Assembly: GCA_030684405.1 (NCBI GenBank) | Contig: JAUXYA010000024.1 | Coordinates: forward strand, 146,657 to 210,656 | DNA length: 64,000 nt | Source of the DNA: Burkholderiales bacterium | GTDB lineage: Bacteria; Pseudomonadota; Gammaproteobacteria; Burkholderiales; SG8-41 | Direction: 5' to 3' | Part shown: piece by piece, positions 1 through 64,000 of the stretch | How positions within the stretch are numbered: position 1 is the stretch's first letter | Layout: each line of letters starts with the position of its first letter | The notes under the pieces: generated by a model | What the model saw: only the letters and a program-made list of their open reading frames with translations | What the model was told of the DNA's origin: nothing | The model's database searches: none | Made by a program: the position numbers and the translations under genes

Positions 1-1066
1 GGGCATCAAGCACACGCCGGCTGATCTTGCCGAGGGGCAACACCTCGTCGACACCGCCCGCCGCAATGGCCTCCTTCGGCATACCAAAGACCACACACGA
101 ATCCTCATCTTGCGCAATGTTGAAAGCACCTGCGCGCTTCATCTCCAGCATCGCCTTGGCACCGTCCTTGCCCATACCGGTCAACATGATGCCGATCGCA
201 TTCGCGCCGACGCATTGCGCGACAGATTTGAACAGCACCTCAACCGATGGGCGATGGCGATTCACCGGTGCCTCATTCGACAGCGCAGTCACATAATTCG
301 CCCCGCTCTTTCGCACCAGAAGATGGTGGTCGCCGGGAGCGATGTAGGCGTGCCCGGGAAGTATGCGCTCTCCGTCAACCGCCTCCTTCACGCTGATCCT
401 GCACAAGCCGTCGAGGCGCTGCGCGAAACTTTTGGTAAATCCTGCCGGCATATGTTGCGTGATCACGATACCTGGTGCATCGGGTGGCATCGGCAGCAGA
501 ACCTCCTTTATTGCTTCCGTTCCGCCAGTCGAAGCGCCAATAATGATCAGCTTTTCCGTGCCTGCACGGGCGCCCAGGGCAAGCACCGGCGCAGATTTCC
601 CCACCGCAGACGTTGCGGACAGCTTGCGTACACGCGCTGTCGCCGCGAGACGCACCTTTTCGACGATTTCGCGCGCGCTGGCTTCCATGCCGCTGCTTAC
701 GTCCAGTTTAGGCTTGGCAACGAAATCGACCGCGCCCAGTTCCAGTGCGCGCAGCGTGACTTCCGCGCCCTGCTGCGTCATGGTCGAGACCATCACCACC
801 GGCATCGGCCGCAGACGCATCAGCTTTTCGAGAAAATCAATGCCATCCATGCGCGGCATCTCCACATCCAGCGTCAGCACGTCCGGGTTGAGCGTGCGGA
901 TCATCTCGCGTGCCGCAATCGGATCCGGCGCCGCACCTACCGCCATCATGTCTGGCTGGCGGTTGATGATCCCGGCCAGCAGGCTGCGAATCAACGCCGA
1001 GTCATCGACAATCACCACCTTGATGCGTCCACACGGAAGGGGGGGCGCAACCGTTTGTTTTTGCAT
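1..1066 (-). CDS. cheB: Chemotaxis protein-glutamate methylesterase/glutamine deamidase CheB (3' end cut by window edge)
   Basis: CheB removes methyl groups from chemoreceptors and resets sensitivity during adaptation; phosphorylation by CheA activates it. The 355 codons present run off the left edge, but the length is close to a full CheB, so only the last few codons should be missing. An N-terminal receiver domain has the acidic pair VDD near residue 21 and the phospho-acceptor in [11 protein letters not shown] (Asp67). The C-terminal esterase domain shows GASTGG (catalytic Ser), QHMPAGFT (His) and GMGKDGA (Asp). The start is the ATG at 1066, 17 bases after the cheD stop. It is the last visible gene of the operon. 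Confidence 0.95.
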
Positions 1067-1082
1067 GATTTTTAAATGGATT

Positions 1083-1745
1083 TCAAGTAAACAATTCGAC
1101 GTCGCCGCTGGCAGGCGCCTGCGTGAGACGCTGGCGGTACTCGATTTCCCGCTCCATCAACGTGTCGTTATGCAGGCTGCGCAGCCGCTTCACCAGTACG
1201 CGGCCGTTGGCAGGAAAGTAGTACACTTTGCGCGGATGACCGGCAGCAAGATCGCGTGCTGCAATACGGATACCTTCCGTTTTCAGAAAACTTTCCACGA
1301 AAGCCGCGTTCTTGTGCCCGACATTGGCCTGCACCAGGCCGGGCAGCACATTACCGCCGCCAAATACCTTGGCTTCGAGGTTTTCTCGCCGCGCGCCGAG
1401 CTTGAGCAAATGCCCGATCAGTATTTCCATCGCGTAGGTACCGTAACGCGCACCCATCCCCCCGGTCCCCACCGCCTCGCTGTCCGGCAGCATAAAGTGA
1501 TTCATGCCGCCCATGCCCAGGCGCACATCGCGGATGCACGCCGCGACGCAGGAGCCGAGCACAGTGACAAGCAGCATGTCGCGCGTACTGACGAAATATT
1601 CTCCCGGCAGCAGCTTGGCAGCATCACGGCCATGGACGCGGTCGTGATAGAGATTGCGTGCGAAGCAGTCCTGCGCCGGCGAACTCGCCAGTTCGTCCGG
1701 CACCGAAGGTCGATTGCCGAGTACCTGACGAGCCCCGGAAATCAT
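1083..1745 (-). CDS. cheD: Chemoreceptor glutamine deamidase CheD
   Basis: CheD deamidates specific glutamines of chemoreceptors, helping receptor maturation and adaptation in the cytoplasm. The family motif is intact: [11 protein letters not shown] supplies the catalytic Cys66 and GGMNHFML the His83, with the usual 17-residue spacing. At 220 aa it carries an N-terminal extension of about 40 residues compared with minimal CheD. Its ATG overlaps the cheR stop by four bases (ATGA), so translation is probably coupled. The C-terminus ends GDVELFT, very like the tail of the CheZ-like protein at 8585-9163, which may be a shared docking peptide (inference). Confidence 0.95.
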
Positions 1746-2602
1746 CTGGCCTTGCTGCCACTGGCCAACCCGTACACCGTTTTCCCGCGCAGCCGGAACA
1801 GATGCGCCGCGTTATGAAAACTCTCCGAGTGCCCGGCAAACAGCAAACCGTCGCTGCGCATCAGTGGTGCAAACCGCTCCAGTATTGTCAACTGCGTGGG
1901 TTTGTCAAAATAGATCATGACGTTCCGGCAGAAAATAACGTCAAACAACCCGCGCATGGGCCAACTGTCCTCGAGCAGATTGATGCGACGGAACGTCACC
2001 AGATTACGCAATTCGTCGCGCACCCGGACCTTGCCGGCATTGGCGCCCGTGCCGCGCTTGAAAAATCGCTGGACGCGCTTGGGATCAAGCTTCTCAACAC
2101 GATCTTCACTGTACACACCGGTATGTGCCGTATCCAGGACATTGGTATCCACATCGCTGGCAAGAATGCGAACCGGTGGACTGAAGCTGCCGAAGGTCTC
2201 CACCGCAGTCATCGCAATAGAATAGGGCTCCTCGCCGGTGGAGGCCGCGGAACACCACACCGTTTGCGGGTGTGTTGCGCCCGCGCGCTGAATGTGCTCG
2301 GCGAAGATGGGGAAATGATGCGCTTCCCGGAAAAACGAGGTTAGATTTGTGGTCAGGGCATTGGTAAATGCTTCGCACTCCTCCGCATCGCCCGACTCGA
2401 CATGATCCAGATAGGCGCCGAAACTCTCCAGATCCAGTTGGCGCAACCTCCGAGAGAGCCTGCTGTAGACCATGTCGCGTTTCGCCGACGACAGGGAGAT
2501 GCCGGCATATCCGTAAATCAGCTTCCGAACGCGCTCGAAATCCCGATCGTCAAAATCGAAATCGCGGATGCGTGGTTGATCAACGGCCGCGGTATCAGTC
2601 AT
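1742..2602 (-). CDS. cheR: Chemotaxis protein methyltransferase CheR
   Basis: CheR is the SAM-dependent methyltransferase that methylates glutamates of chemoreceptors and opposes CheB. The 286 aa comprise an N-terminal helical domain (about residues 15-75) and a Rossmann methyltransferase domain with the SAM motif CSAASTGEEPYSIAM and the later VIFCRNVMIYFD. Length is normal. The start is the ATG at 2602; only a poor purine-rich stretch precedes it, and a 33-codon reading frame ending in the same ATGA lies directly upstream, so coupling is possible. The chemoreceptor at 3420-5459 ends DWQEF, which resembles the pentapeptide that tethers CheR and CheB. Confidence 0.95.
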   Translation of the reverse strand: MTDTAAVDQPRIRDFDFDDRDFERVRKLIYGYAGISLSSAKRDMVYSRLSRRLRQLDLESFGAYLDHVESGDAEECEAFTNALTTNLTSFFREAHHFPIFAEHIQRAGATHPQTVWCSAASTGEEPYSIAMTAVETFGSFSPPVRILASDVDTNVLDTAHTGVYSEDRVEKLDPKRVQRFFKRGTGANAGKVRVRDELRNLVTFRRINLLEDSWPMRGLFDVIFCRNVMIYFDKPTQLTILERFAPLMRSDGLLFAGHSESFHNAAHLFRLRGKTVYGLASGSKAR

Positions 2603-2782
2603 GCGAATTTTCTTTCTGTAGCGTATTGATTGTCAGAAGAACCGCCGATTGGGCGGCCGCCCGGGGAATCAATCCCGTGGCACCCTCCCATTTTTGGCAT
2701 CAGCCAGTCCACTCCTTACTGATACTTTTTTACGGGAGGACTACCCTTCACGGCAAATGCGACCAGGACGCCAGCACCAAGC

Positions 2783-3232
2783 TTATGCAGGAGATGCTTC
2801 ATGACCGGTTACGCCTGCATTTCCGGCAGATGCGGCAGCGGTGATCATGGTTTTTGCAATGACGCCGTAAACCTCGGCCCAGGCGCCACGCACTTCGGCC
2901 GTAAAGGTCTCGCCCAAACCCTGTTCCAGGGTCCAGAGAAACGCCGCACCTACCTTGTCGTAGTCTTTCGGCTGAACGCCATACCCCGCATGCCGCACGC
3001 CGAGTCCTTGCAAAACCGGCACCAATTTTTCAACGTTGTCGAGACCGCGCACCGCAGCCGCGAGCATCGTCATGAGCTTTTTACCTTGTTCTTTCATGTC
3101 GCCGCGAAAGAGTGACCGCAGCTTCGGATCGAGCTCAAACAGGCGCTTGTAGAACATTTCCGCGGCAGCCTCCGCAATCGGCGCGACTTTTGAAAAACTG
3201 TCCTGCACCAGGCTTATTTGATGCTGCTTCAT
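2783..3232 (-). CDS. Single-domain bacterial globin (myoglobin-like/Vgb type)
   Basis: A 149-aa single-domain globin with no reductase domain, probably binding haem and O2 or NO. The proximal histidine is His81 in GLGVRHAGYG; the B helix carries FYKRLFELDP and the E helix GDMKEQGKKLM with Gln at about position 49. The pattern resembles Vitreoscilla haemoglobin and the globin domains of flavohaemoglobins. An upstream in-frame ATG exists at 3286, but the ATG at 3232 has a strong AGGAGGG ribosome site five to six bases before it and gives normal globin length. It lies between mcp and cheR and 23 bases after the small membrane peptide, so co-transcription with chemotaxis genes is likely. A role in O2/NO buffering or sensing for taxis is inference. 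Confidence 0.9.
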   Translation of the reverse strand: MKQHQISLVQDSFSKVAPIAEAAAEMFYKRLFELDPKLRSLFRGDMKEQGKKLMTMLAAAVRGLDNVEKLVPVLQGLGVRHAGYGVQPKDYDKVGAAFLWTLEQGLGETFTAEVRGAWAEVYGVIAKTMITAAASAGNAGVTGHEASPA

Positions 3233-3255
3233 GACGTCCCTCCTTTGATTCGTTT

Positions 3256-3363
3256 CTATTTTTCGTCGAACACCGAGATGTCCCACCCGCCCATGAACAA
3301 GGCAAACACGGCAAATACGGTGATCAACGTTGCGTATAATTCCTCATGTTCGACAAACGGCAT
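3256..3363 (-). CDS. Unrecognised 35-aa single-span membrane peptide before the globin
   Basis: A short reading frame of 35 codons plus TAG, starting MPFVEHEELY and ending SVFDEK. Residues 10-27 are strongly hydrophobic (ATLITVFAVFALFMGGW), fitting one transmembrane helix with an acidic N-terminal tail and a short C-terminal tail. A good ribosome site (GAGGAG) lies seven bases before the ATG at 3363. It starts 56 bases after the mcp stop and ends 23 bases before the globin start, so the three appear to share one transcript. I recognise no family. The hydrophobic pattern, ribosome site and packing support a real gene; function is unknown. Confidence 0.6.
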   Translation of the reverse strand: MPFVEHEELYATLITVFAVFALFMGGWDISVFDEK

Positions 3364-3419
3364 GTCCCACTCCTCAAGTTTTAATAGGACCGGCATTACC
3401 GCGCGGCCCTTCCCTCAGG

Positions 3420-5459
3420 CTAGAACTCCTGCCAGTCGTCGTCACCACCAGCAACCTTCTTCGCCTTGGGCGCACTGGCAGCCAACCTCGCCCTGGCAGC
3501 ATGCACCTCTGCTGCAGGCGCCTTGGCAGCCGCTTTCGCCGGCAACCGCGCCACGTTGACCGGACGGCTAGGATTTCGGCGCTCCGCCCTGACCGTGCCT
3601 TCGCCCTGCGCCAGCTTGAACTGCGCCACCGACTGCACGAGGTTCCCTGCCTGCTCCTGCATGCTTTCCGCCGCCGCCGCCGCCTCCTCCACCAGCGCCG
3701 CATTCTGCTGCGTCACTTCGTCCATCTGCGTAATCGCCTGGTTTACCTGCTCGATACCCGAAGACTGTTCCTGCGAGGCCGCAGTGATCTCGGCCATGAT
3801 GTCGGTCACGCGCTTTACCGAGTTCACGATCTCTTCCATCGTTTTGCCTGCCTCGTCCACCAGACGTGAGCCGGCGTCTACCTTGCCTACGGAATCGGTA
3901 ATCAATTCCTTGATCTCCTTCGCCGCCGCAGCAGAACGCTGCGCCAGATTGCGCACTTCGGTGGCCACGACCGCAAAACCACGGCCTTGTTCTCCGGCAC
4001 GCGCCGCTTCCACCGCCGCATTCAACGCCAGGATGTTGGTCTGGAAGGCAATCCCGTCAATTACCGAAATGATGTCGGCAATCTTCTTGGACGATTGCGA
4101 GATTCCGTTCATCGTCGTCACAACCTCACCGACCACAGAGCCGCCTTTGACCGCCACATCCGAGGCCCCCACTGCCAATTGATTGGCCTGACGTGCGTTC
4201 TCGGCATTTTGCTTCACCGTCGAAGTCAGTTCTTCCATCGAAGAAGCGGTCTCTTCCAGTGAGCTTGCCTGCTCTTCGGTACGTTGCGACAGATCGGTGT
4301 TGCCCTGCGAGATCTCGCCGGAAGCCGTATTGATGGTCTCGGCAGCCTCCTTGATCTGGTTGATGATCTCCGTCAGATTATCCACCGTCTTGTTGGAGTC
4401 ATCCTTCAATTGACCGAAGGTGCCCTTGTAGTCGTTGGTAATCTTTTCGGTCAGGTCGCCCCTGGCCAGCGCGCTCAACACCCGTACCACCTCACTGAGA
4501 CCAATTTCGCTGGTCTGCATCAAACCGTTGATTCCTTCCGCCAGCACCTTGAAGAATCCCTCCTTGCCTTCCAGCGGCAGGCGCCTGGTAAAGTCGCCAT
4601 CGTTGGCGGCCTTGACGATGCCGGCCACCTCGTTTTCCGCCGCCACTTCAGCGGTACGGTCGCGCCACTCGACAACCGTACCTACGCGCGCACCCTTTTC
4701 GTCGAGTACCGGATTGGCGACCAGGCCGAAGTGCAAGTCTCCCACTTTGATCTGGGTCTTGTAGGTGCCGCGCAGATTTGCAAGCATGCCCTGCTGATGC
4801 GCCGGATTCTTGTGGAACGCATCGATGTTCTGGCCAATCAGGCGCCGGGCGTCAAACTGCGGCAACGACTTCCTCAACTCGGCCTCATTGCCAGCAAGCA
4901 TCGTGCTCACCGACTCGTTCATGTACACGATCTCGTTTTTGTCATTGGCGATCATCACATTGGTCGTGCACTTGTCCAGTGCATTCTTGATACGCAGGTT
5001 CTCTGCCGCGAGTTTCAGTTCGCGCTCGCGCGCCGCCAGCACTTCAGTCTGGTCATTCCACTCCACCACATAACCCAGGGACTCGCTGCTCTCGCCCAGA
5101 ATCGGGTTGACGATCAATGAAAACTTGCGCCCGCCAATTTCCAGGCCTGCCTTGTGCTGCCCCTTCAGATTCGCCAGCATGCCGCGCTGGTGCGCCGGAT
5201 TCTTGTGGAATACGTCGATGTTGGTTCCAATCACCTTGGCAGCGCTGAACTGCGGCAGCTGTTTTCGGATATCGCTTTCAGCCGCCTCCAGCATAGTGAC
5301 CAACGAATCGTTCGTATAAACGATGTTGAAGTCGGCATCCGCCAGCATCACGTTGGTCGCGACCACCTTGATCGCACCCAAGGCAAGCAACTGGCCATTC
5401 GAGTTTGAAGTTTTGACATCGCTCTTTACGGGTTTTGCGGATTTCTTTACGATTTTCAT
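3420..5459 (-). CDS. Soluble methyl-accepting chemotaxis protein with two PAS domains
   Basis: A 679-aa chemoreceptor without any transmembrane segment, so it is probably cytoplasmic. Two similar PAS domains follow a basic N-terminus (about 30-150 and 155-275); each contains the repeated phrase [17 protein letters not shown]. Then come one or two HAMP-like segments (about 275-390, with [11 protein letters not shown] and ARGDLTEKI) and the MCP signalling hairpin with tip [19 protein letters not shown]. The C-terminus DWQEF matches the xWxxF CheR/CheB docking peptide. Duplicate PAS domains suggest an intracellular redox, oxygen or small-molecule signal. It lies between cheW and the small peptide/globin pair, which would fit an aerotaxis-like role (inference). 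Confidence 0.93.
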
Positions 5460-5522
5460 GATGGACTCCTGTCAGATTGTCTATTCAAAGTCTCGATTTC
5501 CGTATGGGGATGGCAGTAAGCC

Positions 5523-6044
5523 TTATTGCACCGGACTGCCATCCATCAATGCCATGTCCGTGCTGCACATCAATTTCTCGATGTCGAGCAGGATCAGCAT
5601 GCGATTCTCGACTGTCCCGAGTCCGACGATGTGCTGCATGTCCAGAACTGTGCCGAATTGCGGCGCGGGACGTATCTGCTCGCCCGACAGCGTAATCACA
5701 TCGGATACCGCGTCCACCACCATGCCGACAACACGATTGGCCACATTCAGGATGATGACCACGGTGAGCGCGTTGTAATCCGCCTCGTCAAGCCCGAACT
5801 TGATGCGCATGTCAACGATCGGCACGATAGTTCCACGCAAATTGATCACCCCCTTGATGAAGTCCGGCGAGTTTGCGATCGTGGTTGGCTGTTCCCAGCC
5901 GCGTATTTCCTGCACCTTGAGGATTTCGATCCCGTATTCCTCTGCGCCAAGGCGAAAAGTCAGGAATTCGTTCGCTTGTTCCGAGGCGGCTATGGCAGAT
6001 GCTGCCGATGCGGTTTTGGTGTTTTGTTGAAGCATCATATGCAT
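5523..6044 (-). CDS. cheW: Chemotaxis coupling protein CheW
   Basis: CheW bridges chemoreceptors and CheA in signalling arrays. The 173-aa protein has a short Ala-rich lead and then the CheW fold: [21 protein letters not shown], the hallmark [20 protein letters not shown], and the closing [11 protein letters not shown]. Length is normal. It sits between cheA and mcp on the same strand, so it is in the core operon. MHMML gives several possible start codons within four residues; the first ATG at 6044 is used here. Confidence 0.95.
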
Positions 6045-6067
6045 ATCTCTCCAAGAGAATTTCCGCC

Positions 6068-8152
6068 TCAGGCGGCCTTGTCAAACCTGCTGTTCATCAA
6101 ACCTACGATATGGGCGACGTCCAGAATCATTGCCACGCGTCCATCACCCATGATGGTGGCGCCGGAAATGCCCGCCACTTTGCGGAAATTCGTCTCCAAG
6201 CTCTTGATGACCACCTGGTGCTGGCCGACGAGATCATCAACAAAAAGCGCCGTCTTGTTGCCTTCGGATTCCAGAATCACCAGGATGCCTTCCTCGCAAC
6301 GCAATTTTTCGCTTTGCATGCCAAATGCATCCGCCAGAGAGATCACCGGGAGATATTCACCACGCACCTCAACCACCTGGCCGCGCTGCGCAATGGTGCT
6401 GAGCGAATCAGCCTTCGGCTGCAGGGATTCGGCGATATAGCCCAAGGGAATAATGAATACTTCCTTGCCCACGCGTACCGACATGCCGTCAAGGATCGCG
6501 AGCGTCAACGGTAGCTTGATCGAGATTCGAGTGCCCGCATCAACCGCAGATTCAATTTCGACGCGCCCGCCCATTTCAGTTATGTTCCGCCGCACGACAT
6601 CCATGCCCACCCCGCGGCCGGAAACATCGGTAATTTTGTCCGCCGTGGAAAATCCGGCTTCGAAGATGAGCTGCCAGACTTCCTGATCGCTCATGGCATC
6701 GGAAACCGCCATGCCACGCTCCTTGGCCTTGGCCAGTATCTTGTCGCGATGCAAACCGCGCCCGTCATCAGCCACTTCGATGACAATCGTGCCGCCCTGA
6801 TGGTAAGCGCGCAGTGTCACGGTCCCCTTGCGGATCTTGCCCTTCGCCACGCGCTCGTCCGACGACTCGAGACCATGATCAAGACTGTTGCGCACCAGAT
6901 GTGTCAACGGATCGACAATGCGCTCGATCAATCCCTTGTCCAGTTCCGTACCCTCGCCGACGGTAACCAGGTCGACCTCCTTGCCGAGCTTCGCCGCGAC
7001 ATCGCGCACCACACGCGGAAACCTGCTGAATGCAACCGACATGGGCATCATGCGGATCGACATCGCGGACTCCTGCAGATCCCGCGTATTGCGTTCAAGC
7101 GTCGCCAAGCCGTTAAACAGGGCCTCATAAAGCACCGGGTCAGACTTGGAGGCCGTCTGGGCAAGCATTGCCTGAGTGATCACCAGCTCGCCAACAAGGT
7201 TGATGAGTTGGTCCACCTTCTCGACACTGACACGAATTGACGCCGTATCGCCGCTGGCCGCTACCGCAGGTTTCGCCGCACCTTTCACGGCAACGACACT
7301 GCCTTCGGTTTTCTTTGCACTTTCCGGGTCCGGCTGGTTGACCGGCAGTGCCTCGGGGTCCACAAACAAGCCGAAATTATGGTCTGCCTGCGGCGACACC
7401 GAAGACCCGGCAGACGGGGATACCTCCGTTGCCGGCACCTCGGTTTTACCGGTTTCTGCCGCAACGATTTTGACTCGCGCCGGATCAGCCATGAATGCAA
7501 TGGCGTCCGTCAAATCCGTAGCGTTGACTTCGGTAACAATCCGAAACCTCCGCTCGGCAACAGGCCCTTGCGATTCAACCTTGATCTCCTCGACGCATCC
7601 AAAATCCTTGAGATCGGCAACGACACAGTCCACCGATGCGGCGGTGAATTTTTCGTCCAACGGCCCGAAGACGAGTTCCAGTACTGGCCCGCCGGAGGGC
7701 GCCGCAGCGGACGTCTGGTCGCCGGTTCCGCCAGCAACCGGCCCCAGAAAAGCACGCAACCGCGCGCATAACCCGGTGACCTCCGCTTCGGGCACCCCGG
7801 AACCGCCGGTTTTCAGAGCCAGAAGCATGGATTTCAGCATGTCGCCGGAAGCGAGGAATGTATCCACCAACGCAGTTGACAGAGGCATATGCCCTTTGCG
7901 TACACGGTCGAACACCGTCTCCATCTCGTGCGTCAGTTCGGTAACACCGGTGAAACCAAAGGTGGCAGCCCCGCCCTTGATGGAATGCGCAGCGCGGAAG
8001 ATCGCATTCAACTGCTCGTCATCTGCCGTGGCAATATCAATGCTGAGCAACAACGCCTCCATCGCGTCCAGGTGCTCGGCGGCCTCGTCAAAGAACAGAC
8101 CGTGCAATTCAGCGAAATCGAAATCGCTGTCGGCTGAGGATTCGTTGCTCAT
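6068..8152 (-). CDS. cheA: Chemotaxis histidine kinase CheA
   Basis: CheA autophosphorylates in response to receptors and passes phosphate to CheY and CheB. The 694 aa read as P1 HPt (His56 in AAHSIKGG), a P2-like ferredoxin-fold segment (about 150-230), a linker, P3 dimerisation, P4 ATPase with N box [11 protein letters not shown]1 VADDGRG and G2 GRGVGMDVV, and the C-terminal CheW-like P5 ending in DVAHIVGLM. All catalytic motifs are intact. Neighbours are cheY upstream and cheW downstream, so this is the core kinase of the locus. Confidence 0.97.
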
Positions 8153-8197
8153 GGCGATCTGTCTTTGAATGGAACTCGGTTGAAATTCGGCCGGGAA

Positions 8198-8563
8198 TCA
8201 GCCAATGACTTTTTTGACAATATCCACCAGACCTTGCGGGGCGAACGGCTTGACCAGCCAGCCGGTCGCGCCCGCGGCGCGGCCCTTGGTTTTCATCTCG
8301 CTGCTCGATTCGGTGGTCAACACAAGAATCGGCACGTTCCTGTATTCCGCCATGCCCCGCAACGAGCGGATCATGGTCAGCCCATCCATTCGCGGCATGT
8401 TCTGATCGGTCAGCACCAGATTGATCTGGCGGCCCTTGGCTCGCTCCAGACCATCCTGCCCGTCCACGGCTTCGATCACGTCATAGCCTGCGCCCGTCAA
8501 GGTGAAATGAACCATCTTCCGGATCGAAGCCGAGTCATCCACCGCCAGTATTGTTTTTGCCAT
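8198..8563 (-). CDS. cheY: Response regulator CheY (copy adjacent to cheA)
   Basis: A 121-aa single receiver domain. Phospho-acceptor is Asp53 in LTDQNMPRMDG, the acidic pocket is AVDDSAS, the switch Thr lies in LVLTTESS and the conserved Lys in WLVKPF. It is located directly before cheA, the position of the CheY-type regulators found in cheA-cheW operons. It differs clearly from the second CheY at 9871-10257, so the operon encodes two single-domain regulators. One may drive the motor and the other act as a phosphate sink or serve another output; which is which cannot be told from sequence alone, although the 9871-10257 copy looks more like enterobacterial CheY. Confidence 0.9.
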   Translation of the reverse strand: MAKTILAVDDSASIRKMVHFTLTGAGYDVIEAVDGQDGLERAKGRQINLVLTDQNMPRMDGLTMIRSLRGMAEYRNVPILVLTTESSSEMKTKGRAAGATGWLVKPFAPQGLVDIVKKVIG

Positions 8564-8584
8564 CTGATGCTCCCCGCCTCTTTG

Positions 8585-9163
8585 CTAAAACAATTCGACC
8601 GAACCGCCGGTCATGCATGCCTGCCCGACTGGACCCGTGTGCTGATCGCACGTGGTGTCGGCAACCGCGGCCGTGAGTTCGTCGACAGACACTTCCGGCA
8701 GGCGACCCAGCAATTCCGCTATTTTCTCGAGCAATTCAATACGCTGTGCGGCATGACCGACCAGCTGGGTCGCCATGTCCTGAAACTGCAGCGCGCTGAC
8801 CGCGTTGCTCACTGCAAGTTCGATCTCCCCGCCAGCGGCATCAAGTCCGTCCGGCACTGATTCGCGACGATTCTTTGCAAAAGTCCCGATCACATCGAAG
8901 CTCGTCATCAGCCGCGCAGATGCGTCATCGATCAGGGAGCGCAGACGACCCAGTTCCAGGCGGGCGCTGCGCGACTGGGATTCGTGGATCTCGATGAAGC
9001 GCGCGATAAACACCCGGGCATCTTCTCCGCGCCGCCGTATCTGCTGGTGGCCTGCATGCATCACTTCAGTCCGCTCCCGTTGGGTCGAAATTCCATCAAT
9101 TCCGCAGTATTGTTGTGCATCACATACAGCTGCCATGTGCGGATTACGCCTTGAAATCAGCAT
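8585..9163 (-). CDS. CheZ-like helical protein with a DxxxQ motif; candidate second CheY phosphatase
   Basis: A 192-aa mostly helical protein that I do not recognise as a named family. Its best feature is SALQFQDMATQLV (Asp129 and Gln133), which aligns with the catalytic LAQDFHDLTGQVI of the neighbouring CheZ; DxxxQ is the CheY-dephosphorylating motif of CheZ. The C-terminus is GGSVELF. The ATG at 9163 is preferred because it follows a GGGGAA ribosome site and avoids overlap with cheZ; an upstream in-frame ATG at 9214 would overlap cheZ by 32 bases. It lies between cheZ and cheY, as expected for a phosphatase or CheY-binding protein. The phosphatase role is inference. Confidence 0.75.
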   Translation of the reverse strand: MLISRRNPHMAAVCDAQQYCGIDGISTQRERTEVMHAGHQQIRRRGEDARVFIARFIEIHESQSRSARLELGRLRSLIDDASARLMTSFDVIGTFAKNRRESVPDGLDAAGGEIELAVSNAVSALQFQDMATQLVGHAAQRIELLEKIAELLGRLPEVSVDELTAAVADTTCDQHTGPVGQACMTGGSVELF

Positions 9164-9182
9164 CAATTCCCCGTTCTGCCGG

Positions 9183-9869
9183 TTAGAACCCCAGGCTTTC
9201 AAGCAGATCATCAACCTGCCTCTGATCGGTCACCACGTCATCCCGCCCCTGCCCGTTGATCACCGGCCCGGCCAGCGTGGCTTCAAGCACCTCCTTGCGC
9301 TGGGCGGGCGGACTGGCGTCGAGCAGCAGTTTGACCAGTTGATCTTCCAGTGACTGGGCAAGACGGGTAACACGCTGGATGACCTGCCCGGTCAGGTCAT
9401 GGAAATCCTGTGCAAGCATGATTTCGGTCAGGTTGCCGTCGACCTGCACAAGCCGAGCCTGCGTGCGGATGAAATGGCTCTGTGTTTCGCGGCCCAGTTC
9501 CCACATGGCGCGCGGATCCGGATAGCTGCCCAGCAGCGCAGCCCACTTCGCCTCCATTGCCAGGGACTCCGTCCGTATAGAGTCCTGAACGGCCTTGGCA
9601 CGCTCCGAGGCATCAAGTACGCGCTCCGCAGCCTTGCCGGTCAGATTGGCAATGTAATCGAGCCGCGCCCGGGCATCAGGCAACGATCCCACTGCCGCCT
9701 CAACGCCCTTGTCATAACCCAATTGGCGCAGGGTATCGTGCAGATTGCGGGTGAGCATGCCGATCCGCACAAATACATCATGCACGGATAATTTCTCTTG
9801 CTCCTTGGCGCCGGCCTCAATGATTTCGACATCGGCGCTTCGGCGGTTCTCCATGGCGGATGCCGTCAT
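9183..9869 (-). CDS. cheZ: CheY-P phosphatase CheZ
   Basis: CheZ dephosphorylates CheY-P and so ends the tumble/reversal signal. The 228-aa protein has a long helical hairpin with the catalytic motif LAQDFHDLTGQVIQRV (Asp158, Gln162), a flexible linker and the C-terminal CheY-binding peptide VDDLLESLGF. All key features are present and the length is normal. It follows cheY by one base and precedes the CheZ-like gene. Confidence 0.96.
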   Translation of the reverse strand: MTASAMENRRSADVEIIEAGAKEQEKLSVHDVFVRIGMLTRNLHDTLRQLGYDKGVEAAVGSLPDARARLDYIANLTGKAAERVLDASERAKAVQDSIRTESLAMEAKWAALLGSYPDPRAMWELGRETQSHFIRTQARLVQVDGNLTEIMLAQDFHDLTGQVIQRVTRLAQSLEDQLVKLLLDASPPAQRKEVLEATLAGPVINGQGRDDVVTDQRQVDDLLESLGF

Positions 9870-9870
9870 A

Positions 9871-10257
9871 TCACGCCCCTTTCTTCAGTATCTTGGCCAA
9901 CTTCTCCTCCAGCGTGGCCTTGGTGAAAGGTTTGACGATATAGCCTGATGCTCCGGCCTGCGCAGCAGTAATGATGTCTTCCTTCTTCGCCTCGGCGGTA
10001 ACCATCAATACCGGGAGCGCCTTTAACGCATCATCGGCGCGGATCTGCTTCAGCAATTCAAAGCCATTCATGTTCGGCATGTTGACGTCCGACACCACGA
10101 AATCAAAGGGATTGGCCCGCAGCTTAACGAGTGCATCCTGCCCGTCTTCGGCTTCATCCGCATTCTGGTGGCCGATCTCCTTGAGGAGATTGCGTACAAT
10201 CCGCCGCATGGTCGCGAAATCATCCACGATCAAAAACTTGATTTCAGAGGTACTCAT
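9871..10257 (-). CDS. cheY: Chemotaxis response regulator CheY (copy adjacent to cheZ)
   Basis: A 128-aa receiver protein very close to classical Che[21 protein letters not shown], phospho-acceptor Asp57 in [12 protein letters not shown], Thr in VLMVTAEAK, and [14 protein letters not shown]. It should bind FliM when phosphorylated and switch rotation. The ATG at 10257 (MSTSE) has a GTGGAG ribosome site; an in-frame ATG four codons earlier (10269) is less well placed. It is the first gene of the chemotaxis operon, with a candidate sigma-28 promoter 70-95 bases upstream. Confidence 0.95.
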
Positions 10258-10285
10258 TGCATGCTCCACTGGTTACAAGATTGCC

Positions 10286-10315
10286 GCCTCCCCGACCAGG
10301 ATTGATTCGGGAGGC
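10286..10315 (-). promoter_or_regulatory. Stem-loop in the leader of the che operon
   Basis: GCCTCCC at 10286-10292 pairs with GGGAGGC at 10309-10315, a perfect 7-bp stem that may extend by CGA/TCG across a bulge. It lies 29 bases upstream of the cheY start codon and downstream of the candidate sigma-28 promoter, so it would form in the 5' leader. No T-run follows, so it is not an obvious terminator. Confidence 0.4.
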
Positions 10316-10324
10316 CTGCTCTGT

Positions 10325-10351
10325 TTACGACACGCTGGCGCCAAGCCTTTA
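10325..10351 (-). promoter_or_regulatory. Candidate FliA (sigma-28) promoter of the che operon
   Basis: On the minus strand, TAAAG (10351-10347), 17 bases, then CGTAA (10329-10325). The same T(A/C)AAG-N17-CGTAA arrangement occurs before fliC (23115-23141) and flgM (55974-56000), and with N16 before fliD. The -35 half matches the known FliA TAAA element; the -10 half is a variant of GCCGATAA. The shared exact spacing before typical FliA-dependent genes is the main support. Confidence 0.5.
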
Positions 10352-10829
10352 GTCCGCGCGTCAATACAGGCCCATGGCACATTCATTGACGCTTCCGGGC
10401 GCCACCCCGGGCCTTCTGCAGCAACTTGCTCCGGCAGCAAAGGTGCTGACGGAAAATCCATCGCCTGCTCTTGAACACAGCCCTCCTCTGGCGAACTGGG
10501 GTGCCGGTGCATTTACCCTGCTCTTGCCACGAAAACAGCGTTTTCACCGCAAGCGTGGGGCATAAATCCGGAAACTTTGCAACAACGAGCCGGGCGCAAG
10601 ATCAACAGACCGCATCCAGGCGTAGCCGAACAGGGCTCCCTCGTCCTGCATAGCGCCCGGAACTCCCCGTTCTCGATCTACACCGAACTTTCCGTATGAC
10701 GGACGCAATTGCAAGCGGTGTGCGGATGGCGAGCAGTTCATCGGGTTGGTCCTGGCTGGGTCGCACGGGCTTCCTTTGCTTTGTTATGCTATGTTTCCCC
10801 GCCTCATTCATCATCTAAAGCCCACCGCA

Positions 10830-11696
10830 ATGATCCACAGCATGACCGGCTACGCCACCGCCTCGCGCGAACTCGCCTGGGGCGCTGTCAGCGTCGAACT
10901 GCGCTCGGTCAACCACCGCTATCTCGACCTGTCGTTCCGCATGCCCGACGAACTGCGCCCGGTGGAGCAGGCCATGCGCGAGATGATTTCCGCAGCGATC
11001 ACCCGCGGCAAAATCGAATGCCGCGTTTCCTACGCCCTGCGCCCTGGATCCCAGAGCAGCAGCGAGCTCGACGCCACTCTGCTCGCGCAGCTGCTGCAGC
11101 TGAACGCCCAGGTGCAGGCCGCCCTGCCCGAGGCGCGCCCGCTGGGCGTGCCCGACATCCTGCGCTGGCCGGGCATGCTCGGCGCGGATACGATGCCGGT
11201 CGACGAATTCCGCGCTACCGCCACCGAGCTGCTGGGCACAGCTCTCGGTGAATTCAGCGCCGCGCGTGCGCGCGAAGGTGCAAAACTGGCCGCGGTCATC
11301 CTTGAGCGCGCCGCCGGCATGCGCGAGCGCATTGCTGTGGTAAAGCCGCGGCTGCCCGGCATCATCGCCGCCTTCCAGGACAAGCTGAATGCCCGACTGA
11401 AGGAAGCCATGCTCTCCGCCGATGACGAGCGCGTGCGCCAGGAAATCACCCTGTTCATCAACAAGATCGACGTCGACGAGGAACTGTCGCGCCTCGTCAC
11501 TCACCTTGACGAGCTGCAGCGCATCGTCGGCAAGGGTGGCGCTTCCGGCAAACGACTCGACTTCCTGATGCAGGAACTGAACCGCGAAGCCAATACGCTC
11601 GGTTCGAAATCCGCCGACGTCGAGGTCACACGAGTAGCGATGGATCTCAAGCTGCTGATCGAGCAGATGCGCGAACAGATCCAGAACATCGAGTGA
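10830..11696 (+). CDS. yicC: YicC/YloC family endoribonuclease
   Basis: YicC-family proteins are endoribonucleases implicated in RNA turnover; in many bacteria they sit next to gmk, as here. The 288-aa protein starts with the family signature MIHSMTGYA and has the N-terminal domain with SVELRSVNHRYLDLSFRMP and the C-terminal helical domain ending KLLIEQMREQIQNIE, including GKRLDFLMQELNREANTLGSK. The ATG at 10830 is chosen from the family N-terminus; an in-frame ATG at 10746 would add 28 unlikely residues. gmk starts seven bases after its stop. Confidence 0.93.
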   Translation: MIHSMTGYATASRELAWGAVSVELRSVNHRYLDLSFRMPDELRPVEQAMREMISAAITRGKIECRVSYALRPGSQSSSELDATLLAQLLQLNAQVQAALPEARPLGVPDILRWPGMLGADTMPVDEFRATATELLGTALGEFSAARAREGAKLAAVILERAAGMRERIAVVKPRLPGIIAAFQDKLNARLKEAMLSADDERVRQEITLFINKIDVDEELSRLVTHLDELQRIVGKGGASGKRLDFLMQELNREANTLGSKSADVEVTRVAMDLKLLIEQMREQIQNIE

Positions 11697-11703
11697 CTTT
11701 CCG

Positions 11704-12318
11704 GTGAGCGGCAACCTCTATATCGTCAGCGCGCCTTCCGGCGCCGGCAAGACCAGCCTGGTCGCGGCGCTGCTCGAAGCCGACAATCAAATCCGTTTGT
11801 CGGTGTCCTACACCACACGGCAGCCACGGCCCGGCGAGATCGACGGCCGGCATTACCAATTCGTGACTACCGAGAAGTTCGAACAGATGGCGCAGGCCGG
11901 CGACTTCCTTGAGTCGGCGCTGGTTCACGGCAATCGCTACGGCACCTCGCACAAATGGGTGGAGCAGCAACTTGCCGCAGACACCGACATAGTCCTCGAA
12001 ATCGACTGGCAGGGTGCCGCGCAGGTGCGCCGCGTGATGTCGGCGGCGATCAGCATTTTCATTCTGCCGCCCTCCTTCGAAGCCCTGCTGCAGAGGCTCA
12101 ATTCCCGCGCCCAGGACCCGCCCGACGTCATCGCGCGTCGACTCGCCAACGCGCGCGATGAGATCGCCCACGTTACGGACTTTGACTATGTTATTATCAA
12201 CAGTGAATTCCGGGTAGCGGCGGCCGAACTGCAAGACATCATCCGCGCCGAACGCCTGCGCACTTCGCGCCAACTGAACCGGAATACCGAACTGTTCAAA
12301 AAACTCAGGCAGGAATAA
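11704..12318 (+). CDS. gmk: Guanylate kinase
   Basis: Gmk phosphorylates GMP to GDP with ATP, an essential nucleotide step and a link to (p)ppGpp metabolism. The 204-aa protein has the P-loop [11 protein letters not shown], the GMP-binding [11 protein letters not shown] and DGRHYQFV, and the [11 protein letters not shown] motif. Length is standard. The start codon is GTG at 11704, giving the usual [16 protein letters not shown] beginning. It is followed four bases later by rpoZ, so yicC, gmk and rpoZ probably form an operon. Confidence 0.97.
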
Positions 12319-12322
12319 AGCC

Positions 12323-12529
12323 ATGGCACGCATTACCGTAGACGACTGCATCAAGATCATCCCCAACCGTTTCGAGATGTCGCTCGCAGCAACTTACCGC
12401 GCCCGTCAACTGTCCAACGGATCGCAGCCAATGATCGACGCGACCCGCGACAAGTCGACGGTCATCGCCCTGCGCGAGCTCGCCGCCGGAAAATACGGCG
12501 CCGAAATCCTCAACAAAAGCCCGACGTAA
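12323..12529 (+). CDS. rpoZ: DNA-directed RNA polymerase omega subunit
   Basis: The omega subunit aids assembly of RNA polymerase and, with beta', forms a ppGpp-binding site. The 68-aa protein [10 protein letters not shown]...[18 protein letters not shown] matches the family from its first residue, with the conserved NRFE(M/L)(V/S)L..ARARQ region. It has normal length and lies in the usual gmk-rpoZ-spoT order. Confidence 0.97.
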
Positions 12530-12590
12530 GGGGGTTGTGCCCGAGGCTGGGGCGCACACCTGACCGCGGACGGCAAGAGGCACCGGACGC

Positions 12591-14744
12591 ATGACCGCAC
12601 CAGCCCAGTCCGCTCCCGCGTCGGCAGTACCGCCGACGGCACCCGCCCTCTTCGAAGAGTGGTCAGGCTACCTCAAGCCCGAGGATATCAGCCAGCTGCG
12701 CGCGGCCTACCAGTTCAGCGAATCCGCGCACCAGGGCCAGTTCCGCAAGTCCGGAGAGCCCTACATTGCCCATCCGCTGGCAGTCGCCAGTATCCTTGCG
12801 CAGTGGCACATGGATGCGCAGGCGCTGACTGCAGCCCTGCTGCACGACGTCGTCGAGGACACCGACGTCACCAAGAACCAGATCGCCGAGCTGTTTGGCC
12901 GCCCCGTCGCCGAACTCGTCGACGGCGTCTCCAAGCTCGACCGCATCCAGTTCGACACCCAGGAAAAAGCGCAGGCAGAGAATTTCCGCAAGATGCTGCT
13001 GGCGATGGCACGCGACGTACGCGTGATGCTGATCAAGCTCGCCGATCGTCTGCACAACATGCGCACGCTCGATGCCGTCCACTCGCACAAACGTCAGCGC
13101 GTCGCCCGTGAGACGCTGGACATCTATGCGCCTATCGCCAATCGCCTCGGCCTGAACAGCATTTTCCAGGAAATGGAGGACCTGTCCTTCCGCCACCTCT
13201 ACCCCGACCGTTACCGCGTGCTGGCCAAGGCGGTGCGCACCGCCCGCGGCAACCGACGCGAAGTGGTCGGCAAGGTGCTCGATAGCATCGAGCGGCGGTT
13301 GCGGGAGCACGGCGTCGAGGCACAGGTTCAGGGACGCGAGAAGCACCTGCATTCGGTCTATCGCAAGATGCGCGAGAAGCACCTTTCCTTCGCGCAGGTG
13401 CACGACGTTTTCGGCTTCCGCATCGTCGTCAAGGATGCCACTGCCTGCTACGTCACCCTCGGCCTGCTACACGGGCTCTACAAGCCAATCCCGGGCAAGT
13501 TCAAAGACTACATCGCGCTCCCCAAGGCCAACGGCTATCAGTCGCTGCACACCACGCTGTTCGGCCCCTTTGGCAGCCCGATCGAGATTCAGATCCGCAC
13601 CGCCGACATGCACAAGATCGCCGAGGCCGGCGTCGCCTCGCACTGGCTTTATAAAAGCTCGAACACTTCGCTGTCGGATCTGCAGCAAAAAACCCATCAG
13701 TGGCTGCAGAGCCTGCTCGAGATGCAGACGGAATCGGGCGACTCGGTGGAATTCCTCGAACATCTCAAGGTAGATCTCTTTCCCGACGAGGTCTACGTGT
13801 TCACGCCCCAGGGCAAGATCATGTCACTGCCGCGCGGTGCCTGCGCGGTGGACTTCGCCTACGCCGTGCATACCGACATCGGCAACCGCTGCGTCGCAGT
13901 CAAGATCAACCAGGAATTGATGCCCTTGCGCAGCGAACTGCGCAACGGCGACCGCGTCGAGATCATTACCGCATCGCATGCCAAACCGAACCCGCTATGG
14001 CTGAATTTCGTCGCCACCGCCAAGGCACGGGCGCACATCCGCCATTTCCTGAAGACCATGCACTTCTCGGAATCGGTGCAACTGGGCAGCCGCCTGCTGC
14101 AGCAGGCGCTCGCCAACTTCAAGGCGACACCCGCTGACGTCGGCGACGCGCAGTGGGACAAGCTGGTGCGTGACTCCAGCGGGCGCTCACGCGACGAGAT
14201 ACTCTCCGACATTGGTCTCGGCAAGCGGCTCGCCGTGGTCGTCGCCCACCAACTGCTCGCGCTGGGCGGGCCGTTGCCGCAGGAGGCGCGTCCTGCGGGC
14301 GCCGTGGTGGTGCGCGGCTCCGAAGGACTTGCGGTGCAGTTCGCGCGCTGCTGCGGGCCGATTCCGGGCGATCCGATCATCGGCATCATCAGCAAGGGAC
14401 AGGGCATGGTCGTGCACACCCACGACTGCCCGGTCATCGCCAAGAGCCACCGCGATCCGGAACGCGTGCTCGACGTGCAGTGGGATGCCAATCCAAGCAA
14501 GCTCTTCGACGTCGGTATCCGCCTGGTGGTGGCCAACCAGCGCGGTGTGCTGGCGAAAGTCGCTGCGGAGATCGCCGCTGCCGAATCGAACATCCAGAAC
14601 GTTGCGGTCGATCCGGACGATGGCGGCACCTACACGGTGATGCGCTTCACGGTGCAGGTGATGAACCGCATGCACCTCGCGCGCATCGTGCGCGACCTGC
14701 GCAAGATTCCCGAGGTAGTGCGCATCAATCGTATCAAGGGCTGA
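12591..14744 (+). CDS. spoT: Bifunctional (p)ppGpp synthetase/hydrolase (RelA/SpoT family)
   Basis: This 717-aa protein makes and degrades the stringent-response alarmone. Domains in order: HD hydrolase (HxxxED motif in LLHDVVEDTDVT; RLHNMRTL), nucleotidyltransferase synthetase (FGFRIVVKD; KFKDYIALPKANGYQSLHTT), TGS (VYVFTPQGKIMSLPRGACAVDFAYAVHTDIG), helical/zinc-finger region with RCCGPIPGD, and C-terminal ACT. The hydrolase HD and acidic residues are intact and the synthetase carries the K-D type motif of bifunctional enzymes, so SpoT/Rsh rather than RelA. The start at 12591 is 61 bases after rpoZ. Confidence 0.96.
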   Translation: MTAPAQSAPASAVPPTAPALFEEWSGYLKPEDISQLRAAYQFSESAHQGQFRKSGEPYIAHPLAVASILAQWHMDAQALTAALLHDVVEDTDVTKNQIAELFGRPVAELVDGVSKLDRIQFDTQEKAQAENFRKMLLAMARDVRVMLIKLADRLHNMRTLDAVHSHKRQRVARETLDIYAPIANRLGLNSIFQEMEDLSFRHLYPDRYRVLAKAVRTARGNRREVVGKVLDSIERRLREHGVEAQVQGREKHLHSVYRKMREKHLSFAQVHDVFGFRIVVKDATACYVTLGLLHGLYKPIPGKFKDYIALPKANGYQSLHTTLFGPFGSPIEIQIRTADMHKIAEAGVASHWLYKSSNTSLSDLQQKTHQWLQSLLEMQTESGDSVEFLEHLKVDLFPDEVYVFTPQGKIMSLPRGACAVDFAYAVHTDIGNRCVAVKINQELMPLRSELRNGDRVEIITASHAKPNPLWLNFVATAKARAHIRHFLKTMHFSESVQLGSRLLQQALANFKATPADVGDAQWDKLVRDSSGRSRDEILSDIGLGKRLAVVVAHQLLALGGPLPQEARPAGAVVVRGSEGLAVQFARCCGPIPGDPIIGIISKGQGMVVHTHDCPVIAKSHRDPERVLDVQWDANPSKLFDVGIRLVVANQRGVLAKVAAEIAAAESNIQNVAVDPDDGGTYTVMRFTVQVMNRMHLARIVRDLRKIPEVVRINRIKG

Positions 14745-15120
14745 TCACGCTCCTTTTTAATATCCGTTAACAAACAAAAGATTACGGAATCCCGCCTAAC
14801 CGGACCCCCGGTGGCAGCGCCCGCCACTCAAGTCTCCCCCGCCAGCCGCCGTTAATAACCAGCGGTATACGGCGGTGCAAACGCGCCGCGGCCCGCCATT
14901 GACACGGGGAATCCGATGCTGACAAAACTGAACCATCTGGCGATCGGGGTGCGGCTCGCCGTCATTAACGGCATGCTCCGCGCTCTGGCACTGGCTGTCG
15001 ACGGCGCGCTGTCGGGCTACGGTCGCGTCGTGCTCGTGCCCGACATGCAGCATTTGTTTGTTCACCCCTCAGACGCTCACGACGAATGCATGCTGACTGC
15101 GGTAGCCAACTGAGGGCTCA
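14745..15120. other. Intergenic region between spoT and the GGDEF-EAL gene
   Basis: The 376 bases hold no clear full gene. The only coding-like piece is the small frame at 14916-15113 described separately. No strong terminator follows spoT; CTCCTTTTTAAT occurs just after its stop but without a convincing stem. Confidence 0.5.
14916..15113 (+). pseudogene. Possible remnant of a chemoreceptor N-terminus (65 codons)
   Basis: The frame starts MLTKLNHLAIGVRLAV and continues through a hydrophobic stretch to about residue 33, closely resembling the cytoplasmic lead and first transmembrane helix of methyl-accepting chemotaxis proteins (usually L.IG.RL..GFG). After that it shows no receptor pattern and stops. 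A GGGGAA ribosome-site-like sequence precedes the ATG. It could be a decayed receptor start, a small membrane protein, or chance. The nearby minus-strand frame at 17627-18254 resembles a receptor tip, so this island may have lost receptors. Confidence 0.25.
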
Positions 15121-17280
15121 ATGCGCTCCATGGATTTACCCCAGATCATGAGATCCGTAACTCGTCTGTTGCTGGTCGAGGACAGCGAGGACGACGAAGC
15201 GCTGGTGCTCGCCGCGCTCAGGCGCAGCGAGCTCAGCATCGAGCACAGGCGGGTGTGGAACCGGGCCATGCTCGCCGCAGCGCTCGAGGAAAAATGCTGG
15301 GATGTAGTGATCAGCGACCACAACATGCCACAGTTCGACAGCATGGAGGCGCTGAAAATGGTCAAGGCCAGCGACCCCGACATGCCGTTCATCCTTGTTT
15401 CCGGCGCCATCGGTGAGGAAACCGCCGTTGCGGCGATGCGCAGCGGCGCGCAGGATTTTGTCATGAAACACAGTTTGGGCCGGCTCGGTCCGGTGCTGGT
15501 TCGCGAGATCGGCGAGGCCGGTATCCGACGTTCCGCGCAGCTTGCGACACAGCATCTGCGTGTCAACGAGGCGCTGCTCAACTCGATCGTCAACACGGCA
15601 GCGGACGGCATCGCCGTGATCAACGCAAGCGGAAGCATCGAGTTCGCCAACGATGCCCTTGCCCGCATGCTCGGTTACGGGTCACAGGAAATGGCCGGTG
15701 TGGACATCAGCCAGTTGCTGCACCAGAATGCAGCGACCGCGAGTTTTTGGCAGGATCTGTTTTCCGCTGGTTCGGGATCAACCGGGAAACCGGCAGACTT
15801 GCAAACGCACGCACGTTCCCGGGATGGCAATGTCATGCCGGTCGAGATCCGCGCCAGTCGGATGGACGCCCGCGGCAACCCCAAGGCAACAGTGGTAGTC
15901 CGCGACGTCAGCGAGCGTGCACACTCTGAGGAGCGCATGTGGCGCCTCGCACACTTCGACGAACTCTCGGGTCTGCCTAACCGGCTGCTGTTCCGACAAC
16001 TGCTGGAACAGGCGTTGCGCGACGCCAGTCGCAGCAATAAACCAGTGGCTGTCCTGTTCATCGACCTCGACCGCTTCAAGCGCATCAACGACACCTTGGG
16101 TCACGACGCCGGCGACGACGTGCTGCGCGAGGTGACCGCGCGCCTGCGCAGCTGCCTGCGCGACTCCGACATCATCTCGCGCTTCGGCGGTGACGAATTC
16201 GTTGCGCTGATGCGCGACATCGACGATGCCGACGCGGCACGATCTGCCGCAAAACGCGTCCTGGCAGAAGTCGCCGAACCCTACTCACTCCAGGGTGAGG
16301 ACTACCATCTCTCCGCCAGCATCGGAATCAGCACCTTCCCCGGTGACAGCATCGATGCCGACGCCCTGCTGCGCAACGCCGAACTGGCATTGTACCGCGC
16401 GAAGGACCAGGGCAAGAACAATTTCCAGTTCCACTCTCCGCAGATGAATGCCCGCTCCTTCGAGCACGTGGTGCTCGAACGGCTGCTGCGGCGCGCCGTC
16501 GAACTCGATGAATTCCTGATCCACTACCAGCCACAGGTCGACGTGACGACCGGCCGCGTGGTGGGCGCCGAGGCACTGCTGCGCTGGAACCACCCCGGCA
16601 TGGGCATGATGCAGCCGGGGAAGTTCATACCGCTGGCCGAAGAAACCGGACTGATCGTGCCTATCGGACGCATCGTGCTAATGCGTGCATGCGCTCAGGC
16701 CAAGGCTTGGCAGGACGCCGGTGCGAAGGGCCTCCGCATTTCGGTCAACCTGTCCCCGCGGCAGTTTGCACTTACCGAGCTGGTGGCGGATATCCGCAAT
16801 ATTCTCGAAGACACCGGCCTTGCGCCAGACTCATTAGAACTCGAAATTACCGAAAGCATGGTTATGGAAAATCCGGAGCATGCAGCCTCGATACTGCAGG
16901 AACTGCGCGACCTCGGACTGATGCTGGCCATCGACGATTTTGGCACCGGCTATTCTTCGCTGGGCTACCTAAAACGCTTTCCCGTCAACACCCTGAAAGT
17001 TGACCGCTCCTTCATTAAAGATCTGCCTGAAGACCCGGATGACGCCGCTATCACCCATGCGGTGATAGCGATGGGGCACAGCCTGCGACTGATCGTCGTC
17101 GCCGAGGGCGTAGAAACCATAGAACAGGTCGAGTTCCTTCGCCTGCACGGCTGTGACCTGATGCAGGGCTACCTAATCAGCAAGCCGATGCCGGCTGCGG
17201 ATATGACGCGATATCTGGAATTGCGCGACATGCTGACTTCGCGCTCGCGCGCTGGCGTCACGGGGGACCTTCTGCGCTAA
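15121..17280 (+). CDS. Response-regulator c-di-GMP enzyme: REC-PAS-GGDEF-EAL
   Basis: A 719-aa soluble signalling protein that may both make and break cyclic di-GMP. Domains: receiver (about 13-135; Asp66 in VVISDHNMPQFDS), PAS (about 155-265), GGDEF with intact RFGGDEF at residues 354-360 and the inhibitory RDSD site five residues before it, and EAL with AEALLRW (Glu484), LEITES, IDDFGTGYSSL, VAEGVET and MQGYLISKP. All signature residues are present, so neither domain looks dead. ATGs also occur at codons 5 and 10. No partner kinase adjoins on the same strand; the kinase at 19217 is the nearest. Confidence 0.9.
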   Translation: MRSMDLPQIMRSVTRLLLVEDSEDDEALVLAALRRSELSIEHRRVWNRAMLAAALEEKCWDVVISDHNMPQFDSMEALKMVKASDPDMPFILVSGAIGEETAVAAMRSGAQDFVMKHSLGRLGPVLVREIGEAGIRRSAQLATQHLRVNEALLNSIVNTAADGIAVINASGSIEFANDALARMLGYGSQEMAGVDISQLLHQNAATASFWQDLFSAGSGSTGKPADLQTHARSRDGNVMPVEIRASRMDARGNPKATVVVRDVSERAHSEERMWRLAHFDELSGLPNRLLFRQLLEQALRDASRSNKPVAVLFIDLDRFKRINDTLGHDAGDDVLREVTARLRSCLRDSDIISRFGGDEFVALMRDIDDADAARSAAKRVLAEVAEPYSLQGEDYHLSASIGISTFPGDSIDADALLRNAELALYRAKDQGKNNFQFHSPQMNARSFEHVVLERLLRRAVELDEFLIHYQPQVDVTTGRVVGAEALLRWNHPGMGMMQPGKFIPLAEETGLIVPIGRIVLMRACAQAKAWQDAGAKGLRISVNLSPRQFALTELVADIRNILEDTGLAPDSLELEITESMVMENPEHAASILQELRDLGLMLAIDDFGTGYSSLGYLKRFPVNTLKVDRSFIKDLPEDPDDAAITHAVIAMGHSLRLIVVAEGVETIEQVEFLRLHGCDLMQGYLISKPMPAADMTRYLELRDMLTSRSRAGVTGDLLR

Positions 17281-17626
17281 CAGACCACGTATTGCGCAAC
17301 ATGGTTCTGTTCCTCCTCCGTGGGCCAATAGGCGTTCCGGTCCAATTACGAAACATGACTCCACGGTCAAAAGGCCTGTTTGACGGCCAGATCAAGTAGA
17401 TTTTGTCTGAGGAGAGTAGCCAGTGGGCTCAGCCGTTCGGACGAGACGTCTGCGGATTATTTCCGCTTGCGAGAGTCCAGGGAAATTACCTTATGCTGGT
17501 AAAGCAGCATTCGCACACACTCGGAAATCCCGCGGTCATATACGTACACCCTCGACCTTTCCACCGCGTGCAACGGCGCGACGCAACTCGCCCCCTGCGG
17601 GCCAGTCGTTCTGCGATCCATCAGCG
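17281..17626. other. Gap between convergent genes; nothing recognised
   Basis: These 346 bases separate the end of the GGDEF-EAL gene (plus) from the end of the chemoreceptor-like frame (minus). I see no convincing gene, terminator or repeat; only short self-complementary bits such as GGCC...GGCC near 17371-17390. Confidence 0.5.
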
Positions 17627-18254
17627 CTACGCCTCGTCGCGGGATACGCAATCGATCTTCTCGGTGATCTCACAACCGAGCCTCAATGCACGCTCGGACT
17701 GCTCGCGCAGCCTGCGCAGCAGGGTTTCAGCAGCATCGTTGGCAGCACTCATGCAGCCCTGTATCTCGATCGTCACCGCCGCCGCCTCAAGCAAAGCATG
17801 TTGCAGAGACCCCGCATCGGGGCCGGCGGAATCCTCTCCATGTGTCGCCATCAAATGCGCCTGGAATGCCAACTCGTCGATCATGCTGGCCACGCAGATG
17901 ACATCCGCCGCGTTCAGTTCCGCCTGGCGCACCAGCAGCGGGGCACTGGAAATAAGGTCGCGGCACGCACCCTGCAGAGTCTCCGCGATCAGCCGCACGT
18001 CACGCGCCTTATGCAGCAACAAACCGGCCTTGCCAGAAGCCTGCACTGCCGCGGACCTGCGAAAATCGCAAAAAAAGATGTTGCCGGCGACGACGGTGGA
18101 ATGCTTCATGCGCTCCGCCATCGCATCATCTTTGCGCCGCAGCCGCGGGCGGATCCCCGGGAGCCATCGCGCGGGCACACAAGGCCGCGACGACTCCGCA
18201 TATGCCTGCTGCCGCAGCCCCAATGATCGCAGCATTTGAATTACTCTTTGACAT
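17627..18254 (-). pseudogene. Degenerate, apparently frameshifted membrane-anchored chemoreceptor-like gene
   Basis: Two overlapping minus-strand frames look like one gene. The first starts at the ATG at 18254 (GGAAGG...GGGAAG upstream), encodes MSKSNSNAAIIGAAAAG with one clear transmembrane helix (residues 8-27), and stops at TGA 18128-18126. The second, one base out of frame, continues to 17627; it contains MIDELAFQAHLMA, very close to the chemoreceptor tip IDEIAFQTNLLALNA, then a helical stretch ending near the stop. A single +1 shift near 18126 would join them into a roughly 208-aa TM-anchored minimal receptor. The tip has lost [11 protein letters not shown]. Alternatives: two coupled genes (ATG at 18109) or an assembly error. 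Confidence 0.5.
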
Positions 18255-18713
18255 CCACTTCCCGCCTTCCTTTACCGAGGACTCGGCACCCCATCTGCGC
18301 ATTCACGGCCAGGCGCCCGCTGTTAGCAGACGGTCCGCCGGGCTCGCCACGACACTGTCGACGCCCCGGCGGACCGCCAACCTCAAAGTCTGATCGCATG
18401 AGACAACGGCAAAACACGGGAAAACTTGACGCCCCGTGTCAGAGTATTTTTACAAGCAACGGCCTGTGAACGGCCAGGTGCCCGAAACCCGCCTTCAGAC
18501 ACTCGGCGCCAGCGCTGCGTCTGCGCATCGCCCAGCCTGCGGCGAATGACGTTCTGCCTTGGTCCATGGAAGTGGTTTATCATATTCAACGTAACAGATT
18601 CTCGACAGGTGTCTTGGCGGCTGCGAGTCGGGGACTTTCCGGCGCTTGCATGAGCCTGACGAATTTGGATTCACCCAAACCGGATCGGCAGCGTCGCGCA
18701 TCTTCAGGCGGCC
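18255..18713. other. Intergenic region with a long inverted repeat and a short direct repeat
   Basis: This 459-base region separates divergent signalling genes. It has a 12-bp inverted repeat at 18331-18376 and an imperfect 15-base direct repeat, ACGGCCAGGYGCCCG, at 18305-18319 and 18470-18484. An isolated CGTAA at 18589-18593 has only a weak -35 partner. I see no gene. Confidence 0.5.
18331..18376. repeat. 12-bp perfect inverted repeat
   Basis: CGGTCCGCCGGG at 18331-18342 is perfectly complementary to CCCGGCGGACCG at 18365-18376, with 22 bases between. No T-run follows on either side, so it is not a typical terminator; it could be a cruciform/hairpin site, protein-binding site or the relic of a mobile sequence. 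Confidence 0.6.
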
Positions 18714-19220
18714 ATGAGCGAGGCGGAAATTGGCCTGAGCAGGCAAATAGACGCGACATTTTCTTCAAGCCAGCCACACCGAAAACCCAAAGTGAACGCC
18801 TGCAACGTCCTGCTGGTCGAGGACAACACCGACGATGAATTGCTGACGCAGCGCGGGTTGCGCAAGTCCGGCTTTGATTTCGGGGTTGTCGTCGCACGTG
18901 ACGGCGCTGCCGCACTGGAAACCATCACCTGCATGGCCACGTTGCCACAGCTCGTGCTGCTCGACCTGAAGCTGCCGAAAATCGATGGTAGCGAGGTTCT
19001 GCGCCGTCTGAGGGAAACCGAGCGCACGCTGCGGCTATGCGTCGTGGTATTCACCTCCTCCGGAGAACCGCGGGACATCGAGCGCTGCTACGGACTGGGC
19101 TGCAACAGCTACGTCATCAAACCCGTGGCCTACGAGGATTACATCGCCACCGTGCAGCGGATTTGCGACTACTGGCTGATGCTTAATGTATCGCCGCTGG
19201 CCTCGGAGTTGCCGCAATGA
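18714..19220 (+). CDS. Single-domain response regulator (Rcp1/CheY-like)
   Basis: A 168-aa receiver protein with about 28 extra N-terminal residues. It has LLVEDNTDDELL, the phospho-acceptor region LVLLDLKLPKIDG, FTSSGE and NSYVIKPVAYEDY, then a tail ending near YWLMLN. This is the Rcp1-type pattern often found beside phytochrome-like or other sensor kinases. Its stop overlaps the next kinase start by four bases (ATGA), implying translational coupling and joint function. Confidence 0.9.
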   Translation: MSEAEIGLSRQIDATFSSSQPHRKPKVNACNVLLVEDNTDDELLTQRGLRKSGFDFGVVVARDGAAALETITCMATLPQLVLLDLKLPKIDGSEVLRRLRETERTLRLCVVVFTSSGEPRDIERCYGLGCNSYVIKPVAYEDYIATVQRICDYWLMLNVSPLASELPQ

Positions 19221-20716
19221 ACCAGCCGCTGCGGGTGCTGCTGGTCGAGGACTCTGCGGACGATGCCGAGCTGCTGCTGTGGACACTGCAGCGCGGTGGT
19301 TACAGGCCGGAACATGCACGCGTCAGCGATGCCGCGGGAATGACCGCCGCGCTCGACGGAAGCGCTTGGGACCTCATCATTGCCGACTATTCTCTGCCGC
19401 AGTTCTCGGGTATCGCTGCGCTTGAGCTGTTCAAGACGCACAATATCGACATCCCGTTCATCATCGTCTCCGGCCACATCGGCGAGGACGACGCGGTGGC
19501 TGCGATGAAAGGTGGCGCCCACGATTACGTGATGAAGCGCAACCTGTCGCGCCTGATCCCGGCGATTGATCGCGAGATGCGCGAGGCCGCAATGCGCGCA
19601 GCGCGGCACGCCGCCGAAAAGAAACTTCTTGAAAACGAAGCTCGCCTGTCCGCAATCCTTTCGAACATTCCGGGCGTGGTCTTCCAGCTCGCGCTGGAAC
19701 CGGACAACAGCTGGCATTTCAGCTACGTCAGCGAGGGCAGCGAATCTCTGCTCGGCGTGCCCCCTGACCAGCTGGTCAGGAATGCCGCCCTGTTTCTCGA
19801 CCTGATCAAGGCCGAGGACCGGGCCGCTCTGGACGCCTGCATCGCCAACGCTGGCTCCGGACAGGCTGGCGCGCGCTGGGAAGGGCGCATTAGCGCACGC
19901 CCCGGCAACGAACCGCGCTGGATCAACCTGCGGTTCTCGCCGACGGGGGGTTCGGGGGGGGCGATCCGCGGCGAAGGCATCATGACAAACATCACCGAAA
20001 TCAAGCTCGCCGAACAGGTAATCCGCGAATCCCGTCGGCGGCTGTCGGAACTCACTTCTCACCTCGAGAAGGTCAAGGAGCAGGAGCGCACGCGCATTGC
20101 CCGGGAAATCCACGACGACATAGGCGGCAACCTGACCGCGATCAAGATCGATCTGATGTGGCTGGCCGGCAGGGTGCCGGCCAACGACGAAGCGCTGGGC
20201 GCCAAAATCAAGCAGCTCGACAGCCTTGTTGACGACACGATAAACACCACGTCCAGGATCGGGCGCGACCTGCGTCCGGGTATCCTCGACCTCGGCATCG
20301 CCGCCGCAATCGAATGGGCTGCCCGCGACTTCGAGCGCCGGATGGGCATTCCCTGCCGTGTGGAATGCCCACCTGATGAGATGAACATCGATCCGGACAC
20401 AGCGAATGCGCTGTTCAGCAGCTTCCGGGAAACACTGACCAACATCACCAAGCATGCTGCCGCCACCCGGGTGGACACGCTGCTGCGGGTGGAGAACGAC
20501 ATGCTGAATCTGACGGTGGAAGACAACGGACGCGGCATCGCCGCAGCCGACATGGGCAAGGCGGGATCGTTCGGACTGCGCGGAATGGCCGAACGCGCCG
20601 GCCAGCTCGGCGGCACGGTGTCGGCGACCGGCGCACCAGGCAAAGGCACTCGAGTCACCGTCCGCCTGCCGCGGACGCGTGCCGCGAGCGCCCTCCCGAG
20701 CGCGGGGGTTGCATGA
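19217..20716 (+). CDS. Hybrid NarL-family sensor histidine kinase: REC-PAS-HisKA_3-HATPase
   Basis: A 499-aa soluble kinase. Domains: N-terminal receiver (Asp57 in IIADYSLPQFSG), PAS-like region (about 140-275), HisKA_3 dimerisation with RIAREIHDDIGGNLTAIK (His299), and HATPase with NITKHA, VEDNGRGI and GSFGLRGMAERA. The REC-first order means its activity is probably controlled by another kinase or serves in a phosphorelay. It overlaps both its upstream receiver gene and its downstream NarL-type regulator by four bases each, so the three proteins are very likely one system. Input signal unknown. Confidence 0.93.
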   Translation: MNQPLRVLLVEDSADDAELLLWTLQRGGYRPEHARVSDAAGMTAALDGSAWDLIIADYSLPQFSGIAALELFKTHNIDIPFIIVSGHIGEDDAVAAMKGGAHDYVMKRNLSRLIPAIDREMREAAMRAARHAAEKKLLENEARLSAILSNIPGVVFQLALEPDNSWHFSYVSEGSESLLGVPPDQLVRNAALFLDLIKAEDRAALDACIANAGSGQAGARWEGRISARPGNEPRWINLRFSPTGGSGGAIRGEGIMTNITEIKLAEQVIRESRRRLSELTSHLEKVKEQERTRIAREIHDDIGGNLTAIKIDLMWLAGRVPANDEALGAKIKQLDSLVDDTINTTSRIGRDLRPGILDLGIAAAIEWAARDFERRMGIPCRVECPPDEMNIDPDTANALFSSFRETLTNITKHAAATRVDTLLRVENDMLNLTVEDNGRGIAAADMGKAGSFGLRGMAERAGQLGGTVSATGAPGKGTRVTVRLPRTRAASALPSAGVA

Positions 20717-21348
20717 TCCGGGTGATGATCGCCGACGACCATGCGATCCTGCGACGCGGATTGCGCCAGATCATCGACGAAGCGACCGACATGGCGGTGG
20801 TGGGCGAAGCGGAGAACAGCGCCCAGACGCTCAAATTCGTCCGGGATAACACTATCGACGTTCTGCTGCTCGACATTTCCATGCCCGATCGCAATGGCAT
20901 CGACACACTGAAACTGGTTAAAAAGGAACAACCCAAGCTGTCGGTGCTGATGCTGTCGATGCATCCCGAAAACCAGTATGCGGTGCGAGCCCTGCGCTCC
21001 GGCGCCTCCGGCTACCTCAACAAGCAGAGCGCTCCCGGCCAACTGGTGACAGCAATCCGCGAGGCGGCAAAGGGCCGAAAATACGTGACGCCTGCCGTCG
21101 CCGAGGAACTCGCCAACAACCTGACGCTCGGTGACGGAGGACAACCCGACCACCGGCTGCTCTCCAACCGCGAGTATCAGACCATGTGCCTGATCGCTTC
21201 GGGCAGAACCCTCACCGAAATCAGCGAACAGCTGTCGCTCAGCATCAAGACCATCAGCGTCTACCGCTCGCGCATCCTCGAAAAAATGCAACTGAAAAGC
21301 AACGCCGAAATCACGCACTACGCGATCAAGAACCAGCTGGTCGAATAA
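20713..21348 (+). CDS. NarL/FixJ-family DNA-binding response regulator
   Basis: A 211-aa regulator with receiver domain (Asp54 in LLLDISMPDRNG; ADDH acidic site; LMLSMHPE; LNKQSAP) and a LuxR-type helix-turn-helix at about 145-205 (LSNREYQTMCLIASGRTL...LSIKTISVYRSRILEKM). It is presumably the output of the kinase at 19217, which it overlaps by four bases. Its targets are unknown; the adjacent cyclase and flagellin genes are plausible but not demonstrated. Confidence 0.94.
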   Translation: MIRVMIADDHAILRRGLRQIIDEATDMAVVGEAENSAQTLKFVRDNTIDVLLLDISMPDRNGIDTLKLVKKEQPKLSVLMLSMHPENQYAVRALRSGASGYLNKQSAPGQLVTAIREAAKGRKYVTPAVAEELANNLTLGDGGQPDHRLLSNREYQTMCLIASGRTLTEISEQLSLSIKTISVYRSRILEKMQLKSNAEITHYAIKNQLVE

Positions 21349-21523
21349 TCCCCCGCCTGGCCCGCGGACAACGCCGTCTGCCCGGAAATTTCTGGATTCC
21401 GCCATAAAGATTCCGGCCCGTTGCGCCGTTATAGCGTCTCAACCGGTGACCTGACGTCCCCGAAATTGAATTTAATAAATAAAAACAAGGGGTTATTGCA
21501 TACCTCCCCGGAGAAACGCAGCG

Positions 21524-23101
21524 ATGCCGCCTCAAGCCTCACCTCATGAAATCGCGCGGGAAACCCTGCGCCGGATGGCATCGCGACGCGAACCCCCGAC
21601 CCCCACCAATTACCGCAGGGCTTATTCAGAAGTCGCGGGCGAGCCGGAGGCGGACGCAGGGCCGGTGCCCGGCGCCTGGCTCAATCTGCTGCGCACACTC
21701 GCCCGGCAGACAGCCATCTGCCATCAGGGCATCACGCCGACCCAGAAAAAGCAGGCCATCGACAGGCTGCTCGAACAGAACGCAGGCGAAGACCCCGTCA
21801 GAATGTATGAAAAGTTAAACCGGCTGCTCAACCAGTGGGAGCGGCTGCCTACGGCGCCCGACGAGAGTTCGCGCGCCGTCAACAGCGCCGAAGCCCAGCC
21901 GGAACTGGTTGAAATGCTCTGCAAACTGTTTGCACAGACGGTCGAGCGCGCCGTGGCCGCCCAGCAGAACTCCGGCCCGGAACTGTCGATCGAAGCACGG
22001 GACATTGCGACCCGCCTGCGCGAAGCCCGCGATGCCGCGGCCATTTCCGCGCTTGCCGCACCCCTCAAGCAGCTCTGGTACCGCCTCAGCCTGCGCGCGG
22101 ACGACGGGGACCAGCTGCGCCAGGGACTGATCCGCGTGCTCAACCTGCTGATCGAAAACGTCCAGGAAATCACCACTGACGACCAGTGGCTCAACGGCCA
22201 GATGGCCGCCGTACGCAAGATCATTGCCGGACCGCTGAACCTCGAAGCCATCGACCTCGTCGAGCGCAGCCTGCGCGAAACCATCGTCCGCCAGGGCATC
22301 CTCCGTCACAGCCTGTCTGATGCCAAGAACCGCCTGAAAGACATGGTCGGCTCCTTCATCGGACGCATTAGCGAACTGTCGTCGATGACCGGTGAATACC
22401 ACGACAAGATCGACGTGCTGGCCACCAAGCTGCGCCTGACCGACGACATCGGCGAACTGGGCGGCATTCTCGACGACGTGATGACCGAAACCCGGCGGGT
22501 GCAGAGCCAGGCGCTGCAGTCCCGCGACTCGCTGACCGACGCCCAGCGCCAGGTGGAGCTGGCCGAGCAGCGCATCCGCCAGCTCGAGGCCGAGCTGGTG
22601 GAGGCCAGCGAGAAGGTGCGTGAAGACCAGCTGACCGGAACCCTCAACCGGCGCGGCCTCGACGAGGTCTTCGAGCGCGAGATCGTCATCCGCCGGCGCA
22701 ACGAACGCCCGCTGTCGGTGGCCCTGCTCGACATCGACAATTTCAAGGTGCTCAACGACACCTACGGGCATCAGGCCGGTGACAACGCACTGAAACACCT
22801 CGCGAACCTGATCCGCCAGACCATCCGCCCCACCGACTCGGTGGCACGTTTCGGCGGCGAGGAATTCCTGATCATACTGCCCGATTCCTCGCCGGAAGAG
22901 TCCGCCGTGGTCGTCAAACGCCTGCAGCGCTCGCTGACCAAACACTTCTTCCTGCACGACAACCAGAAACTGCTGATCACCTTCAGCGCCGGGGTTACCG
23001 GCCACGCGTTGGATGAAACCCAGGCCGAAGTGATCGCACGCGCCGACAAGGCGCTGTACCAGGCGAAGGCTGCCGGGAAAAACCGCGTCATCACGACCTG
23101 A
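21524..23101 (+). CDS. Diguanylate cyclase with a long helical N-terminal region (GGEEF)
   Basis: A 525-aa cytoplasmic protein. The N-terminal ~350 residues are helical, end in a coiled coil, and match no domain I can name; they begin with the pattern ETLRRMASRREPPTPTNYRRAY seen in some proteobacterial cyclases (quoted region is residues near 12-33, shortened here as ETLRRMA...NYRRAY). The C-terminal GGDEF domain has DQLTGTLNRRG, DIDNFKVLND, active-site GGEEF at residues 444-448 and an intact RPTD inhibitory site, so it should make c-di-GMP with product inhibition. An AT-rich 175-base leader precedes it. It lies just upstream of fliC. Confidence 0.9.
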   Translation: MPPQASPHEIARETLRRMASRREPPTPTNYRRAYSEVAGEPEADAGPVPGAWLNLLRTLARQTAICHQGITPTQKKQAIDRLLEQNAGEDPVRMYEKLNRLLNQWERLPTAPDESSRAVNSAEAQPELVEMLCKLFAQTVERAVAAQQNSGPELSIEARDIATRLREARDAAAISALAAPLKQLWYRLSLRADDGDQLRQGLIRVLNLLIENVQEITTDDQWLNGQMAAVRKIIAGPLNLEAIDLVERSLRETIVRQGILRHSLSDAKNRLKDMVGSFIGRISELSSMTGEYHDKIDVLATKLRLTDDIGELGGILDDVMTETRRVQSQALQSRDSLTDAQRQVELAEQRIRQLEAELVEASEKVREDQLTGTLNRRGLDEVFEREIVIRRRNERPLSVALLDIDNFKVLNDTYGHQAGDNALKHLANLIRQTIRPTDSVARFGGEEFLIILPDSSPEESAVVVKRLQRSLTKHFFLHDNQKLLITFSAGVTGHALDETQAEVIARADKALYQAKAAGKNRVITT

Positions 23102-23114
23102 CGCTCCCGCGCCC

Positions 23115-23141
23115 TAAAGTTCCCCGGGTGCGATGACGTAA
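23115..23141 (+). promoter_or_regulatory. fliC: Candidate FliA (sigma-28) promoter of fliC
   Basis: TAAAG at 23115-23119, 17 bases, then CGTAA at 23137-23141, about 90 bases before the flagellin start. It has the same spacing as the motifs before the che operon and flgM. The -10 half (TGACGTAA) is only partly like the E. coli GCCGATAA. Confidence 0.5.
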
Positions 23142-23144
23142 CTG

Positions 23145-23171
23145 CTTGGGCGACGGCGGTTTGTGCCCAAG
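23145..23171 (+). promoter_or_regulatory. Stem-loop in the fliC leader
   Basis: CTTGGGC at 23145-23151 pairs perfectly with GCCCAAG at 23165-23171 across a 13-base loop. It would start close to the predicted transcription start and may influence stability or translation of the flagellin mRNA. Confidence 0.35.
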
Positions 23172-23232
23172 AGGCAACCAAAGTCACCGGCATCAGCGCC
23201 GCCCCACTCAATCCAGACGGAAGGAGAAACAC

Positions 23233-25239
23233 ATGCCACAAATCATCAACACCAACATTGCGTCGCTCAATGCTCAGCGCAATCTGAACACCTCGCAAAG
23301 CGCCCTCAACGTCGCCCTCCAGCGGCTGTCGACGGGCATGCGCATCAACAGCGCGAAGGACGACGCCGCAGGCCTGGCGATCTCCGAGCGTTTCACCACC
23401 CAGATCCGCGGCCTGAACCAGGCGGCCCGCAACGCCAATGACGGCATCTCGCTGGCGCAGACGGGTGAAGGTGCGCTGGGTGAAGTCACCAACAACCTGC
23501 AGCGCATCCGCGAACTCGCGGTGCAGGCAGCCAATTCGACCAATTCCGCATCGGATCGCGCGGCGCTGAACCTTGAAGTGCAGCAGCGCCTGGCGGAAAT
23601 CGACCGCACGGCCGCACAGACTTCCTTCAACGGCCAGAAGATCCTCGACGGCAGCTTCGGCACCGCGCAGTTCCAGATCGGCGCCAACGTCGGCGAAACC
23701 ATCAGCGTCGGCCTCGCCACCAGCATGCGCCAGAACTCCATCGGCGCGATTGCCTCCGCACAGTCTGTCGATCTGTCGGCGGTGCTTAGCGCCTCCACCA
23801 CGGGCATCCAGCTTGCCGCCGGCGCCCTGACGATCGACGGCACCAGCGTTGCAGCCGGCACGTACTCCACTGCAGCGAGCTTGGCCACCGCCATCAATAC
23901 TGCAGCCGGCAGCAGCATAGCCGCCGCGTCGGGCAATACAATCAACTTCACCAACAGCACCGGCTCGGCCGTCACCATCGGCGGCACCGCCAATCCGCTG
24001 GGCGTGACCACGGTTGCCGCGGCAACGACTGGCTCCCCCACGCCCACAGTCGACAACAACATCACCAGCGCGGACTTCGCAGTCAACGCATTCACGGTTT
24101 CCGACCTGACGATCAATGTGAACAGCGGCGGTGCAGTAACCGTAACCGCAGGAATGTACGACCAGGCGGGCCTGATCGCCGCGATCAACACCGCAGCGGG
24201 CTCGACCATCGCTGCCTCTGACGGTAGCGGCGGCATCACGGTGACCGGCCCGACGGGCGGCGCCGTATTTGCGGGCACCGACGCAGCGACTCTGGGTATC
24301 GGCTCTGTTGCCGACGGTGCCACCGACAACAACATCACCAGCGCCGACTTCTCGGTCGCCGCGTTCAACGTCACCGGCCTTACGGTGGACCTGGGTGCCG
24401 GCGGTGGCGCCCAAACCGTGACCAACGGTCTGTATAACGCAGCCGGACTCATTGCAGCCATCAACTCCGCCGCGGGTTCGACCATCGCTGCCGATGACGG
24501 CAGTGGCGGCATCAACGTCACCAACGCCACATCCAATGCCTTTACCTTTGCCGGAGCAAATGCGGCAACGCTGGGCATCGGTACCGTGGCCGCCCAAACA
24601 CCGGGCTCCACCACCAACGGAACCGCCTCCAGCAGCGATTTGACCTCGGCTCTGGCCACAGTCAACGCCGCAGGCTCAGTAACGGTTGCTTCCGACTTCA
24701 GCATCCAGATCGGCAGCGGCACCGCGGTCAACGTCGCCAACGGCACCTACACCAGCGCGCAGGCCCTGACGGACGCGATCAACAACGCTTTGGGCGGCAA
24801 CGGCAACGCCAGCTACGACAGCACCTCCGGCCGGATCAGCATCAACGCCGGCGAGACAGTCACCATCGCCGGCACCACCGGCCTGACCACGCTGGGTTTT
24901 TCCGCCACCAATGCCGCCAGTGGCAACCTCGCGACGACCAACGTGCTGACCCTCAACGCAGCCAACGAAACCATCCAGCGCATTGATTCGGCGCTGTCCT
25001 CGGTCAGCACGCTGCGCAGCACCTTCGGCGCCATCCAGAACCGTTTCGAATCGGTGATCAACTCCGTGCAGACGACTTCTGAAAACCTGACGGCTTCCCG
25101 CAGCCGCATTCAGGATGCCGACTTCGCGGCAGAAACCGCAGCGCTGACCCGCGCGCAGATCCTGCAGCAGGCCGGCACGGCGATTCTGGCGCAGGCCAAC
25201 GCCTTGCCCAACAACGTGCTTGCCCTGCTCCGCGGCTAA
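23233..25239 (+). CDS. fliC: Flagellin
   Basis: The filament subunit, 668 aa. The conserved D0/D1 ends are typical: [18 protein letters not shown] at the N-terminus and the C-terminal [24 protein letters not shown] (cited as QRIDSALSS...FGAIQNRF) followed by [24 protein letters not shown]. The central part (about residues 180-575) is long and built of tandem beta-rich modules, two of which are 91-residue near-copies. An AAGGAG site precedes the ATG at 23233; an in-frame upstream ATG at 23146 is rejected. A strong terminator follows. It is the only flagellin gene in the window. Confidence 0.97.
24052..24597 (+). repeat. Two tandem 273-base repeats inside fliC
   Basis: Both copies begin GACAACAACATCACCAGCGC (24052 and 24325), a period of 273 bases or 91 codons, and encode closely similar modules (DNNITSADF..., [21 protein letters not shown], ...AATLGIG). 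More diverged relatives of the module lie on each side, about 23770-24050 and 24610-24950. The units resemble the flagellin IN-type motif and form the surface-exposed filament region. Confidence 0.85.
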
Positions 25240-25258
25240 AAGGGCTGAGCGGTTTCAC

Positions 25259-25286
25259 CCCGGCCGGCGCAAGCCGGCCGGGTTTT
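25259..25286 (+). terminator. Rho-independent terminator after fliC
   Basis: A perfect 10-bp GC stem (CCCGGCCGGC with GCCGGCCGGG) closed by a GCAA tetraloop and followed by TTTT. It begins 19 bases after the fliC stop and would separate fliC from flaG. Confidence 0.85.
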
Positions 25287-25304
25287 CCCTGAAGGGTCAG
25301 TGTC

Positions 25305-25637
25305 TTGCCGATCGACACTTCAAGCGTTCCGGCAACCGGTCTGCCGGTCAGGGCAGCACCGGCGCCGTTGCTTGTACCGCCGTTATCCGCAAAACAGCCG
25401 GCATCGGATGCCGATACCGGGGGGCTGCATGATGCGGCCAAGGCTGCCAACGCCGCAATCCGGCCGCTATCCAGCCATCTCGAATTCCGCATAGACTCGC
25501 ATTCCGGCCGCACGGTGGTACAGATCTACGATGCCGGCACCCGGCAACTGATCCGCCAGTTGCCTTCCGAGGAAATGCTCGCCATCGCCAGGGCGCTCGA
25601 CAGACTGCAGGGCATGCTGATACAGGACCAGGCATAA
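25305..25637 (+). CDS. flaG: Flagellar protein FlaG
   Basis: A 110-aa FlaG-family protein, linked in other bacteria to filament length and cap/filament assembly. The first half is Ala/Pro-rich and variable; the second half matches the family: LEFRIDSHSGRTVVQIYDAGTRQLIRQLPSEEMLAI (shown here in part as RTVVQIYDAGT and LIRQLPSEEML). The start codon appears to be TTG at 25305 with GAAGGG nine bases upstream. It lies between fliC and fliD, its normal place. Confidence 0.85.
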   Translation: MPIDTSSVPATGLPVRAAPAPLLVPPLSAKQPASDADTGGLHDAAKAANAAIRPLSSHLEFRIDSHSGRTVVQIYDAGTRQLIRQLPSEEMLAIARALDRLQGMLIQDQA

Positions 25638-25660
25638 AGCTTGCTCGTAATCGGCCGTAA
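25635..25660 (+). promoter_or_regulatory. Possible FliA-type promoter before fliD
   Basis: TAAAG at 25635-25639, 16 bases, then CGTAA at 25656-25660 within GGCCGTAA. The spacing is one base shorter than the N17 form at the other sites, but the -10 half is closest to GCCGATAA. It overlaps the flaG stop and lies about 33 bases before the fliD start. Confidence 0.35.
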
Positions 25661-25692
25661 TTCCTTTACATACACAGGGTTGGCTGAGAATC

Positions 25693-27642
25693 ATGGCAAT
25701 TTCATCTCCGGGCGTCGGCTCCAATCTGGACGTCAACCGCATCGTCACGCAGTTGATGGCGCTCGAACAGCGCCCGTTGACGAAGCTGGCCCAGAAAGAG
25801 GCCTCATTTCAGGCGAAGCTTTCGGCCTATGGCTCGCTGAAAGGCACCATCGCGTCCTTCCAGGGCAGCCTGACCGCCCTGCAATCCCAGTCGAAGTTCG
25901 ACACGCCGACGGCAAAAGTCGCCGATGCGGCAATTTTTACCGCCACGGCAGGCAACAGCGCTGCAAAAGGCAGCTACAGCATCGCCGTTACCACGCGCGC
26001 CGCCTCCCAGGTGCTGAACACTGCCGGCGTGGCCAGCCCCTCTGCAGCCAGCTCCACGGGCGATATCACGCTGAGGGTGGGTAGCGGCACCGCCAACACC
26101 ATCACCCTGTCCACATCCAACAACACCCTGGAAGGCCTGCGCGATGCGATCAATGCCGCGGGTGCCGGCGTCAGCGCAGTCATTGTCAATGACGGCAGCG
26201 GCACGCCCTACCGGTTGGCACTGACCGCCAACAGCAGCGGTCTGGACAACAGCATCAGCATCAGCCACACGCTGTCGGCCGGCGCGCTGAAGGACGCTCT
26301 CGACGGCACCAGCGAGGCCCGACCGGCGCGGAACGCCGAACTGACCATCAACGGGATTGCCGTTTCGCGCCCGACAAACAACATCGAGGGTGCGATTCCC
26401 GGAGTCACCCTGCAGTTGCTCAAGGAAGGTGAAACCAGCCTCACGGTAGGCAGCGACGTCAGCGGCATCCAGACCTCGGTGCAGGCTTTCATCAAGGCCT
26501 ACAACGACCTCAACAGGACCATTTCCAGCCTGACCGCCTACGATGCGCAGACGCAGACAGCATCGATTCTCGTCGGCGATGCCAGCACCATCAGCATCCA
26601 GACCCAGATGCGGGCTGCGCTGAGCTCGGCCATGTCCGGGTTGACCGGCTCGCGCACGACACTGTCGCAGGTCGGCATCTCGTTCCAGCCGGACGGCAGC
26701 CTGGCGCTGGATACTGCGAAATTCGGCGCTGCACTCAATGCGGCTCCGGCGGAGGTAGGCGCCCTCTTTGCGCCGCGCGGTGAAACCGGCAGCACCCTGC
26801 TCGCCTACCAGCGTTCCGGCAAGGCCAGCACGCCGGGCAGCTACCAGGTCCACGTGACTGCTTCGGCGACACGGGGCGCCGTGACGGCAGGCTCGGCCAT
26901 CCAGCCGTCCACTGTCATCGACGGAGAGAACGATGGCTTCCAGATTCGCGTCAACGGCATCGCCTCCGGAACAGTGCGCATCGCACACGGCAATTACAAC
27001 GCCGAAAGCCTCGCCGTGGCGCTGCAGGCAGCGCTCGGCACATCAGCCACATTAACTGCGGCGGGGCTGGTTCCGTTGGTTTCGGTCAGCGACGGCAAAA
27101 TGGTGATCAGCAGCCCCGCCTACGGCTCGGCCTCCACCATCGGCGGCGCAGCAGGCAACGCAAGTGGTGTCCTCGGCTACAGTGGCTCCGAGAGCGGAGC
27201 CGGACGCGACGTCGCCGGCCATTTTGAGGCTGCCGGGGTTATCAGCGCGGCCACCGGCAGCGGCCAGGAACTCACCGCTGCCCGCGGTACCCCCGCCGAC
27301 GGTCTGACCGTGAGTTATTCGGGAACGGATGCGCAACTGCAATCCGGCGTGACCGGGACACTGCGGCTGACCGAAGGCTACGCGATGCGCCTCGATCGGC
27401 TGGCCTCGCGCCTGCTCAACGACACCGGACCAATCTCCAGCCGCACCGGTGGTATCGATCGCAGCATCGAGGACATCACCAGACAGCGCGACTCGATCAA
27501 CCGTCGTCTGGTTGCCACGGAGGCCCGCATCCGCGCCCAGTTCACCGCGCTCGATACGTTGATCAGCCGCCTGAGCAACACCAGCAATTTCCTGACCCAG
27601 CAACTGGCCAATCTGCCGGGCAGCAGCAATTCACGGAACTAA
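25693..27642 (+). CDS. fliD: Flagellar filament cap protein FliD
   Basis: FliD (HAP2) caps the filament and folds in exported flagellin. The 649-aa protein starts with the conserved ISSPGVGSNLDVNRIVTQLM and has the N-terminal coiled region, central beta domains with INGI.VSRPTNNI, and a C-terminal helix ending in TALDTLISRLSNTSNFLTQQL. It is about 150-200 residues longer than common FliD. Much of the excess lies at about residues 405-500, a beta-rich module resembling the repeated modules of the neighbouring flagellin. fliS follows 14 bases later. Confidence 0.95.
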   Translation: MAISSPGVGSNLDVNRIVTQLMALEQRPLTKLAQKEASFQAKLSAYGSLKGTIASFQGSLTALQSQSKFDTPTAKVADAAIFTATAGNSAAKGSYSIAVTTRAASQVLNTAGVASPSAASSTGDITLRVGSGTANTITLSTSNNTLEGLRDAINAAGAGVSAVIVNDGSGTPYRLALTANSSGLDNSISISHTLSAGALKDALDGTSEARPARNAELTINGIAVSRPTNNIEGAIPGVTLQLLKEGETSLTVGSDVSGIQTSVQAFIKAYNDLNRTISSLTAYDAQTQTASILVGDASTISIQTQMRAALSSAMSGLTGSRTTLSQVGISFQPDGSLALDTAKFGAALNAAPAEVGALFAPRGETGSTLLAYQRSGKASTPGSYQVHVTASATRGAVTAGSAIQPSTVIDGENDGFQIRVNGIASGTVRIAHGNYNAESLAVALQAALGTSATLTAAGLVPLVSVSDGKMVISSPAYGSASTIGGAAGNASGVLGYSGSESGAGRDVAGHFEAAGVISAATGSGQELTAARGTPADGLTVSYSGTDAQLQSGVTGTLRLTEGYAMRLDRLASRLLNDTGPISSRTGGIDRSIEDITRQRDSINRRLVATEARIRAQFTALDTLISRLSNTSNFLTQQLANLPGSSNSRN

Positions 27643-27656
27643 CCGAGGAGAGTCCC

Positions 27657-28091
27657 ATGTACGGTCAAGCCCAGCGCGCACTGAATGCCTATGCCAGGGT
27701 CGGCGTCGAAACCGGCGTCGAAGCGGCAGATTCGCACAAACTCGTGCTGATGCTGTTCGAGGGCGCAATGATTGCGGTCAACGACGCCCGCCGGCACCTT
27801 GCCAGCGGCGATATCCCCGCCCGCGGCAGTGCGGTTTCCAAAGCGATCCTGATCATAGAAAACGGCCTCAAGGCCAGCCTCGATATGAGATCAGGCGGCG
27901 AACTGGCGCAACACCTCGCCGATCTCTACGACTACATGCGCAACCAGCTACTCACCGCCAACCTCAAGGCTTCCGCAAAACCGCTGGAGGAAGTGCAGCG
28001 CCTGCTCGGCGACCTGAAGGACGCCTGGGCACAGGTCGGGGACAAACGGCCGGCAGTACCTTCGGCTGCGGGTATCCGGGGTCAAGCATGA
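27657..28091 (+). CDS. fliS: Flagellin export chaperone FliS
   Basis: FliS binds the C-terminal D0 helix of flagellin, prevents premature assembly and delivers it to FlhA. The 144-aa helical protein has ALNAYARVGVETGV, HKLVLMLFEGAM, and a central ILIIENGLKASLDM...LAQHLADLYDYM motif typical of FliS. A GAGGAG site precedes the ATG. fliT overlaps by four bases. Confidence 0.95.
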   Translation: MYGQAQRALNAYARVGVETGVEAADSHKLVLMLFEGAMIAVNDARRHLASGDIPARGSAVSKAILIIENGLKASLDMRSGGELAQHLADLYDYMRNQLLTANLKASAKPLEEVQRLLGDLKDAWAQVGDKRPAVPSAAGIRGQA

Positions 28092-28423
28092 CAGGTGGAG
28101 CAAACGATTCCTGCATTGCTTACGAACGCATCGCCGACCTCACCGCCGCAATGCTCGAAGCGGCGCGCGCCGCGCAATGGGATCGGCTGCTGCAACTCGA
28201 GGACGAATGCCGCGAGGTTTTTTCTGGATTGACGACGGTCCTGGACAGCCCGTCATCAGCGCCGGGCGCGCAACGCCGCAAAGCGGCACTGATTCAGCAA
28301 GTGCTCGCCGATGACGCTGAAATCCGCAAACTCGTTGAACCCTGGGTCGCCGAACTCGGACAGTGGCTGGGTGTGAATACCCGCAACCACCGCCTGCGCG
28401 ACACCTACTCCGCCGGCGGCTGA
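28088..28423 (+). CDS. fliT: FliT-like flagellar chaperone
   Basis: A 111-aa helical protein in the fliD-fliS-fliT position. FliT chaperones FliD for export and in enterics also modulates gene expression. Sequence similarity is weak, as usual for FliT; the call rests on size, helical pattern (YERIADLTAAMLEAAR..WDRLLQLEDE) and the four-base overlap with fliS. Confidence 0.8.
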   Translation: MTGGANDSCIAYERIADLTAAMLEAARAAQWDRLLQLEDECREVFSGLTTVLDSPSSAPGAQRRKAALIQQVLADDAEIRKLVEPWVAELGQWLGVNTRNHRLRDTYSAGG

Positions 28424-28460
28424 CCCGTCACCCCCCCGGTCCGGTACAGCAGGATCCGCT

Positions 28461-29477
28461 ATGTACATCCATCCTGCAGAATCGGCGCAGGGCTACCCGC
28501 CGAAGCAGCATGCGGGAAAAGGGCCTTCGCCGGGACATGATGCCGATGGTCTGCCGGAGGGGTTGATCCGCGCTCGTGTCGACGCACTGCTCGCCGACGG
28601 CCAGGTCCGGGTCAGCGTCGCCGGCAGGATGCTCCAGTTCATGCCGCCGCGGCCGATGATGCCGGGCGAATTCATCTACATGAAAGTCACGGCAAGGACG
28701 CCGCAGCTGATACTGCAGATCGCAGACACGGCCGGGGAGTCCGTTGCCGAGTTGAGCACAGCCGCGACACTGATCGCGAAACTGTCCCCGACGGGCGCTC
28801 CTCGGCCAGGCGTAATCACTGCCACGCAACCCCTGCTTGCATCACCTCCTGTCGACAGCCGCGGAATTCCGGCACAACTGGCACGGACCATTGCCGACAG
28901 CGGACTGTTCTACGAATCACACCAGGCTGAGTGGGTCGAAGGCAGACGCACGCTGGCGCAACTGGGGATGGAGCCCCAGTTCCTGCTGCAGCGTGCGGTG
29001 CCCGCGGCTCTGCAGCAGACGGGAACCGCTGCCCGCGGCGACACCGTGGCCAACGGCGCGCTGAATACCCCTCCCGAAGCCCTGCCGCTGGTGCGCAGCC
29101 AACTTGACGCACTGGATTCGCGCCGCCTGCTGTGGTCCGGCGAACTGTGGCCCGGACAGCAGGCACAGTGGGAAATCCTCGAGGACGACGAGCCGCGGCG
29201 GCAACAGGCGGAAAGCAGCCCACTTGGAACCGGTGTCTGGACAACCCGCGTCAGCCTCGACCTGCCCCGACTCGGCCCGGTCACCGTCGTGCTGGAGGCG
29301 CGCGGCACAGATACAAGGATACGCATCGCGGCATCCGCGACCGGTTCTGCGGAAATATTCGCGCTGGAAACCGCGGAACTGCGCAGGGCGCTCGCCATTG
29401 CGGGCGTTGCAGTGCGGGAACTGGTCGTGCAGCAGCACCCGTCGACGGACGACCCTGCAGAAAGTATGCCGCCGTGA
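28461..29477 (+). CDS. Second FliK-like hook-length control protein
   Basis: A 338-aa protein whose C-terminal ~110 residues look like the Flg_hook domain of FliK (LWPGQQAQWEILEDDE, WTTRVSLDLPRLGPVTVVL, then AELRRALAIAGVAVRELVV). The N-terminal part has a small beta-rich region (DALLADGQVRVSVAGR...PGEFIYMKV) and a variable linker. It is clearly distinct from the canonical fliK at 38678. Its stop overlaps the start of the small FlhB-C-terminus-like gene, so the two may act together in export-specificity switching (inference). Confidence 0.8.
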   Translation: MYIHPAESAQGYPPKQHAGKGPSPGHDADGLPEGLIRARVDALLADGQVRVSVAGRMLQFMPPRPMMPGEFIYMKVTARTPQLILQIADTAGESVAELSTAATLIAKLSPTGAPRPGVITATQPLLASPPVDSRGIPAQLARTIADSGLFYESHQAEWVEGRRTLAQLGMEPQFLLQRAVPAALQQTGTAARGDTVANGALNTPPEALPLVRSQLDALDSRRLLWSGELWPGQQAQWEILEDDEPRRQQAESSPLGTGVWTTRVSLDLPRLGPVTVVLEARGTDTRIRIAASATGSAEIFALETAELRRALAIAGVAVRELVVQQHPSTDDPAESMPP

Positions 29478-29785
29478 CCGCCCCCCGCAGCGAAACCCGC
29501 CCGCGCGCAGTCGCGCTCGCCTATGGCGCATCGGATGCGGCGCCGCGGGTGGTCGCCAAGGGGCATGGCGCCACCGCAGAATCGATCATCCAACGCGCGC
29601 GGGAATCCGGCGTCTACGTCCACGAATCGCCGGAACTGGTCGGCCTGCTGATGCATCTCGATCTTGATGCACGGATCCCGCAGAGCCTCTATTGCGCAGT
29701 GGCGGAGCTGCTGGCATGGATCTACCGGCTGGAGCAGCGCGCGACAGCCGACAGCCCGGCGGAACGACCGGATAAGGGGGCTTAA
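29474..29785 (+). CDS. fhlB: FlhB C-terminal-domain-like protein (FhlB)
   Basis: A 103-aa soluble protein resembling the cytoplasmic tail of FlhB after the NPTH cleavage site: AVALAYGASDAAPRVVAKG, then a block similar to FlhB's HRVPVLESPPLARALY (here GVYVHESPELVGLLM) and IPQSLYCAVAELLAWIYRLE. No transmembrane part is present. The start is GTG at 29474, overlapping the stop of the FliK-like gene by four bases. Such proteins can substitute for the FlhB tail in export-substrate switching. Confidence 0.85.
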   Translation: MTAPRSETRPRAVALAYGASDAAPRVVAKGHGATAESIIQRARESGVYVHESPELVGLLMHLDLDARIPQSLYCAVAELLAWIYRLEQRATADSPAERPDKGA

Positions 29786-29851
29786 TCTGGCGCTGTTTGC
29801 GGATTGCCGGAGCACCCCCGGGCGTTAATCTCCGGATGTCCCCCAGCCGGC

Positions 29852-30634
29852 ATGCCCATGCGGAACAACAACCCAGTATTGCTCAAATTCGAACTGATGA
29901 GCGCAGCAGACGACAGCAATTACTATGTACATTCGCGCGTTGAAATCGCGTCGATACTGCGCACCATCATGCAGAAGAACACCTTGCTATCCGTCTATTT
30001 CGACGAGGGCAACTCGTTCATCGTCACCGCGATCCTCGACATCGACGACAGCAGCGGCACCATCATCCTCGACCGCGGGCCCGATCCGCGCACGAACGCG
30101 CGTCTGCCCCAGGCCACGCGACTGGTATGCGTCACTTCCGTCGACAAGGTCAAGATCCAGTTCATCTGCAGTGGCGCGGAACTGGCTGAACACGACGGCC
30201 GCGAGGGTTTTGAGATGCCAATGCCGGACAAGCTGCTGCGCCTGCAACGCAGGGAATATTTCCGCCTGACAACCCCGGTCATTAATTCCCTTAAATGTAT
30301 CCTGAAAGCGAAATCCGGCGGCGAAATCCGCGAAATGGAGCTGAACATCGCCGACATCAGCTGCGGCGGCATTGCCACCATTTCCAGCACTTCCCTGCCG
30401 GTCTTCGAACCCGCCACCCGGTTTTCTTGCGATATGGCACTAACCGACACCGAAACGCTGAGCGCCATCGTGGAACTGCGCAACACCTTTGAAATCACCC
30501 TCGCCAACGGCCGCAAGCAGCGGCGCTGCGGCTACCAGTTCATCGATCTCTCCGAAAAAGGCCGCGCGCTGGTCCAGCGCTACATCATGCAGCAGCAGCG
30601 CAGCCAGCGCTCACGCGCCGGCAGCCTCGCCTGA
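29852..30634 (+). CDS. ycgR: Flagellar brake protein YcgR (PilZ, c-di-GMP binding)
   Basis: YcgR binds c-di-GMP and slows or biases the motor by interacting with stator/switch proteins. The 260-aa protein has the YcgR N-domain (about 20-125) and a PilZ domain with LQRREYFRL (RxxxR-type) and DISCGGIA (DxSxxG). ATGs at 29852 and 29858 are both possible; neither has a clear ribosome site. In-frame ATG at 29804 is less likely. Located after fhlB, convergent with fliE. It would read out the two c-di-GMP enzymes at 15121 and 21524. Confidence 0.92.
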   Translation: MPMRNNNPVLLKFELMSAADDSNYYVHSRVEIASILRTIMQKNTLLSVYFDEGNSFIVTAILDIDDSSGTIILDRGPDPRTNARLPQATRLVCVTSVDKVKIQFICSGAELAEHDGREGFEMPMPDKLLRLQRREYFRLTTPVINSLKCILKAKSGGEIREMELNIADISCGGIATISSTSLPVFEPATRFSCDMALTDTETLSAIVELRNTFEITLANGRKQRRCGYQFIDLSEKGRALVQRYIMQQQRSQRSRAGSLA

Positions 30635-30664
30635 CAACCGCGGGTGGATTTTCATTTCCCCCTG

Positions 30665-30991
30665 TCACACCTGCATGCTCATGATTTCCTGGTAGGCCGA
30701 CACCAGGCGGTTGCGCACCTGGACCATCTGCTGGAAGGAAATGTTCGCCTTCTGCGACGACACCATGACGTCGTGCAGCTGCACGTCCGGATCTCCGACT
30801 GAAAAACTGCGCGCCAGTCCCCGGGCATTGTGCTGCGCCTGGCTGGTCTGCTCAATCGCCGATTTCAGCACTTCCGAAAACCCTCCGGGCTGCGCTGCGG
30901 CGGGTTTTGCGGCGGCCTGCGGCCTGCCGGCGGCCATCGCGGCGGCAGTGCGCATCTGGCCCAGCAACTGATCTATGCTCCGGGTATCCAT
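30665..30991 (-). CDS. fliE: Flagellar hook-basal body complex protein FliE
   Basis: FliE forms the junction between the MS ring and the rod. The 108-aa protein shows the family core FSEVLKSAIEQTSQAQ, DPDVQLHDVMVSSQKANISFQ (here VQLHDVMVSSQKA) and VRNRLVSAYQEIMSMQV. A TAGGAGAT ribosome site precedes the ATG at 30991. It is placed nine bases after flrC on the minus strand rather than at the head of fliFGHIJ, so it belongs to the flrBC transcript. Confidence 0.95.
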   Translation of the reverse strand: MDTRSIDQLLGQMRTAAAMAAGRPQAAAKPAAAQPGGFSEVLKSAIEQTSQAQHNARGLARSFSVGDPDVQLHDVMVSSQKANISFQQMVQVRNRLVSAYQEIMSMQV

Positions 30992-31000
30992 GGTGATCTC

Positions 31001-32311
31001 CTAAAGTACGCCGGCAAGGCGGTATTGCTGCAGTTTGTAACGCAGCGTGCGTTCGCTGATACCGAGACGCTCCACTGCGCGGCGGCGGGAGCCGTTGACC
31101 GCCGCCAGGGTTCTGAGGATCAGGTCACGCTCGGCGGACCTGATATTGGATGGCGCCAGAGCGGCGGCCGGCTCGGCACGCAGCGACGGCGAGGAACAAC
31201 GCAGGTGTTCCTCTTCTATCGTAGTGCCCGGCGCGACGATCAGCGCCCGCTGCACGGCATTGGCCAGTTCGCGCACATTACCGGGCCAGTCATGCGCCAC
31301 CAGCCAGGACTTGGCCCGGGCATGCAGCACCGCGGGACAGCCGCCGGATTCGGCGGCGGCGCGCTGCAGCAGGGTTTCGGCCAGGGGAATCACATCGCCG
31401 AGGCGCTGACGCAACGGCGGCACCTCGAGCGGAAACACGTTCAGGCGATAATACAGGTCCTCCCGGAAACGCCCCTGCGCCACCTCGTCATGCAGCACGC
31501 GGTTGGTAGTGGCTATCACGCGCACGTCGAGCGCGATCGCACGGCGTCCGCCAACACGCTCGACCTCGCGCTCCTGCAATACACGCAGGAGCTTGGCCTG
31601 AAGCCCGAGCGGCATCTCGGTAACTTCGTCCAGCAGCAGCGTGCCGCACTGCGCCTGCTCGAACTTGCCCGCCTCGGCACGCACGGCTCCGGTATAGGCG
31701 CCTTTTTCATGTCCGAAAAGCGTAGCTTCCAGCAGTTGTTCGGGAATGGCCGCACAGTTGATGGCAACAAACGGTCCCGCCGCACGCGGCGAATGGCGAT
31801 GCACGTAACGCGCAATCACCTCCTTGCCGCAGCCGCTTTCCCCGGCAATCAGCACCGTTGCCGTGGTGGCGGCCACCTTGCGCGCGAGCGCCAGAAGATG
31901 GCGTGTTGCCGGATCCGCCGCCACCACTCCGTCATAGTCCGCCGCTTTCGCCGGCAGACAACGGCGCACCACCTGCAGCAGGCGCTCGGCGTCGAAGGGC
32001 TTCACCAGATAGTCGGCGGCGCCATCGCGCATCGCCTGCACGGCGCGCGTCACGTCGGCAAAAGCCGTCATCAGCACAACCGGAGTCGAAGGCCGCAACC
32101 GGGACAGTTGCTCAAGCAGTGCATAACCATCGACCGGCCGCATCTGCACGTCGCTCAGCACCAGCGCCGGATCACAGGTCGCAGCCATCCCGATGGCCTG
32201 CTGCCCGTCAGCGGCATGCGCCACTTCAAAACCGGCCACGCGCAGTGTCGCGCACAGCGCCTCGGCCAGTGCCGCATTGTCTTCCACCACCAGTATCAGC
32301 CCCATGTTCAT
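31001..32311 (-). CDS. flrC: Sigma-54-dependent flagellar response regulator FlrC/FleR
   Basis: This 436-aa NtrC-type activator turns on middle flagellar genes with sigma-54. Domains: receiver (Asp54 in LVLSDVQMRPVDG), AAA+ with Walker A GESGCGKE, the sigma-54 contact loop GAYTGA (the common Tyr variant of GAFTGA), LLLDEVTEMP, and a Fis-type HTH near the C-terminus (AVERLGISERTLRYKLQQY). It overlaps flrB by four bases. ATGs at 32311 and 32305; the first has GGAGGG close by. Confidence 0.94.
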   Translation of the reverse strand: MNMGLILVVEDNAALAEALCATLRVAGFEVAHAADGQQAIGMAATCDPALVLSDVQMRPVDGYALLEQLSRLRPSTPVVLMTAFADVTRAVQAMRDGAADYLVKPFDAERLLQVVRRCLPAKAADYDGVVAADPATRHLLALARKVAATTATVLIAGESGCGKEVIARYVHRHSPRAAGPFVAINCAAIPEQLLEATLFGHEKGAYTGAVRAEAGKFEQAQCGTLLLDEVTEMPLGLQAKLLRVLQEREVERVGGRRAIALDVRVIATTNRVLHDEVAQGRFREDLYYRLNVFPLEVPPLRQRLGDVIPLAETLLQRAAAESGGCPAVLHARAKSWLVAHDWPGNVRELANAVQRALIVAPGTTIEEEHLRCSSPSLRAEPAAALAPSNIRSAERDLILRTLAAVNGSRRRAVERLGISERTLRYKLQQYRLAGVL

Positions 32312-33324
32312 GCTCCCTCCCGCTCATTCCGTTGCCGTGGCAGTATCAGCGTGAACACGCTGCCGCTGCCGGGTTGTGACTCGACCAAGACACTGCCGCC
32401 GTGTGCCTCGGCCACGCTTTTCACATAAGCCAGTCCAAGCCCGTGACCGTCGCCGCGGGTCGTGAAATAAGGCTCGAACAGGCGCGCGCAGGTCTCGAAG
32501 TCCATACCGCAACCGTCGTCGGCCACGCTGAGTCGCATCCCTTCCGTGTCGTGCCGGAGGCCGATGCGGACACATCCACCGCAGCTGCAAGCAAGAATGG
32601 CGTTGTCGAGAAGGTTGAGTAGCATTGACAGCAGCGCGCCGCGGCTGCCGGGCAGGTCGCTGCCGGCCGGCGGCGCCTCAGTGGACAGTGTGACACCGGC
32701 AAGTTCCGCCTGGGGCTGGATCAGTTGGCAGGCATCAGCGACCAAGGTCGCAAGATCAACCGGCTGCCGCCATTCGCTGCGTCCGCTGGCGAAATCCAGT
32801 GTGCCTTGGATGAACACTTCCAGCTCACGCAGCCGTGCGACCACCTCACCAGCAAATTGGCGTTTCTGGTCATCAGGCAATCCGGGCTGCGCCAGTTGCG
32901 ACGCATAAAGCAGGGCGCCTGCCAGCGGCGTACGCAACTGGTGGGCCAGAGTCGCTGAAAGCGTGCCCAGAGTTGCCAGTCGCTCGCTGCGCGCGAGCGC
33001 CCTCGCCATCGCCTGATTCTCGGCAAGCTGGATACGCAGCCTGCCGTTGGTAACCATAACTTCGGCGTTCAGTCGGGCGACCTCCCGGTGCAGGCCCTCA
33101 TAACTGTCGGCCAGCTGGCGGGAAGCGTCGTCGAACACCAGGAAAGCCCGCTGCAGTTCGGCGGCATGAATGGTATGCAATGCGGTTTCAGTCACGGCTT
33201 TAAGGGTCCTCTGGACCGATGGGGAGACGCCGGAAAAATAGCACTGGTCGCCGCCGCTCGAGAATGCAATTAAGGTCGGAATACCCGCTTTATTCGCGAC
33301 TTCCGGATTCCGGCTGCTGACCAT
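32308..33324 (-). CDS. flrB: Flagellar sensor histidine kinase FlrB/FleS
   Basis: Cytoplasmic kinase that phosphorylates FlrC. The protein (338 aa from ATG 33324) has a short N-terminal region and coiled coil, HisKA with ATLAHQLRTPLAG (phospho-His) and HATPase with NLLDNAI, VADDGCGM, GHGLGLAYVKSVAEAHGG. No clear PAS is visible, unlike many FleS proteins. The reading frame stays open far upstream into the opposite-strand fliF, so the start is uncertain; 33324 avoids overlap with fliF, but a GTG or later start is possible. It shares a divergent control region with fliF. Confidence 0.9.
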   Translation of the reverse strand: MVSSRNPEVANKAGIPTLIAFSSGGDQCYFSGVSPSVQRTLKAVTETALHTIHAAELQRAFLVFDDASRQLADSYEGLHREVARLNAEVMVTNGRLRIQLAENQAMARALARSERLATLGTLSATLAHQLRTPLAGALLYASQLAQPGLPDDQKRQFAGEVVARLRELEVFIQGTLDFASGRSEWRQPVDLATLVADACQLIQPQAELAGVTLSTEAPPAGSDLPGSRGALLSMLLNLLDNAILACSCGGCVRIGLRHDTEGMRLSVADDGCGMDFETCARLFEPYFTTRGDGHGLGLAYVKSVAEAHGGSVLVESQPGSGSVFTLILPRQRNEREGA

Positions 33325-33417
33325 AATTCCGCATCCCCGCACCGCGCATGGCGGTTGCGGCAATTCAACCCAATGAAACCAGCAGCGGCCGGCAAGGGCC
33401 GCAGCACCGGAGATGCG
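33325..33417. promoter_or_regulatory. Divergent control region between flrB and fliF
   Basis: These 93 bases must hold the promoters for the flrBC-fliE and fliF units unless they lie within coding sequence. I looked for GG-N10-GC sigma-54 elements on both strands and found none convincing. A short inverted repeat, GCGGCC...GGCCGC, lies near 33384-33402. Confidence 0.4.
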
Positions 33418-35007
33418 ATGAGTGCCCGCCTGCAAGCCGTCGGACAGTTGCCGGTCCAGCAGAAAATCAGTCTGATACTGGTGATCGCCATCGCCGTGGC
33501 ACTGGCCGCAGGCGGCTGGATGTGGAGCTCTGCCCCCGATTACCGTGTTCTGCACGCCAATCTCGGCGAGCGCGACGGCGGCGCGGTGATCGCAGCATTG
33601 CAGCAGATGAACGTGCCTTACAAATTCGTGGGCGGCACCCTGATGGTGCCTTCCAGCCACGTCCACGAGGCGCGCATGCGCCTGGCAGGACAGGGCCTGC
33701 CCAAGGGCGGCCTCGCAGGCTTCGAGTTGATGGAAAACCAGAAGCTCGGCTCCAGCCAGTTTCTTGAGCAGGTCAACTACCAACGCGCACTCGAGGGAGA
33801 ACTGGCGCGCTCGATCCAGTCGGTCGGAGCCGTACAAGGTGCGCGTGTACACCTCGCACTGTCGAAACCGTCGCCTTTCCTGCGCGAACAGCCAAAAACC
33901 AGTGCGTCGGTACTGGTCAACCTGCACCCTGGTCGGCCGCTGGAACCGATGCAAGTCGCGGCGATCACCCACTTGGTGTCCAACAGCGTGCCCGGGCTGC
34001 CTGTCAGGAACGTCACCATCGTTGACCAGAACGGCACACTGTTATCAGGCGACTCGGAATCCGCCAACAAGCCGGCGCTCGATCCGGGGCAGCTCAAGTA
34101 CCGGCATGACCTGGAACAGAACTACGCCCAGCGTATTGAGGCCATCCTGTTGCCGGTAGTGGGTCCAGGTAATGTGCGTGCACAAGTCGCGGCCGAAATC
34201 GATTTTACCGAAACCGAGCAGGCCGAAGAGATCTACAAACCGAACCAGAAACCCGAGGACGCCGCCGTGCGCAGTCAGCAGAGCAGCGAAAGCGGCAGCC
34301 AGACAGCTCAGGCCGGGGGTGTCCCCGGAGCGCTCACCAACCAGGCGCCGGCACCGGCCACGGCGCCGGTAAACGCACCCGCTGAAGCTCCCGCTGCCGC
34401 CGCTGCTGTCGTCCCCTCGAGCACCCGCCGCGACACTACCGTGAATTACGAAGTCGACAAGACCATACGCCACACAAGGCAAGCCATGGGCCGGATCAAG
34501 AAGCTGTCGGTGGCGGTGGTGGTCAACCACAACCAGATCAAGGATGCCAAGGGTACGGTATCGGCGCGACCACTGACCGAAGCCCAGAAAAAACAGATTA
34601 CCGAACTGGTGCGTAGTGTCGTCGGATACAGCGAAGAGCGCGGGGATTTGGTATCGGTGGTCAACAGCGCCTTCAAGAAACCCGAGATCGAAGAAGTTGC
34701 AGAGCTTCCGCTGTGGAAACAGCCGCAGACGGTGGAACTGGTCAAGGACACCGGAAAACACCTGCTGATCGGCGCCCTCTCGCTCTACCTGCTGCTGGGC
34801 ATCGTGCGCCCGATGCTGCGCAACCTGACCCGGGTGCCTCCGCTTGTCGCACAGGAACTGCTGACCGAAGCGGCGAGCGGTAACCAGGCTGCAGCTTCGG
34901 TCGGCCACGGTTACGACCAGTCGCTGCAGAATGCGAAACAGATCGCCAAGCAGGATCCTAAGATGGTAGCCAACGTGGTGAAGACATGGGTGGGCGGAAA
35001 TGAATGA
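33418..35007 (+). CDS. fliF: Flagellar MS-ring protein FliF
   Basis: FliF builds the MS ring in the inner membrane, the base for the export gate and the C-ring. From ATG 33418 (CGGAG ribosome site) it has 529 aa: a first transmembrane helix (about 17-37, ISLILVIAIAVALAAGGWM), periplasmic ring-building domains (YRVLHANLGERDGGAVI; LPKGGLAGFELM), a variable Pro/Ala-rich loop (about 300-340), a second transmembrane helix near LIGALSLYLLLGIV and a C-terminal FliG-binding tail. In-frame ATG 33373 would add 15 residues but has no ribosome site. It overlaps fliG by eight bases. Confidence 0.95.
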   Translation: MSARLQAVGQLPVQQKISLILVIAIAVALAAGGWMWSSAPDYRVLHANLGERDGGAVIAALQQMNVPYKFVGGTLMVPSSHVHEARMRLAGQGLPKGGLAGFELMENQKLGSSQFLEQVNYQRALEGELARSIQSVGAVQGARVHLALSKPSPFLREQPKTSASVLVNLHPGRPLEPMQVAAITHLVSNSVPGLPVRNVTIVDQNGTLLSGDSESANKPALDPGQLKYRHDLEQNYAQRIEAILLPVVGPGNVRAQVAAEIDFTETEQAEEIYKPNQKPEDAAVRSQQSSESGSQTAQAGGVPGALTNQAPAPATAPVNAPAEAPAAAAAVVPSSTRRDTTVNYEVDKTIRHTRQAMGRIKKLSVAVVVNHNQIKDAKGTVSARPLTEAQKKQITELVRSVVGYSEERGDLVSVVNSAFKKPEIEEVAELPLWKQPQTVELVKDTGKHLLIGALSLYLLLGIVRPMLRNLTRVPPLVAQELLTEAASGNQAAASVGHGYDQSLQNAKQIAKQDPKMVANVVKTWVGGNE

Positions 35008-35995
35008 CGACGGCATCCAGAAAAGCGCTATCCTGCTGATGTCGCTGGGCGAGGATGAGGCGGCCGGCGTGATGAAGCACCTTGCACCGCGGGAGGTGCA
35101 GAAGATCGGCGCGGCAATGGCGTCCCTGAAAGGCGTGTCGCGCGAGCAGATCGAGTCGACCCTGAACGCGTTCTGCAGCAGCGCGCAGCAGCAGACCACT
35201 ATCGGCCTCGGCGCCGACGAATACATTCGCAACATGCTGAAGAAGGCACTGGGCGACGACCGCTCGGCGAACGTGATCGAACGCATCCTGCAGGGCGGCG
35301 ACACCAGCGGCATCGAGGGACTGAAGTGGATGGACTCCGCAACCGTTGCGGAACTGGTAAAAAACGAACACCCGCAGATCATCGCGACCATCCTCGTCCA
35401 TCTCGATCGCGACCAGGCCGCGGAAATTCTGCAGCAATTCAGCGAACGCCTGCGCAACGACGTGGTACTTCGCATCGCCACACTGGACGGCATCCAGCCG
35501 GCGGCCCTGCGCGAACTCAATGACGTGCTGACCAAGCTGCTTGCCGGCAATGACAACCTGCGCAAGAGCGCGATGGGCGGTGCGCGCGCTGCGGCCGAGA
35601 TCCTCAACTTCATGCCAGGCACCCACGAAGGCACGATCATCGAATCGGTTAAGGAGTTCAACGCCGATCTCGCACAGAGCATCCTCGACAACATGTTCGT
35701 CTGGGAAAACCTGCTAGGGCTTGAGGATCGCGCGATCCAGGTATTACTGCGCGAGGTGCAATCGGAGTCGCTGATCCTCGCGCTGAAGGGCTCCTCCGCG
35801 GAACTGCGCGAGAAGGTTTTCAAGAACATGTCGCAGCGTGCCGCCGAAATGCTCAGGGAAGACCTGGAAGCCAAGGGCGCCGTCCGGGTCTCCGAAGTCG
35901 AGGCCCAGCAGAAGGAAATCCTCAAGATTGTGCGCAGGCTGGCCGATGAAGGGCAGATCGTGCTCGCCGGAACCGGGGAAGAAGCTTATGTGTAA
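35000..35995 (+). CDS. fliG: Flagellar motor switch protein FliG
   Basis: FliG couples the stators to the rotor and sits between FliF and FliM. The 331-aa protein has all three domains, with the middle-domain EHPQIIATILVHLD motif and the C-terminal torque helix containing LALKGSSAELREKVFKNMS. Length is standard and the start overlaps the fliF end, indicating coupling. Confidence 0.97.
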   Translation: MNDDGIQKSAILLMSLGEDEAAGVMKHLAPREVQKIGAAMASLKGVSREQIESTLNAFCSSAQQQTTIGLGADEYIRNMLKKALGDDRSANVIERILQGGDTSGIEGLKWMDSATVAELVKNEHPQIIATILVHLDRDQAAEILQQFSERLRNDVVLRIATLDGIQPAALRELNDVLTKLLAGNDNLRKSAMGGARAAAEILNFMPGTHEGTIIESVKEFNADLAQSILDNMFVWENLLGLEDRAIQVLLREVQSESLILALKGSSAELREKVFKNMSQRAAEMLREDLEAKGAVRVSEVEAQQKEILKIVRRLADEGQIVLAGTGEEAYV

Positions 35996-36040
35996 ACCGG
36001 CGCCCACCACCGGCGCGACAGCGCAGACCGGCGGGATCTC

Positions 36041-36667
36041 ATGTCCAGCACGGTAATTCCACGGGAGAAGCTCTCCGCTTACCAGCGCTGGGAGCTGAAC
36101 TCCTTCGACGGCGCGGGAAGCACCCGGGAAATGCGGTCGCCGGCCACGGCAGCGGCGCCGGATCCCGCGACGCAGCGCGAAGCTTACGAGGCCGGCTACC
36201 GTGAAGGTCTTGCCGCCGCAAAGGCCGATGTCGCGCGCGCCACAGCGGCGCAGACAGCGCGCCTCAACGACATCATCAATAACCTGAACCGCAACCTGGC
36301 ACAGCTTGATGTCCAGGTTGCCGATGGCGTGCTCGATTTCGGTCTCACCCTCGCCCGGCGCATGGTCGGCGACGCCCTGGAGCAGCACCCGGAACTGGTC
36401 ACCAGCGTCGTGCGCGAAGGTCTGCAACTGCTCGGGCAGGCCCGTGCGCCGGCACGCCTGCTGCTGCACCCGGATGACGCCCGGCTGGTACGCGAACAAC
36501 TGGGAGACCAATGTTCGCTCAGCGGCTGGACAATCGCCGAAGACGCCGGCATCACTGCGGGAGGCTGCCGCCTCGAAAGCGCAGGCGGCGAACTCGACGC
36601 CACCGTGGAAATCCGTTGGAAACGGCTTCTTGCCGCCTTCGGCCGCGACGGCAAGTGGCCAGCCTGA
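36041..36667 (+). CDS. fliH: Flagellar export ATPase regulator FliH
   Basis: FliH binds and restrains the FliI ATPase and links it to the C-ring. The 208-aa protein begins with an aromatic-rich N-terminus (YQRWELNSF), has a coiled-coil segment with [16 protein letters not shown] and a C-terminal domain with [27 protein letters not shown] (in part: [10 protein letters not shown]). Typical weak conservation; position between fliG and fliI supports the call. Confidence 0.92.
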
Positions 36668-36681
36668 ATGGAAATCAGGCC

Positions 36682-38106
36682 ATGACCAACATCGTCCAGC
36701 TCCAAAAGTATCTGCAGGAATGCAGCCAGGTGGCCACTGCGACCTCGCCGCTGCTGTGCAGCGGTCGGCTGACCCGGGTCACCGGCCTGGTCATGGAAGC
36801 GGTGGGACTGCGCCTTGCCGTCGGCAGCTGCTGCACCATCGAACTGCCCGGCGGCAACACGGTCGAGGCGGAGGTCGTGGGCTTTTCGGATGACCGGCTC
36901 TACCTGATGCCGGCAACCGACACCTACGGCGTGACTCCCGGCGCGCGCGTGGCACCGATGGAAATACCGATCGAGAAACCCCGCGTCAACGACCCGCCGC
37001 GGCCGCGCCGGCGCGCTGCGGACTTCGCCAAACACGTGCCGGTCGGCGGCGGACTGCTGGGCCGGGTGCTGGACAGCACCGGCAAGCCGCTGGACGGGCG
37101 CGGTCCGCTCAAAGCGGAACGCGAAATATCGCTGCACAACCGCCCGCTCAATCCGCTGGAACGCGCGCCGATCAGCAGCGTGCTCGACACCGGGATCCGC
37201 GCCATCAACGCACTGCTGACTGTCGGACGCGGGCAGCGCATGGGGCTCTTTGCAGGCAGCGGCGTCGGCAAGAGCGTGCTGCTGGGCATGATGGCGCGCT
37301 ACACCAGCGCCGACGTCATCGTCGTCGGACTCATCGGCGAACGCGGTCGCGAGGTGAAGGAATTCATCGAAACCATCCTCGGGCCGCAGGGTCTCGCGCG
37401 TTCGGTCGTCGTCGCAGCGCCAGCCGATGTCAGTCCGCTGATGCGGCTGCAGGGGGCTTCTTACGCCACCGCCATCGCGGAGAGTTTCCGCGACCGGGGC
37501 AAGCATGTGCTGCTGATCATGGATTCGCTGACGCGTTACGCAATGGCCCAGCGCGAAATAGCGCTGGCCATCGGCGAGCCGCCGGTGACCAAGGGTTATC
37601 CGCCCTCCGTGTTCGCCAAGCTGCCGCAGCTGGTCGAGCGTGCCGGCAACGCCGGCCGCGGCGGCGGCTCGATCACCGCGTTCTACACCGTGCTGATCGA
37701 GGGCGACGACGCCCAGGATCCGGTTGGCGACTCGGCGCGCGCGATCCTTGACGGACACATCATGCTCTCGCGCAGCCTGGCGGATGCAGGACACTATCCG
37801 GCAATCGACATCGAATCCTCGGTGAGTCGGGCGATGACCACGCTGATCACCGACAAGCAGTTCGAAGGCATCCGCCGCTTCAAACAGTTGTATTCGCGCT
37901 ACCAGCGCAGCCGCGACCTGATCAACGTCGGCGCCTACGCCAGCGGCAGCGATCCGCTGCTGGACGACGCCATCTCGCTGTATCCGCAGATGGAAACCTT
38001 TCTCCAGCAGCGCATGAACGAGCAGGCCCGGCATGACGCAAGCGTGAATGCGCTGGATGCGCTGCTCGCCGCCCGCACCGGCGGCGCATCCGCAATCCAC
38101 CAGTAA
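36682..38106 (+). CDS. fliI: Flagellum-specific export ATPase FliI
   Basis: FliI is the hexameric ATPase that assists flagellar protein export. The 474-aa protein has an N-terminal beta-barrel, Walker [10 protein letters not shown] (about 190-198), [12 protein letters not shown], Walker [18 protein letters not shown] and the conserved [14 protein letters not shown] 36682 is chosen because it follows an AGG and sits 14 bases after fliH; the frame is open further upstream through fliH. Standard length. Confidence 0.97.
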
Positions 38107-38120
38107 ACGGGACCCGCATC

Positions 38121-38588
38121 ATGTCCAAACCATTCCGGTTGCAACCCATACTCGACCTGGCCGAAAAGGAGGCGGAAAAATCCGCTGCCCGCCTCGGCAC
38201 GCTGAACCTGCAAAAGCAGCAGGTCGAGTCCAAGCTCAACCTGCTGCTGCATTACCGCGAGGACTATCTCGCCCGGTTCCGCTCCGGCATGCAGGACAAC
38301 CCAATCGGCGACGGCTGGCGCAACTTCCACGATTTCATGGACAAGCTCGACGCCGCCATCACCCAGCAGCAGGCAATCGTCGGCCATGCCCAGGACATGA
38401 TGCTCAAGGGGCAGGCCGAATTCCGCGACCGCCAGCGCCGCGTCAAGGCCTTCGACACGCTCGCCGGCCGCCACCGGGAAACCGAATCGCTGCGTGACAG
38501 CCGCGCCGAGCAGCGCGCCCTTGATGAACTGGCGGCAGCAGTCAGCGCCCGCGGCGGGCGCGGCGGGCGCAGCGGGCGCGGCGGCTGA
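38121..38588 (+). CDS. fliJ: Flagellar export chaperone-escort protein FliJ
   Basis: FliJ is the coiled-coil stalk that connects FliI with FlhA. The 155-aa protein is almost wholly helical (LQPILDLAEKEAEKSAARLG; FRDRQRRVKAFDTLAGRH). The last residues, ARGGRGGRSGRGG, form an unusual Arg/Gly-rich tail encoded by a GC-rich repeat. Position after fliI is as expected. Confidence 0.92.
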   Translation: MSKPFRLQPILDLAEKEAEKSAARLGTLNLQKQQVESKLNLLLHYREDYLARFRSGMQDNPIGDGWRNFHDFMDKLDAAITQQQAIVGHAQDMMLKGQAEFRDRQRRVKAFDTLAGRHRETESLRDSRAEQRALDELAAAVSARGGRGGRSGRGG

Positions 38589-38677
38589 AGGCCGCGCTGG
38601 CACACGATTTGCACCGTATCCGTGACAGCGGCCGGATTGCGCAAGCCCGGCCCGTCGCCTGACAGGACCACCCCGAC

Positions 38678-39631
38678 ATGGACACTCCCGCACTGACCCC
38701 GCAGACCTCCGCCCGCCCGGCCGGCAACACCGCCGCAACGGACACGGCACAGACCGACGCCACGGCTGCAGGTTTTGCAGCCTTGCTGGCACTGGAGCTG
38801 GCCCCGACCGCGGACAGCGCTGACGAGCCCGGACTGTCGGCGGAAGACATTGATGTGCAGACCGAAGACAGCGCGGCCGGACCGTCGTTTGCCGCTGATC
38901 CGCTGGCATCGCTGCACTTGCCGGCGGTAGCGCCGGCAAGTGCAGCCCATAACCGCGGCGGTGCACGTTCCATCGCAGACCTCCCGGCGGAAACCGCGAC
39001 CAGGACCGACGCCACACAGGCAAAATCCGCCGCTGGCGGCAATTCTCCGTTGCCGGCAGCCCTTGCCGGCGATCACGGGCCGGATGCGGCATTGCCGGAC
39101 CAGTCCGTGGCCGCGCAGGAATTGCCCGCGCAGCCGCTCGGTGGCTGGCAGGCGGCACCGCTTTCTCCGCAAACCCCGGCCACCACTGCAACCTCAGTCA
39201 CGCTGCCGCGGATCGAGGTGCCGGTATCCCAGACGGGCTGGTCCGAAGCCTTTGCACAACGCGTGCTGCTGCTTGCCGGGAAGCAGCAGCAGTCCGCGGA
39301 ACTGCATCTCAATCCACCGGACCTGGGCCCCGTCAGCATAGTGCTGTCGATGGACAACGACCTGGCAAACGTGTTCTTCAGTTCGCCTCTTGTGCCGGTA
39401 CGGGAGGCCATCGAAAACGCCATGCCGACACTGCGCGAGGCATTGGGCCAGGCCGGCATTCAGCTCGGGGAAGCCAGCGTCTCCTCCGAGAGCTTCAGAA
39501 GTAAGGCGGATTCACGGGAGCAGCCCGGATCATCGGCGGCCACAGGCGAGGCAGGCGAAACAGATTCGCTCAATGAGGGGGCGGAGCGCATCCCCATCCG
39601 TCATCCGGGACTGATCGATACCTTCGCCTGA
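38678..39631 (+). CDS. fliK: Flagellar hook-length control protein FliK
   Basis: FliK measures hook length and triggers the switch of export specificity through FlhB. The 317-aa protein has a long Ala/Thr/Asp-rich, probably disordered N-terminal ruler region and a C-terminal Flg_hook domain (about 195-270: AELHLNPPDLGPVSIVLSMD, cited shortened as LHLNPPDLGPVSIVL; VREAIENAMPTLREAL). It closes the fliFGHIJK run; a terminator follows. Confidence 0.92.
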   Translation: MDTPALTPQTSARPAGNTAATDTAQTDATAAGFAALLALELAPTADSADEPGLSAEDIDVQTEDSAAGPSFAADPLASLHLPAVAPASAAHNRGGARSIADLPAETATRTDATQAKSAAGGNSPLPAALAGDHGPDAALPDQSVAAQELPAQPLGGWQAAPLSPQTPATTATSVTLPRIEVPVSQTGWSEAFAQRVLLLAGKQQQSAELHLNPPDLGPVSIVLSMDNDLANVFFSSPLVPVREAIENAMPTLREALGQAGIQLGEASVSSESFRSKADSREQPGSSAATGEAGETDSLNEGAERIPIRHPGLIDTFA

Positions 39632-39649
39632 CGGACGATTGCGCGAGAT

Positions 39650-39671
39650 GCCGCCACTAATGGCGGCTTTT
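39650..39671 (+). terminator. Rho-independent terminator after fliK
   Basis: A 7-bp stem GCCGCCA/TGGCGGC with a CTAA loop followed by TTTT, 19 bases after the fliK stop. It suggests that fliLMNOPQR is a separate transcription unit or is at least partly insulated. Confidence 0.75.
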
Positions 39672-39731
39672 CCGGTCATCGCCCCGGCGTTGTCACCAGG
39701 ATAATCGCTGCACAGTCACTCGAGGGCAAAC

Positions 39732-40388
39732 ATGTCAGACAAGGCAGAATCCAAGGCCGCAGCGCCGGCAAAAAGCGGCAAAGGCCGCCTGTTCATCATG
39801 GTCGGTGCCATGTTGGTGCTGCTTCTCGGCACGGGCGGCGGCGCCTGGTGGTTCACCCGGGGTGATGCCGGGGGAGAAACGGTCAAGGCAGTTCCGGCTC
39901 TCCCCCCGGTGTTCGTGGCGCTCGACCCCTTCACCGTCAACTTGCAGCCGGAAAACAGCGGCAACCAGTACATGCAGGTCGGCATTACCGTCAAGGTGAG
40001 AGGACAGGCGGTTGCCAATCGACTGAAGGAACTGATGCCCGAAATACGCAACCGGATGCTGTTGATCCTCTCGGCCAAGAAAGCCTCGGAACTGCTGGTG
40101 CCGGAAGGGAAGACCGTACTCGCGCGCGAACTCGCGGCGGAAATTGCCGCGCTGCTGGATCCTGAGGCAAAGGCAAGGCAGGCAGAGACGATCGCGGAAA
40201 GAACCGCGGTCACCGTCGCTGCCGCACCCGCCGAGACCGGCAGCGATGCCGCCGAACAGCCGCCCGAGACGGGCGCCGGGTCCGCAGCGGCCGAAGGCGA
40301 AACAGCACCGCCACCAGCCCCCGCCGCAGACAACGCCGCGACCGGCCCGGTGCTGAGCGTGCTTTTCACTTCACTGATCATCCAGTAA
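39732..40388 (+). CDS. fliL: Flagellar basal body-associated protein FliL (with long low-complexity insert)
   Basis: FliL is a single-span inner-membrane protein that surrounds and supports the stators. It has an N-terminal membrane helix (about 17-37, LFIMVGAMLVLLLGTGGGAW), the periplasmic domain (VFVALDPFTVNLQPE; YMQVGITVKV; LMPEIRNRMLLILSAK) and the usual end VLFTSLIIQ. Before that end lies an Ala/Pro/Glu-rich insert of about 50 residues (about 160-207), making it 218 aa against roughly 150-175 usually. Confidence 0.93.
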   Translation: MSDKAESKAAAPAKSGKGRLFIMVGAMLVLLLGTGGGAWWFTRGDAGGETVKAVPALPPVFVALDPFTVNLQPENSGNQYMQVGITVKVRGQAVANRLKELMPEIRNRMLLILSAKKASELLVPEGKTVLARELAAEIAALLDPEAKARQAETIAERTAVTVAAAPAETGSDAAEQPPETGAGSAAAEGETAPPPAPAADNAATGPVLSVLFTSLIIQ

Positions 40389-40402
40389 GCCCCCTTAACG
40401 CC

Positions 40403-41380
40403 ATGAGCAAGGATTTCCTGTCGCAGGATGAAGTTGATGCCCTGCTCAAGGGTGTCACCGGGGAGCAGGACGAAGCCCCGGAGGCAGAGCCCGCGGACGG
40501 CGTACGCCCGTACAATCTGGCGTCGCAGGAACGCATCGTCCGCGGCCGAATGCCAACGATGGAAACGATCAACGAGCGTTTCGCGCGCCTGCTGCGCCTC
40601 GGCCTGTTCAACTTCGTGCGCCGCTCCGCCGAGATATCGGTGGGTGCGGTGAAGCTGCAGAAATACAGCGACTTCGTGCGCAATCTGGTGGTGCCCACCA
40701 ACCTCAACCTGGTGCAGGTGAAACCCCTGCGCGGAACAGCGCTGTTCATCTTCGAGCCAAGCCTGGTATTCCTGGTCATCGACAACCTGTTCGGCGGCAA
40801 CGGCCAGTTCCACACCCGCGTCGAGGGCCGCGACTTCACGCAGACCGAGCAGCGCATCATCCAGCGCCTGCTCGCCGTGGTGTTCACCGACATGGAAAAG
40901 GCCTGGGCGCCGGTGCACCAGGTGAAGTTCGAATACATGCGATCCGAGATGAACACCCAGTTCGCCAACATCGCGACGCCAAACGAAGTGGTCGTCGTGA
41001 CCACCTTCACCATCGAGTTCGGCAACGAAGGCGGGGAGTTCCACGTCTGCCTGCCTTATTCGATGATCGAACCAATCCGGGAACTGCTTTACAGCGCGCT
41101 GCAGGGTGAGCAGATGGAAGTCGACAAGCGCTGGGTGCGCCGCCTGTCGCAACAGGTTCAGTCTGCCGACATCGAAGTCGTCATCAACCTCGGCCAGGCC
41201 GAACTGTCGATCCAGCAATTGCTGGCGATGCAGGTCGGTGACGTTATCGGCCTCGACATCCCGCAGCCGCTGCTCGCCGAGGTTGACGGCGTGCCGGTCA
41301 TGGAATGCAAGTGCGGCATCCTCAACGGTCAATATGCACTGAAGGTCGAGCGAATGCTCACCACGGGCGCAGAGCAGTAA
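40403..41380 (+). CDS. fliM: Flagellar motor switch protein FliM
   Basis: FliM is the C-ring protein that receives CheY-P. The 325-aa protein starts with the CheY-P-binding peptide LSQDEVDALLKGV, then the CheC-like middle domain (ERFARLLRLGLFNFVRRSAE; FGGNGQFHTRVEGRDFT) and the C-terminal SpoA domain (VVINLGQAELSIQQLLAMQVGDVI, in part). Standard length; fliN follows 12 bases later. Confidence 0.97.
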   Translation: MSKDFLSQDEVDALLKGVTGEQDEAPEAEPADGVRPYNLASQERIVRGRMPTMETINERFARLLRLGLFNFVRRSAEISVGAVKLQKYSDFVRNLVVPTNLNLVQVKPLRGTALFIFEPSLVFLVIDNLFGGNGQFHTRVEGRDFTQTEQRIIQRLLAVVFTDMEKAWAPVHQVKFEYMRSEMNTQFANIATPNEVVVVTTFTIEFGNEGGEFHVCLPYSMIEPIRELLYSALQGEQMEVDKRWVRRLSQQVQSADIEVVINLGQAELSIQQLLAMQVGDVIGLDIPQPLLAEVDGVPVMECKCGILNGQYALKVERMLTTGAEQ

Positions 41381-41392
41381 AGGAGAAAAAGC

Positions 41393-41812
41393 ATGTCTGG
41401 AAACGCAACCGAAGAAGTCAGCGGCGACGACTGGGCCGCCGCAATGGCCGAGCAGGGCGAAACCCCGTCCGCTGAAACTGCACCGATGCGTGGCACGCCG
41501 GCGCCGATATTCGAGCAGTTCTCCGGCACCGGCGCGCGCAGCGAGGCGCCGAACGACATCGACCTCATCCTCGACATTCCCGTGCAGCTGACGGTCGAAC
41601 TCGGACGCACCAAGATTGCGATCAAGAACCTGCTGCAGCTCGCACAGGGTTCGGTGGTCGAACTCGACGGGCTTGCCGGCGAACCGATGGACGTGCTGGT
41701 CAACGGCTGCCTGATCGCCCAGGGCGAAGTCGTGGTCGTCAACGACAAGTTCGGCATCCGGCTGACGGACATCATCACGCCGTCGGAACGCATCCGCAAG
41801 CTGCGGCGCTGA
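41393..41812 (+). CDS. fliN: Flagellar motor switch protein FliN
   Basis: FliN forms the base of the C-ring and docks FliH. The 139-aa protein has a variable acidic N-terminal half and a SpoA domain: LILDIPVQLTVELGRTK, LLQLAQGSVVELDG, GCLIAQGEVVVVNDKFGIR and the conserved end TPSERIRKL. An AAGGAG site precedes the ATG. Normal length. Confidence 0.97.
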   Translation: MSGNATEEVSGDDWAAAMAEQGETPSAETAPMRGTPAPIFEQFSGTGARSEAPNDIDLILDIPVQLTVELGRTKIAIKNLLQLAQGSVVELDGLAGEPMDVLVNGCLIAQGEVVVVNDKFGIRLTDIITPSERIRKLRR

Positions 41813-41814
41813 CC

Positions 41815-42249
41815 ATGCCGCGAAAAGCTCTCCCGATCGCAGCGGCATTCACTGCCCTGCTGCCGGCACTGGCCCGTGCCGCCGAGGCGCCGGCGCTGCC
41901 GGCGCCTGCGGTATCCGCGGGCAGCATGCTGCAGATGGCACTTGGCCTCGCCATCGTACTCGGCATGATTCTCGTGCTGGCCTGGATCGTCAGGCGCCTC
42001 GGCCTGCCCGGCGCGAGGCCCTCCGGTGCCATCAAGGTCATTGCCGGTGCGCCCGTCGGCCAGCGTGAGCGCGTGGTGCTGGTGGAAATCGCCGGCACCT
42101 GGCTGGTAGTCGGTGTTGCACCGGGCCGGGTCTCCGCGCTGCACACGATGCCCCGCGCGGATCTGCAGCAGGCTCCGTCTGCGGCGCCCGGGACCGCACC
42201 CTTCGCGGACTGGCTCAAGCGCGTGATGGAGCAGCGCCGTGCCGGCTAG
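41815..42249 (+). CDS. fliO: Flagellar export apparatus assembly protein FliO
   Basis: FliO helps FliP assemble into the export gate. The 144-aa protein has an N-terminal hydrophobic signal-like segment, a membrane helix ([20 protein letters not shown], about 38-57) and a small cytoplasmic beta domain ([20 protein letters not shown]). Weakly conserved as usual. It overlaps fliP by 11 bases. Confidence 0.9.
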
Positions 42250-42979
42250 ACTGATCCTCGCCCTGCTGCTCGCCGCAGCCTTCGTCCCCGCATACGCCCA
42301 GTCCGGACTGCCGGCGCTGACCAGCGCACCTGCGCCCGGCGGCGGACAGACCTGGACACTGTCGATCCAGACGCTGCTGCTGCTGACCTCGCTGACCTTC
42401 CTGCCGGCGGTGTTGCTGATGATGACCGGATTCACCCGCATCATCATCGTACTCTCGCTGCTGCGCCAGGCGATCGGCACGCCGACCTCGCCGCCGAACC
42501 AGGTGCTGGTCGGCCTGGCGCTGTTCCTGACCCTGTTCGTGATGTCACCGGTTCTCGACCGCATCCACGCCGAGGCCTACCAGCCGTTCTCCGAAAACAA
42601 AATCAGTTTCAACCAGGCACTGGAAAAGGGTGCGGTACCCCTGCGCGAATTCATGCTGCGCCAGACGCGCGAGGCCGACCTGATGCTGTTCATGAAACTG
42701 TCGGCGGAAGCGCCGCCGGAAAAGGCTGCCGACGTGCCGCTGAAAATCCTGGTGCCGGCCTACGTCACCAGCGAACTGAAAACCGCCTTCACCATCGGTT
42801 TCGTGGTGTTCATTCCCTTCCTGATCATCGACATGCTGGTCGCCAGCGTGCTGATGTCGATGGGCATGATGATGGTTTCGCCGGTGATGATCGCGCTGCC
42901 GTTCAAGCTCATGCTGTTCGTGCTGGTCGACGGCTGGAACCTGATGATCGGTTCCCTCGCCCAGAGCTTCTATACATAA
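42239..42979 (+). CDS. fliP: Flagellar export gate protein FliP
   Basis: FliP forms the main ring of the export gate. The 246-aa protein begins with a cleavable-type signal sequence ending near FVPAYAQ, followed by [43 protein letters not shown] and the C-terminal helices with [19 protein letters not shown] (each quoted in part of the conserved blocks). The start is GTG at 42239, overlapping fliO. Standard length. Confidence 0.97.
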
Positions 42980-43003
42980 GTATTTGTTTTTATTGATTAT
43001 TTT

Positions 43004-43273
43004 ATGAGCCCCGAAGCCGTCATCAATCTCGCCCGCTCCGCCGTCGAAATCACCCTGCTGGCATCGGCACCGCTGCTGCTCTCCGCCCTGATCGTCGGCC
43101 TGACCGTCAGCGTGTTCCAGGCCGCGACGCAGATCAACGAAATGACGCTGTCGTTCATTCCCAAGCTCGCGGCGGTATTCGTCGCGCTGGTCATCGCCGG
43201 CCCGTGGATACTCACCTTGCTCACCGATTTCATGCGCCGCCTGTTCACCAGCATTCCAACGCTGATCGGCTGA
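43004..43273 (+). CDS. fliQ: Flagellar export gate protein FliQ
   Basis: An 89-aa protein with two membrane helices (about 15-40 and 50-78) that joins FliP and FliR in the export gate. Conserved parts include ASAPLLLSALIVGLTVSVFQ and QINEMTLSFIPKL. The 24 bases between fliP and fliQ are T-rich with no visible ribosome site. Confidence 0.96.
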   Translation: MSPEAVINLARSAVEITLLASAPLLLSALIVGLTVSVFQAATQINEMTLSFIPKLAAVFVALVIAGPWILTLLTDFMRRLFTSIPTLIG

Positions 43274-43298
43274 GCCTGCAGACCGCGGGCCGCAAGCG

Positions 43299-44072
43299 AT
43301 GCTGACGATCACCACCGACCAGCTCAACGCCTGGCTCGCCGGGCTGATGTGGCCGTTCATCCGCATCCTCGGCCTGATGATCGCGGCGCCGCTGTTCGGC
43401 AACCAGCGTTTCCCAGTGCGCATGCGTGTGGGACTCGCCCTTCTGATCACGGTTGTGGTCGCGCCGACGCTGCCGCCGCTGCCCGACATCGCCCCGGACT
43501 CGCCCGCGGGTCTCGGCATTTTCATGCAGCAACTGCTGATCGGGCTGGCGATGGGTTTCGCGGTGCGCATGATATTCACTGCCGTCGAAATGGCCGGAGA
43601 ACTGATCGGCCTGCAGATGGGGCTCGGCTTTGCCGTGTTCTACGATCCGCAGAGTTCCGGACAGATGCCGGTGGTCGGACAGTTCCTCGGCCTGGTGGCC
43701 ACACTGACTTTCCTCGCCCTCAACGGCCACCTGATGATGATCGCGACGCTGGCCGACAGCTTTCGCGAGATGCCAATCACCGCCACCGCGGTCGACCCGC
43801 TCGCCTGGCGCACGATTGCGGGCTGGGGCAGCCGGATACTCTACTCGGCCCTGCTGCTGTCGCTGCCGGTGGTTGCAGCGCTGCTCACAACCAACATTGC
43901 GCTTGGCGTGCTGACCCGGGCCGCGCCGCAGCTGAACGTGTTCGCCGTCGGTTTTCCGATCACGCTCACCGTCGGTTTCGGCGCACTGCTGCTGTTGCTG
44001 CCGTTTTTCACTCCGGTGTTCGAGCACCTGCTGGCGGACAGCTTCGGGCTGATGTTGTCCTTCCGCCCCTGA
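43299..44072 (+). CDS. fliR: Flagellar export gate protein FliR
   Basis: A 257-aa polytopic membrane protein of the export gate with about six hydrophobic segments; conserved ILGLMIAAPLFGNQRFPVRM, GMAMGF-like LIGLAMGFAVRMIFTAVEM and GLQMGLGFAVFYDPQSSGQ blocks. It ends the fliLMNOPQR run and is convergent with the lipoprotein gene 21 bases away. Confidence 0.96.
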   Translation: MLTITTDQLNAWLAGLMWPFIRILGLMIAAPLFGNQRFPVRMRVGLALLITVVVAPTLPPLPDIAPDSPAGLGIFMQQLLIGLAMGFAVRMIFTAVEMAGELIGLQMGLGFAVFYDPQSSGQMPVVGQFLGLVATLTFLALNGHLMMIATLADSFREMPITATAVDPLAWRTIAGWGSRILYSALLLSLPVVAALLTTNIALGVLTRAAPQLNVFAVGFPITLTVGFGALLLLLPFFTPVFEHLLADSFGLMLSFRP

Positions 44073-44093
44073 CCGTGGTGGCAGAACGCCGGC

Positions 44094-44525
44094 TCAGTAA
44101 AGTTCGATGATGCCGCGCGCCACGCGGCGCGCAACGGGCACTTCCGACTCGATGCCTTCCTCGAAGGCCGCAATCCGGAAATCAGCGGCGCCGTTGATGC
44201 GCACGAGCCGTTCAGCTTCGCGCTGGAACACCCGGCGTGCTTCGCCATCGCCGCCAGTGACGAAGCGCTTCATCGTCAACGCGACGCTGTAACGGTTGCC
44301 TCCCAGCAGCCGGCTCTCGATCGCCCAGTTCGGCGCCAGCGGGTCGATCACCGCATAGGCCAGGGCGGCGGCCGCGACCGCCTCCAGCGGCAGCGTCGTT
44401 GAAGCACTCAGGCGCAGCGCCTTGTCCGGCAGCAATGGTTTCATCGCAGCCTCGTTGGTGGTTCCGACGCAGCCGGACAGCAGCAGCGCTCCGGCCACGA
44501 ATCCTGCACGGGAAAGGATGCGCAT
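44094..44525 (-). CDS. Uncharacterised lipoprotein at the end of the flg operon
   Basis: A 143-aa protein with a lipoprotein signal sequence (MRILSRAGFVAGALLLSGC; lipobox LLSGC, Cys19). The mature part has a short hydrophobic stretch (about 48-60) and a mixed alpha/beta region ending RVARGIIELY. I recognise no family. It begins two bases after the flgL stop, so it is probably translated with the hook-associated proteins and could act in the outer membrane near the basal body; function unknown. Confidence 0.8.
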   Translation of the reverse strand: MRILSRAGFVAGALLLSGCVGTTNEAAMKPLLPDKALRLSASTTLPLEAVAAAALAYAVIDPLAPNWAIESRLLGGNRYSVALTMKRFVTGGDGEARRVFQREAERLVRINGAADFRIAAFEEGIESEVPVARRVARGIIELY

Positions 44526-44527
44526 GA

Positions 44528-45835
44528 TCAGATGAAATCGAAAAGACGCAGGGTGGTGATCTGGATGAATGACTTCTGCGCCGCCTCCAGGTAGATCTGC
44601 TCACGACTGAGATCGGACAGCGCGCTGGCATAGTCGAGATCCTGCAGCCGCGACAGGTTCTCGCTGTGCATGAAGCTGATGTCCGACGCCGTGTCGTAGG
44701 CCGTGTCCAGTTCGCGCAGGCGCACACCGGCGGAAGCCCGCACCGTGAGCACGTTCTCCAGTGCGTTGTCGAGATTGGACATCGCCGCATTGAGCCTGTT
44801 CTGGTATTCGGCTGCCGAGGTCATCGAACCGGAATTTCCGGTGCGCAGGGTGCTGATCAGGTCGTTGAGGCTGGCAAACATGTCGCGGGACGCCGCGGGA
44901 CGCAGGGCAAAGGCGTCGCCGGTCGCGAGCGCACCGGTGATCACGAGTTGCGCACCGTAATCAAAGGGCGTTGCACTGGTATCGGGCGGCGCCGCCGTCT
45001 TCAGGCTGATCGCGGAACCCCCGGCATAGGTCCGCAGATGGGGCCCCGCCGCCGGCGCAAGCCCGGTGAGCAGCGAAATGTTGTTGACTGTATCGACGAT
45101 GTCATAGGTCGTCGCCGGCGGCGTCGCGGTGACGTCGACATGGAACAGCACTGAAAAATTGCCGGGATTCCCGGCGCCGTTCCAGGCGCTCGCATCGACC
45201 ACCGTGGCAGAACTGATGATGCCGCCGCCGGCATTGCCGGATGCGGCGGTGGCGACGAAACTGCCGTTGCCCTCCGCAATCGCCTGGAATACGGCCGATC
45301 CGGAATCATTGACCGCGAGCTGGCGCGAGGCGCCGATCCGGATCAGCCGCTGTCCCTCGTCACCGTTATAGTTCACCACCCCGGGCAGCGTTTCGCTGAA
45401 CGGCTGCGTGCCGCCGCGGTATCCGGAGAACAGGTACTGTCCGCCGCCGTCGGTGCGGTTGGCGATGCCGAGCAGTTCCCGGTAGCGTCCTTCAAGCTCG
45501 TTCGCGAGGCTGGCACGGTCCTCGTTGCGCAGCGAAGCATTGCCGGCATTCACCGCGATCACCTTCACGTCCTGCAGCAGGCGCGTGATGTCTCCCAGCG
45601 CCTGTTCGCCCAGCATCAGCACGGCACGGGCGTTGCCGATGTTGACCTGGTACTGGTCGTTCAGCGCCTTGGCCTGGCCGATCTCCAGCGCCGAAGCGGC
45701 GGCAATCGGATCGTCCGACGGCGTCAGCACCCGCCTTCCGGAGGCGATCTGCTGCTGCAGCTTCAGCTGGGCACCCTGGCGGTCGAGGATGCCGGCGATG
45801 CCCCGCTCATATAGCGTGTTGGTGCTGATGCGCAT
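44528..45835 (-). CDS. flgL: Flagellar hook-filament junction protein FlgL
   Basis: FlgL (HAP3) joins hook and filament. The 435-aa protein has flagellin-like ends: MRISTNTLYERGIAGI and GRRVLTPSDDPIAAASAL at the N-terminus, and a C-terminal helix with QIYLEAAQKSFIQITTLRLFDFI (in part). It is longer than the enteric form (about 317), due to a beta-rich middle (about 160-340). Five bases separate it from flgK. Confidence 0.95.
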   Translation of the reverse strand: MRISTNTLYERGIAGILDRQGAQLKLQQQIASGRRVLTPSDDPIAAASALEIGQAKALNDQYQVNIGNARAVLMLGEQALGDITRLLQDVKVIAVNAGNASLRNEDRASLANELEGRYRELLGIANRTDGGGQYLFSGYRGGTQPFSETLPGVVNYNGDEGQRLIRIGASRQLAVNDSGSAVFQAIAEGNGSFVATAASGNAGGGIISSATVVDASAWNGAGNPGNFSVLFHVDVTATPPATTYDIVDTVNNISLLTGLAPAAGPHLRTYAGGSAISLKTAAPPDTSATPFDYGAQLVITGALATGDAFALRPAASRDMFASLNDLISTLRTGNSGSMTSAAEYQNRLNAAMSNLDNALENVLTVRASAGVRLRELDTAYDTASDISFMHSENLSRLQDLDYASALSDLSREQIYLEAAQKSFIQITTLRLFDFI

Positions 45836-45840
45836 GATGT

Positions 45841-47745
45841 TTACCTTCCGGTGATGCCGAGCAGCGTGTCGAACAGCCGGGTCGCGATCTCGATGACCTT
45901 GCCCGAGGCCTGGTAGGCCTGCTGGTAACGGATCAGATTCGCCGCTTCCTCGTCGAGGTTGACCCCGGACAGGGACTGCTGGTTCTGGCGCGCCTGCACG
46001 GCGAGGTTTTCCTGGGCAGCGGCGGAGACCTGGTTCTGCCGCATCGCGCTGCCGACACTGCCGGTCAGCTGGCTGTAGGCGCCCTGGTAGGACGCCGTGC
46101 CGCCGGCCAGCGTGTTGCGCGTCTGCAGCCCCGCCAGCAGCGCCGCATTGCGGTTGTCCGCAGTGCCGCCGCTATTAGGCACGATGGTGAAGGTGTCACC
46201 GGCGGCCGGGGTGCCGGTGATCTTCACAGTCCAGCCGTTGTAGCTGATGCTGCCACCGGGCAGATACGCGACACCGGTCGGTTCGCCGGTGCCGGTGCCG
46301 CTGACGTCGAAAGTGCCGGCGCCGGTGAAGGTGATCGTCACTGGCTGCTGCAGGTTGGCATCGGCCGGCGGCGGCGCGTTCACTTCGCCGGCGCTGATCG
46401 CCGCGGAACCGGTGTTCGCCAGCGCGGCCGCGGTGCGAACCGGCGCGGCAGCAGCAATTTTTGCAGCATCGTTGAGCGCGACCGCAAAGTCACGGGCGGC
46501 GTATCGCGTCGGTTCGATCAGGAAGCTGTCGCCGGCAGCGGCGGTTCCGGAAGCCAGTGTGAAAGTCAATCCGTCCACCGTCTGCGGCAGGGCCGCATAA
46601 GTTGTCGTGGTGTTGTCGGAGAGCCGGGTCAGGCGGTAATCGGTACCGTCGTAGGACAACCGATAACTGGATGTTGTCAGTGCCGAGGCATCGGCCAGTG
46701 CCGCGCCGATCACCGCATCGCCAGTGTTGGTCCCGCGCGCCGTCACCGCCGGCTGCGGCTCGACAAAGAAATTGCCGCCCAGTGCGCCGTTGAGGTCCTG
46801 TCCCAGCCGGTGCTGTTCGTTGAAGGTTCGGGCGAGACCCATGGCAATGCGCCCGAGCGTGTTGCGCGCGTCCTCCAGCGGCCCGCTGCGGAAGGCCAGC
46901 AGGCCGCCAAGGCTGCCGGCACCGAGATTTTCCGGCGTGATCCGCACCACCGATGCACCAACCTGGTAGGCCACGTCGAGGCGCGTCGGGTCGTCAACGG
47001 AAGGCGCTGTAGAAAGCCGGAAAGACTGCGAGCCGACCACCAGGTTCTGGCCGCTGCCGATGAACACGTTGATGGTGCCGTTACCCTGGGCAACCACGGT
47101 GGTGCCGACCAGTTTATTCAGTTCAGCCACCATCCAGTCGCGCTGGTCGAGCAGATCGTTGGGCGCCTGCGACGGGTTCGACTGCGCAACCACGATGCGG
47201 CTGTTGAGACTGGCGATTTCCTGCGCGTAAGCGTTGATGCCGGTTACGGTGCTGGCGATCTGGGTGTTGACGCCGTTGAACAGCTCGCCCAGCCGCGCAT
47301 CAATCGCCTGGAAGCGGGCCGCCAGCGCCTCGCCGCCGGACAGCAGCGCCTGGCGCGAGGGCACGGACGAAGGATTGGCGGCAACGTCATGTAAAGCGCC
47401 GAAGAACTCCTGCAGCGCAGGAGACAGCCCCGCAGCCGGGTCGGCCAGCATGCCGTCGATCTGCGCGAGCTGGGCGCCATAGGTGGACAGGTAGCTCGAA
47501 CGCGCCTCGCTGCGGATCACCTGACCTTCAAGGAAATCGCTGTATGAACGCAGCACGTTCTGAACATTGACGCCCTGGCCGAAAAAGCCGCCACCGGTCA
47601 ACAAAGGAGCCGGTGTCGACTGCACGATGGCCTGGCGATGGTAGCCGGGCGTATTGGCGTTGGCGATGTTGTGGCCGGTCGTGACCAGCCCTGCCTGCGC
47701 GGCGTTCAGTCCGCTGACGCCGATGCCGAATATTCCGCTGCCCAT
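45841..47745 (-). CDS. flgK: Flagellar hook-filament junction protein FlgK
   Basis: FlgK (HAP1) sits between hook and FlgL. The 634-aa protein starts with the rod/hook family motif GLNAAQAGLVTTGHNIANAN and ends with VNLDEEAANLIRYQQAYQAS...LLGITGR. The middle holds a repeated beta-rich region. A little longer than enteric FlgK. Starts with MGSGIFGIGVSGL. Confidence 0.96.
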   Translation of the reverse strand: MGSGIFGIGVSGLNAAQAGLVTTGHNIANANTPGYHRQAIVQSTPAPLLTGGGFFGQGVNVQNVLRSYSDFLEGQVIRSEARSSYLSTYGAQLAQIDGMLADPAAGLSPALQEFFGALHDVAANPSSVPSRQALLSGGEALAARFQAIDARLGELFNGVNTQIASTVTGINAYAQEIASLNSRIVVAQSNPSQAPNDLLDQRDWMVAELNKLVGTTVVAQGNGTINVFIGSGQNLVVGSQSFRLSTAPSVDDPTRLDVAYQVGASVVRITPENLGAGSLGGLLAFRSGPLEDARNTLGRIAMGLARTFNEQHRLGQDLNGALGGNFFVEPQPAVTARGTNTGDAVIGAALADASALTTSSYRLSYDGTDYRLTRLSDNTTTTYAALPQTVDGLTFTLASGTAAAGDSFLIEPTRYAARDFAVALNDAAKIAAAAPVRTAAALANTGSAAISAGEVNAPPPADANLQQPVTITFTGAGTFDVSGTGTGEPTGVAYLPGGSISYNGWTVKITGTPAAGDTFTIVPNSGGTADNRNAALLAGLQTRNTLAGGTASYQGAYSQLTGSVGSAMRQNQVSAAAQENLAVQARQNQQSLSGVNLDEEAANLIRYQQAYQASGKVIEIATRLFDTLLGITGR

Positions 47746-47812
47746 GCTTCCTCACATTCCTTGTTGCAGTCGTTGACGACCCGCGGGCCCGTTTCTGAAT
47801 CGTGCTGCCGCC

Positions 47813-48751
47813 TCAGCCCTGCAGGCTCTGGCGCAGCACACTGCCGTTGATCACCCGCGCCAGCTTGTCTGCATACTGCGGATCCGTCGCATAACCGGCC
47901 TTCTGCAGCCCGCGGGCAAACGCCACCGCGTCGTTGCCGGACTCCAGCACCGCGGCATAACGCGGATTGCCGCGCATCAGGTTCGCATAGTCGCGGAAGG
48001 AGTCGGCGTAAGAGTCGTAGGCGCGGAAACGGTCCACGATCTTCTGCGGAGAGCCGTTGACATACTCGGTGGTGACGATATCGACCGTGCGTCCGCTCCA
48101 GCCGCGTCCCGCCTTGATGCCGAACAGGTTGTGGCTCGGCGCACCGTCGCTGCCGCGGATCTCGCGGTTGCCCCAGCCCGATTCCAGTGCCGCCTGGCCG
48201 ATCATGAAATGCGCGGGGATGCCGGTGCTGCGGCTGGCTTCCGCGGCATGCGGCCACAGGCGGTTGACGAAATCGCGCGTGTTTGCGGCCGGCTGAGATC
48301 CGCCCGTCAGAGACAGCGCCGGCGTGGCTGGCAGCGGAGTCGGCGTCCGCTCGCCGCCGGGCAAGGGCATCGCCTGCGGCGCTGCCGGCTGCAGGGACAT
48401 CGGCTGCACCGGGGCGACGATGCCCTCGGCAGCAGGTGCCGCACTGCTGCGCTGCAGCTGCCGCACCATGATTTCGGCCAGCCCCAGCCCACGCTTCGAA
48501 GACGACAGCTTGTCCGACAGCTGCTGGTCTAGCATCGCGGTGTAGAAACGGGTCTGCTCGCTGTCGAACATACCCTCCTGCGGCGTCGCGTCGCGCATGC
48601 TTTTCAGCAGCATGTTCATGAACAGCACCTCGAACTGGCGTGCGGCATCCTTCAGCGTCGCATCCGGATCGGATTTGGCGCGGTACCTCAGCTCGTCGAG
48701 ACCGCGTACGTCCGCGGTGAGCGAAGTGCTGCTGAGCGGATTTGCGGACAT
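47813..48751 (-). CDS. flgJ: Flagellar rod-capping muramidase FlgJ
   Basis: FlgJ caps the growing rod and cuts peptidoglycan in the periplasm. The 312-aa protein has the N-terminal capping domain (FEVLFMNMLLKSMRDATP; TAMLDQQLSDKL), a Pro/Ala-rich linker and a C-terminal glucosaminidase domain (HFMIGQAALESGWG with the likely catalytic Glu; DSYADSFRDYANLM). Both domains are present, as in gamma- and betaproteobacterial FlgJ. Confidence 0.95.
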   Translation of the reverse strand: MSANPLSSTSLTADVRGLDELRYRAKSDPDATLKDAARQFEVLFMNMLLKSMRDATPQEGMFDSEQTRFYTAMLDQQLSDKLSSSKRGLGLAEIMVRQLQRSSAAPAAEGIVAPVQPMSLQPAAPQAMPLPGGERTPTPLPATPALSLTGGSQPAANTRDFVNRLWPHAAEASRSTGIPAHFMIGQAALESGWGNREIRGSDGAPSHNLFGIKAGRGWSGRTVDIVTTEYVNGSPQKIVDRFRAYDSYADSFRDYANLMRGNPRYAAVLESGNDAVAFARGLQKAGYATDPQYADKLARVINGSVLRQSLQG

Positions 48752-48769
48752 GTTCTTCGGATTCCCCGG

Positions 48770-49930
48770 TCAGATGATCTCGAGCTGGGCGCGCAGCGCG
48801 CCGGCTGCCTTCATCGCCTGCAGGATCGACAACAGGTCCTGTGGCGTGGCGCCAACGGCATTGAGTGCCTTGACCACCTCGCCAAGGCTGACGCCCTTGA
48901 CCATCGTCAGCAGGCCGCGGTCCTGGCGGATTTCGATCTGCGAACGCTCCGCCTGCACGGTCTGCCCGCCGGACAGCGGGCCAGGCTGACTGATCACCGG
49001 CTCGGTGGTGATCACCACCGAGAGGTTGCCGTGAGCCACGGCGCAGGTCTCGATGGTGACCGCCTGGTTCATCACTACGGAACCGGTGCGCGCGTTGACG
49101 ATGACTCTGGCCGCGCTGCGGCCCGGCCGTACCTCTATGCTTTCCATCCGCGCAAGGAAACCCACGCGCTCGCCCGGATCGGCGGGCGCGCTGACGCGCA
49201 CGGTGCGGCCGTCCACGGCAGACGCGGTGCCGGCGCCGAATGCGCTATTGATGGCATCGACGATGCGGTGCGTGGTCGTGAAGTCTGCACTGTGGATGCC
49301 GAGCTTGATGTGGCCGTCGCCGCCGAGTTGGGTCGGCACCATGCGTTCGACGGTGGCGCCGCCCGCGATGCGGCCTACACCGAGATGGTTGACCTGCACG
49401 CTGGTGCCGGAACCGGTGGAGGCGCCGACACCGCCGACGAGTACATTGCCCTGCGCCATCGCATAGGTCTGGCCGTCGGCCCCCTTCAACGGTGTCAGCA
49501 GCAGCGTGCCGCCGCGCAGCGACTTGGCGTTGCCCAGCGAAGACACGGTGACGTCGATCGGCTGCCCGGGCCTGGCAAAGGGCGGCAACGAAGCGGTGAC
49601 CATCACCGCGGCAACGTTTTTAAGCTGCAGGGCAGCTCCCGGCGGCAGGGTCACCCCGAGCTGCGACAGCATCGTCGCCAGGCTCTGCACCGTAAACGGC
49701 GTCTGCGTAGTCTGGTCTCCGGTGCCGTCAAGTCCGACGACAAGGCCGTAGCCAATCAGTTGATTCTCGCGCACGCCCTGCACCGAAGCCAGTTCCTTGA
49801 TGCGCTCGGCATGCGCCGGGAAGATTGTCAGCGCCAGCAGCAGGGCCAGCAGCATCAGCGCGAGGCCTGACTGCAGCAGGCGGCGCAGCACATCAAGGCG
49901 CCCCGTATTCATCTCGTGGGGAATATTCAT
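48770..49930 (-). CDS. flgI: Flagellar P-ring protein FlgI
   Basis: FlgI forms the P ring around the rod in the peptidoglycan layer. The 386 aa include an N-terminal export signal with hydrophobic core [18 protein letters not shown], then the mature start [20 protein letters not shown] and a typical end [20 protein letters not shown]. Start is uncertain: ATG 49930 lies right after the flgH stop; ATG 49912 is six codons later. An in-frame ATG at 49972 would overlap flgH. Confidence 0.95.
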
Positions 49931-49932
49931 GG

Positions 49933-50601
49933 TCAGAACGGCAGGAAATTGAGGAAGAAGCGGCTCAACCACCCCATCACCTGGGCGCTGTCGAGCCCGC
50001 CGTTGGCGCGGTATTCGATCCGCGCGTCGGCGACCTGGGTCGAGGCCACGGTGTTGCTGCTGGTCAGGTTCAGCGGATTGACGATGCCCGAGAAACGGAT
50101 GAATTCCGATCCCTGGTTGATGCCCATCTGCTTCTCGCCGCTGACCAGCAGGTTGCCGTTGGGCAGCACTTCGATCACGGTGACCGTGATGGTGCCGCTG
50201 AAATCGTTGTTGCTGGAGCTTTCACCCTTGCCGTCAAAGGACAGATCCGAGGTCGCATTGAGGTTCGAATTGAGGAAACTCTTGCCCGGCAACCCGGCCA
50301 GCGAAGTGACGCCGAACTGGTTGTTGCTGGAACGTTCTGTCGCGGTGTTCGATTTCTTGCTGGCCGCCGTCCGCTCGCCGATGGCGATGGTCAGGGTATC
50401 GCCGACGCGGCGCGCGCGCCGGTCCTCGAACAGCGGACGGTCGTTGTGGCCGGCCTGGAAAATCGCGCCGTTGCCCGCCGGCGCGGGCGGCGGCGACGCC
50501 GGCCGCGAGGTCATCGGCTGGTGGATGCTGGTCGGCGGCACGGTGTGCACGCAGCCGGCAGACAGGCCGGCCAGCAGCAGGATCAGCAGTGGAGTGCGCA
50601 T
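49933..50601 (-). CDS. flgH: Flagellar L-ring lipoprotein FlgH
   Basis: FlgH forms the outer-membrane L ring. The 222-aa protein starts [17 protein letters not shown], a lipoprotein signal with Cys17, and carries the family blocks [20 protein letters not shown] and [21 protein letters not shown] (in part) with [17 protein letters not shown]. Standard length. Confidence 0.97.
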
Positions 50602-50621
50602 CAGGTGCTCCTTTTCCCGGA

Positions 50622-51404
50622 TCAGAGCTGCGTCAGGCGCTGCAGCATTTGATCGGATGTCGATATCGATTTCGAGTTGATTTCGTAGGCACGCTGGGTC
50701 TGGATCATCGACACCAGCTCTTCAACCACGTTGACGTTGGAGGTCTCGGCATAACCCTGGTTGAGCAGGCCAAGGCCATTGGTGCCCGGCGTGTTGGCAC
50801 TGGGCGTGCCGGAGGACGCCGTCTCGAGGTAGAGGTTCTCGCCAAAGCTCTGCAGCCCTGCCGGGTTGGTGAAGGCCACCAGTTGCAGCGAACCGACCTG
50901 GCTGGGCGCGGCCGAACCGGCGCGCTGCACCGAAATCACGCCGTCGCGGCCGATCGTGACTGACAGCGAGTTGGGCGGGATGGTCACCGCCGGCTGCACG
51001 GCAAAACCGCTGGAAGTCACCAGCTGGCCCTGGCTGTCGACCTGGAAGGAACCGTCGCGGGTGTAAGCCGTGGTGCCGTCCGGCATCAACACCTGGAAAA
51101 AACCGTTGCCCTGGATCGCCACGTCGAGCGGATTGCCGGTCTGCTGCAGGTTGCCCTGGGTGAACACGCGGGCGGTGGCCACCGGGCGCACGCCGGTGCC
51201 GAGCTGCAGTCCGGTCGGCAACTGGGTCTGCTGCGAAGACTGCGCGCCGGGCTGGCGGATGGTCTGGTAGAGCAGATCCTCGAACACGGCACGGGCGCGC
51301 TTGAAGCCGTTGGTCGAAACATTGGCGAGGTTGTTGGCAATCACGTCCATCTGCGTCTGCTGCGCATCAAGGCCGGTTTTGGATATCCAGAGTGAGCGAA
51401 TCAT
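50622..51404 (-). CDS. flgG: Flagellar distal rod protein FlgG
   Basis: The main distal-rod subunit, 260 aa, of normal length. N-terminal [20 protein letters not shown] with [21 protein letters not shown]-terminal [20 protein letters not shown] and MLQRLTQL. It is encoded between flgF and flgH, as usual. Confidence 0.97.
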
Positions 51405-51432
51405 GGGGGTCTCCGTTGTTGCGGACTGTGGA

Positions 51433-52173
51433 TCAGCGCGAGGACAGCAACTGGTCAGCCGAGCGCGCGTTGGTTTCTGCGTTCTGCATCATCTTCACCT
51501 GCATGTCGAATTGCCGGGCCAGCGCGATCATGCTGACCATCGCATCGACGGCATTGACATTGCTGCCTTCAAGGGCACCGCCGATCAGTTTGACCTGTGG
51601 ATCTGCAGGAGCCGCACCGCCGGCGTTGAGCCGGAACAGGCCGTCAGCGCCGCGCACCAGTTGCGCCTCGTCGGGATTGACCAGTTTGATGCGGCCCAGC
51701 GCCGCGACCTGATTGGGCTGGTTGCCGGTGGGCACCGTCGATACCGTGCCGTCGCGACCGACGGTGACACGGGTGTCCGGGGGTATCGCCAGCGGACCGC
51801 CATCGCCCATCACGTTCAATCCACTGCGGGTCTGCAGTACGCCGTTGCCACTGATCTCGAGGCTGCCGCCGCGGGTATAGGCTTCGCTGCCGTCGGCAGC
51901 CTGCACCGCGATCCAGCCGCGGCCCTCCACTGCGACATCGAGGTCACGGTCGGTGTGCTGGATCGCGCCCGGACGGAAATCCGAATTCGGCGTGGAGTCG
52001 ACGACGAAGGCGCGCGTCGGCAGTCCCTCGCCGAGCACCGGCGCGGCGCGGAAGGCGACATTCTGCGCACGGAAGCCGGTGGTGGTCAGATTGGCGAGGT
52101 TGTTCGCCACAGTGGCCTGCTGCAGCATCGTGTTCTTGGCGCCGCTCATCGCGACGTAGATCAGGCGGTCCAT
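51433..52173 (-). CDS. flgF: Flagellar proximal rod protein FlgF
   Basis: A rod subunit of 246 aa. N-terminal [20 protein letters not shown] with [17 protein letters not shown]-terminal [20 protein letters not shown] and SADQLLSSR. Standard length and position. Confidence 0.96.
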
Positions 52174-52192
52174 GCCGTCGCTCCTTCAGCCA

Positions 52193-53431
52193 TCAGCGCA
52201 GGTTGACCAGCGTCTGCAGCACCTGGTCCTGGGTCTTGATGGTCTGCGCATTGGCCTGATAGACGCGCTGCGCGGTGATCATGTTCACCAGTTCCTGGGT
52301 CAGGTCGATGTTCGAATCCTCGACGGCGGCCGACTGCAGGGAACCCAGGCTCGAGGACTGCGGCGCGCCGATCACGGCGAGCCCGGAGTCCGAGGTCTCC
52401 TCCCACTGGTTGTTGCCGAGGGAGCGCAATCCTGACGGATTGGAAAAGTTCGCCAGCACCACCTGGGCCAGCTGGTTGGCCTGGCCGTTCGAATAACGGC
52501 CGACAATCACTCCGTCCTCGCCGACATTGAAGCCGGTCAGGCGGCCGGAGGTGTAACCGTTCTGCGACAGCGCGCTGACGCCGAATTCGGAGCCGTACTG
52601 CGAAGTACCGGTGAAATCGAGGTCAAAGGCGAGCGGACTCACGGCGCTGCCGCCGATGGTCAGGCTGACACCGGCCACCGGCATGCCGGTGGTCAGCACG
52701 CCGCTGCTGTTGAAGGCCAGGTTGACCGGGTTGCCGGCACCGGCGCCGAGATTGACGTCGCCCACCGCGCCGCCGTCCACCGTCGCGTGCAGCGCCCACT
52801 CGCCCGCGGCTGCAGCCTTGGCGAAGTACATGGTGAACACGTGCGCATTGCCCAGGCTGTCATAGACCGTGCCCGAGGTCGAACTGCTGTAAGTTGCCGG
52901 ATCGTTGGGATCGAAGGCCGCCGCGATCGGCGTCGCGCGGGAATCGAGGTTGAGGGTCGCACCGAAGGCGCCGGTCGCCTGCGGCGCAATGTCCGCAGTC
53001 GACAGCCGGATCGGCTGCGGCGCGGAAGTGATGATGTTGCCGTTGTTGTCGACCGTGTAGCCGGTAAGCCGCAGGTTGTCGGCACTGACGATGTAGCCGG
53101 CGCTGTCGAGGCCGAACTGGCCGTTGCGGGTGTAGGAAATCGTGCCGTTGTTGCTCAGCCGGAAAAACCCGCCGCCATTGATTGCAATATCCAGCGGATT
53201 GTTGCTGACCGAGATGTTGCCCTGGGTGAACTCCTGCTGCACCTTGGACAGCTTGGTGCCGATGCCGATCTGACCGGTGCCGGCGCCGGTCAGGGAGGCC
53301 GCGAACACGTCCGCGAACAGCGCGCGCGAGCCCTTGAAGCCGACGGTGTTGGAGTTGGCGACGTTGTTGCCGATGACGTCGAGGTTCTTTGCCGCGGCAT
53401 TGAGTCCGCTGAGTCCGGATTGAAAGCCCAT
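52193..53431 (-). CDS. flgE: Flagellar hook protein FlgE
   Basis: The hook subunit, 412 aa. N-terminal MGFQSGLSGLNAAAKNLDVI with GNNVANSNTVGFKGSRALFA; a beta-rich middle; C-terminal SNIDLTQELVNMITAQRVYQ and TQDQVLQTLVNL. Length is normal. Confidence 0.97.
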   Translation of the reverse strand: MGFQSGLSGLNAAAKNLDVIGNNVANSNTVGFKGSRALFADVFAASLTGAGTGQIGIGTKLSKVQQEFTQGNISVSNNPLDIAINGGGFFRLSNNGTISYTRNGQFGLDSAGYIVSADNLRLTGYTVDNNGNIITSAPQPIRLSTADIAPQATGAFGATLNLDSRATPIAAAFDPNDPATYSSSTSGTVYDSLGNAHVFTMYFAKAAAAGEWALHATVDGGAVGDVNLGAGAGNPVNLAFNSSGVLTTGMPVAGVSLTIGGSAVSPLAFDLDFTGTSQYGSEFGVSALSQNGYTSGRLTGFNVGEDGVIVGRYSNGQANQLAQVVLANFSNPSGLRSLGNNQWEETSDSGLAVIGAPQSSSLGSLQSAAVEDSNIDLTQELVNMITAQRVYQANAQTIKTQDQVLQTLVNLR

Positions 53432-53458
53432 GTTGTCTCCTGTCCTGTGATTTGATGA

Positions 53459-54169
53459 TCAGAGAATGCGCCGCACATCGGCCACGGAAAGTTCCGTCCC
53501 GCTGTCAAGATTGAGCCGCAGGCTGCCAGCGCTGAAACTGACGCCGCTGACCAGGCCCGCCGTGAACGGCGCGGCGGCAACGCTTTTTCCGCCGCCGCTC
53601 GCAGTGACCTGGAATACATAATTCCCGGGGGCCGCACGGCCGCCGGCATCGGTCATCCCGTCCCACTGGAACCCCGCGGTACCCGCCGCCTGCTGGCCGA
53701 GTTCGAGGCGCCGCACCACGGCGCCGGCCGGCGTCGCGATCGTGACTTCCACGCGGTCGGCGGCCTGGGCGAGCTCGTAGGCGCCGAGCGCACCGGTCGC
53801 GCCAAGCGCGATGGTGCTGCCGGCGGCCAGCACCTGGCGTCCGATCATCGCCACCGACTGCAGCGACTGCGAGGACATCATCGACTGCGAAAGTTTCTCG
53901 ATGCTGCCGTTCAGCTTGTCGATGCCGGACACCGTGCTGATCTGCGCCATCTGTGAGGTGACCTGTGCGTTGTCGAGCGGGTTGAGCGGATCCTGGTTGC
54001 GCATCTGCGTGACCAGCAGCTTCAGGAAGCGGTCCTCCTGGTTGACTGCGGTCGGCTGTGCGGACGCGGCAGTGCCCGCAGTCTTCGCGGAATCGCCGCC
54101 GAACACGGAGTTGAGCGCGTTGAACGCGCCGATGCCTGCGCTGATCGCCTGCAGTACGGGAATGGCCAT
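53459..54169 (-). CDS. flgD: Flagellar hook assembly scaffold FlgD
   Basis: FlgD caps the growing hook and is shed later. The 236-aa protein has the conserved FLKLLVTQMRNQDPLNPLDN followed by VTSQMAQISTVSGIDKLN, a central Ala-rich part and a C-terminal Ig-like domain containing GFQWDGMTDAGGRAAPGNY. Standard length. Confidence 0.96.
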   Translation of the reverse strand: MAIPVLQAISAGIGAFNALNSVFGGDSAKTAGTAASAQPTAVNQEDRFLKLLVTQMRNQDPLNPLDNAQVTSQMAQISTVSGIDKLNGSIEKLSQSMMSSQSLQSVAMIGRQVLAAGSTIALGATGALGAYELAQAADRVEVTIATPAGAVVRRLELGQQAAGTAGFQWDGMTDAGGRAAPGNYVFQVTASGGGKSVAAAPFTAGLVSGVSFSAGSLRLNLDSGTELSVADVRRIL

Positions 54170-54180
54170 GCTTGGGTCTC

Positions 54181-54585
54181 CTACTGTCCGATGTTCAGGG
54201 TTTTCATCAACAGCGTCTTGGCGGTGGTCATCATCTCGGCATTGGTCTGGTAGGACCGCGATGCCGAAATCATGTTGACCATCTCTTCAACGACGTTGAC
54301 ATTGGGAAGGCTGACGTAACCATTGGCGTCGGCAGCCGGATTTTTGGGGTCGTGCACCTGGCGCAGCGGCGAGCTGTCTTCGATCACGCCGTTGACACGC
54401 ACACCGGCGGCACCTTCAGAACCTACGGCGGCGGTCGTAAACACGACATGCCTGGCGCGGTACGGTTTTCCGTCGGGACCGGAAACCGAATCGGCATTGG
54501 CCAGATTCGACGCGGTGGTGTTGAGGCGGTGCGACTGCGCAGTCAGTGCGCTGCCGGCAACGTCGAAAACGCGAAAGAGGGACAT
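54181..54585 (-). CDS. flgC: Flagellar proximal rod protein FlgC
   Basis: A rod subunit, 134 aa. MSLFRVFDVAGSALTAQSHR with TASNLANADSVSGPDGKPYR; C-terminal PNVNVVEEMVNMISASRSYQ and LLMKTLNIGQ. Standard. Confidence 0.97.
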   Translation of the reverse strand: MSLFRVFDVAGSALTAQSHRLNTTASNLANADSVSGPDGKPYRARHVVFTTAAVGSEGAAGVRVNGVIEDSSPLRQVHDPKNPAADANGYVSLPNVNVVEEMVNMISASRSYQTNAEMMTTAKTLLMKTLNIGQ

Positions 54586-54591
54586 CGGTCC

Positions 54592-54993
54592 TTACCCCTG
54601 TATGGCGGCGAGCATGGTCTTGATCTGCCCGCTGATGAAATTCAGGTTGGCTTCGTAGCGCAGCGCGTTGTCGGCGAACTGCGCGCGCTCGACATCCATA
54701 TCCACCGTATTGCCGTCGACGCTGGCCTGCACGGTGGAACGGTAGAGCAGCGGACTGCCCGCCGCGCTGCTGCCCGCAGGCAGCAGATGGCGATCTGCCG
54801 TGCGCGCCAGAACTGCGCCGCCGGCACTGCCGCCCTGCGCGGCAGCCATCGCCGCGCGGAAATCGATGTCGCGCGCCTTGTAGTTCGGCGTGTCGGCATT
54901 GGCAATGTTCGAGGCGATCAGTTGCTGGCGCTCCGCGCGCAGCGCGAGTGCTCGTTGGTTAAAGCTGAAGAGCTGGTCAAGCGGAGATTTCAT
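54592..54993 (-). CDS. flgB: Flagellar proximal rod protein FlgB
   Basis: The most proximal flg rod subunit, 133 aa. It has ALRAERQQLIASNIANADTP and NYKARDIDF near the N-terminus and ends in a C-terminal helix ISGQIKTMLAAIQG. It is the first gene of the ten-cistron-plus flg operon. The ATG at 54993 has no clear ribosome site. Confidence 0.96.
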   Translation of the reverse strand: MKSPLDQLFSFNQRALALRAERQQLIASNIANADTPNYKARDIDFRAAMAAAQGGSAGGAVLARTADRHLLPAGSSAAGSPLLYRSTVQASVDGNTVDMDVERAQFADNALRYEANLNFISGQIKTMLAAIQG

Positions 54994-55178
54994 GGCACTG
55001 CACCCATTGCATCAAACATGCCCGAATCTTAGGCGCCTGCTTTCCGGGCGAATGAGGGGATAAGGACCGTAAAAGCCGGTCATATCCGGCCACCAGCGGC
55101 AGCATGATGGCGGCAAAATTTGCCGCAATCGGCAATGCGTGCAGCACCTTGCCAACGCCACCGCGACAGGAGTACGAC
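54994..55178. promoter_or_regulatory. Divergent control region between flgB and flgA
   Basis: 185 bases that must drive both flg units. A perfect 17-base palindrome, GCGGCAAAATTTGCCGC, lies at 55110-55126 and could be an operator or hairpin. A GG-N10-GC sigma-54-like element occurs on the minus strand at 55022-55008, but would leave a leader of only about five bases before flgB, so I do not call it. Confidence 0.45.
55110..55126. repeat. 17-base palindrome upstream of flgA
   Basis: GCGGCAAA, a central A, then TTTGCCGC: perfect 8-base arms with one central base, 53 bases before the flgA start. Plausible operator in the flgB/flgA divergent region. Confidence 0.6.
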
Positions 55179-55880
55179 ATGGACCGCAAGACCTTCACCC
55201 TGATGACCGCCGGCCTGCTGGTATTCGCCGCCTCGGCGCAGCCCCGTGCCGCACAGGCCGGCACGCCGCAGGCTGCGATCCGCAGCGCGGTCGGCGATTT
55301 CCTCACGGCCCAGACCGGCGGATTGCCCGGACAGGTCGAACACGGTGTGGGTTCAATTGATCCGCGGCTCACACTGCCCGCTTGCGCCGCCCTCGATGTA
55401 TTCACCCCGCCCGGCGCCCGCCTGTGGGGAAAAACCAACGTCGGGGTGCGCTGTGCCAGTCCGGCGTGGACCATCTATGTGCCGGTCACCGTCAAGGTCA
55501 CCGGCAGTTATCTGGTCACCACGCGCGCGCTGCCCCCGGGACACGTGATCACGGCAGCCGACACCATGGCCACCTTCGGCGACCTCACGTTGCTCCCCGC
55601 AGGCGTTGCCCAGGATCCAGCGCAGGTGGTCGGCCGCAGCGTCTCGGGCAGCCTCGCTGCCGGCCAGCCGCTGCGCACGGATATCCTGCGTGCCCCGGTC
55701 GTGATTCAGCAGGGCCAAGCGGTCAAACTGGTCGCCCGCGGCCAGGGCTTTGAGGTCACCGCGGACGGCAAGGCCCTCTCACAGGGCATCCTGGGACAGG
55801 TTGTCCAGGTCCGAGCGCCCTCCGGACAGACCGTCAGCGGCATTGCCCGCAGCGCCGGAGTGGTCGAGATCTCGAACTAA
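55179..55880 (+). CDS. flgA: P-ring assembly chaperone FlgA
   Basis: FlgA is a periplasmic chaperone for FlgI. The 233-aa protein has a signal sequence (about 1-27) and a C-terminal SAF-type domain with RALPPGHVITAADTM, VVGRSVSGSLAAGQPLRTD and GQAVKLVARGQGFEVTADGKAL (in part). ATG 55179 follows an AGGAG site seven bases away; an in-frame upstream ATG at 55104 is rejected. Divergent from flgB. Confidence 0.94.
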   Translation: MDRKTFTLMTAGLLVFAASAQPRAAQAGTPQAAIRSAVGDFLTAQTGGLPGQVEHGVGSIDPRLTLPACAALDVFTPPGARLWGKTNVGVRCASPAWTIYVPVTVKVTGSYLVTTRALPPGHVITAADTMATFGDLTLLPAGVAQDPAQVVGRSVSGSLAAGQPLRTDILRAPVVIQQGQAVKLVARGQGFEVTADGKALSQGILGQVVQVRAPSGQTVSGIARSAGVVEISN

Positions 55881-55959
55881 ATTCCGCAAAAAAATCAAAT
55901 GCTTGTAAAAATTACTACAGTCCGCCGTACAGCGGCCGTTAATACGATCCTGTCGGCGT

Positions 55960-55990
55960 TTTCCTGCCACGGCTCAAGCCGTGCCGGAAA
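55960..55990 (+). promoter_or_regulatory. Stem-loop overlapping the candidate flgM promoter
   Basis: TTTCC (55960-55964) pairs with GGAAA (55986-55990) and CACGGC (55968-55973) with GCCGTG (55978-55983) around a TCAA loop, with a small internal loop between. No T-run follows. The loop holds the -35-like TCAAG of the candidate flgM promoter. Confidence 0.45.
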
Positions 55991-56000
55991 TCGTCCGTAA
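55974..56000 (+). promoter_or_regulatory. flgM: Candidate FliA (sigma-28) promoter of flgMN
   Basis: TCAAG at 55974-55978, 17 bases, CGTAA at 55996-56000; the same spacing as before the che operon and fliC. It lies 36 bases upstream of the flgM start. flgM is a usual FliA target. Confidence 0.5.
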
Positions 56001-56035
56001 ACGCTTTTGCAAACTCCGTTACAACAGAGGCAGCC

Positions 56036-56350
56036 ATGAAAATCGAAGGCAACGGCATCAAAACCGCAGCGATCAACGGCAGCAAGCCGGACGACAAGGG
56101 CCTGTCAGCACGCGCCGATGCGCGCAGCGAAGGCAGCCCCACCAGCTCCACGGTGCAGCTGAGCACGCTGTCGGCGCGCATGCGTGATATCGAAACCCGC
56201 CTCGGCGAGACCCAGGTGGTAAACAGCGCCCGCGTCGAGGAAATCAAGCAGGCGATGGCGGAAGGCCGCTTCAAGGTCAACCCCGAAGCTGTCGCCGACC
56301 GGCTGATCGACACTGTGCGCGAACTGATCAACACCGGCAAGGCATCCTGA
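56036..56350 (+). CDS. flgM: Anti-sigma-28 factor FlgM
   Basis: FlgM holds FliA inactive until the hook is complete and FlgM is exported. The 104-aa protein has a typical disordered N-terminal half and a C-terminal helical half: VNSARVEEIKQAMAEGRFKV and NPEAVADRLIDTVRELI. An AGAGG site precedes the ATG. flgN overlaps by one base. Confidence 0.94.
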   Translation: MKIEGNGIKTAAINGSKPDDKGLSARADARSEGSPTSSTVQLSTLSARMRDIETRLGETQVVNSARVEEIKQAMAEGRFKVNPEAVADRLIDTVRELINTGKAS

Positions 56351-56841
56351 TGTTCGCGGACACCGCAGCCGGTGAAAGTCTCACCGCGGCAACTCTGCGC
56401 GAGGAACGGATCGCCACCCAGGGTTTCCTTGAGCTGCTGCAACTCGAGCAGGAATGCCTGCTCACCGGTGATGCCGACGCCATCGGTGCGCACATCGAAA
56501 ACAAGTCGGCCTGCCTGCGCAAACTTGCGGGATACGCCGAGCGGAGGTGCCGCTTCCTGCTCGGGCAGCAGCTGTCACCCGACCGGCCGGGCATGGAGCA
56601 GTGGCTTGCGAACGCCGGCGAATCAGCCGCAATTGCCGCTGCTGAATGGCAGCAACTGCTGGAGGCAACCCGCCTCGCCCGCGAGGTGAATGAAACCAAC
56701 GGCAGCCTGATCGCCGTCCGCATCCAGTCCAACCAGCAGGCGCTCGCCGTGCTGACAGCCGCGGCCAGCGGCGCCGGCCTCTACGGCCGCGACGGACAGG
56801 CCTCGGGCAACCGGGATTCGCGCCGGCTCGGCGCAGCCTGA
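56350..56841 (+). CDS. flgN: Export chaperone FlgN for FlgK/FlgL
   Basis: FlgN guides FlgK and FlgL to the export gate. The 163-aa helical protein has LLQLEQECLLTGDADAIGAH and a C-terminal NETNGSLIAVRIQSNQQALAVL (in part), typical of FlgN. It starts at ATG 56350, sharing one base with the flgM stop, and converges on fliA. Confidence 0.92.
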   Translation: MFADTAAGESLTAATLREERIATQGFLELLQLEQECLLTGDADAIGAHIENKSACLRKLAGYAERRCRFLLGQQLSPDRPGMEQWLANAGESAAIAAAEWQQLLEATRLAREVNETNGSLIAVRIQSNQQALAVLTAAASGAGLYGRDGQASGNRDSRRLGAA

Positions 56842-56844
56842 AGC

Positions 56845-56866
56845 GCCGGCAGCGACCGCTGCCGGC
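56845..56866. terminator. GC-rich hairpin between convergent flgN and fliA (first)
   Basis: A perfect 9-bp stem GCCGGCAGC/GCTGCCGGC with a GACC loop, directly after the flgN stop. No strong T-run, but location between convergent genes suggests transcription termination or mRNA 3'-end protection. Confidence 0.55.
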
Positions 56867-56886
56867 TGTCCACCGAATTGAATGAC

Positions 56887-56917
56887 TTCGCCCGTCGCGC
56901 GGCTGCGCGACGGCGAA
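56887..56917. terminator. GC-rich hairpin between convergent flgN and fliA (second)
   Basis: A 13-bp stem with one bulged C: TTCGCC-C-GTCGCGC against GCGCGACGGCGAA, tetraloop GGCT. It abuts the fliA stop codon at 56918, so it may end the fliA transcript. Confidence 0.55.
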
Positions 56918-57631
56918 TCATGCCGCCTGACGCAGGCGTGCACGCAGGCGGGTGATCGCCTGGGTGTGCAGCTGGCAGATCCGCGATTCGCTGACCCCCA
57001 GCACTTCGCCGATCTCGCGCAGGTTGAGTTCCTGCTCGTAATAAAGCCCCATCACCTTCTTCTCGCGCTCCGGCAGCGCCTCGATCGCCGCCACCAGATC
57101 CTCGCGCACCGCGCGCTCCATCAGAAAGGACAGCGGATCAGGCCGGCCGTCGGTGCAGTAACGGTCGACAAAAGACTCTTCGTCGCCGCCCTTGAAATCC
57201 TCGTAGGACACCAGCTGGTAGCCGCGGGCATCCTGCAGCAGCCGCTGGTAATCCTCCAGTGTCATGTCGAGGGCGGCGGCCAGTTCCTTCTCCGAGGGCT
57301 GGCGGCCGTTGCGCTGTTCCAGCTTGCACACCATCGCCTCAATCGCGCGCAGCGAGCGGCGCAGCGTCCGCGGCAGCCAGTCCGCCTGGCGCAGGCCGTC
57401 GAGCATCGCGCCGCGGATGCGCTGCACCGCGTAGGTTTCGAACTGCGCCCCCTCGGACTCCGTGTAGCGCCTCGCCGCGTCCAGCAGCCCCATCATTCCG
57501 GACTGGATCACGTCATTGACCTCCACCGAGGGCGGCAGCGACGCCATCATGTGATGGGCAATCCGTTTCACCAGCGGCGCGAACTTGTGCACGCAATTTT
57601 CGACTTCGCTTTCGTTGCTTGAATCGTACAT
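56918..57631 (-). CDS. fliA: Flagellar sigma-28 factor FliA
   Basis: FliA directs RNA polymerase to late flagellar and chemotaxis promoters. The 237-aa protein has sigma region 2 (VKRIAHHMMASLPPSVEVND and IQSGMMGLLDAARRY), region 3 and region 4 (LPEREKKVMGLYYEQELNLR and EIGEVLGVSESRICQLHTQA). ATG 57631 follows an AGGAG site and fits family length; an in-frame upstream start at 57754 is rejected. It follows flhG by two bases. Confidence 0.96.
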   Translation of the reverse strand: MYDSSNESEVENCVHKFAPLVKRIAHHMMASLPPSVEVNDVIQSGMMGLLDAARRYTESEGAQFETYAVQRIRGAMLDGLRQADWLPRTLRRSLRAIEAMVCKLEQRNGRQPSEKELAAALDMTLEDYQRLLQDARGYQLVSYEDFKGGDEESFVDRYCTDGRPDPLSFLMERAVREDLVAAIEALPEREKKVMGLYYEQELNLREIGEVLGVSESRICQLHTQAITRLRARLRQAA

Positions 57632-57633
57632 GG

Positions 57634-58518
57634 TCAGGCTCCTGCGCCGGCCAGTCGCGGCCGATGGGTTTGAATGACTCGATGAAACAGGTGGTCCGGC
57701 GTGCCGGCACCGCGCGCCTGCGCCGGCCAGCCGAGGATGCCGCGGGCGATGCACTGGAAGCTGCGGGCCGCTGCAGCCGCCGGCAGCACGTCGGCTATAG
57801 GCAGGAAGCTGCGGCTGGCCTGCACGGCGGCATCATCCGCCGGCACGGCGCCGATGAAATCGAGGCCGACGTCGAGAAAGCCCCGGGAGGCCCGTTCGAG
57901 ATTGGCAAACACTCGCTGCGCCGCGGCATCATCGACGGCCCGGTTCATCAGCACACGGAACCGGGTGATTCCGTAAAAGGTGTGCAACTGCTTGATGCGC
58001 GCATAGGCCTGGGTAATCGCGGTCACCGACGGATCAAGCACGATCACGGTTTCCTGCGCCGAACCGGCAAAGCCGGCACCATGCGGGCCGGGCTGAGTCA
58101 GCGCATCCACCAGCACCACGTCGCAAAGGTCGTCGAGCGCACCAAATCCTGCGGCAGCGCGCTGCCGCAGCAGCGCGGGCAGGCGACCAAGCACCCGTAC
58201 CCCGCTCGCGGCGGGCAGCAGCAGCATGCCGTGCGGACCGCGCAGCAGCGCTTCCTGCAACCTGCAGTCCCCAGCGAGCACCTGCTTGAGTTCCGTGCGG
58301 ACCGCCAGGCCAAGCAGTCCGGCAACGTTCGAGGGACCGAAATGTTCGTCAATGACCAGCACGCTGCGGCCGGCCTGCAGCAGCGCCGCCGCGAGGTTGA
58401 TCACGCAGGTGGTGGTGCCGGTGCCGCTGCGCGCGCCGATCACTGAGATCGTGCGTACCCGTGCCGAGCCGAGCATCCGGCGCAGGCCCTCGGCCTGGTC
58501 TCCACGAAACTCAGGCAT
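57634..58518 (-). CDS. flhG: Flagellar number regulator FlhG/FleN/YlxH (MinD-like) with altered Walker A
   Basis: FlhG is a MinD-type ATPase that limits flagellar number and opposes FlhF at the pole. The 294-aa protein has the N-terminal DQAEGLRRML helix that stimulates FlhF, a ParA/MinD fold with VLVIDEHFG and CDVVLVDAL. The expected deviant Walker A KGGxGKT reads ARSGTGTTT (about residues 29-37), lacking both lysines, so nucleotide use may be altered. Length is near normal. It overlaps flhF by eight bases. Confidence 0.9.
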   Translation of the reverse strand: MPEFRGDQAEGLRRMLGSARVRTISVIGARSGTGTTTCVINLAAALLQAGRSVLVIDEHFGPSNVAGLLGLAVRTELKQVLAGDCRLQEALLRGPHGMLLLPAASGVRVLGRLPALLRQRAAAGFGALDDLCDVVLVDALTQPGPHGAGFAGSAQETVIVLDPSVTAITQAYARIKQLHTFYGITRFRVLMNRAVDDAAAQRVFANLERASRGFLDVGLDFIGAVPADDAAVQASRSFLPIADVLPAAAAARSFQCIARGILGWPAQARGAGTPDHLFHRVIQTHRPRLAGAGA

Positions 58519-59734
58519 GGGCCGCTCCCGCCGCTGCAGGCGCAGCCATCATCAGTGGCAACTCCTCCGGGCTGGGTGTCAGTGCCGGGTTGTCCGCCAT
58601 GCCACGCAGCGCACGATGCAGCAGATAGACACGGTTGGGCGTGTAGATGTCCTCCGGTACGCGCTGGCCGTTGGTCATGTAATGCAGTACCAGTGCGTGG
58701 CGCACGCAGATATCGAGCACAGGACCAAGCCCGGCAGCCTCGTCAACCTTACTGATGATGCAGCCGGCGTGCTCAGCCGGCGCGTAGGCGGCGACGACTT
58801 CCTCCAGCGTCGCCACGGTGCAAGTGGCATTCAGCATCAGGATCTGGCGCACGCCCGGGGATGCAGCCAGCAGCGCCGTCTGCCCGGAAACCATGCGGTC
58901 GCGCTGGCTCATGCCGACGGTATCAATGAGCACCAGACGCTTGTCGCCGAGTTCGGAAAGCAGCGTGCCCAGATCCGTCGCGTCCTTGACCGGATGCACC
59001 GGGACGCCGAGTATCTTGCCGTAGACACGCAGCTGATCCTGGGCGGCAATGCGGTAACTGTCGGTGGTCAGCAACGCGACTCCGGAAGCGCCGTAACGCA
59101 TCACGCCGCGGGCGGCCAGCTTGGCCACCGTCGTGGTTTTGCCGACACCGGTAGGCCCGACCAGCGCGAACACGCCACCGCCTTCAATCATTACGTCGTT
59201 GTCCGCAGTCACCAGGCGCCGCTCCAGCGCAGCACTCACCCGCCGGCGCAGCATTTCGACGGGTTCGCCCGCAGGCAGGTTCGCCGTCACTGCCCGCGCC
59301 GTCACCGGTGAAAACCCGGCGCAGAGCAGTTCGCCGAGTATGCCGGTGGCCACTGGATTGCGCCGCTGCAGGTCGCTGACAGCCAGCGCCGCCAGTTCGT
59401 CCTGGAGCAGGCCGCGCATGCGCTGGATTTCGCTGAGGATGCCATCCACCGCCGGATGGGTCGCCTTCTCCGCAGCCACCGCCGGACGGACTTCAGGGGC
59501 GGCAGGTTCGGAGTAGACCAACGTCGCTGGCAGTACGCGCTTCGGCGCTGCTGCGACAGCTGTAGACGCCGTTTCCGCCTTTGCTGCATCCAAAGCCGCA
59601 GCCGGCACAGCCAGTACTTCGACTCCTTCGGCAACAGCATGGTTGGCGATAATCAGTGCATCGTCTCCCAGCGCGCGCTTGACCTTGTAGAGCACTTCGC
59701 GGGAGGTGGCGCCGACGAATTTCCTAGCACTCAT
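58511..59734 (-). CDS. flhF: Flagellar polar-localisation GTPase FlhF
   Basis: FlhF is an SRP-type GTPase that places polar flagella. The 407-aa protein has the N-terminal basic region (KFVGATSREVLYKVKRALG; ALIIANH), an Ala-rich linker, and NG domain with GPTGVGKTTTVAKLAA, LLTTDSYRIAAQDQL, VLIDTVGMSQRD and SKVDEA. Motifs are intact. Four-base overlap with flhA. With FlhG it suggests polar flagellation. Confidence 0.96.
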   Translation of the reverse strand: MSARKFVGATSREVLYKVKRALGDDALIIANHAVAEGVEVLAVPAAALDAAKAETASTAVAAAPKRVLPATLVYSEPAAPEVRPAVAAEKATHPAVDGILSEIQRMRGLLQDELAALAVSDLQRRNPVATGILGELLCAGFSPVTARAVTANLPAGEPVEMLRRRVSAALERRLVTADNDVMIEGGGVFALVGPTGVGKTTTVAKLAARGVMRYGASGVALLTTDSYRIAAQDQLRVYGKILGVPVHPVKDATDLGTLLSELGDKRLVLIDTVGMSQRDRMVSGQTALLAASPGVRQILMLNATCTVATLEEVVAAYAPAEHAGCIISKVDEAAGLGPVLDICVRHALVLHYMTNGQRVPEDIYTPNRVYLLHRALRGMADNPALTPSPEELPLMMAAPAAAGAAHA

Positions 59735-61812
59735 TGACTGCCCCCTGCAATCGACACGACCTTGATGGTGCGCGTGTCAGGCACCTCGCTGTGGGACAGC
59801 ACCTTCAGCTGCGGAATGCTCCGGCGCAGGAACCGAGACAGCAGCGCCCGCAGTTGCTGCGGCACCAGCAGGACGGCGGGCAAGCCCATTTGCTCCTGCT
59901 GCTGGGCGGCCGATTGCACGTTGCGCAGCAGATTCTCCGCCAGCGTCGGTTCGATCACCGCGCTGTCTGCTGCCGCGGCCTGCATGAGCAGGCGCTCCAT
60001 GCCCGGATCCAGCGCAATCACCTGCATGTCCGAGCTGCCGGGAAAATTCTGCTGCGCGATGGCGCGGCCGAGCGCGATGCGCACCTCACTGCTCAGTTCG
60101 GCCGGATCCTGGGTGCGGGCGGCATGCGCAGCCAGCGTATCGAGAATGGTGCGCATGTCGCGGATGTGGACCTGCTCGTCGAGGAGGTTCTGCAGCACGC
60201 GCTGCACCACCGACAACGGCAGCAGCTTGGGCGCGAGATCCTCGACCAGTTTCGGCGTGTCGCGGGAAACATGCTCCATCAGCTGCTGCAGTTCCGGACG
60301 GCCGAGCAACTCCGCCGCATGGCTGTGGATCAGCTGGGAGATGTGGGTGGCGATCACCGTGCTGGCGTCGACCACGGTGTACCCGCCGGCCTGGGCCGCA
60401 TCGCGCGCGGCGGCATCGATCCACACCGCGGGAAGGCCGAAGGCCGGATCGGTGGTGGCAATGCCCGACACCTGCTGCGTCACTCGGCCGGGATTGATTG
60501 CGAGGAACATGCCGGGATGCGCGTCGTGGCAGGCGATCTCGACGCCCTTCAGCAGTACGCGGTAGGAGCCCGGCCGCAGCTCGAGGTTGTCGCGGATGTG
60601 AATCGCCGGCGGCAGAAAACCGATGTCCTGCGCGAATTTCTTGCGGATCGCCTTGATGCGCTTGAGCAGTTCGCCGTCCTGCCCCTTGTCGACCAGCGGC
60701 ACCAGGCGGTAGCCCACTTCCAGTCCGAGCACGTCGACCGGCACCACGTCGTTCCAGCTGACTTCCACCGGCTCCACCGAAGCCGGCGTGGCCGCGATCG
60801 AGGCACCCAGCGTGTCCTGCGGCTGCTGCGCCTGGCGTTTCGCCAGGATGTGCGCGGCCCAGGCCAGCCCTGCCGCGAGCAGCAGGAATGCGAAGTGCGG
60901 CATGCCTGGCACCAGGCCAAGGAAGCCGATGATCGCCGCGGTGATTGCCAACGCCTGCGGGCGGCCCAGCATCTGCGAAATCATCTGCTGGCTCATGTTC
61001 TGCTCGGTGCCGACGCGGGCAACGACCAGGCCCGCCGCGGTCGAAATCACCAGCGCCGGGATCTGCGCAACGAGGCCGTCGCCGATGCTCAACAGTACGT
61101 AAGTCTTGGCGGCAGCCGAAAACTCCATGTCGTGCTGCAGCACGCCGATGGCCAGCCCGCCGAGGATGTTGATGACCACGATGATGATGCCGGCGACCGC
61201 ATCGCCGCGGACGAACTTGCTGGCACCGTCCATCGAGCCGTAGAAATCCGCCTCCTGCGCGATCTCCGTGCGGCGGCGGCGCGCCTCGTCCTCGCCGATC
61301 AGCCCGGCATTGAGGTCGGCATCGATCGCCATCTGCTTGCCGGGCATCGCATCCAGCGTGAAACGCGCGCTGACCTCGGCGATGCGGCCGGCGCCCTTGG
61401 TGATGACCACGAAATTGATGATCACCATGATGATGAATACCACCAGACCGACCGCGTAGTTGTCGCCGACAACAAAGTGGCCGAAGGACTCGATGACCTT
61501 GCCTGCCGCACCGGGACCGGTATGGCCTTCGAGCAGAACTACCCGGGTGGAGGCAATGTTCAGCGACAGGCGCAGCAGCGTCGTCACCAGCAGCACCGTC
61601 GGAAACACCGCGAAATCGAGCGGCTTCACGGTGTAGATGGCGGTGAGCAGCACCATGATCGCAAAGGCGATGTTGAAGGTGAACAGCACGTCGAGCACGA
61701 ACGGCGGCAGCGGCAGGATCATCATCGCGAGGATCATCACGATAAGCAGCGGGCCGGCAGCCCCGCGCAGCATCGCCGCCCGCGAAAAATCGAGGCTCAG
61801 CACACCGTTCAT
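59731..61812 (-). CDS. flhA: Flagellar export gate protein FlhA
   Basis: FlhA is the largest export-gate protein and the docking platform for chaperone-substrate complexes. The 693-aa protein has eight or so N-terminal membrane helices (from about 15 to 310), the cytoplasmic FHIPEP loop ([22 protein letters not shown]-type: here [20 protein letters not shown]) and a C-terminal soluble domain. Length is standard. Overlaps flhB by four bases. Confidence 0.97.
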   Translation of the reverse strand: [693 protein letters not shown]

Positions 61813-62948
61813 GCGACATCCCCGGCCGGGTCAAACCCCGGCGGCACCGTGATCGCGCCCAACGGTTTCGGCGCCGCACCGCCCTGGTCGCGGTAGTGCC
61901 GCAGCTGGAACACGTAGGCGAGAACTTCGGCGACCGCGGTGAACAGCGCTTCCGGAATTTCCTCACCGATTTCGGTATGGCGGTACAGCGCGCGCGCCAG
62001 CGGCGGCGACTCGAGCACCGGAACACGGTGTTCCGCGGCGATTTCGCGGATCCTCGTGGCAACGAGGTCGGAGCCCTTGGCCACAACGCGCGGGGCGCGC
62101 ATGCCGCCCTCGGCGTAGGAAAGGGCCACCGCGTAATGGGTCGGGTTGGTGACCACCACGTCGGCCTTGGGCACCCCGGCCATCATCCGCCGCCTCGCCA
62201 TCTCGCGCTGCTGCTGGCGGATCGCCGCCTTGATGTGCGGGTCGCCCTCGGATTCCTTCATTTCCTTGCGCACGTCTTCCTTGGTCATGCGCAGCTTCGA
62301 GGTATGGCGCCACAGCTGCAGGGGCACGTCGATGGCCACGATCAACACCATCCCCGCAGCCACCGCCGCAAAGCTCCAGACCACGATGCGCCCCATCCGC
62401 GAGATTCCGCTCTCCAGCGGCAGCGTCAGCAGCGCCGTGAACTCGTCGACCTGACTCCAGATCACCAGTGCGGCGACGCAGCCGATGACGCCCGCCTTCG
62501 CCAGCGCCTTGCCCAATTCGGCAAGCGCATGGCCGGAAAACATCCGCGCCAGGCCCTTCAGCGGATTCAACTTCGAGAAATTGGGTTCGACCGGCTTGAA
62601 AGTGAACAGCCAGCCCGACATGGTCATCGGCGCCGCGAGGCCGACCAGCATCAGCACGATGAAAAAGGGCGCCGCCAGCATCCAGGCACCCGTCGCCTGT
62701 CCGGACAGCGCATCCAGCATCAGCTGCGGATCGGCGGCGACCGCCTCCACTCGCAAAGCCCGGACCATCAGGTCCTCCATGCCGCGGAACATCAGTGCGC
62801 CGGAAAACCACAGTCCACCGGCTCCAGCCATCAATATGGCCAGGGCGCTTAGCTCGGGCGAACGCGCGACCTGCCCCTCCTCGCGCGCTTGCTCCAAGCG
62901 ACGGGGTGAGGGGGCTTCACTGCGTTCGAGATCGGATTCTTCGGACAT
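61809..62948 (-). CDS. flhB: Flagellar export switch protein FlhB
   Basis: FlhB controls substrate specificity of export and cleaves itself at NPTH. The 379-aa protein has four membrane helices and a cytoplasmic tail with VVVTNPTHYAVAL (Asn268-His271), GSDLVATRIREIAAEHRVPV and ESPPLARALY. The ATG at 62948 (MSEESD) matches the family start; an in-frame ATG at 62966 adds six residues. It heads the flhBAFG-fliA run. Confidence 0.96.
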   Translation of the reverse strand: MSEESDLERSEAPSPRRLEQAREEGQVARSPELSALAILMAGAGGLWFSGALMFRGMEDLMVRALRVEAVAADPQLMLDALSGQATGAWMLAAPFFIVLMLVGLAAPMTMSGWLFTFKPVEPNFSKLNPLKGLARMFSGHALAELGKALAKAGVIGCVAALVIWSQVDEFTALLTLPLESGISRMGRIVVWSFAAVAAGMVLIVAIDVPLQLWRHTSKLRMTKEDVRKEMKESEGDPHIKAAIRQQQREMARRRMMAGVPKADVVVTNPTHYAVALSYAEGGMRAPRVVAKGSDLVATRIREIAAEHRVPVLESPPLARALYRHTEIGEEIPEALFTAVAEVLAYVFQLRHYRDQGGAAPKPLGAITVPPGFDPAGDVA

Positions 62949-63040
62949 GGCCGGGCTGCACGCCAAAATTCGGATGAGCGGATTATCCGCAGCGCCCGGC
63001 GCCGGCTTGAGGGGGAGTACGTCGGAATTCGGCCCCTATT

Positions 63041-63976
63041 TCAGGGCTTCGCGGCGGCGCCTCCAGTCGCTGCCCTGTCATCGCGGCCACCGAGGGTGAT
63101 CAGCGGCAACAGCGCCGCGGCGGGCGGCACTCCGTACCAGGACCAGTCCCGCGCCGCTTTCAGGGCGATTCGAATCACCCGCCGGCGTGTGTTTTCCGGT
63201 GTCAGGCCGAGCATCCTGCCGATTTCCTCGTAATCGTGCGCCAGCGCAGCGTCGCTCCAGCCGCGGGCACTATGCCGGGCCACCGCGGCAGCGAGGATCA
63301 CATTGTTTTCGCGCGGCCGGCGGGCGTGGTGATCGTCCATCAGGTGATGCAGCACCGACGGCAGGCGCCATTCCTTCGCGGCGCAGAGCTGCACATCGAC
63401 AAGATTGACTCCGAGCACGGCACGCTGGACGTCCTCGCTGCGCAGCGCATGGTCGGCGCGCTGCAGATCCTGGATGCGCATCGCCTGGATCGGTGCCGCG
63501 CACCATAGCAGCAGCTCGGCCACATCGTGCAGCAGGGCCGCGATCATCACCTCGTCGACCTCAATGTCATGGCGCTCCGCCGCCCAGTCGCGGGCGTACA
63601 ACGCCGCGTGCCGGGCACGGCTGGCCACGGTCAACGCGCCCTGCAGCGCAGGCGGCCAGGATTCGAGCATGGATTCCAGCGTCGTCTGACGGCTGAAATG
63701 GCGGAAGAAGGGGCCGAGCCCGAGCATCATCAGCGCATGAGCGATGGTGGTAATTTCGGTGCGCTGGCTGGCATGGCGGTTCAACTGGATGTACTGCAGC
63801 ACCTTCAGCGTCATCAGCGGATCGTGGAGCACAATCTCGGCGACGCGCTGCGGCGTCGCGTTGTCCTCGTCCGCCGCCAGCACTGCCAGTTCCCGCACCG
63901 TGCGTGCCAGCACTGGTGGCTCACGCCTGCCGAGCTGCTGTACCCAGTCAGCTACGGCGGCCGTCGCGGCGCTCAT
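63041..63976 (-). CDS. HDOD-domain signalling protein
   Basis: A 311-aa soluble protein with an HDOD domain (about 20-215), a relative of HD phosphohydrolases often used as a signalling or regulatory scaffold. It keeps AALLHDVAELLLW and shows VLHDPLMTLKVLQYI and ALMMLGLGPFFRHF. The C-terminal part (about 225-311) is helical. It precedes flhB on the same strand by about 90 bases and could affect flagellar expression, but this is inference. Confidence 0.85.
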   Translation of the reverse strand: MSAATAAVADWVQQLGRREPPVLARTVRELAVLAADEDNATPQRVAEIVLHDPLMTLKVLQYIQLNRHASQRTEITTIAHALMMLGLGPFFRHFSRQTTLESMLESWPPALQGALTVASRARHAALYARDWAAERHDIEVDEVMIAALLHDVAELLLWCAAPIQAMRIQDLQRADHALRSEDVQRAVLGVNLVDVQLCAAKEWRLPSVLHHLMDDHHARRPRENNVILAAAVARHSARGWSDAALAHDYEEIGRMLGLTPENTRRRVIRIALKAARDWSWYGVPPAAALLPLITLGGRDDRAATGGAAAKP

Positions 63977-64000
63977 CGTTGCACCCGGGTTCCCGCAATG

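Follow-up and report, generated by a model that had tools for sequence, protein, structure and literature searches.

A standalone protein with a CheZ-like motif, encoded between cheZ and a second cheY, and its putative kinship with a module of McpA-like chemoreceptors

The chemotaxis locus

The window, that is the whole stretch of 64,000 nucleotides of Burkholderiales DNA that was analysed, contains a chemotaxis locus with the minus-strand order cheY1-cheZ-X-cheY2-cheA, followed by cheW, a PAS receptor gene, cheR and an ORF that is taken here, from gene order, to be a probable cheD (Table 1). X stands for an unnamed protein of 192 aa. A first-pass annotation had pointed out that X and the adjacent CheZ both carry the DxxxQ pattern of CheZ and that their genes lie between two cheY genes. 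The ORF list and the Pfam and NCBIfam scans confirm the two genes at the coordinates and in the arrangement given (cheY1-cheZ-X-cheY2), the neighbour of X is a true CheZ (PF04344), as had been stated, and the residue numbers given for the two motifs, Asp129/Gln133 in X and Asp158/Gln162 in CheZ, are correct. A further ORF of 202 aa (17627-18235, minus strand), without Pfam or NCBIfam match, resembles by eye a decayed receptor hairpin tip.

Table 1. Genes and sequence features of the locus, with their positions in the window
Feature	Position	Strand	Basis
X, unnamed 192-aa CheZ-like standalone protein	8585..9163	-	ORF; 28 standalone relatives aligned
X helix 1, conserved part, residues 62-91 with A81, L85, F89	8891..8980	-	alignment; helix in model
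X motif L125-QFQDMATQ133 with D129 and Q133	8765..8791	-	conservation, CheZ profile alignment
X conserved C-terminal tail GPVGQACMTGGSVELF, residues 177-192	8588..8635	-	alignment; low model confidence
cheZ, canonical CheY phosphatase	9183..9869	-	PF04344 E 6.6e-63
CheZ catalytic F156-x-D158-x-x-x-Q162	9384..9404	-	sequence
cheY1, flagellar-type CheY	9871..10257	-	NF007901 213.9 bits, cut-off 189
cheY2, second single-domain receiver, likely partner of X	8198..8563	-	PF00072 E 6e-25; adjoins X, also in many relatives
cheA	6068..8152	-	Hpt, H-kinase_dim, HATPase_c, CheW domains
cheW	5523..6044	-	PF01584
chemoreceptor with PAS domains and HAMP	3420..5459	-	domain scan
cheR	1742..2602	-	domain scan
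probable cheD	1083..1745	-	ORF; name from gene order

Conservation of the motif and of the C-terminal tail

The motif of X runs from L125 over Q126, F127, Q128 and D129, followed by M, A and T, to Q133. With the Asp residues aligned, X and CheZ have A, F, D and Q in common (A-x-x-F-x-D-x-x-x-Q), so that of the four positions previously said to align, Phe, Asp and the second Gln do, but the first Gln does not, since Q126 of X lies opposite D155 of CheZ. DxxxQ alone is weak evidence, because about 0.44 occurrences per 192 aa are expected by chance, as judged from 640 ORFs with a match to CheA, CheW, CheR, CheD or CheY in the fetched loci; the longer pattern FxD[LMIV]xxQ[LMIV] occurs 0 times in the 233,894 aa of these 640 ORFs.

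Its conservation in the relatives turns this weak signature into a strong one. Across X and 28 standalone relatives with 21-53% identity to it, eight alignment columns do not vary (L, Q, F, D, Q, G, L and F). The pattern [LM]QFxDxxxQ is present in 40/40 family proteins from 40 loci of the same order, and D and Q in 41/41, a more distant group included, from 40 loci of the class-level search, both sets of loci having been chosen by hand from the listed matches and many of the genomes being related. D and Q are still invariant in alignment A4, which comprises standalone and long forms from both proteobacterial groups, and the residue preceding D varies within the family (Q, E, G, H, A or Y). Among chemoreceptors, QFxDxxxQ is found in 52/52 of the X-type as compared with 0/102 ordinary ones. 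DxxxQ is therefore conserved in the homologues, as the first-pass annotation presupposed, where this conservation of D and Q rests on matches from sequence and profile searches, from which the motif check removed no row. The family letter counts (146 rows) were taken once a motif filter had been applied. Of 505 confirmed stretches, the named-genome set comprises the best 80, found with a search pattern (LQF[QE]D) that fixes D by construction.

The tail of X, which ends GSVELF, lies within a conserved family tail with the consensus PVxQxxMxxGxIELF, which is common to the standalone and the long forms and about as conserved as the QFxD motif. The C-terminal CheY-binding peptide of CheZ, DDLLxSLGF, is absent from X. 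The earlier description of a protein that lacks the CheZ peptide and ends in VELF is accurate to that extent, but the tail is not merely absent, since VELF is part of a conserved one. The X tail may resemble the CheY-binding peptide of FliM. In P. aeruginosa McpA a valine occupies the second of the last five positions, according to the excerpt available of PMC7184735, as it does in SVELF of X. One standalone relative in a Burkholderiales MAG (L200, 5770-6156) has an early frame end and no tail, owing to natural loss or a sequencing error, and still precedes cheY2-cheA.

Distribution and two architectures

Relatives of X were detected in 111/300 genomes of the same order (E<=0.01), and the profiles A3 and A4 matched 103/369 genomes of the class (E<=1e-4) and 91/299 genomes of the phylum, respectively. 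Closer to the window, a match is present in 9/40 genomes of its own taxonomic family and absent from all six other searched genomes of its genus, in three of which (the three covered by the CheZ search) CheZ is absent too. A tblastn search of X against plasmids gave no match at E<=0.01. Long-form X with cheY2-cheA also occurs in a Geoalkalibacter MAG (L179) and a Nitrospirae MAG (L180), which are labelled as belonging to other phyla, by transfer or binning error.

The family comprises two architectures, namely standalone proteins of mostly ~120-210 residues and long receptor forms of mostly ~330-460. Most relatives are chemoreceptors of ~400 aa with the receptor hairpin inside the X module, such that the KQTNLLALNAAIEAARAGE hairpin follows the first conserved helix and precedes the QFxD helix. 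In BLAST comparisons of X with 10 long forms, two clear blocks were obtained for two of them (L063 and L064). In L064, residues 63-117 of X match residues 121-178 (E 2.8e-6) and residues 106-192 match residues 334-428 (E 1e-11), so that the blocks that abut in X lie ~155 residues apart in the receptor; L063 is alike. Both forms exist within the taxonomic family of the window, and standalone loci with motif and tail retained were found in Janthinobacterium, Duganella, Herbaspirillum and Undibacterium. A tree of 109 columns and 146 rows (the 162 family rows and the window, minus cut-off, ambiguous and duplicate rows) requires six changes between the standalone and the long form, and a single standalone clade is not rejected (p-AU 0.637).

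By genus, gene order and description, the long forms appear to be the McpA-like receptors of F7 systems, and X is, judged from its sequence, the standalone form of a module that these receptors carry. The finding is more general than the first-pass annotation had it, in that X belongs to a widespread family, often within odd chemoreceptors.

Comparison with CheZ

X has no Pfam match over the cut-off, no NCBIfam match and no match to a CheZ model at E<=10; the weak Pfam matches to Yuri_gagarin and Vta1_C lie below the cut-off and were rejected as identities. Across 29 family members, PF04344 is touched by two (best E 0.012, below the cut-off) and NF041271 by one (E 0.036). On these sequence criteria X is not a member of the CheZ family, and it should not be filed as CheZ, because it fails both the family models and the comparison of the tails.

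Profile comparison nevertheless sets the two proteins side by side. When A1 was aligned with 35 CheZ sequences by hhalign (score 31.2, probability 40%), FQDMATQ was placed on FQDLTGQ with D and Q in register, as compared with 21.7 for the best of 100 column shuffles, 19.0 for the best of 100 heptad-phase shuffles and 16.4 for reversed CheZ. The C-terminal set of 81 sequences scored 26.2 (probability 31%), against 18.3, 19.8 and 15.4 in the same controls, and the arms of 50 X-type receptors scored 26.3 (probability 14%) as compared with 14.3 for those of 80 ordinary receptors. The profile comparison with CheZ that the first-pass annotation had suggested thus pairs D and Q of X with those of CheZ, at a score above 200 shuffled controls. 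Since the probabilities are 14-40% and the aligned stretches span 28-56 columns, convergence instead of homology is possible.

Profile A3, searched against all PDB sequences, gave five matches at E<=10, in which E. coli CheZ (E 0.068) is matched over residues 135-167, the catalytic stretch; the others are two Tako8 entries, matched in a repeated short stretch only, and two coiled-coil designs, so that, judged by name, CheZ is the only natural protein among the five. In the lists obtained with A1 and A4, CheZ ranks 6th of 14 (E 0.36) and 16th of 24 (E 1.5), respectively, and is surrounded by helical and designed proteins.

X alone is predicted to fold as a helical hairpin. The AlphaFold2 model, based on alignment A5 (58 rows, of which one is the window and 57 were taken from a set of 81 family rows), has helices at residues 28-96 and 105-153, a short helix at 160-175 and then a loosely structured tail (pLDDT 75.8, pTM 0.49). 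A Foldseek search of this model against the PDB returned no match at E<=0.001, and CheZ is not among the 50 matches listed out of 200. By comparison, a control model of CheZ built from three sequences (pLDDT 57.6) found 1kmi with E 2.5e-7 and 33% identity, which indicates that the search leans on sequence, since the poorer model recovers 1kmi at this identity. As to the fold check proposed earlier, the predicted hairpin is compatible with a CheZ-type fold, but CheZ was not retrieved from the PDB with the model of X, so that such a fold is no more than possible.

Gene neighbourhood

The nearest downstream che-type gene encodes a receiver for 128/162 family genes, as compared with 2/102 ordinary receptors of the same loci. 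These counts cover three locus sets and consider only genes matching che references within 700 bases; contig ends or split frames truncate part of the rows, and the genomes include many related ones. The receiver is a single-domain protein in 113/162 and a larger receiver-containing gene in 15; among the other 34 family genes, 25 have no such gene, three lie at contig ends and six are followed by another che gene. None of the 162 family rows of these three sets has cheZ adjoining X. A locus fetched later from the taxonomic family of the window (L256) has the order cheZ-X-cheY2-cheA, the same as the window.

Of the 111 X-bearing genomes among the 300, 106 also contain CheZ, which rules X out as a replacement of CheZ and indicates that it adds to it. 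Of the earlier suggestions, that of two regulator/phosphatase pairs is still the best interpretation, and the homologues make it more specific: X accompanies CheY2, encoded on the cheA side, and not cheZ. The first-pass annotation had noticed neither the receptor-borne module nor that the C-terminus of X is a conserved tail. In several gammaproteobacterial loci (L134-L149, L202, L216 and L241) the long form is located near a receiver-containing protein of ~510-650 residues, which may be the serine phosphatase known from descriptions of F7 clusters and is a possible alternative partner of X.

Proposed function and alternatives

In E. coli CheZ, D143 and Q147 orient the water molecule that attacks the phospho-aspartate. 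X probably works like CheZ, and its sequence is best read as that of a CheZ-like phosphatase, or at least a binder, dedicated to CheY2. X would form an antiparallel helical hairpin, two of which presumably dimerise to a four-helix bundle. D129 and Q133, located on the second helix, would do for CheY2 what D143 and Q147 do in CheZ, and CheY2 would be held by the flexible, conserved tail with its VELF end. In the majority of relatives this module is split by an inserted receptor hairpin, which would give an McpA-like chemoreceptor-phosphatase, and X is the module without the receptor. The motif, its conservation, the architecture, the gene order and the profile similarity to CheZ are observed and the hairpin is predicted; we infer the dimerisation, the catalysis, the partner and the role of the tail. 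We consider it fairly probable that X, as a soluble CheZ-like protein, accelerates the loss of phosphate from CheY2, the receiver encoded directly downstream, with CheZ serving CheY1. The CheY1 of C. testosteroni, which by locus number lies beside cheA, loses its phosphate fast unaided, as stated in the portion available of PMC6391922, so that a phosphatase may not be needed in this organism.

The most serious alternative, although unlikely, is that X binds CheY2-P through the tail and the helix without catalysis, as an adaptor or localiser near an array, with Asp and Gln used for docking. This would agree with a tail conserved about as well as the motif and with the long form being a receptor, given that McpA-like receptors are placed in F6 arrays (PMC7184735, PMC9855816; available sections), whereas the invariant D and Q four apart on a helix, preceded by a variable residue before D, suit catalysis, and the profile alignment sets them on the catalytic pair of CheZ. 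Less likely still, X could act together with CheZ on the flagellar CheY1, for example as a heterodimer or as a regulator of CheZ; cheZ and X adjoin in the window and in L256 from the same taxonomic family, and 106/111 X genomes have CheZ, but the 162 family rows, which do not include L256, have no cheZ beside X, and X adjoins cheY2-cheA instead. That X is a functionless remnant of an McpA-like receptor minus its signalling hairpin, as the presence of both forms in one taxonomic family and the two blocks ~155 residues apart in L063 and L064 would allow, is very improbable given that the motif and the tail are kept by standalone forms of many lineages (the 28 aligned relatives and the four genera named above).

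Beyond the reading of X as a phosphatase or binder of CheY2, it is conceivable, albeit doubtful, that the McpA-like receptors are themselves receptor-phosphatases, with a CheZ-like site in the helical bundle and the signalling hairpin at the turn of the CheZ-like hairpin. If so, the receptor-phosphatase would supply the missing off-switch for the F7 CheY and explain the conserved C-terminus of McpA, which is called "unclear" in the available text of PMC7184735. The same source describes, as far as it is available, that at stages 1-2 the F7 and F6 clusters both contain cheY and only F6 contains cheZ, and that mcpA was lost at stage 3 and the F7 cheY finally lost only in stage 5; because they were lost at different stages, mcpA and the F7 cheY are not strictly tied. 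McpA-like receptors associate with the F6 array (PMC7184735, in part) and Shewanella McpA clusters with CheA3 (PMC9855816, in part). Since these receptors are reported in the F6 flagellar array, control across arrays would then be possible, so that the signal of one array would set the decay of the messenger of another pathway. A CheZ-like module in the C-terminus of McpA would be a new way of wiring two chemosensory pathways, and X would be its simplest form, freed from the receptor. A search of open-access papers gave no description of a CheZ-like module in receptors among the papers listed.

Relation to known systems

With CheZ (PF04344; E. coli, PDB 1kmi), X has in common a predicted hairpin whose second helix bears F-x-D-x-x-x-Q, a flexible linker, a C-terminal Phe and an adjoining cheY. 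It differs in that it matches no family model, has another conserved tail and little similarity beyond the motif helix, and that its neighbour is the cheA-side CheY2.

The McpA-like F7 receptors, to which the long forms are likened by description, include McpA/CttP of P. aeruginosa (PA0180), VCA1088 of V. cholerae and SO_2117 of S. oneidensis. In the Pseudomonas loci L202, L216, L241 and L242 the long form precedes cheY-cheA-cheW, either directly or with a receiver-containing gene of ~600 residues intervening, and these gene orders fit the published mcpA order; the motif helix and the tail are common with X. Unlike these receptors, X has no receptor hairpin, no MCPsignal match and, by reading of the sequence, no membrane segment.

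A more distant group of ~400-aa receptors (L151-L164 and L258, one of them in the taxonomic family of the window) has mostly QFQDRxxQ and ends such as FF or ITFF, and its genes lie mostly directly before cheY and cheA. The V. cholerae receptors VC1394 and VCA1088 have the same topology, the gene of each belongs with a che cluster, and little is known of them according to the part available of PMC7534058. The link of L151-L164 to the 24H-type F9 receptors, represented by VC1394 with its McpA topology (PMC7534058, in part), is by description only: like VC1394 they are receptors of ~400 aa, mostly with QFQDRxxQ and an FF end, and 12 of the 14 listed are located right before a cheY-like gene, whereas in most of them the tail, unlike that of X, diverges from IELF.
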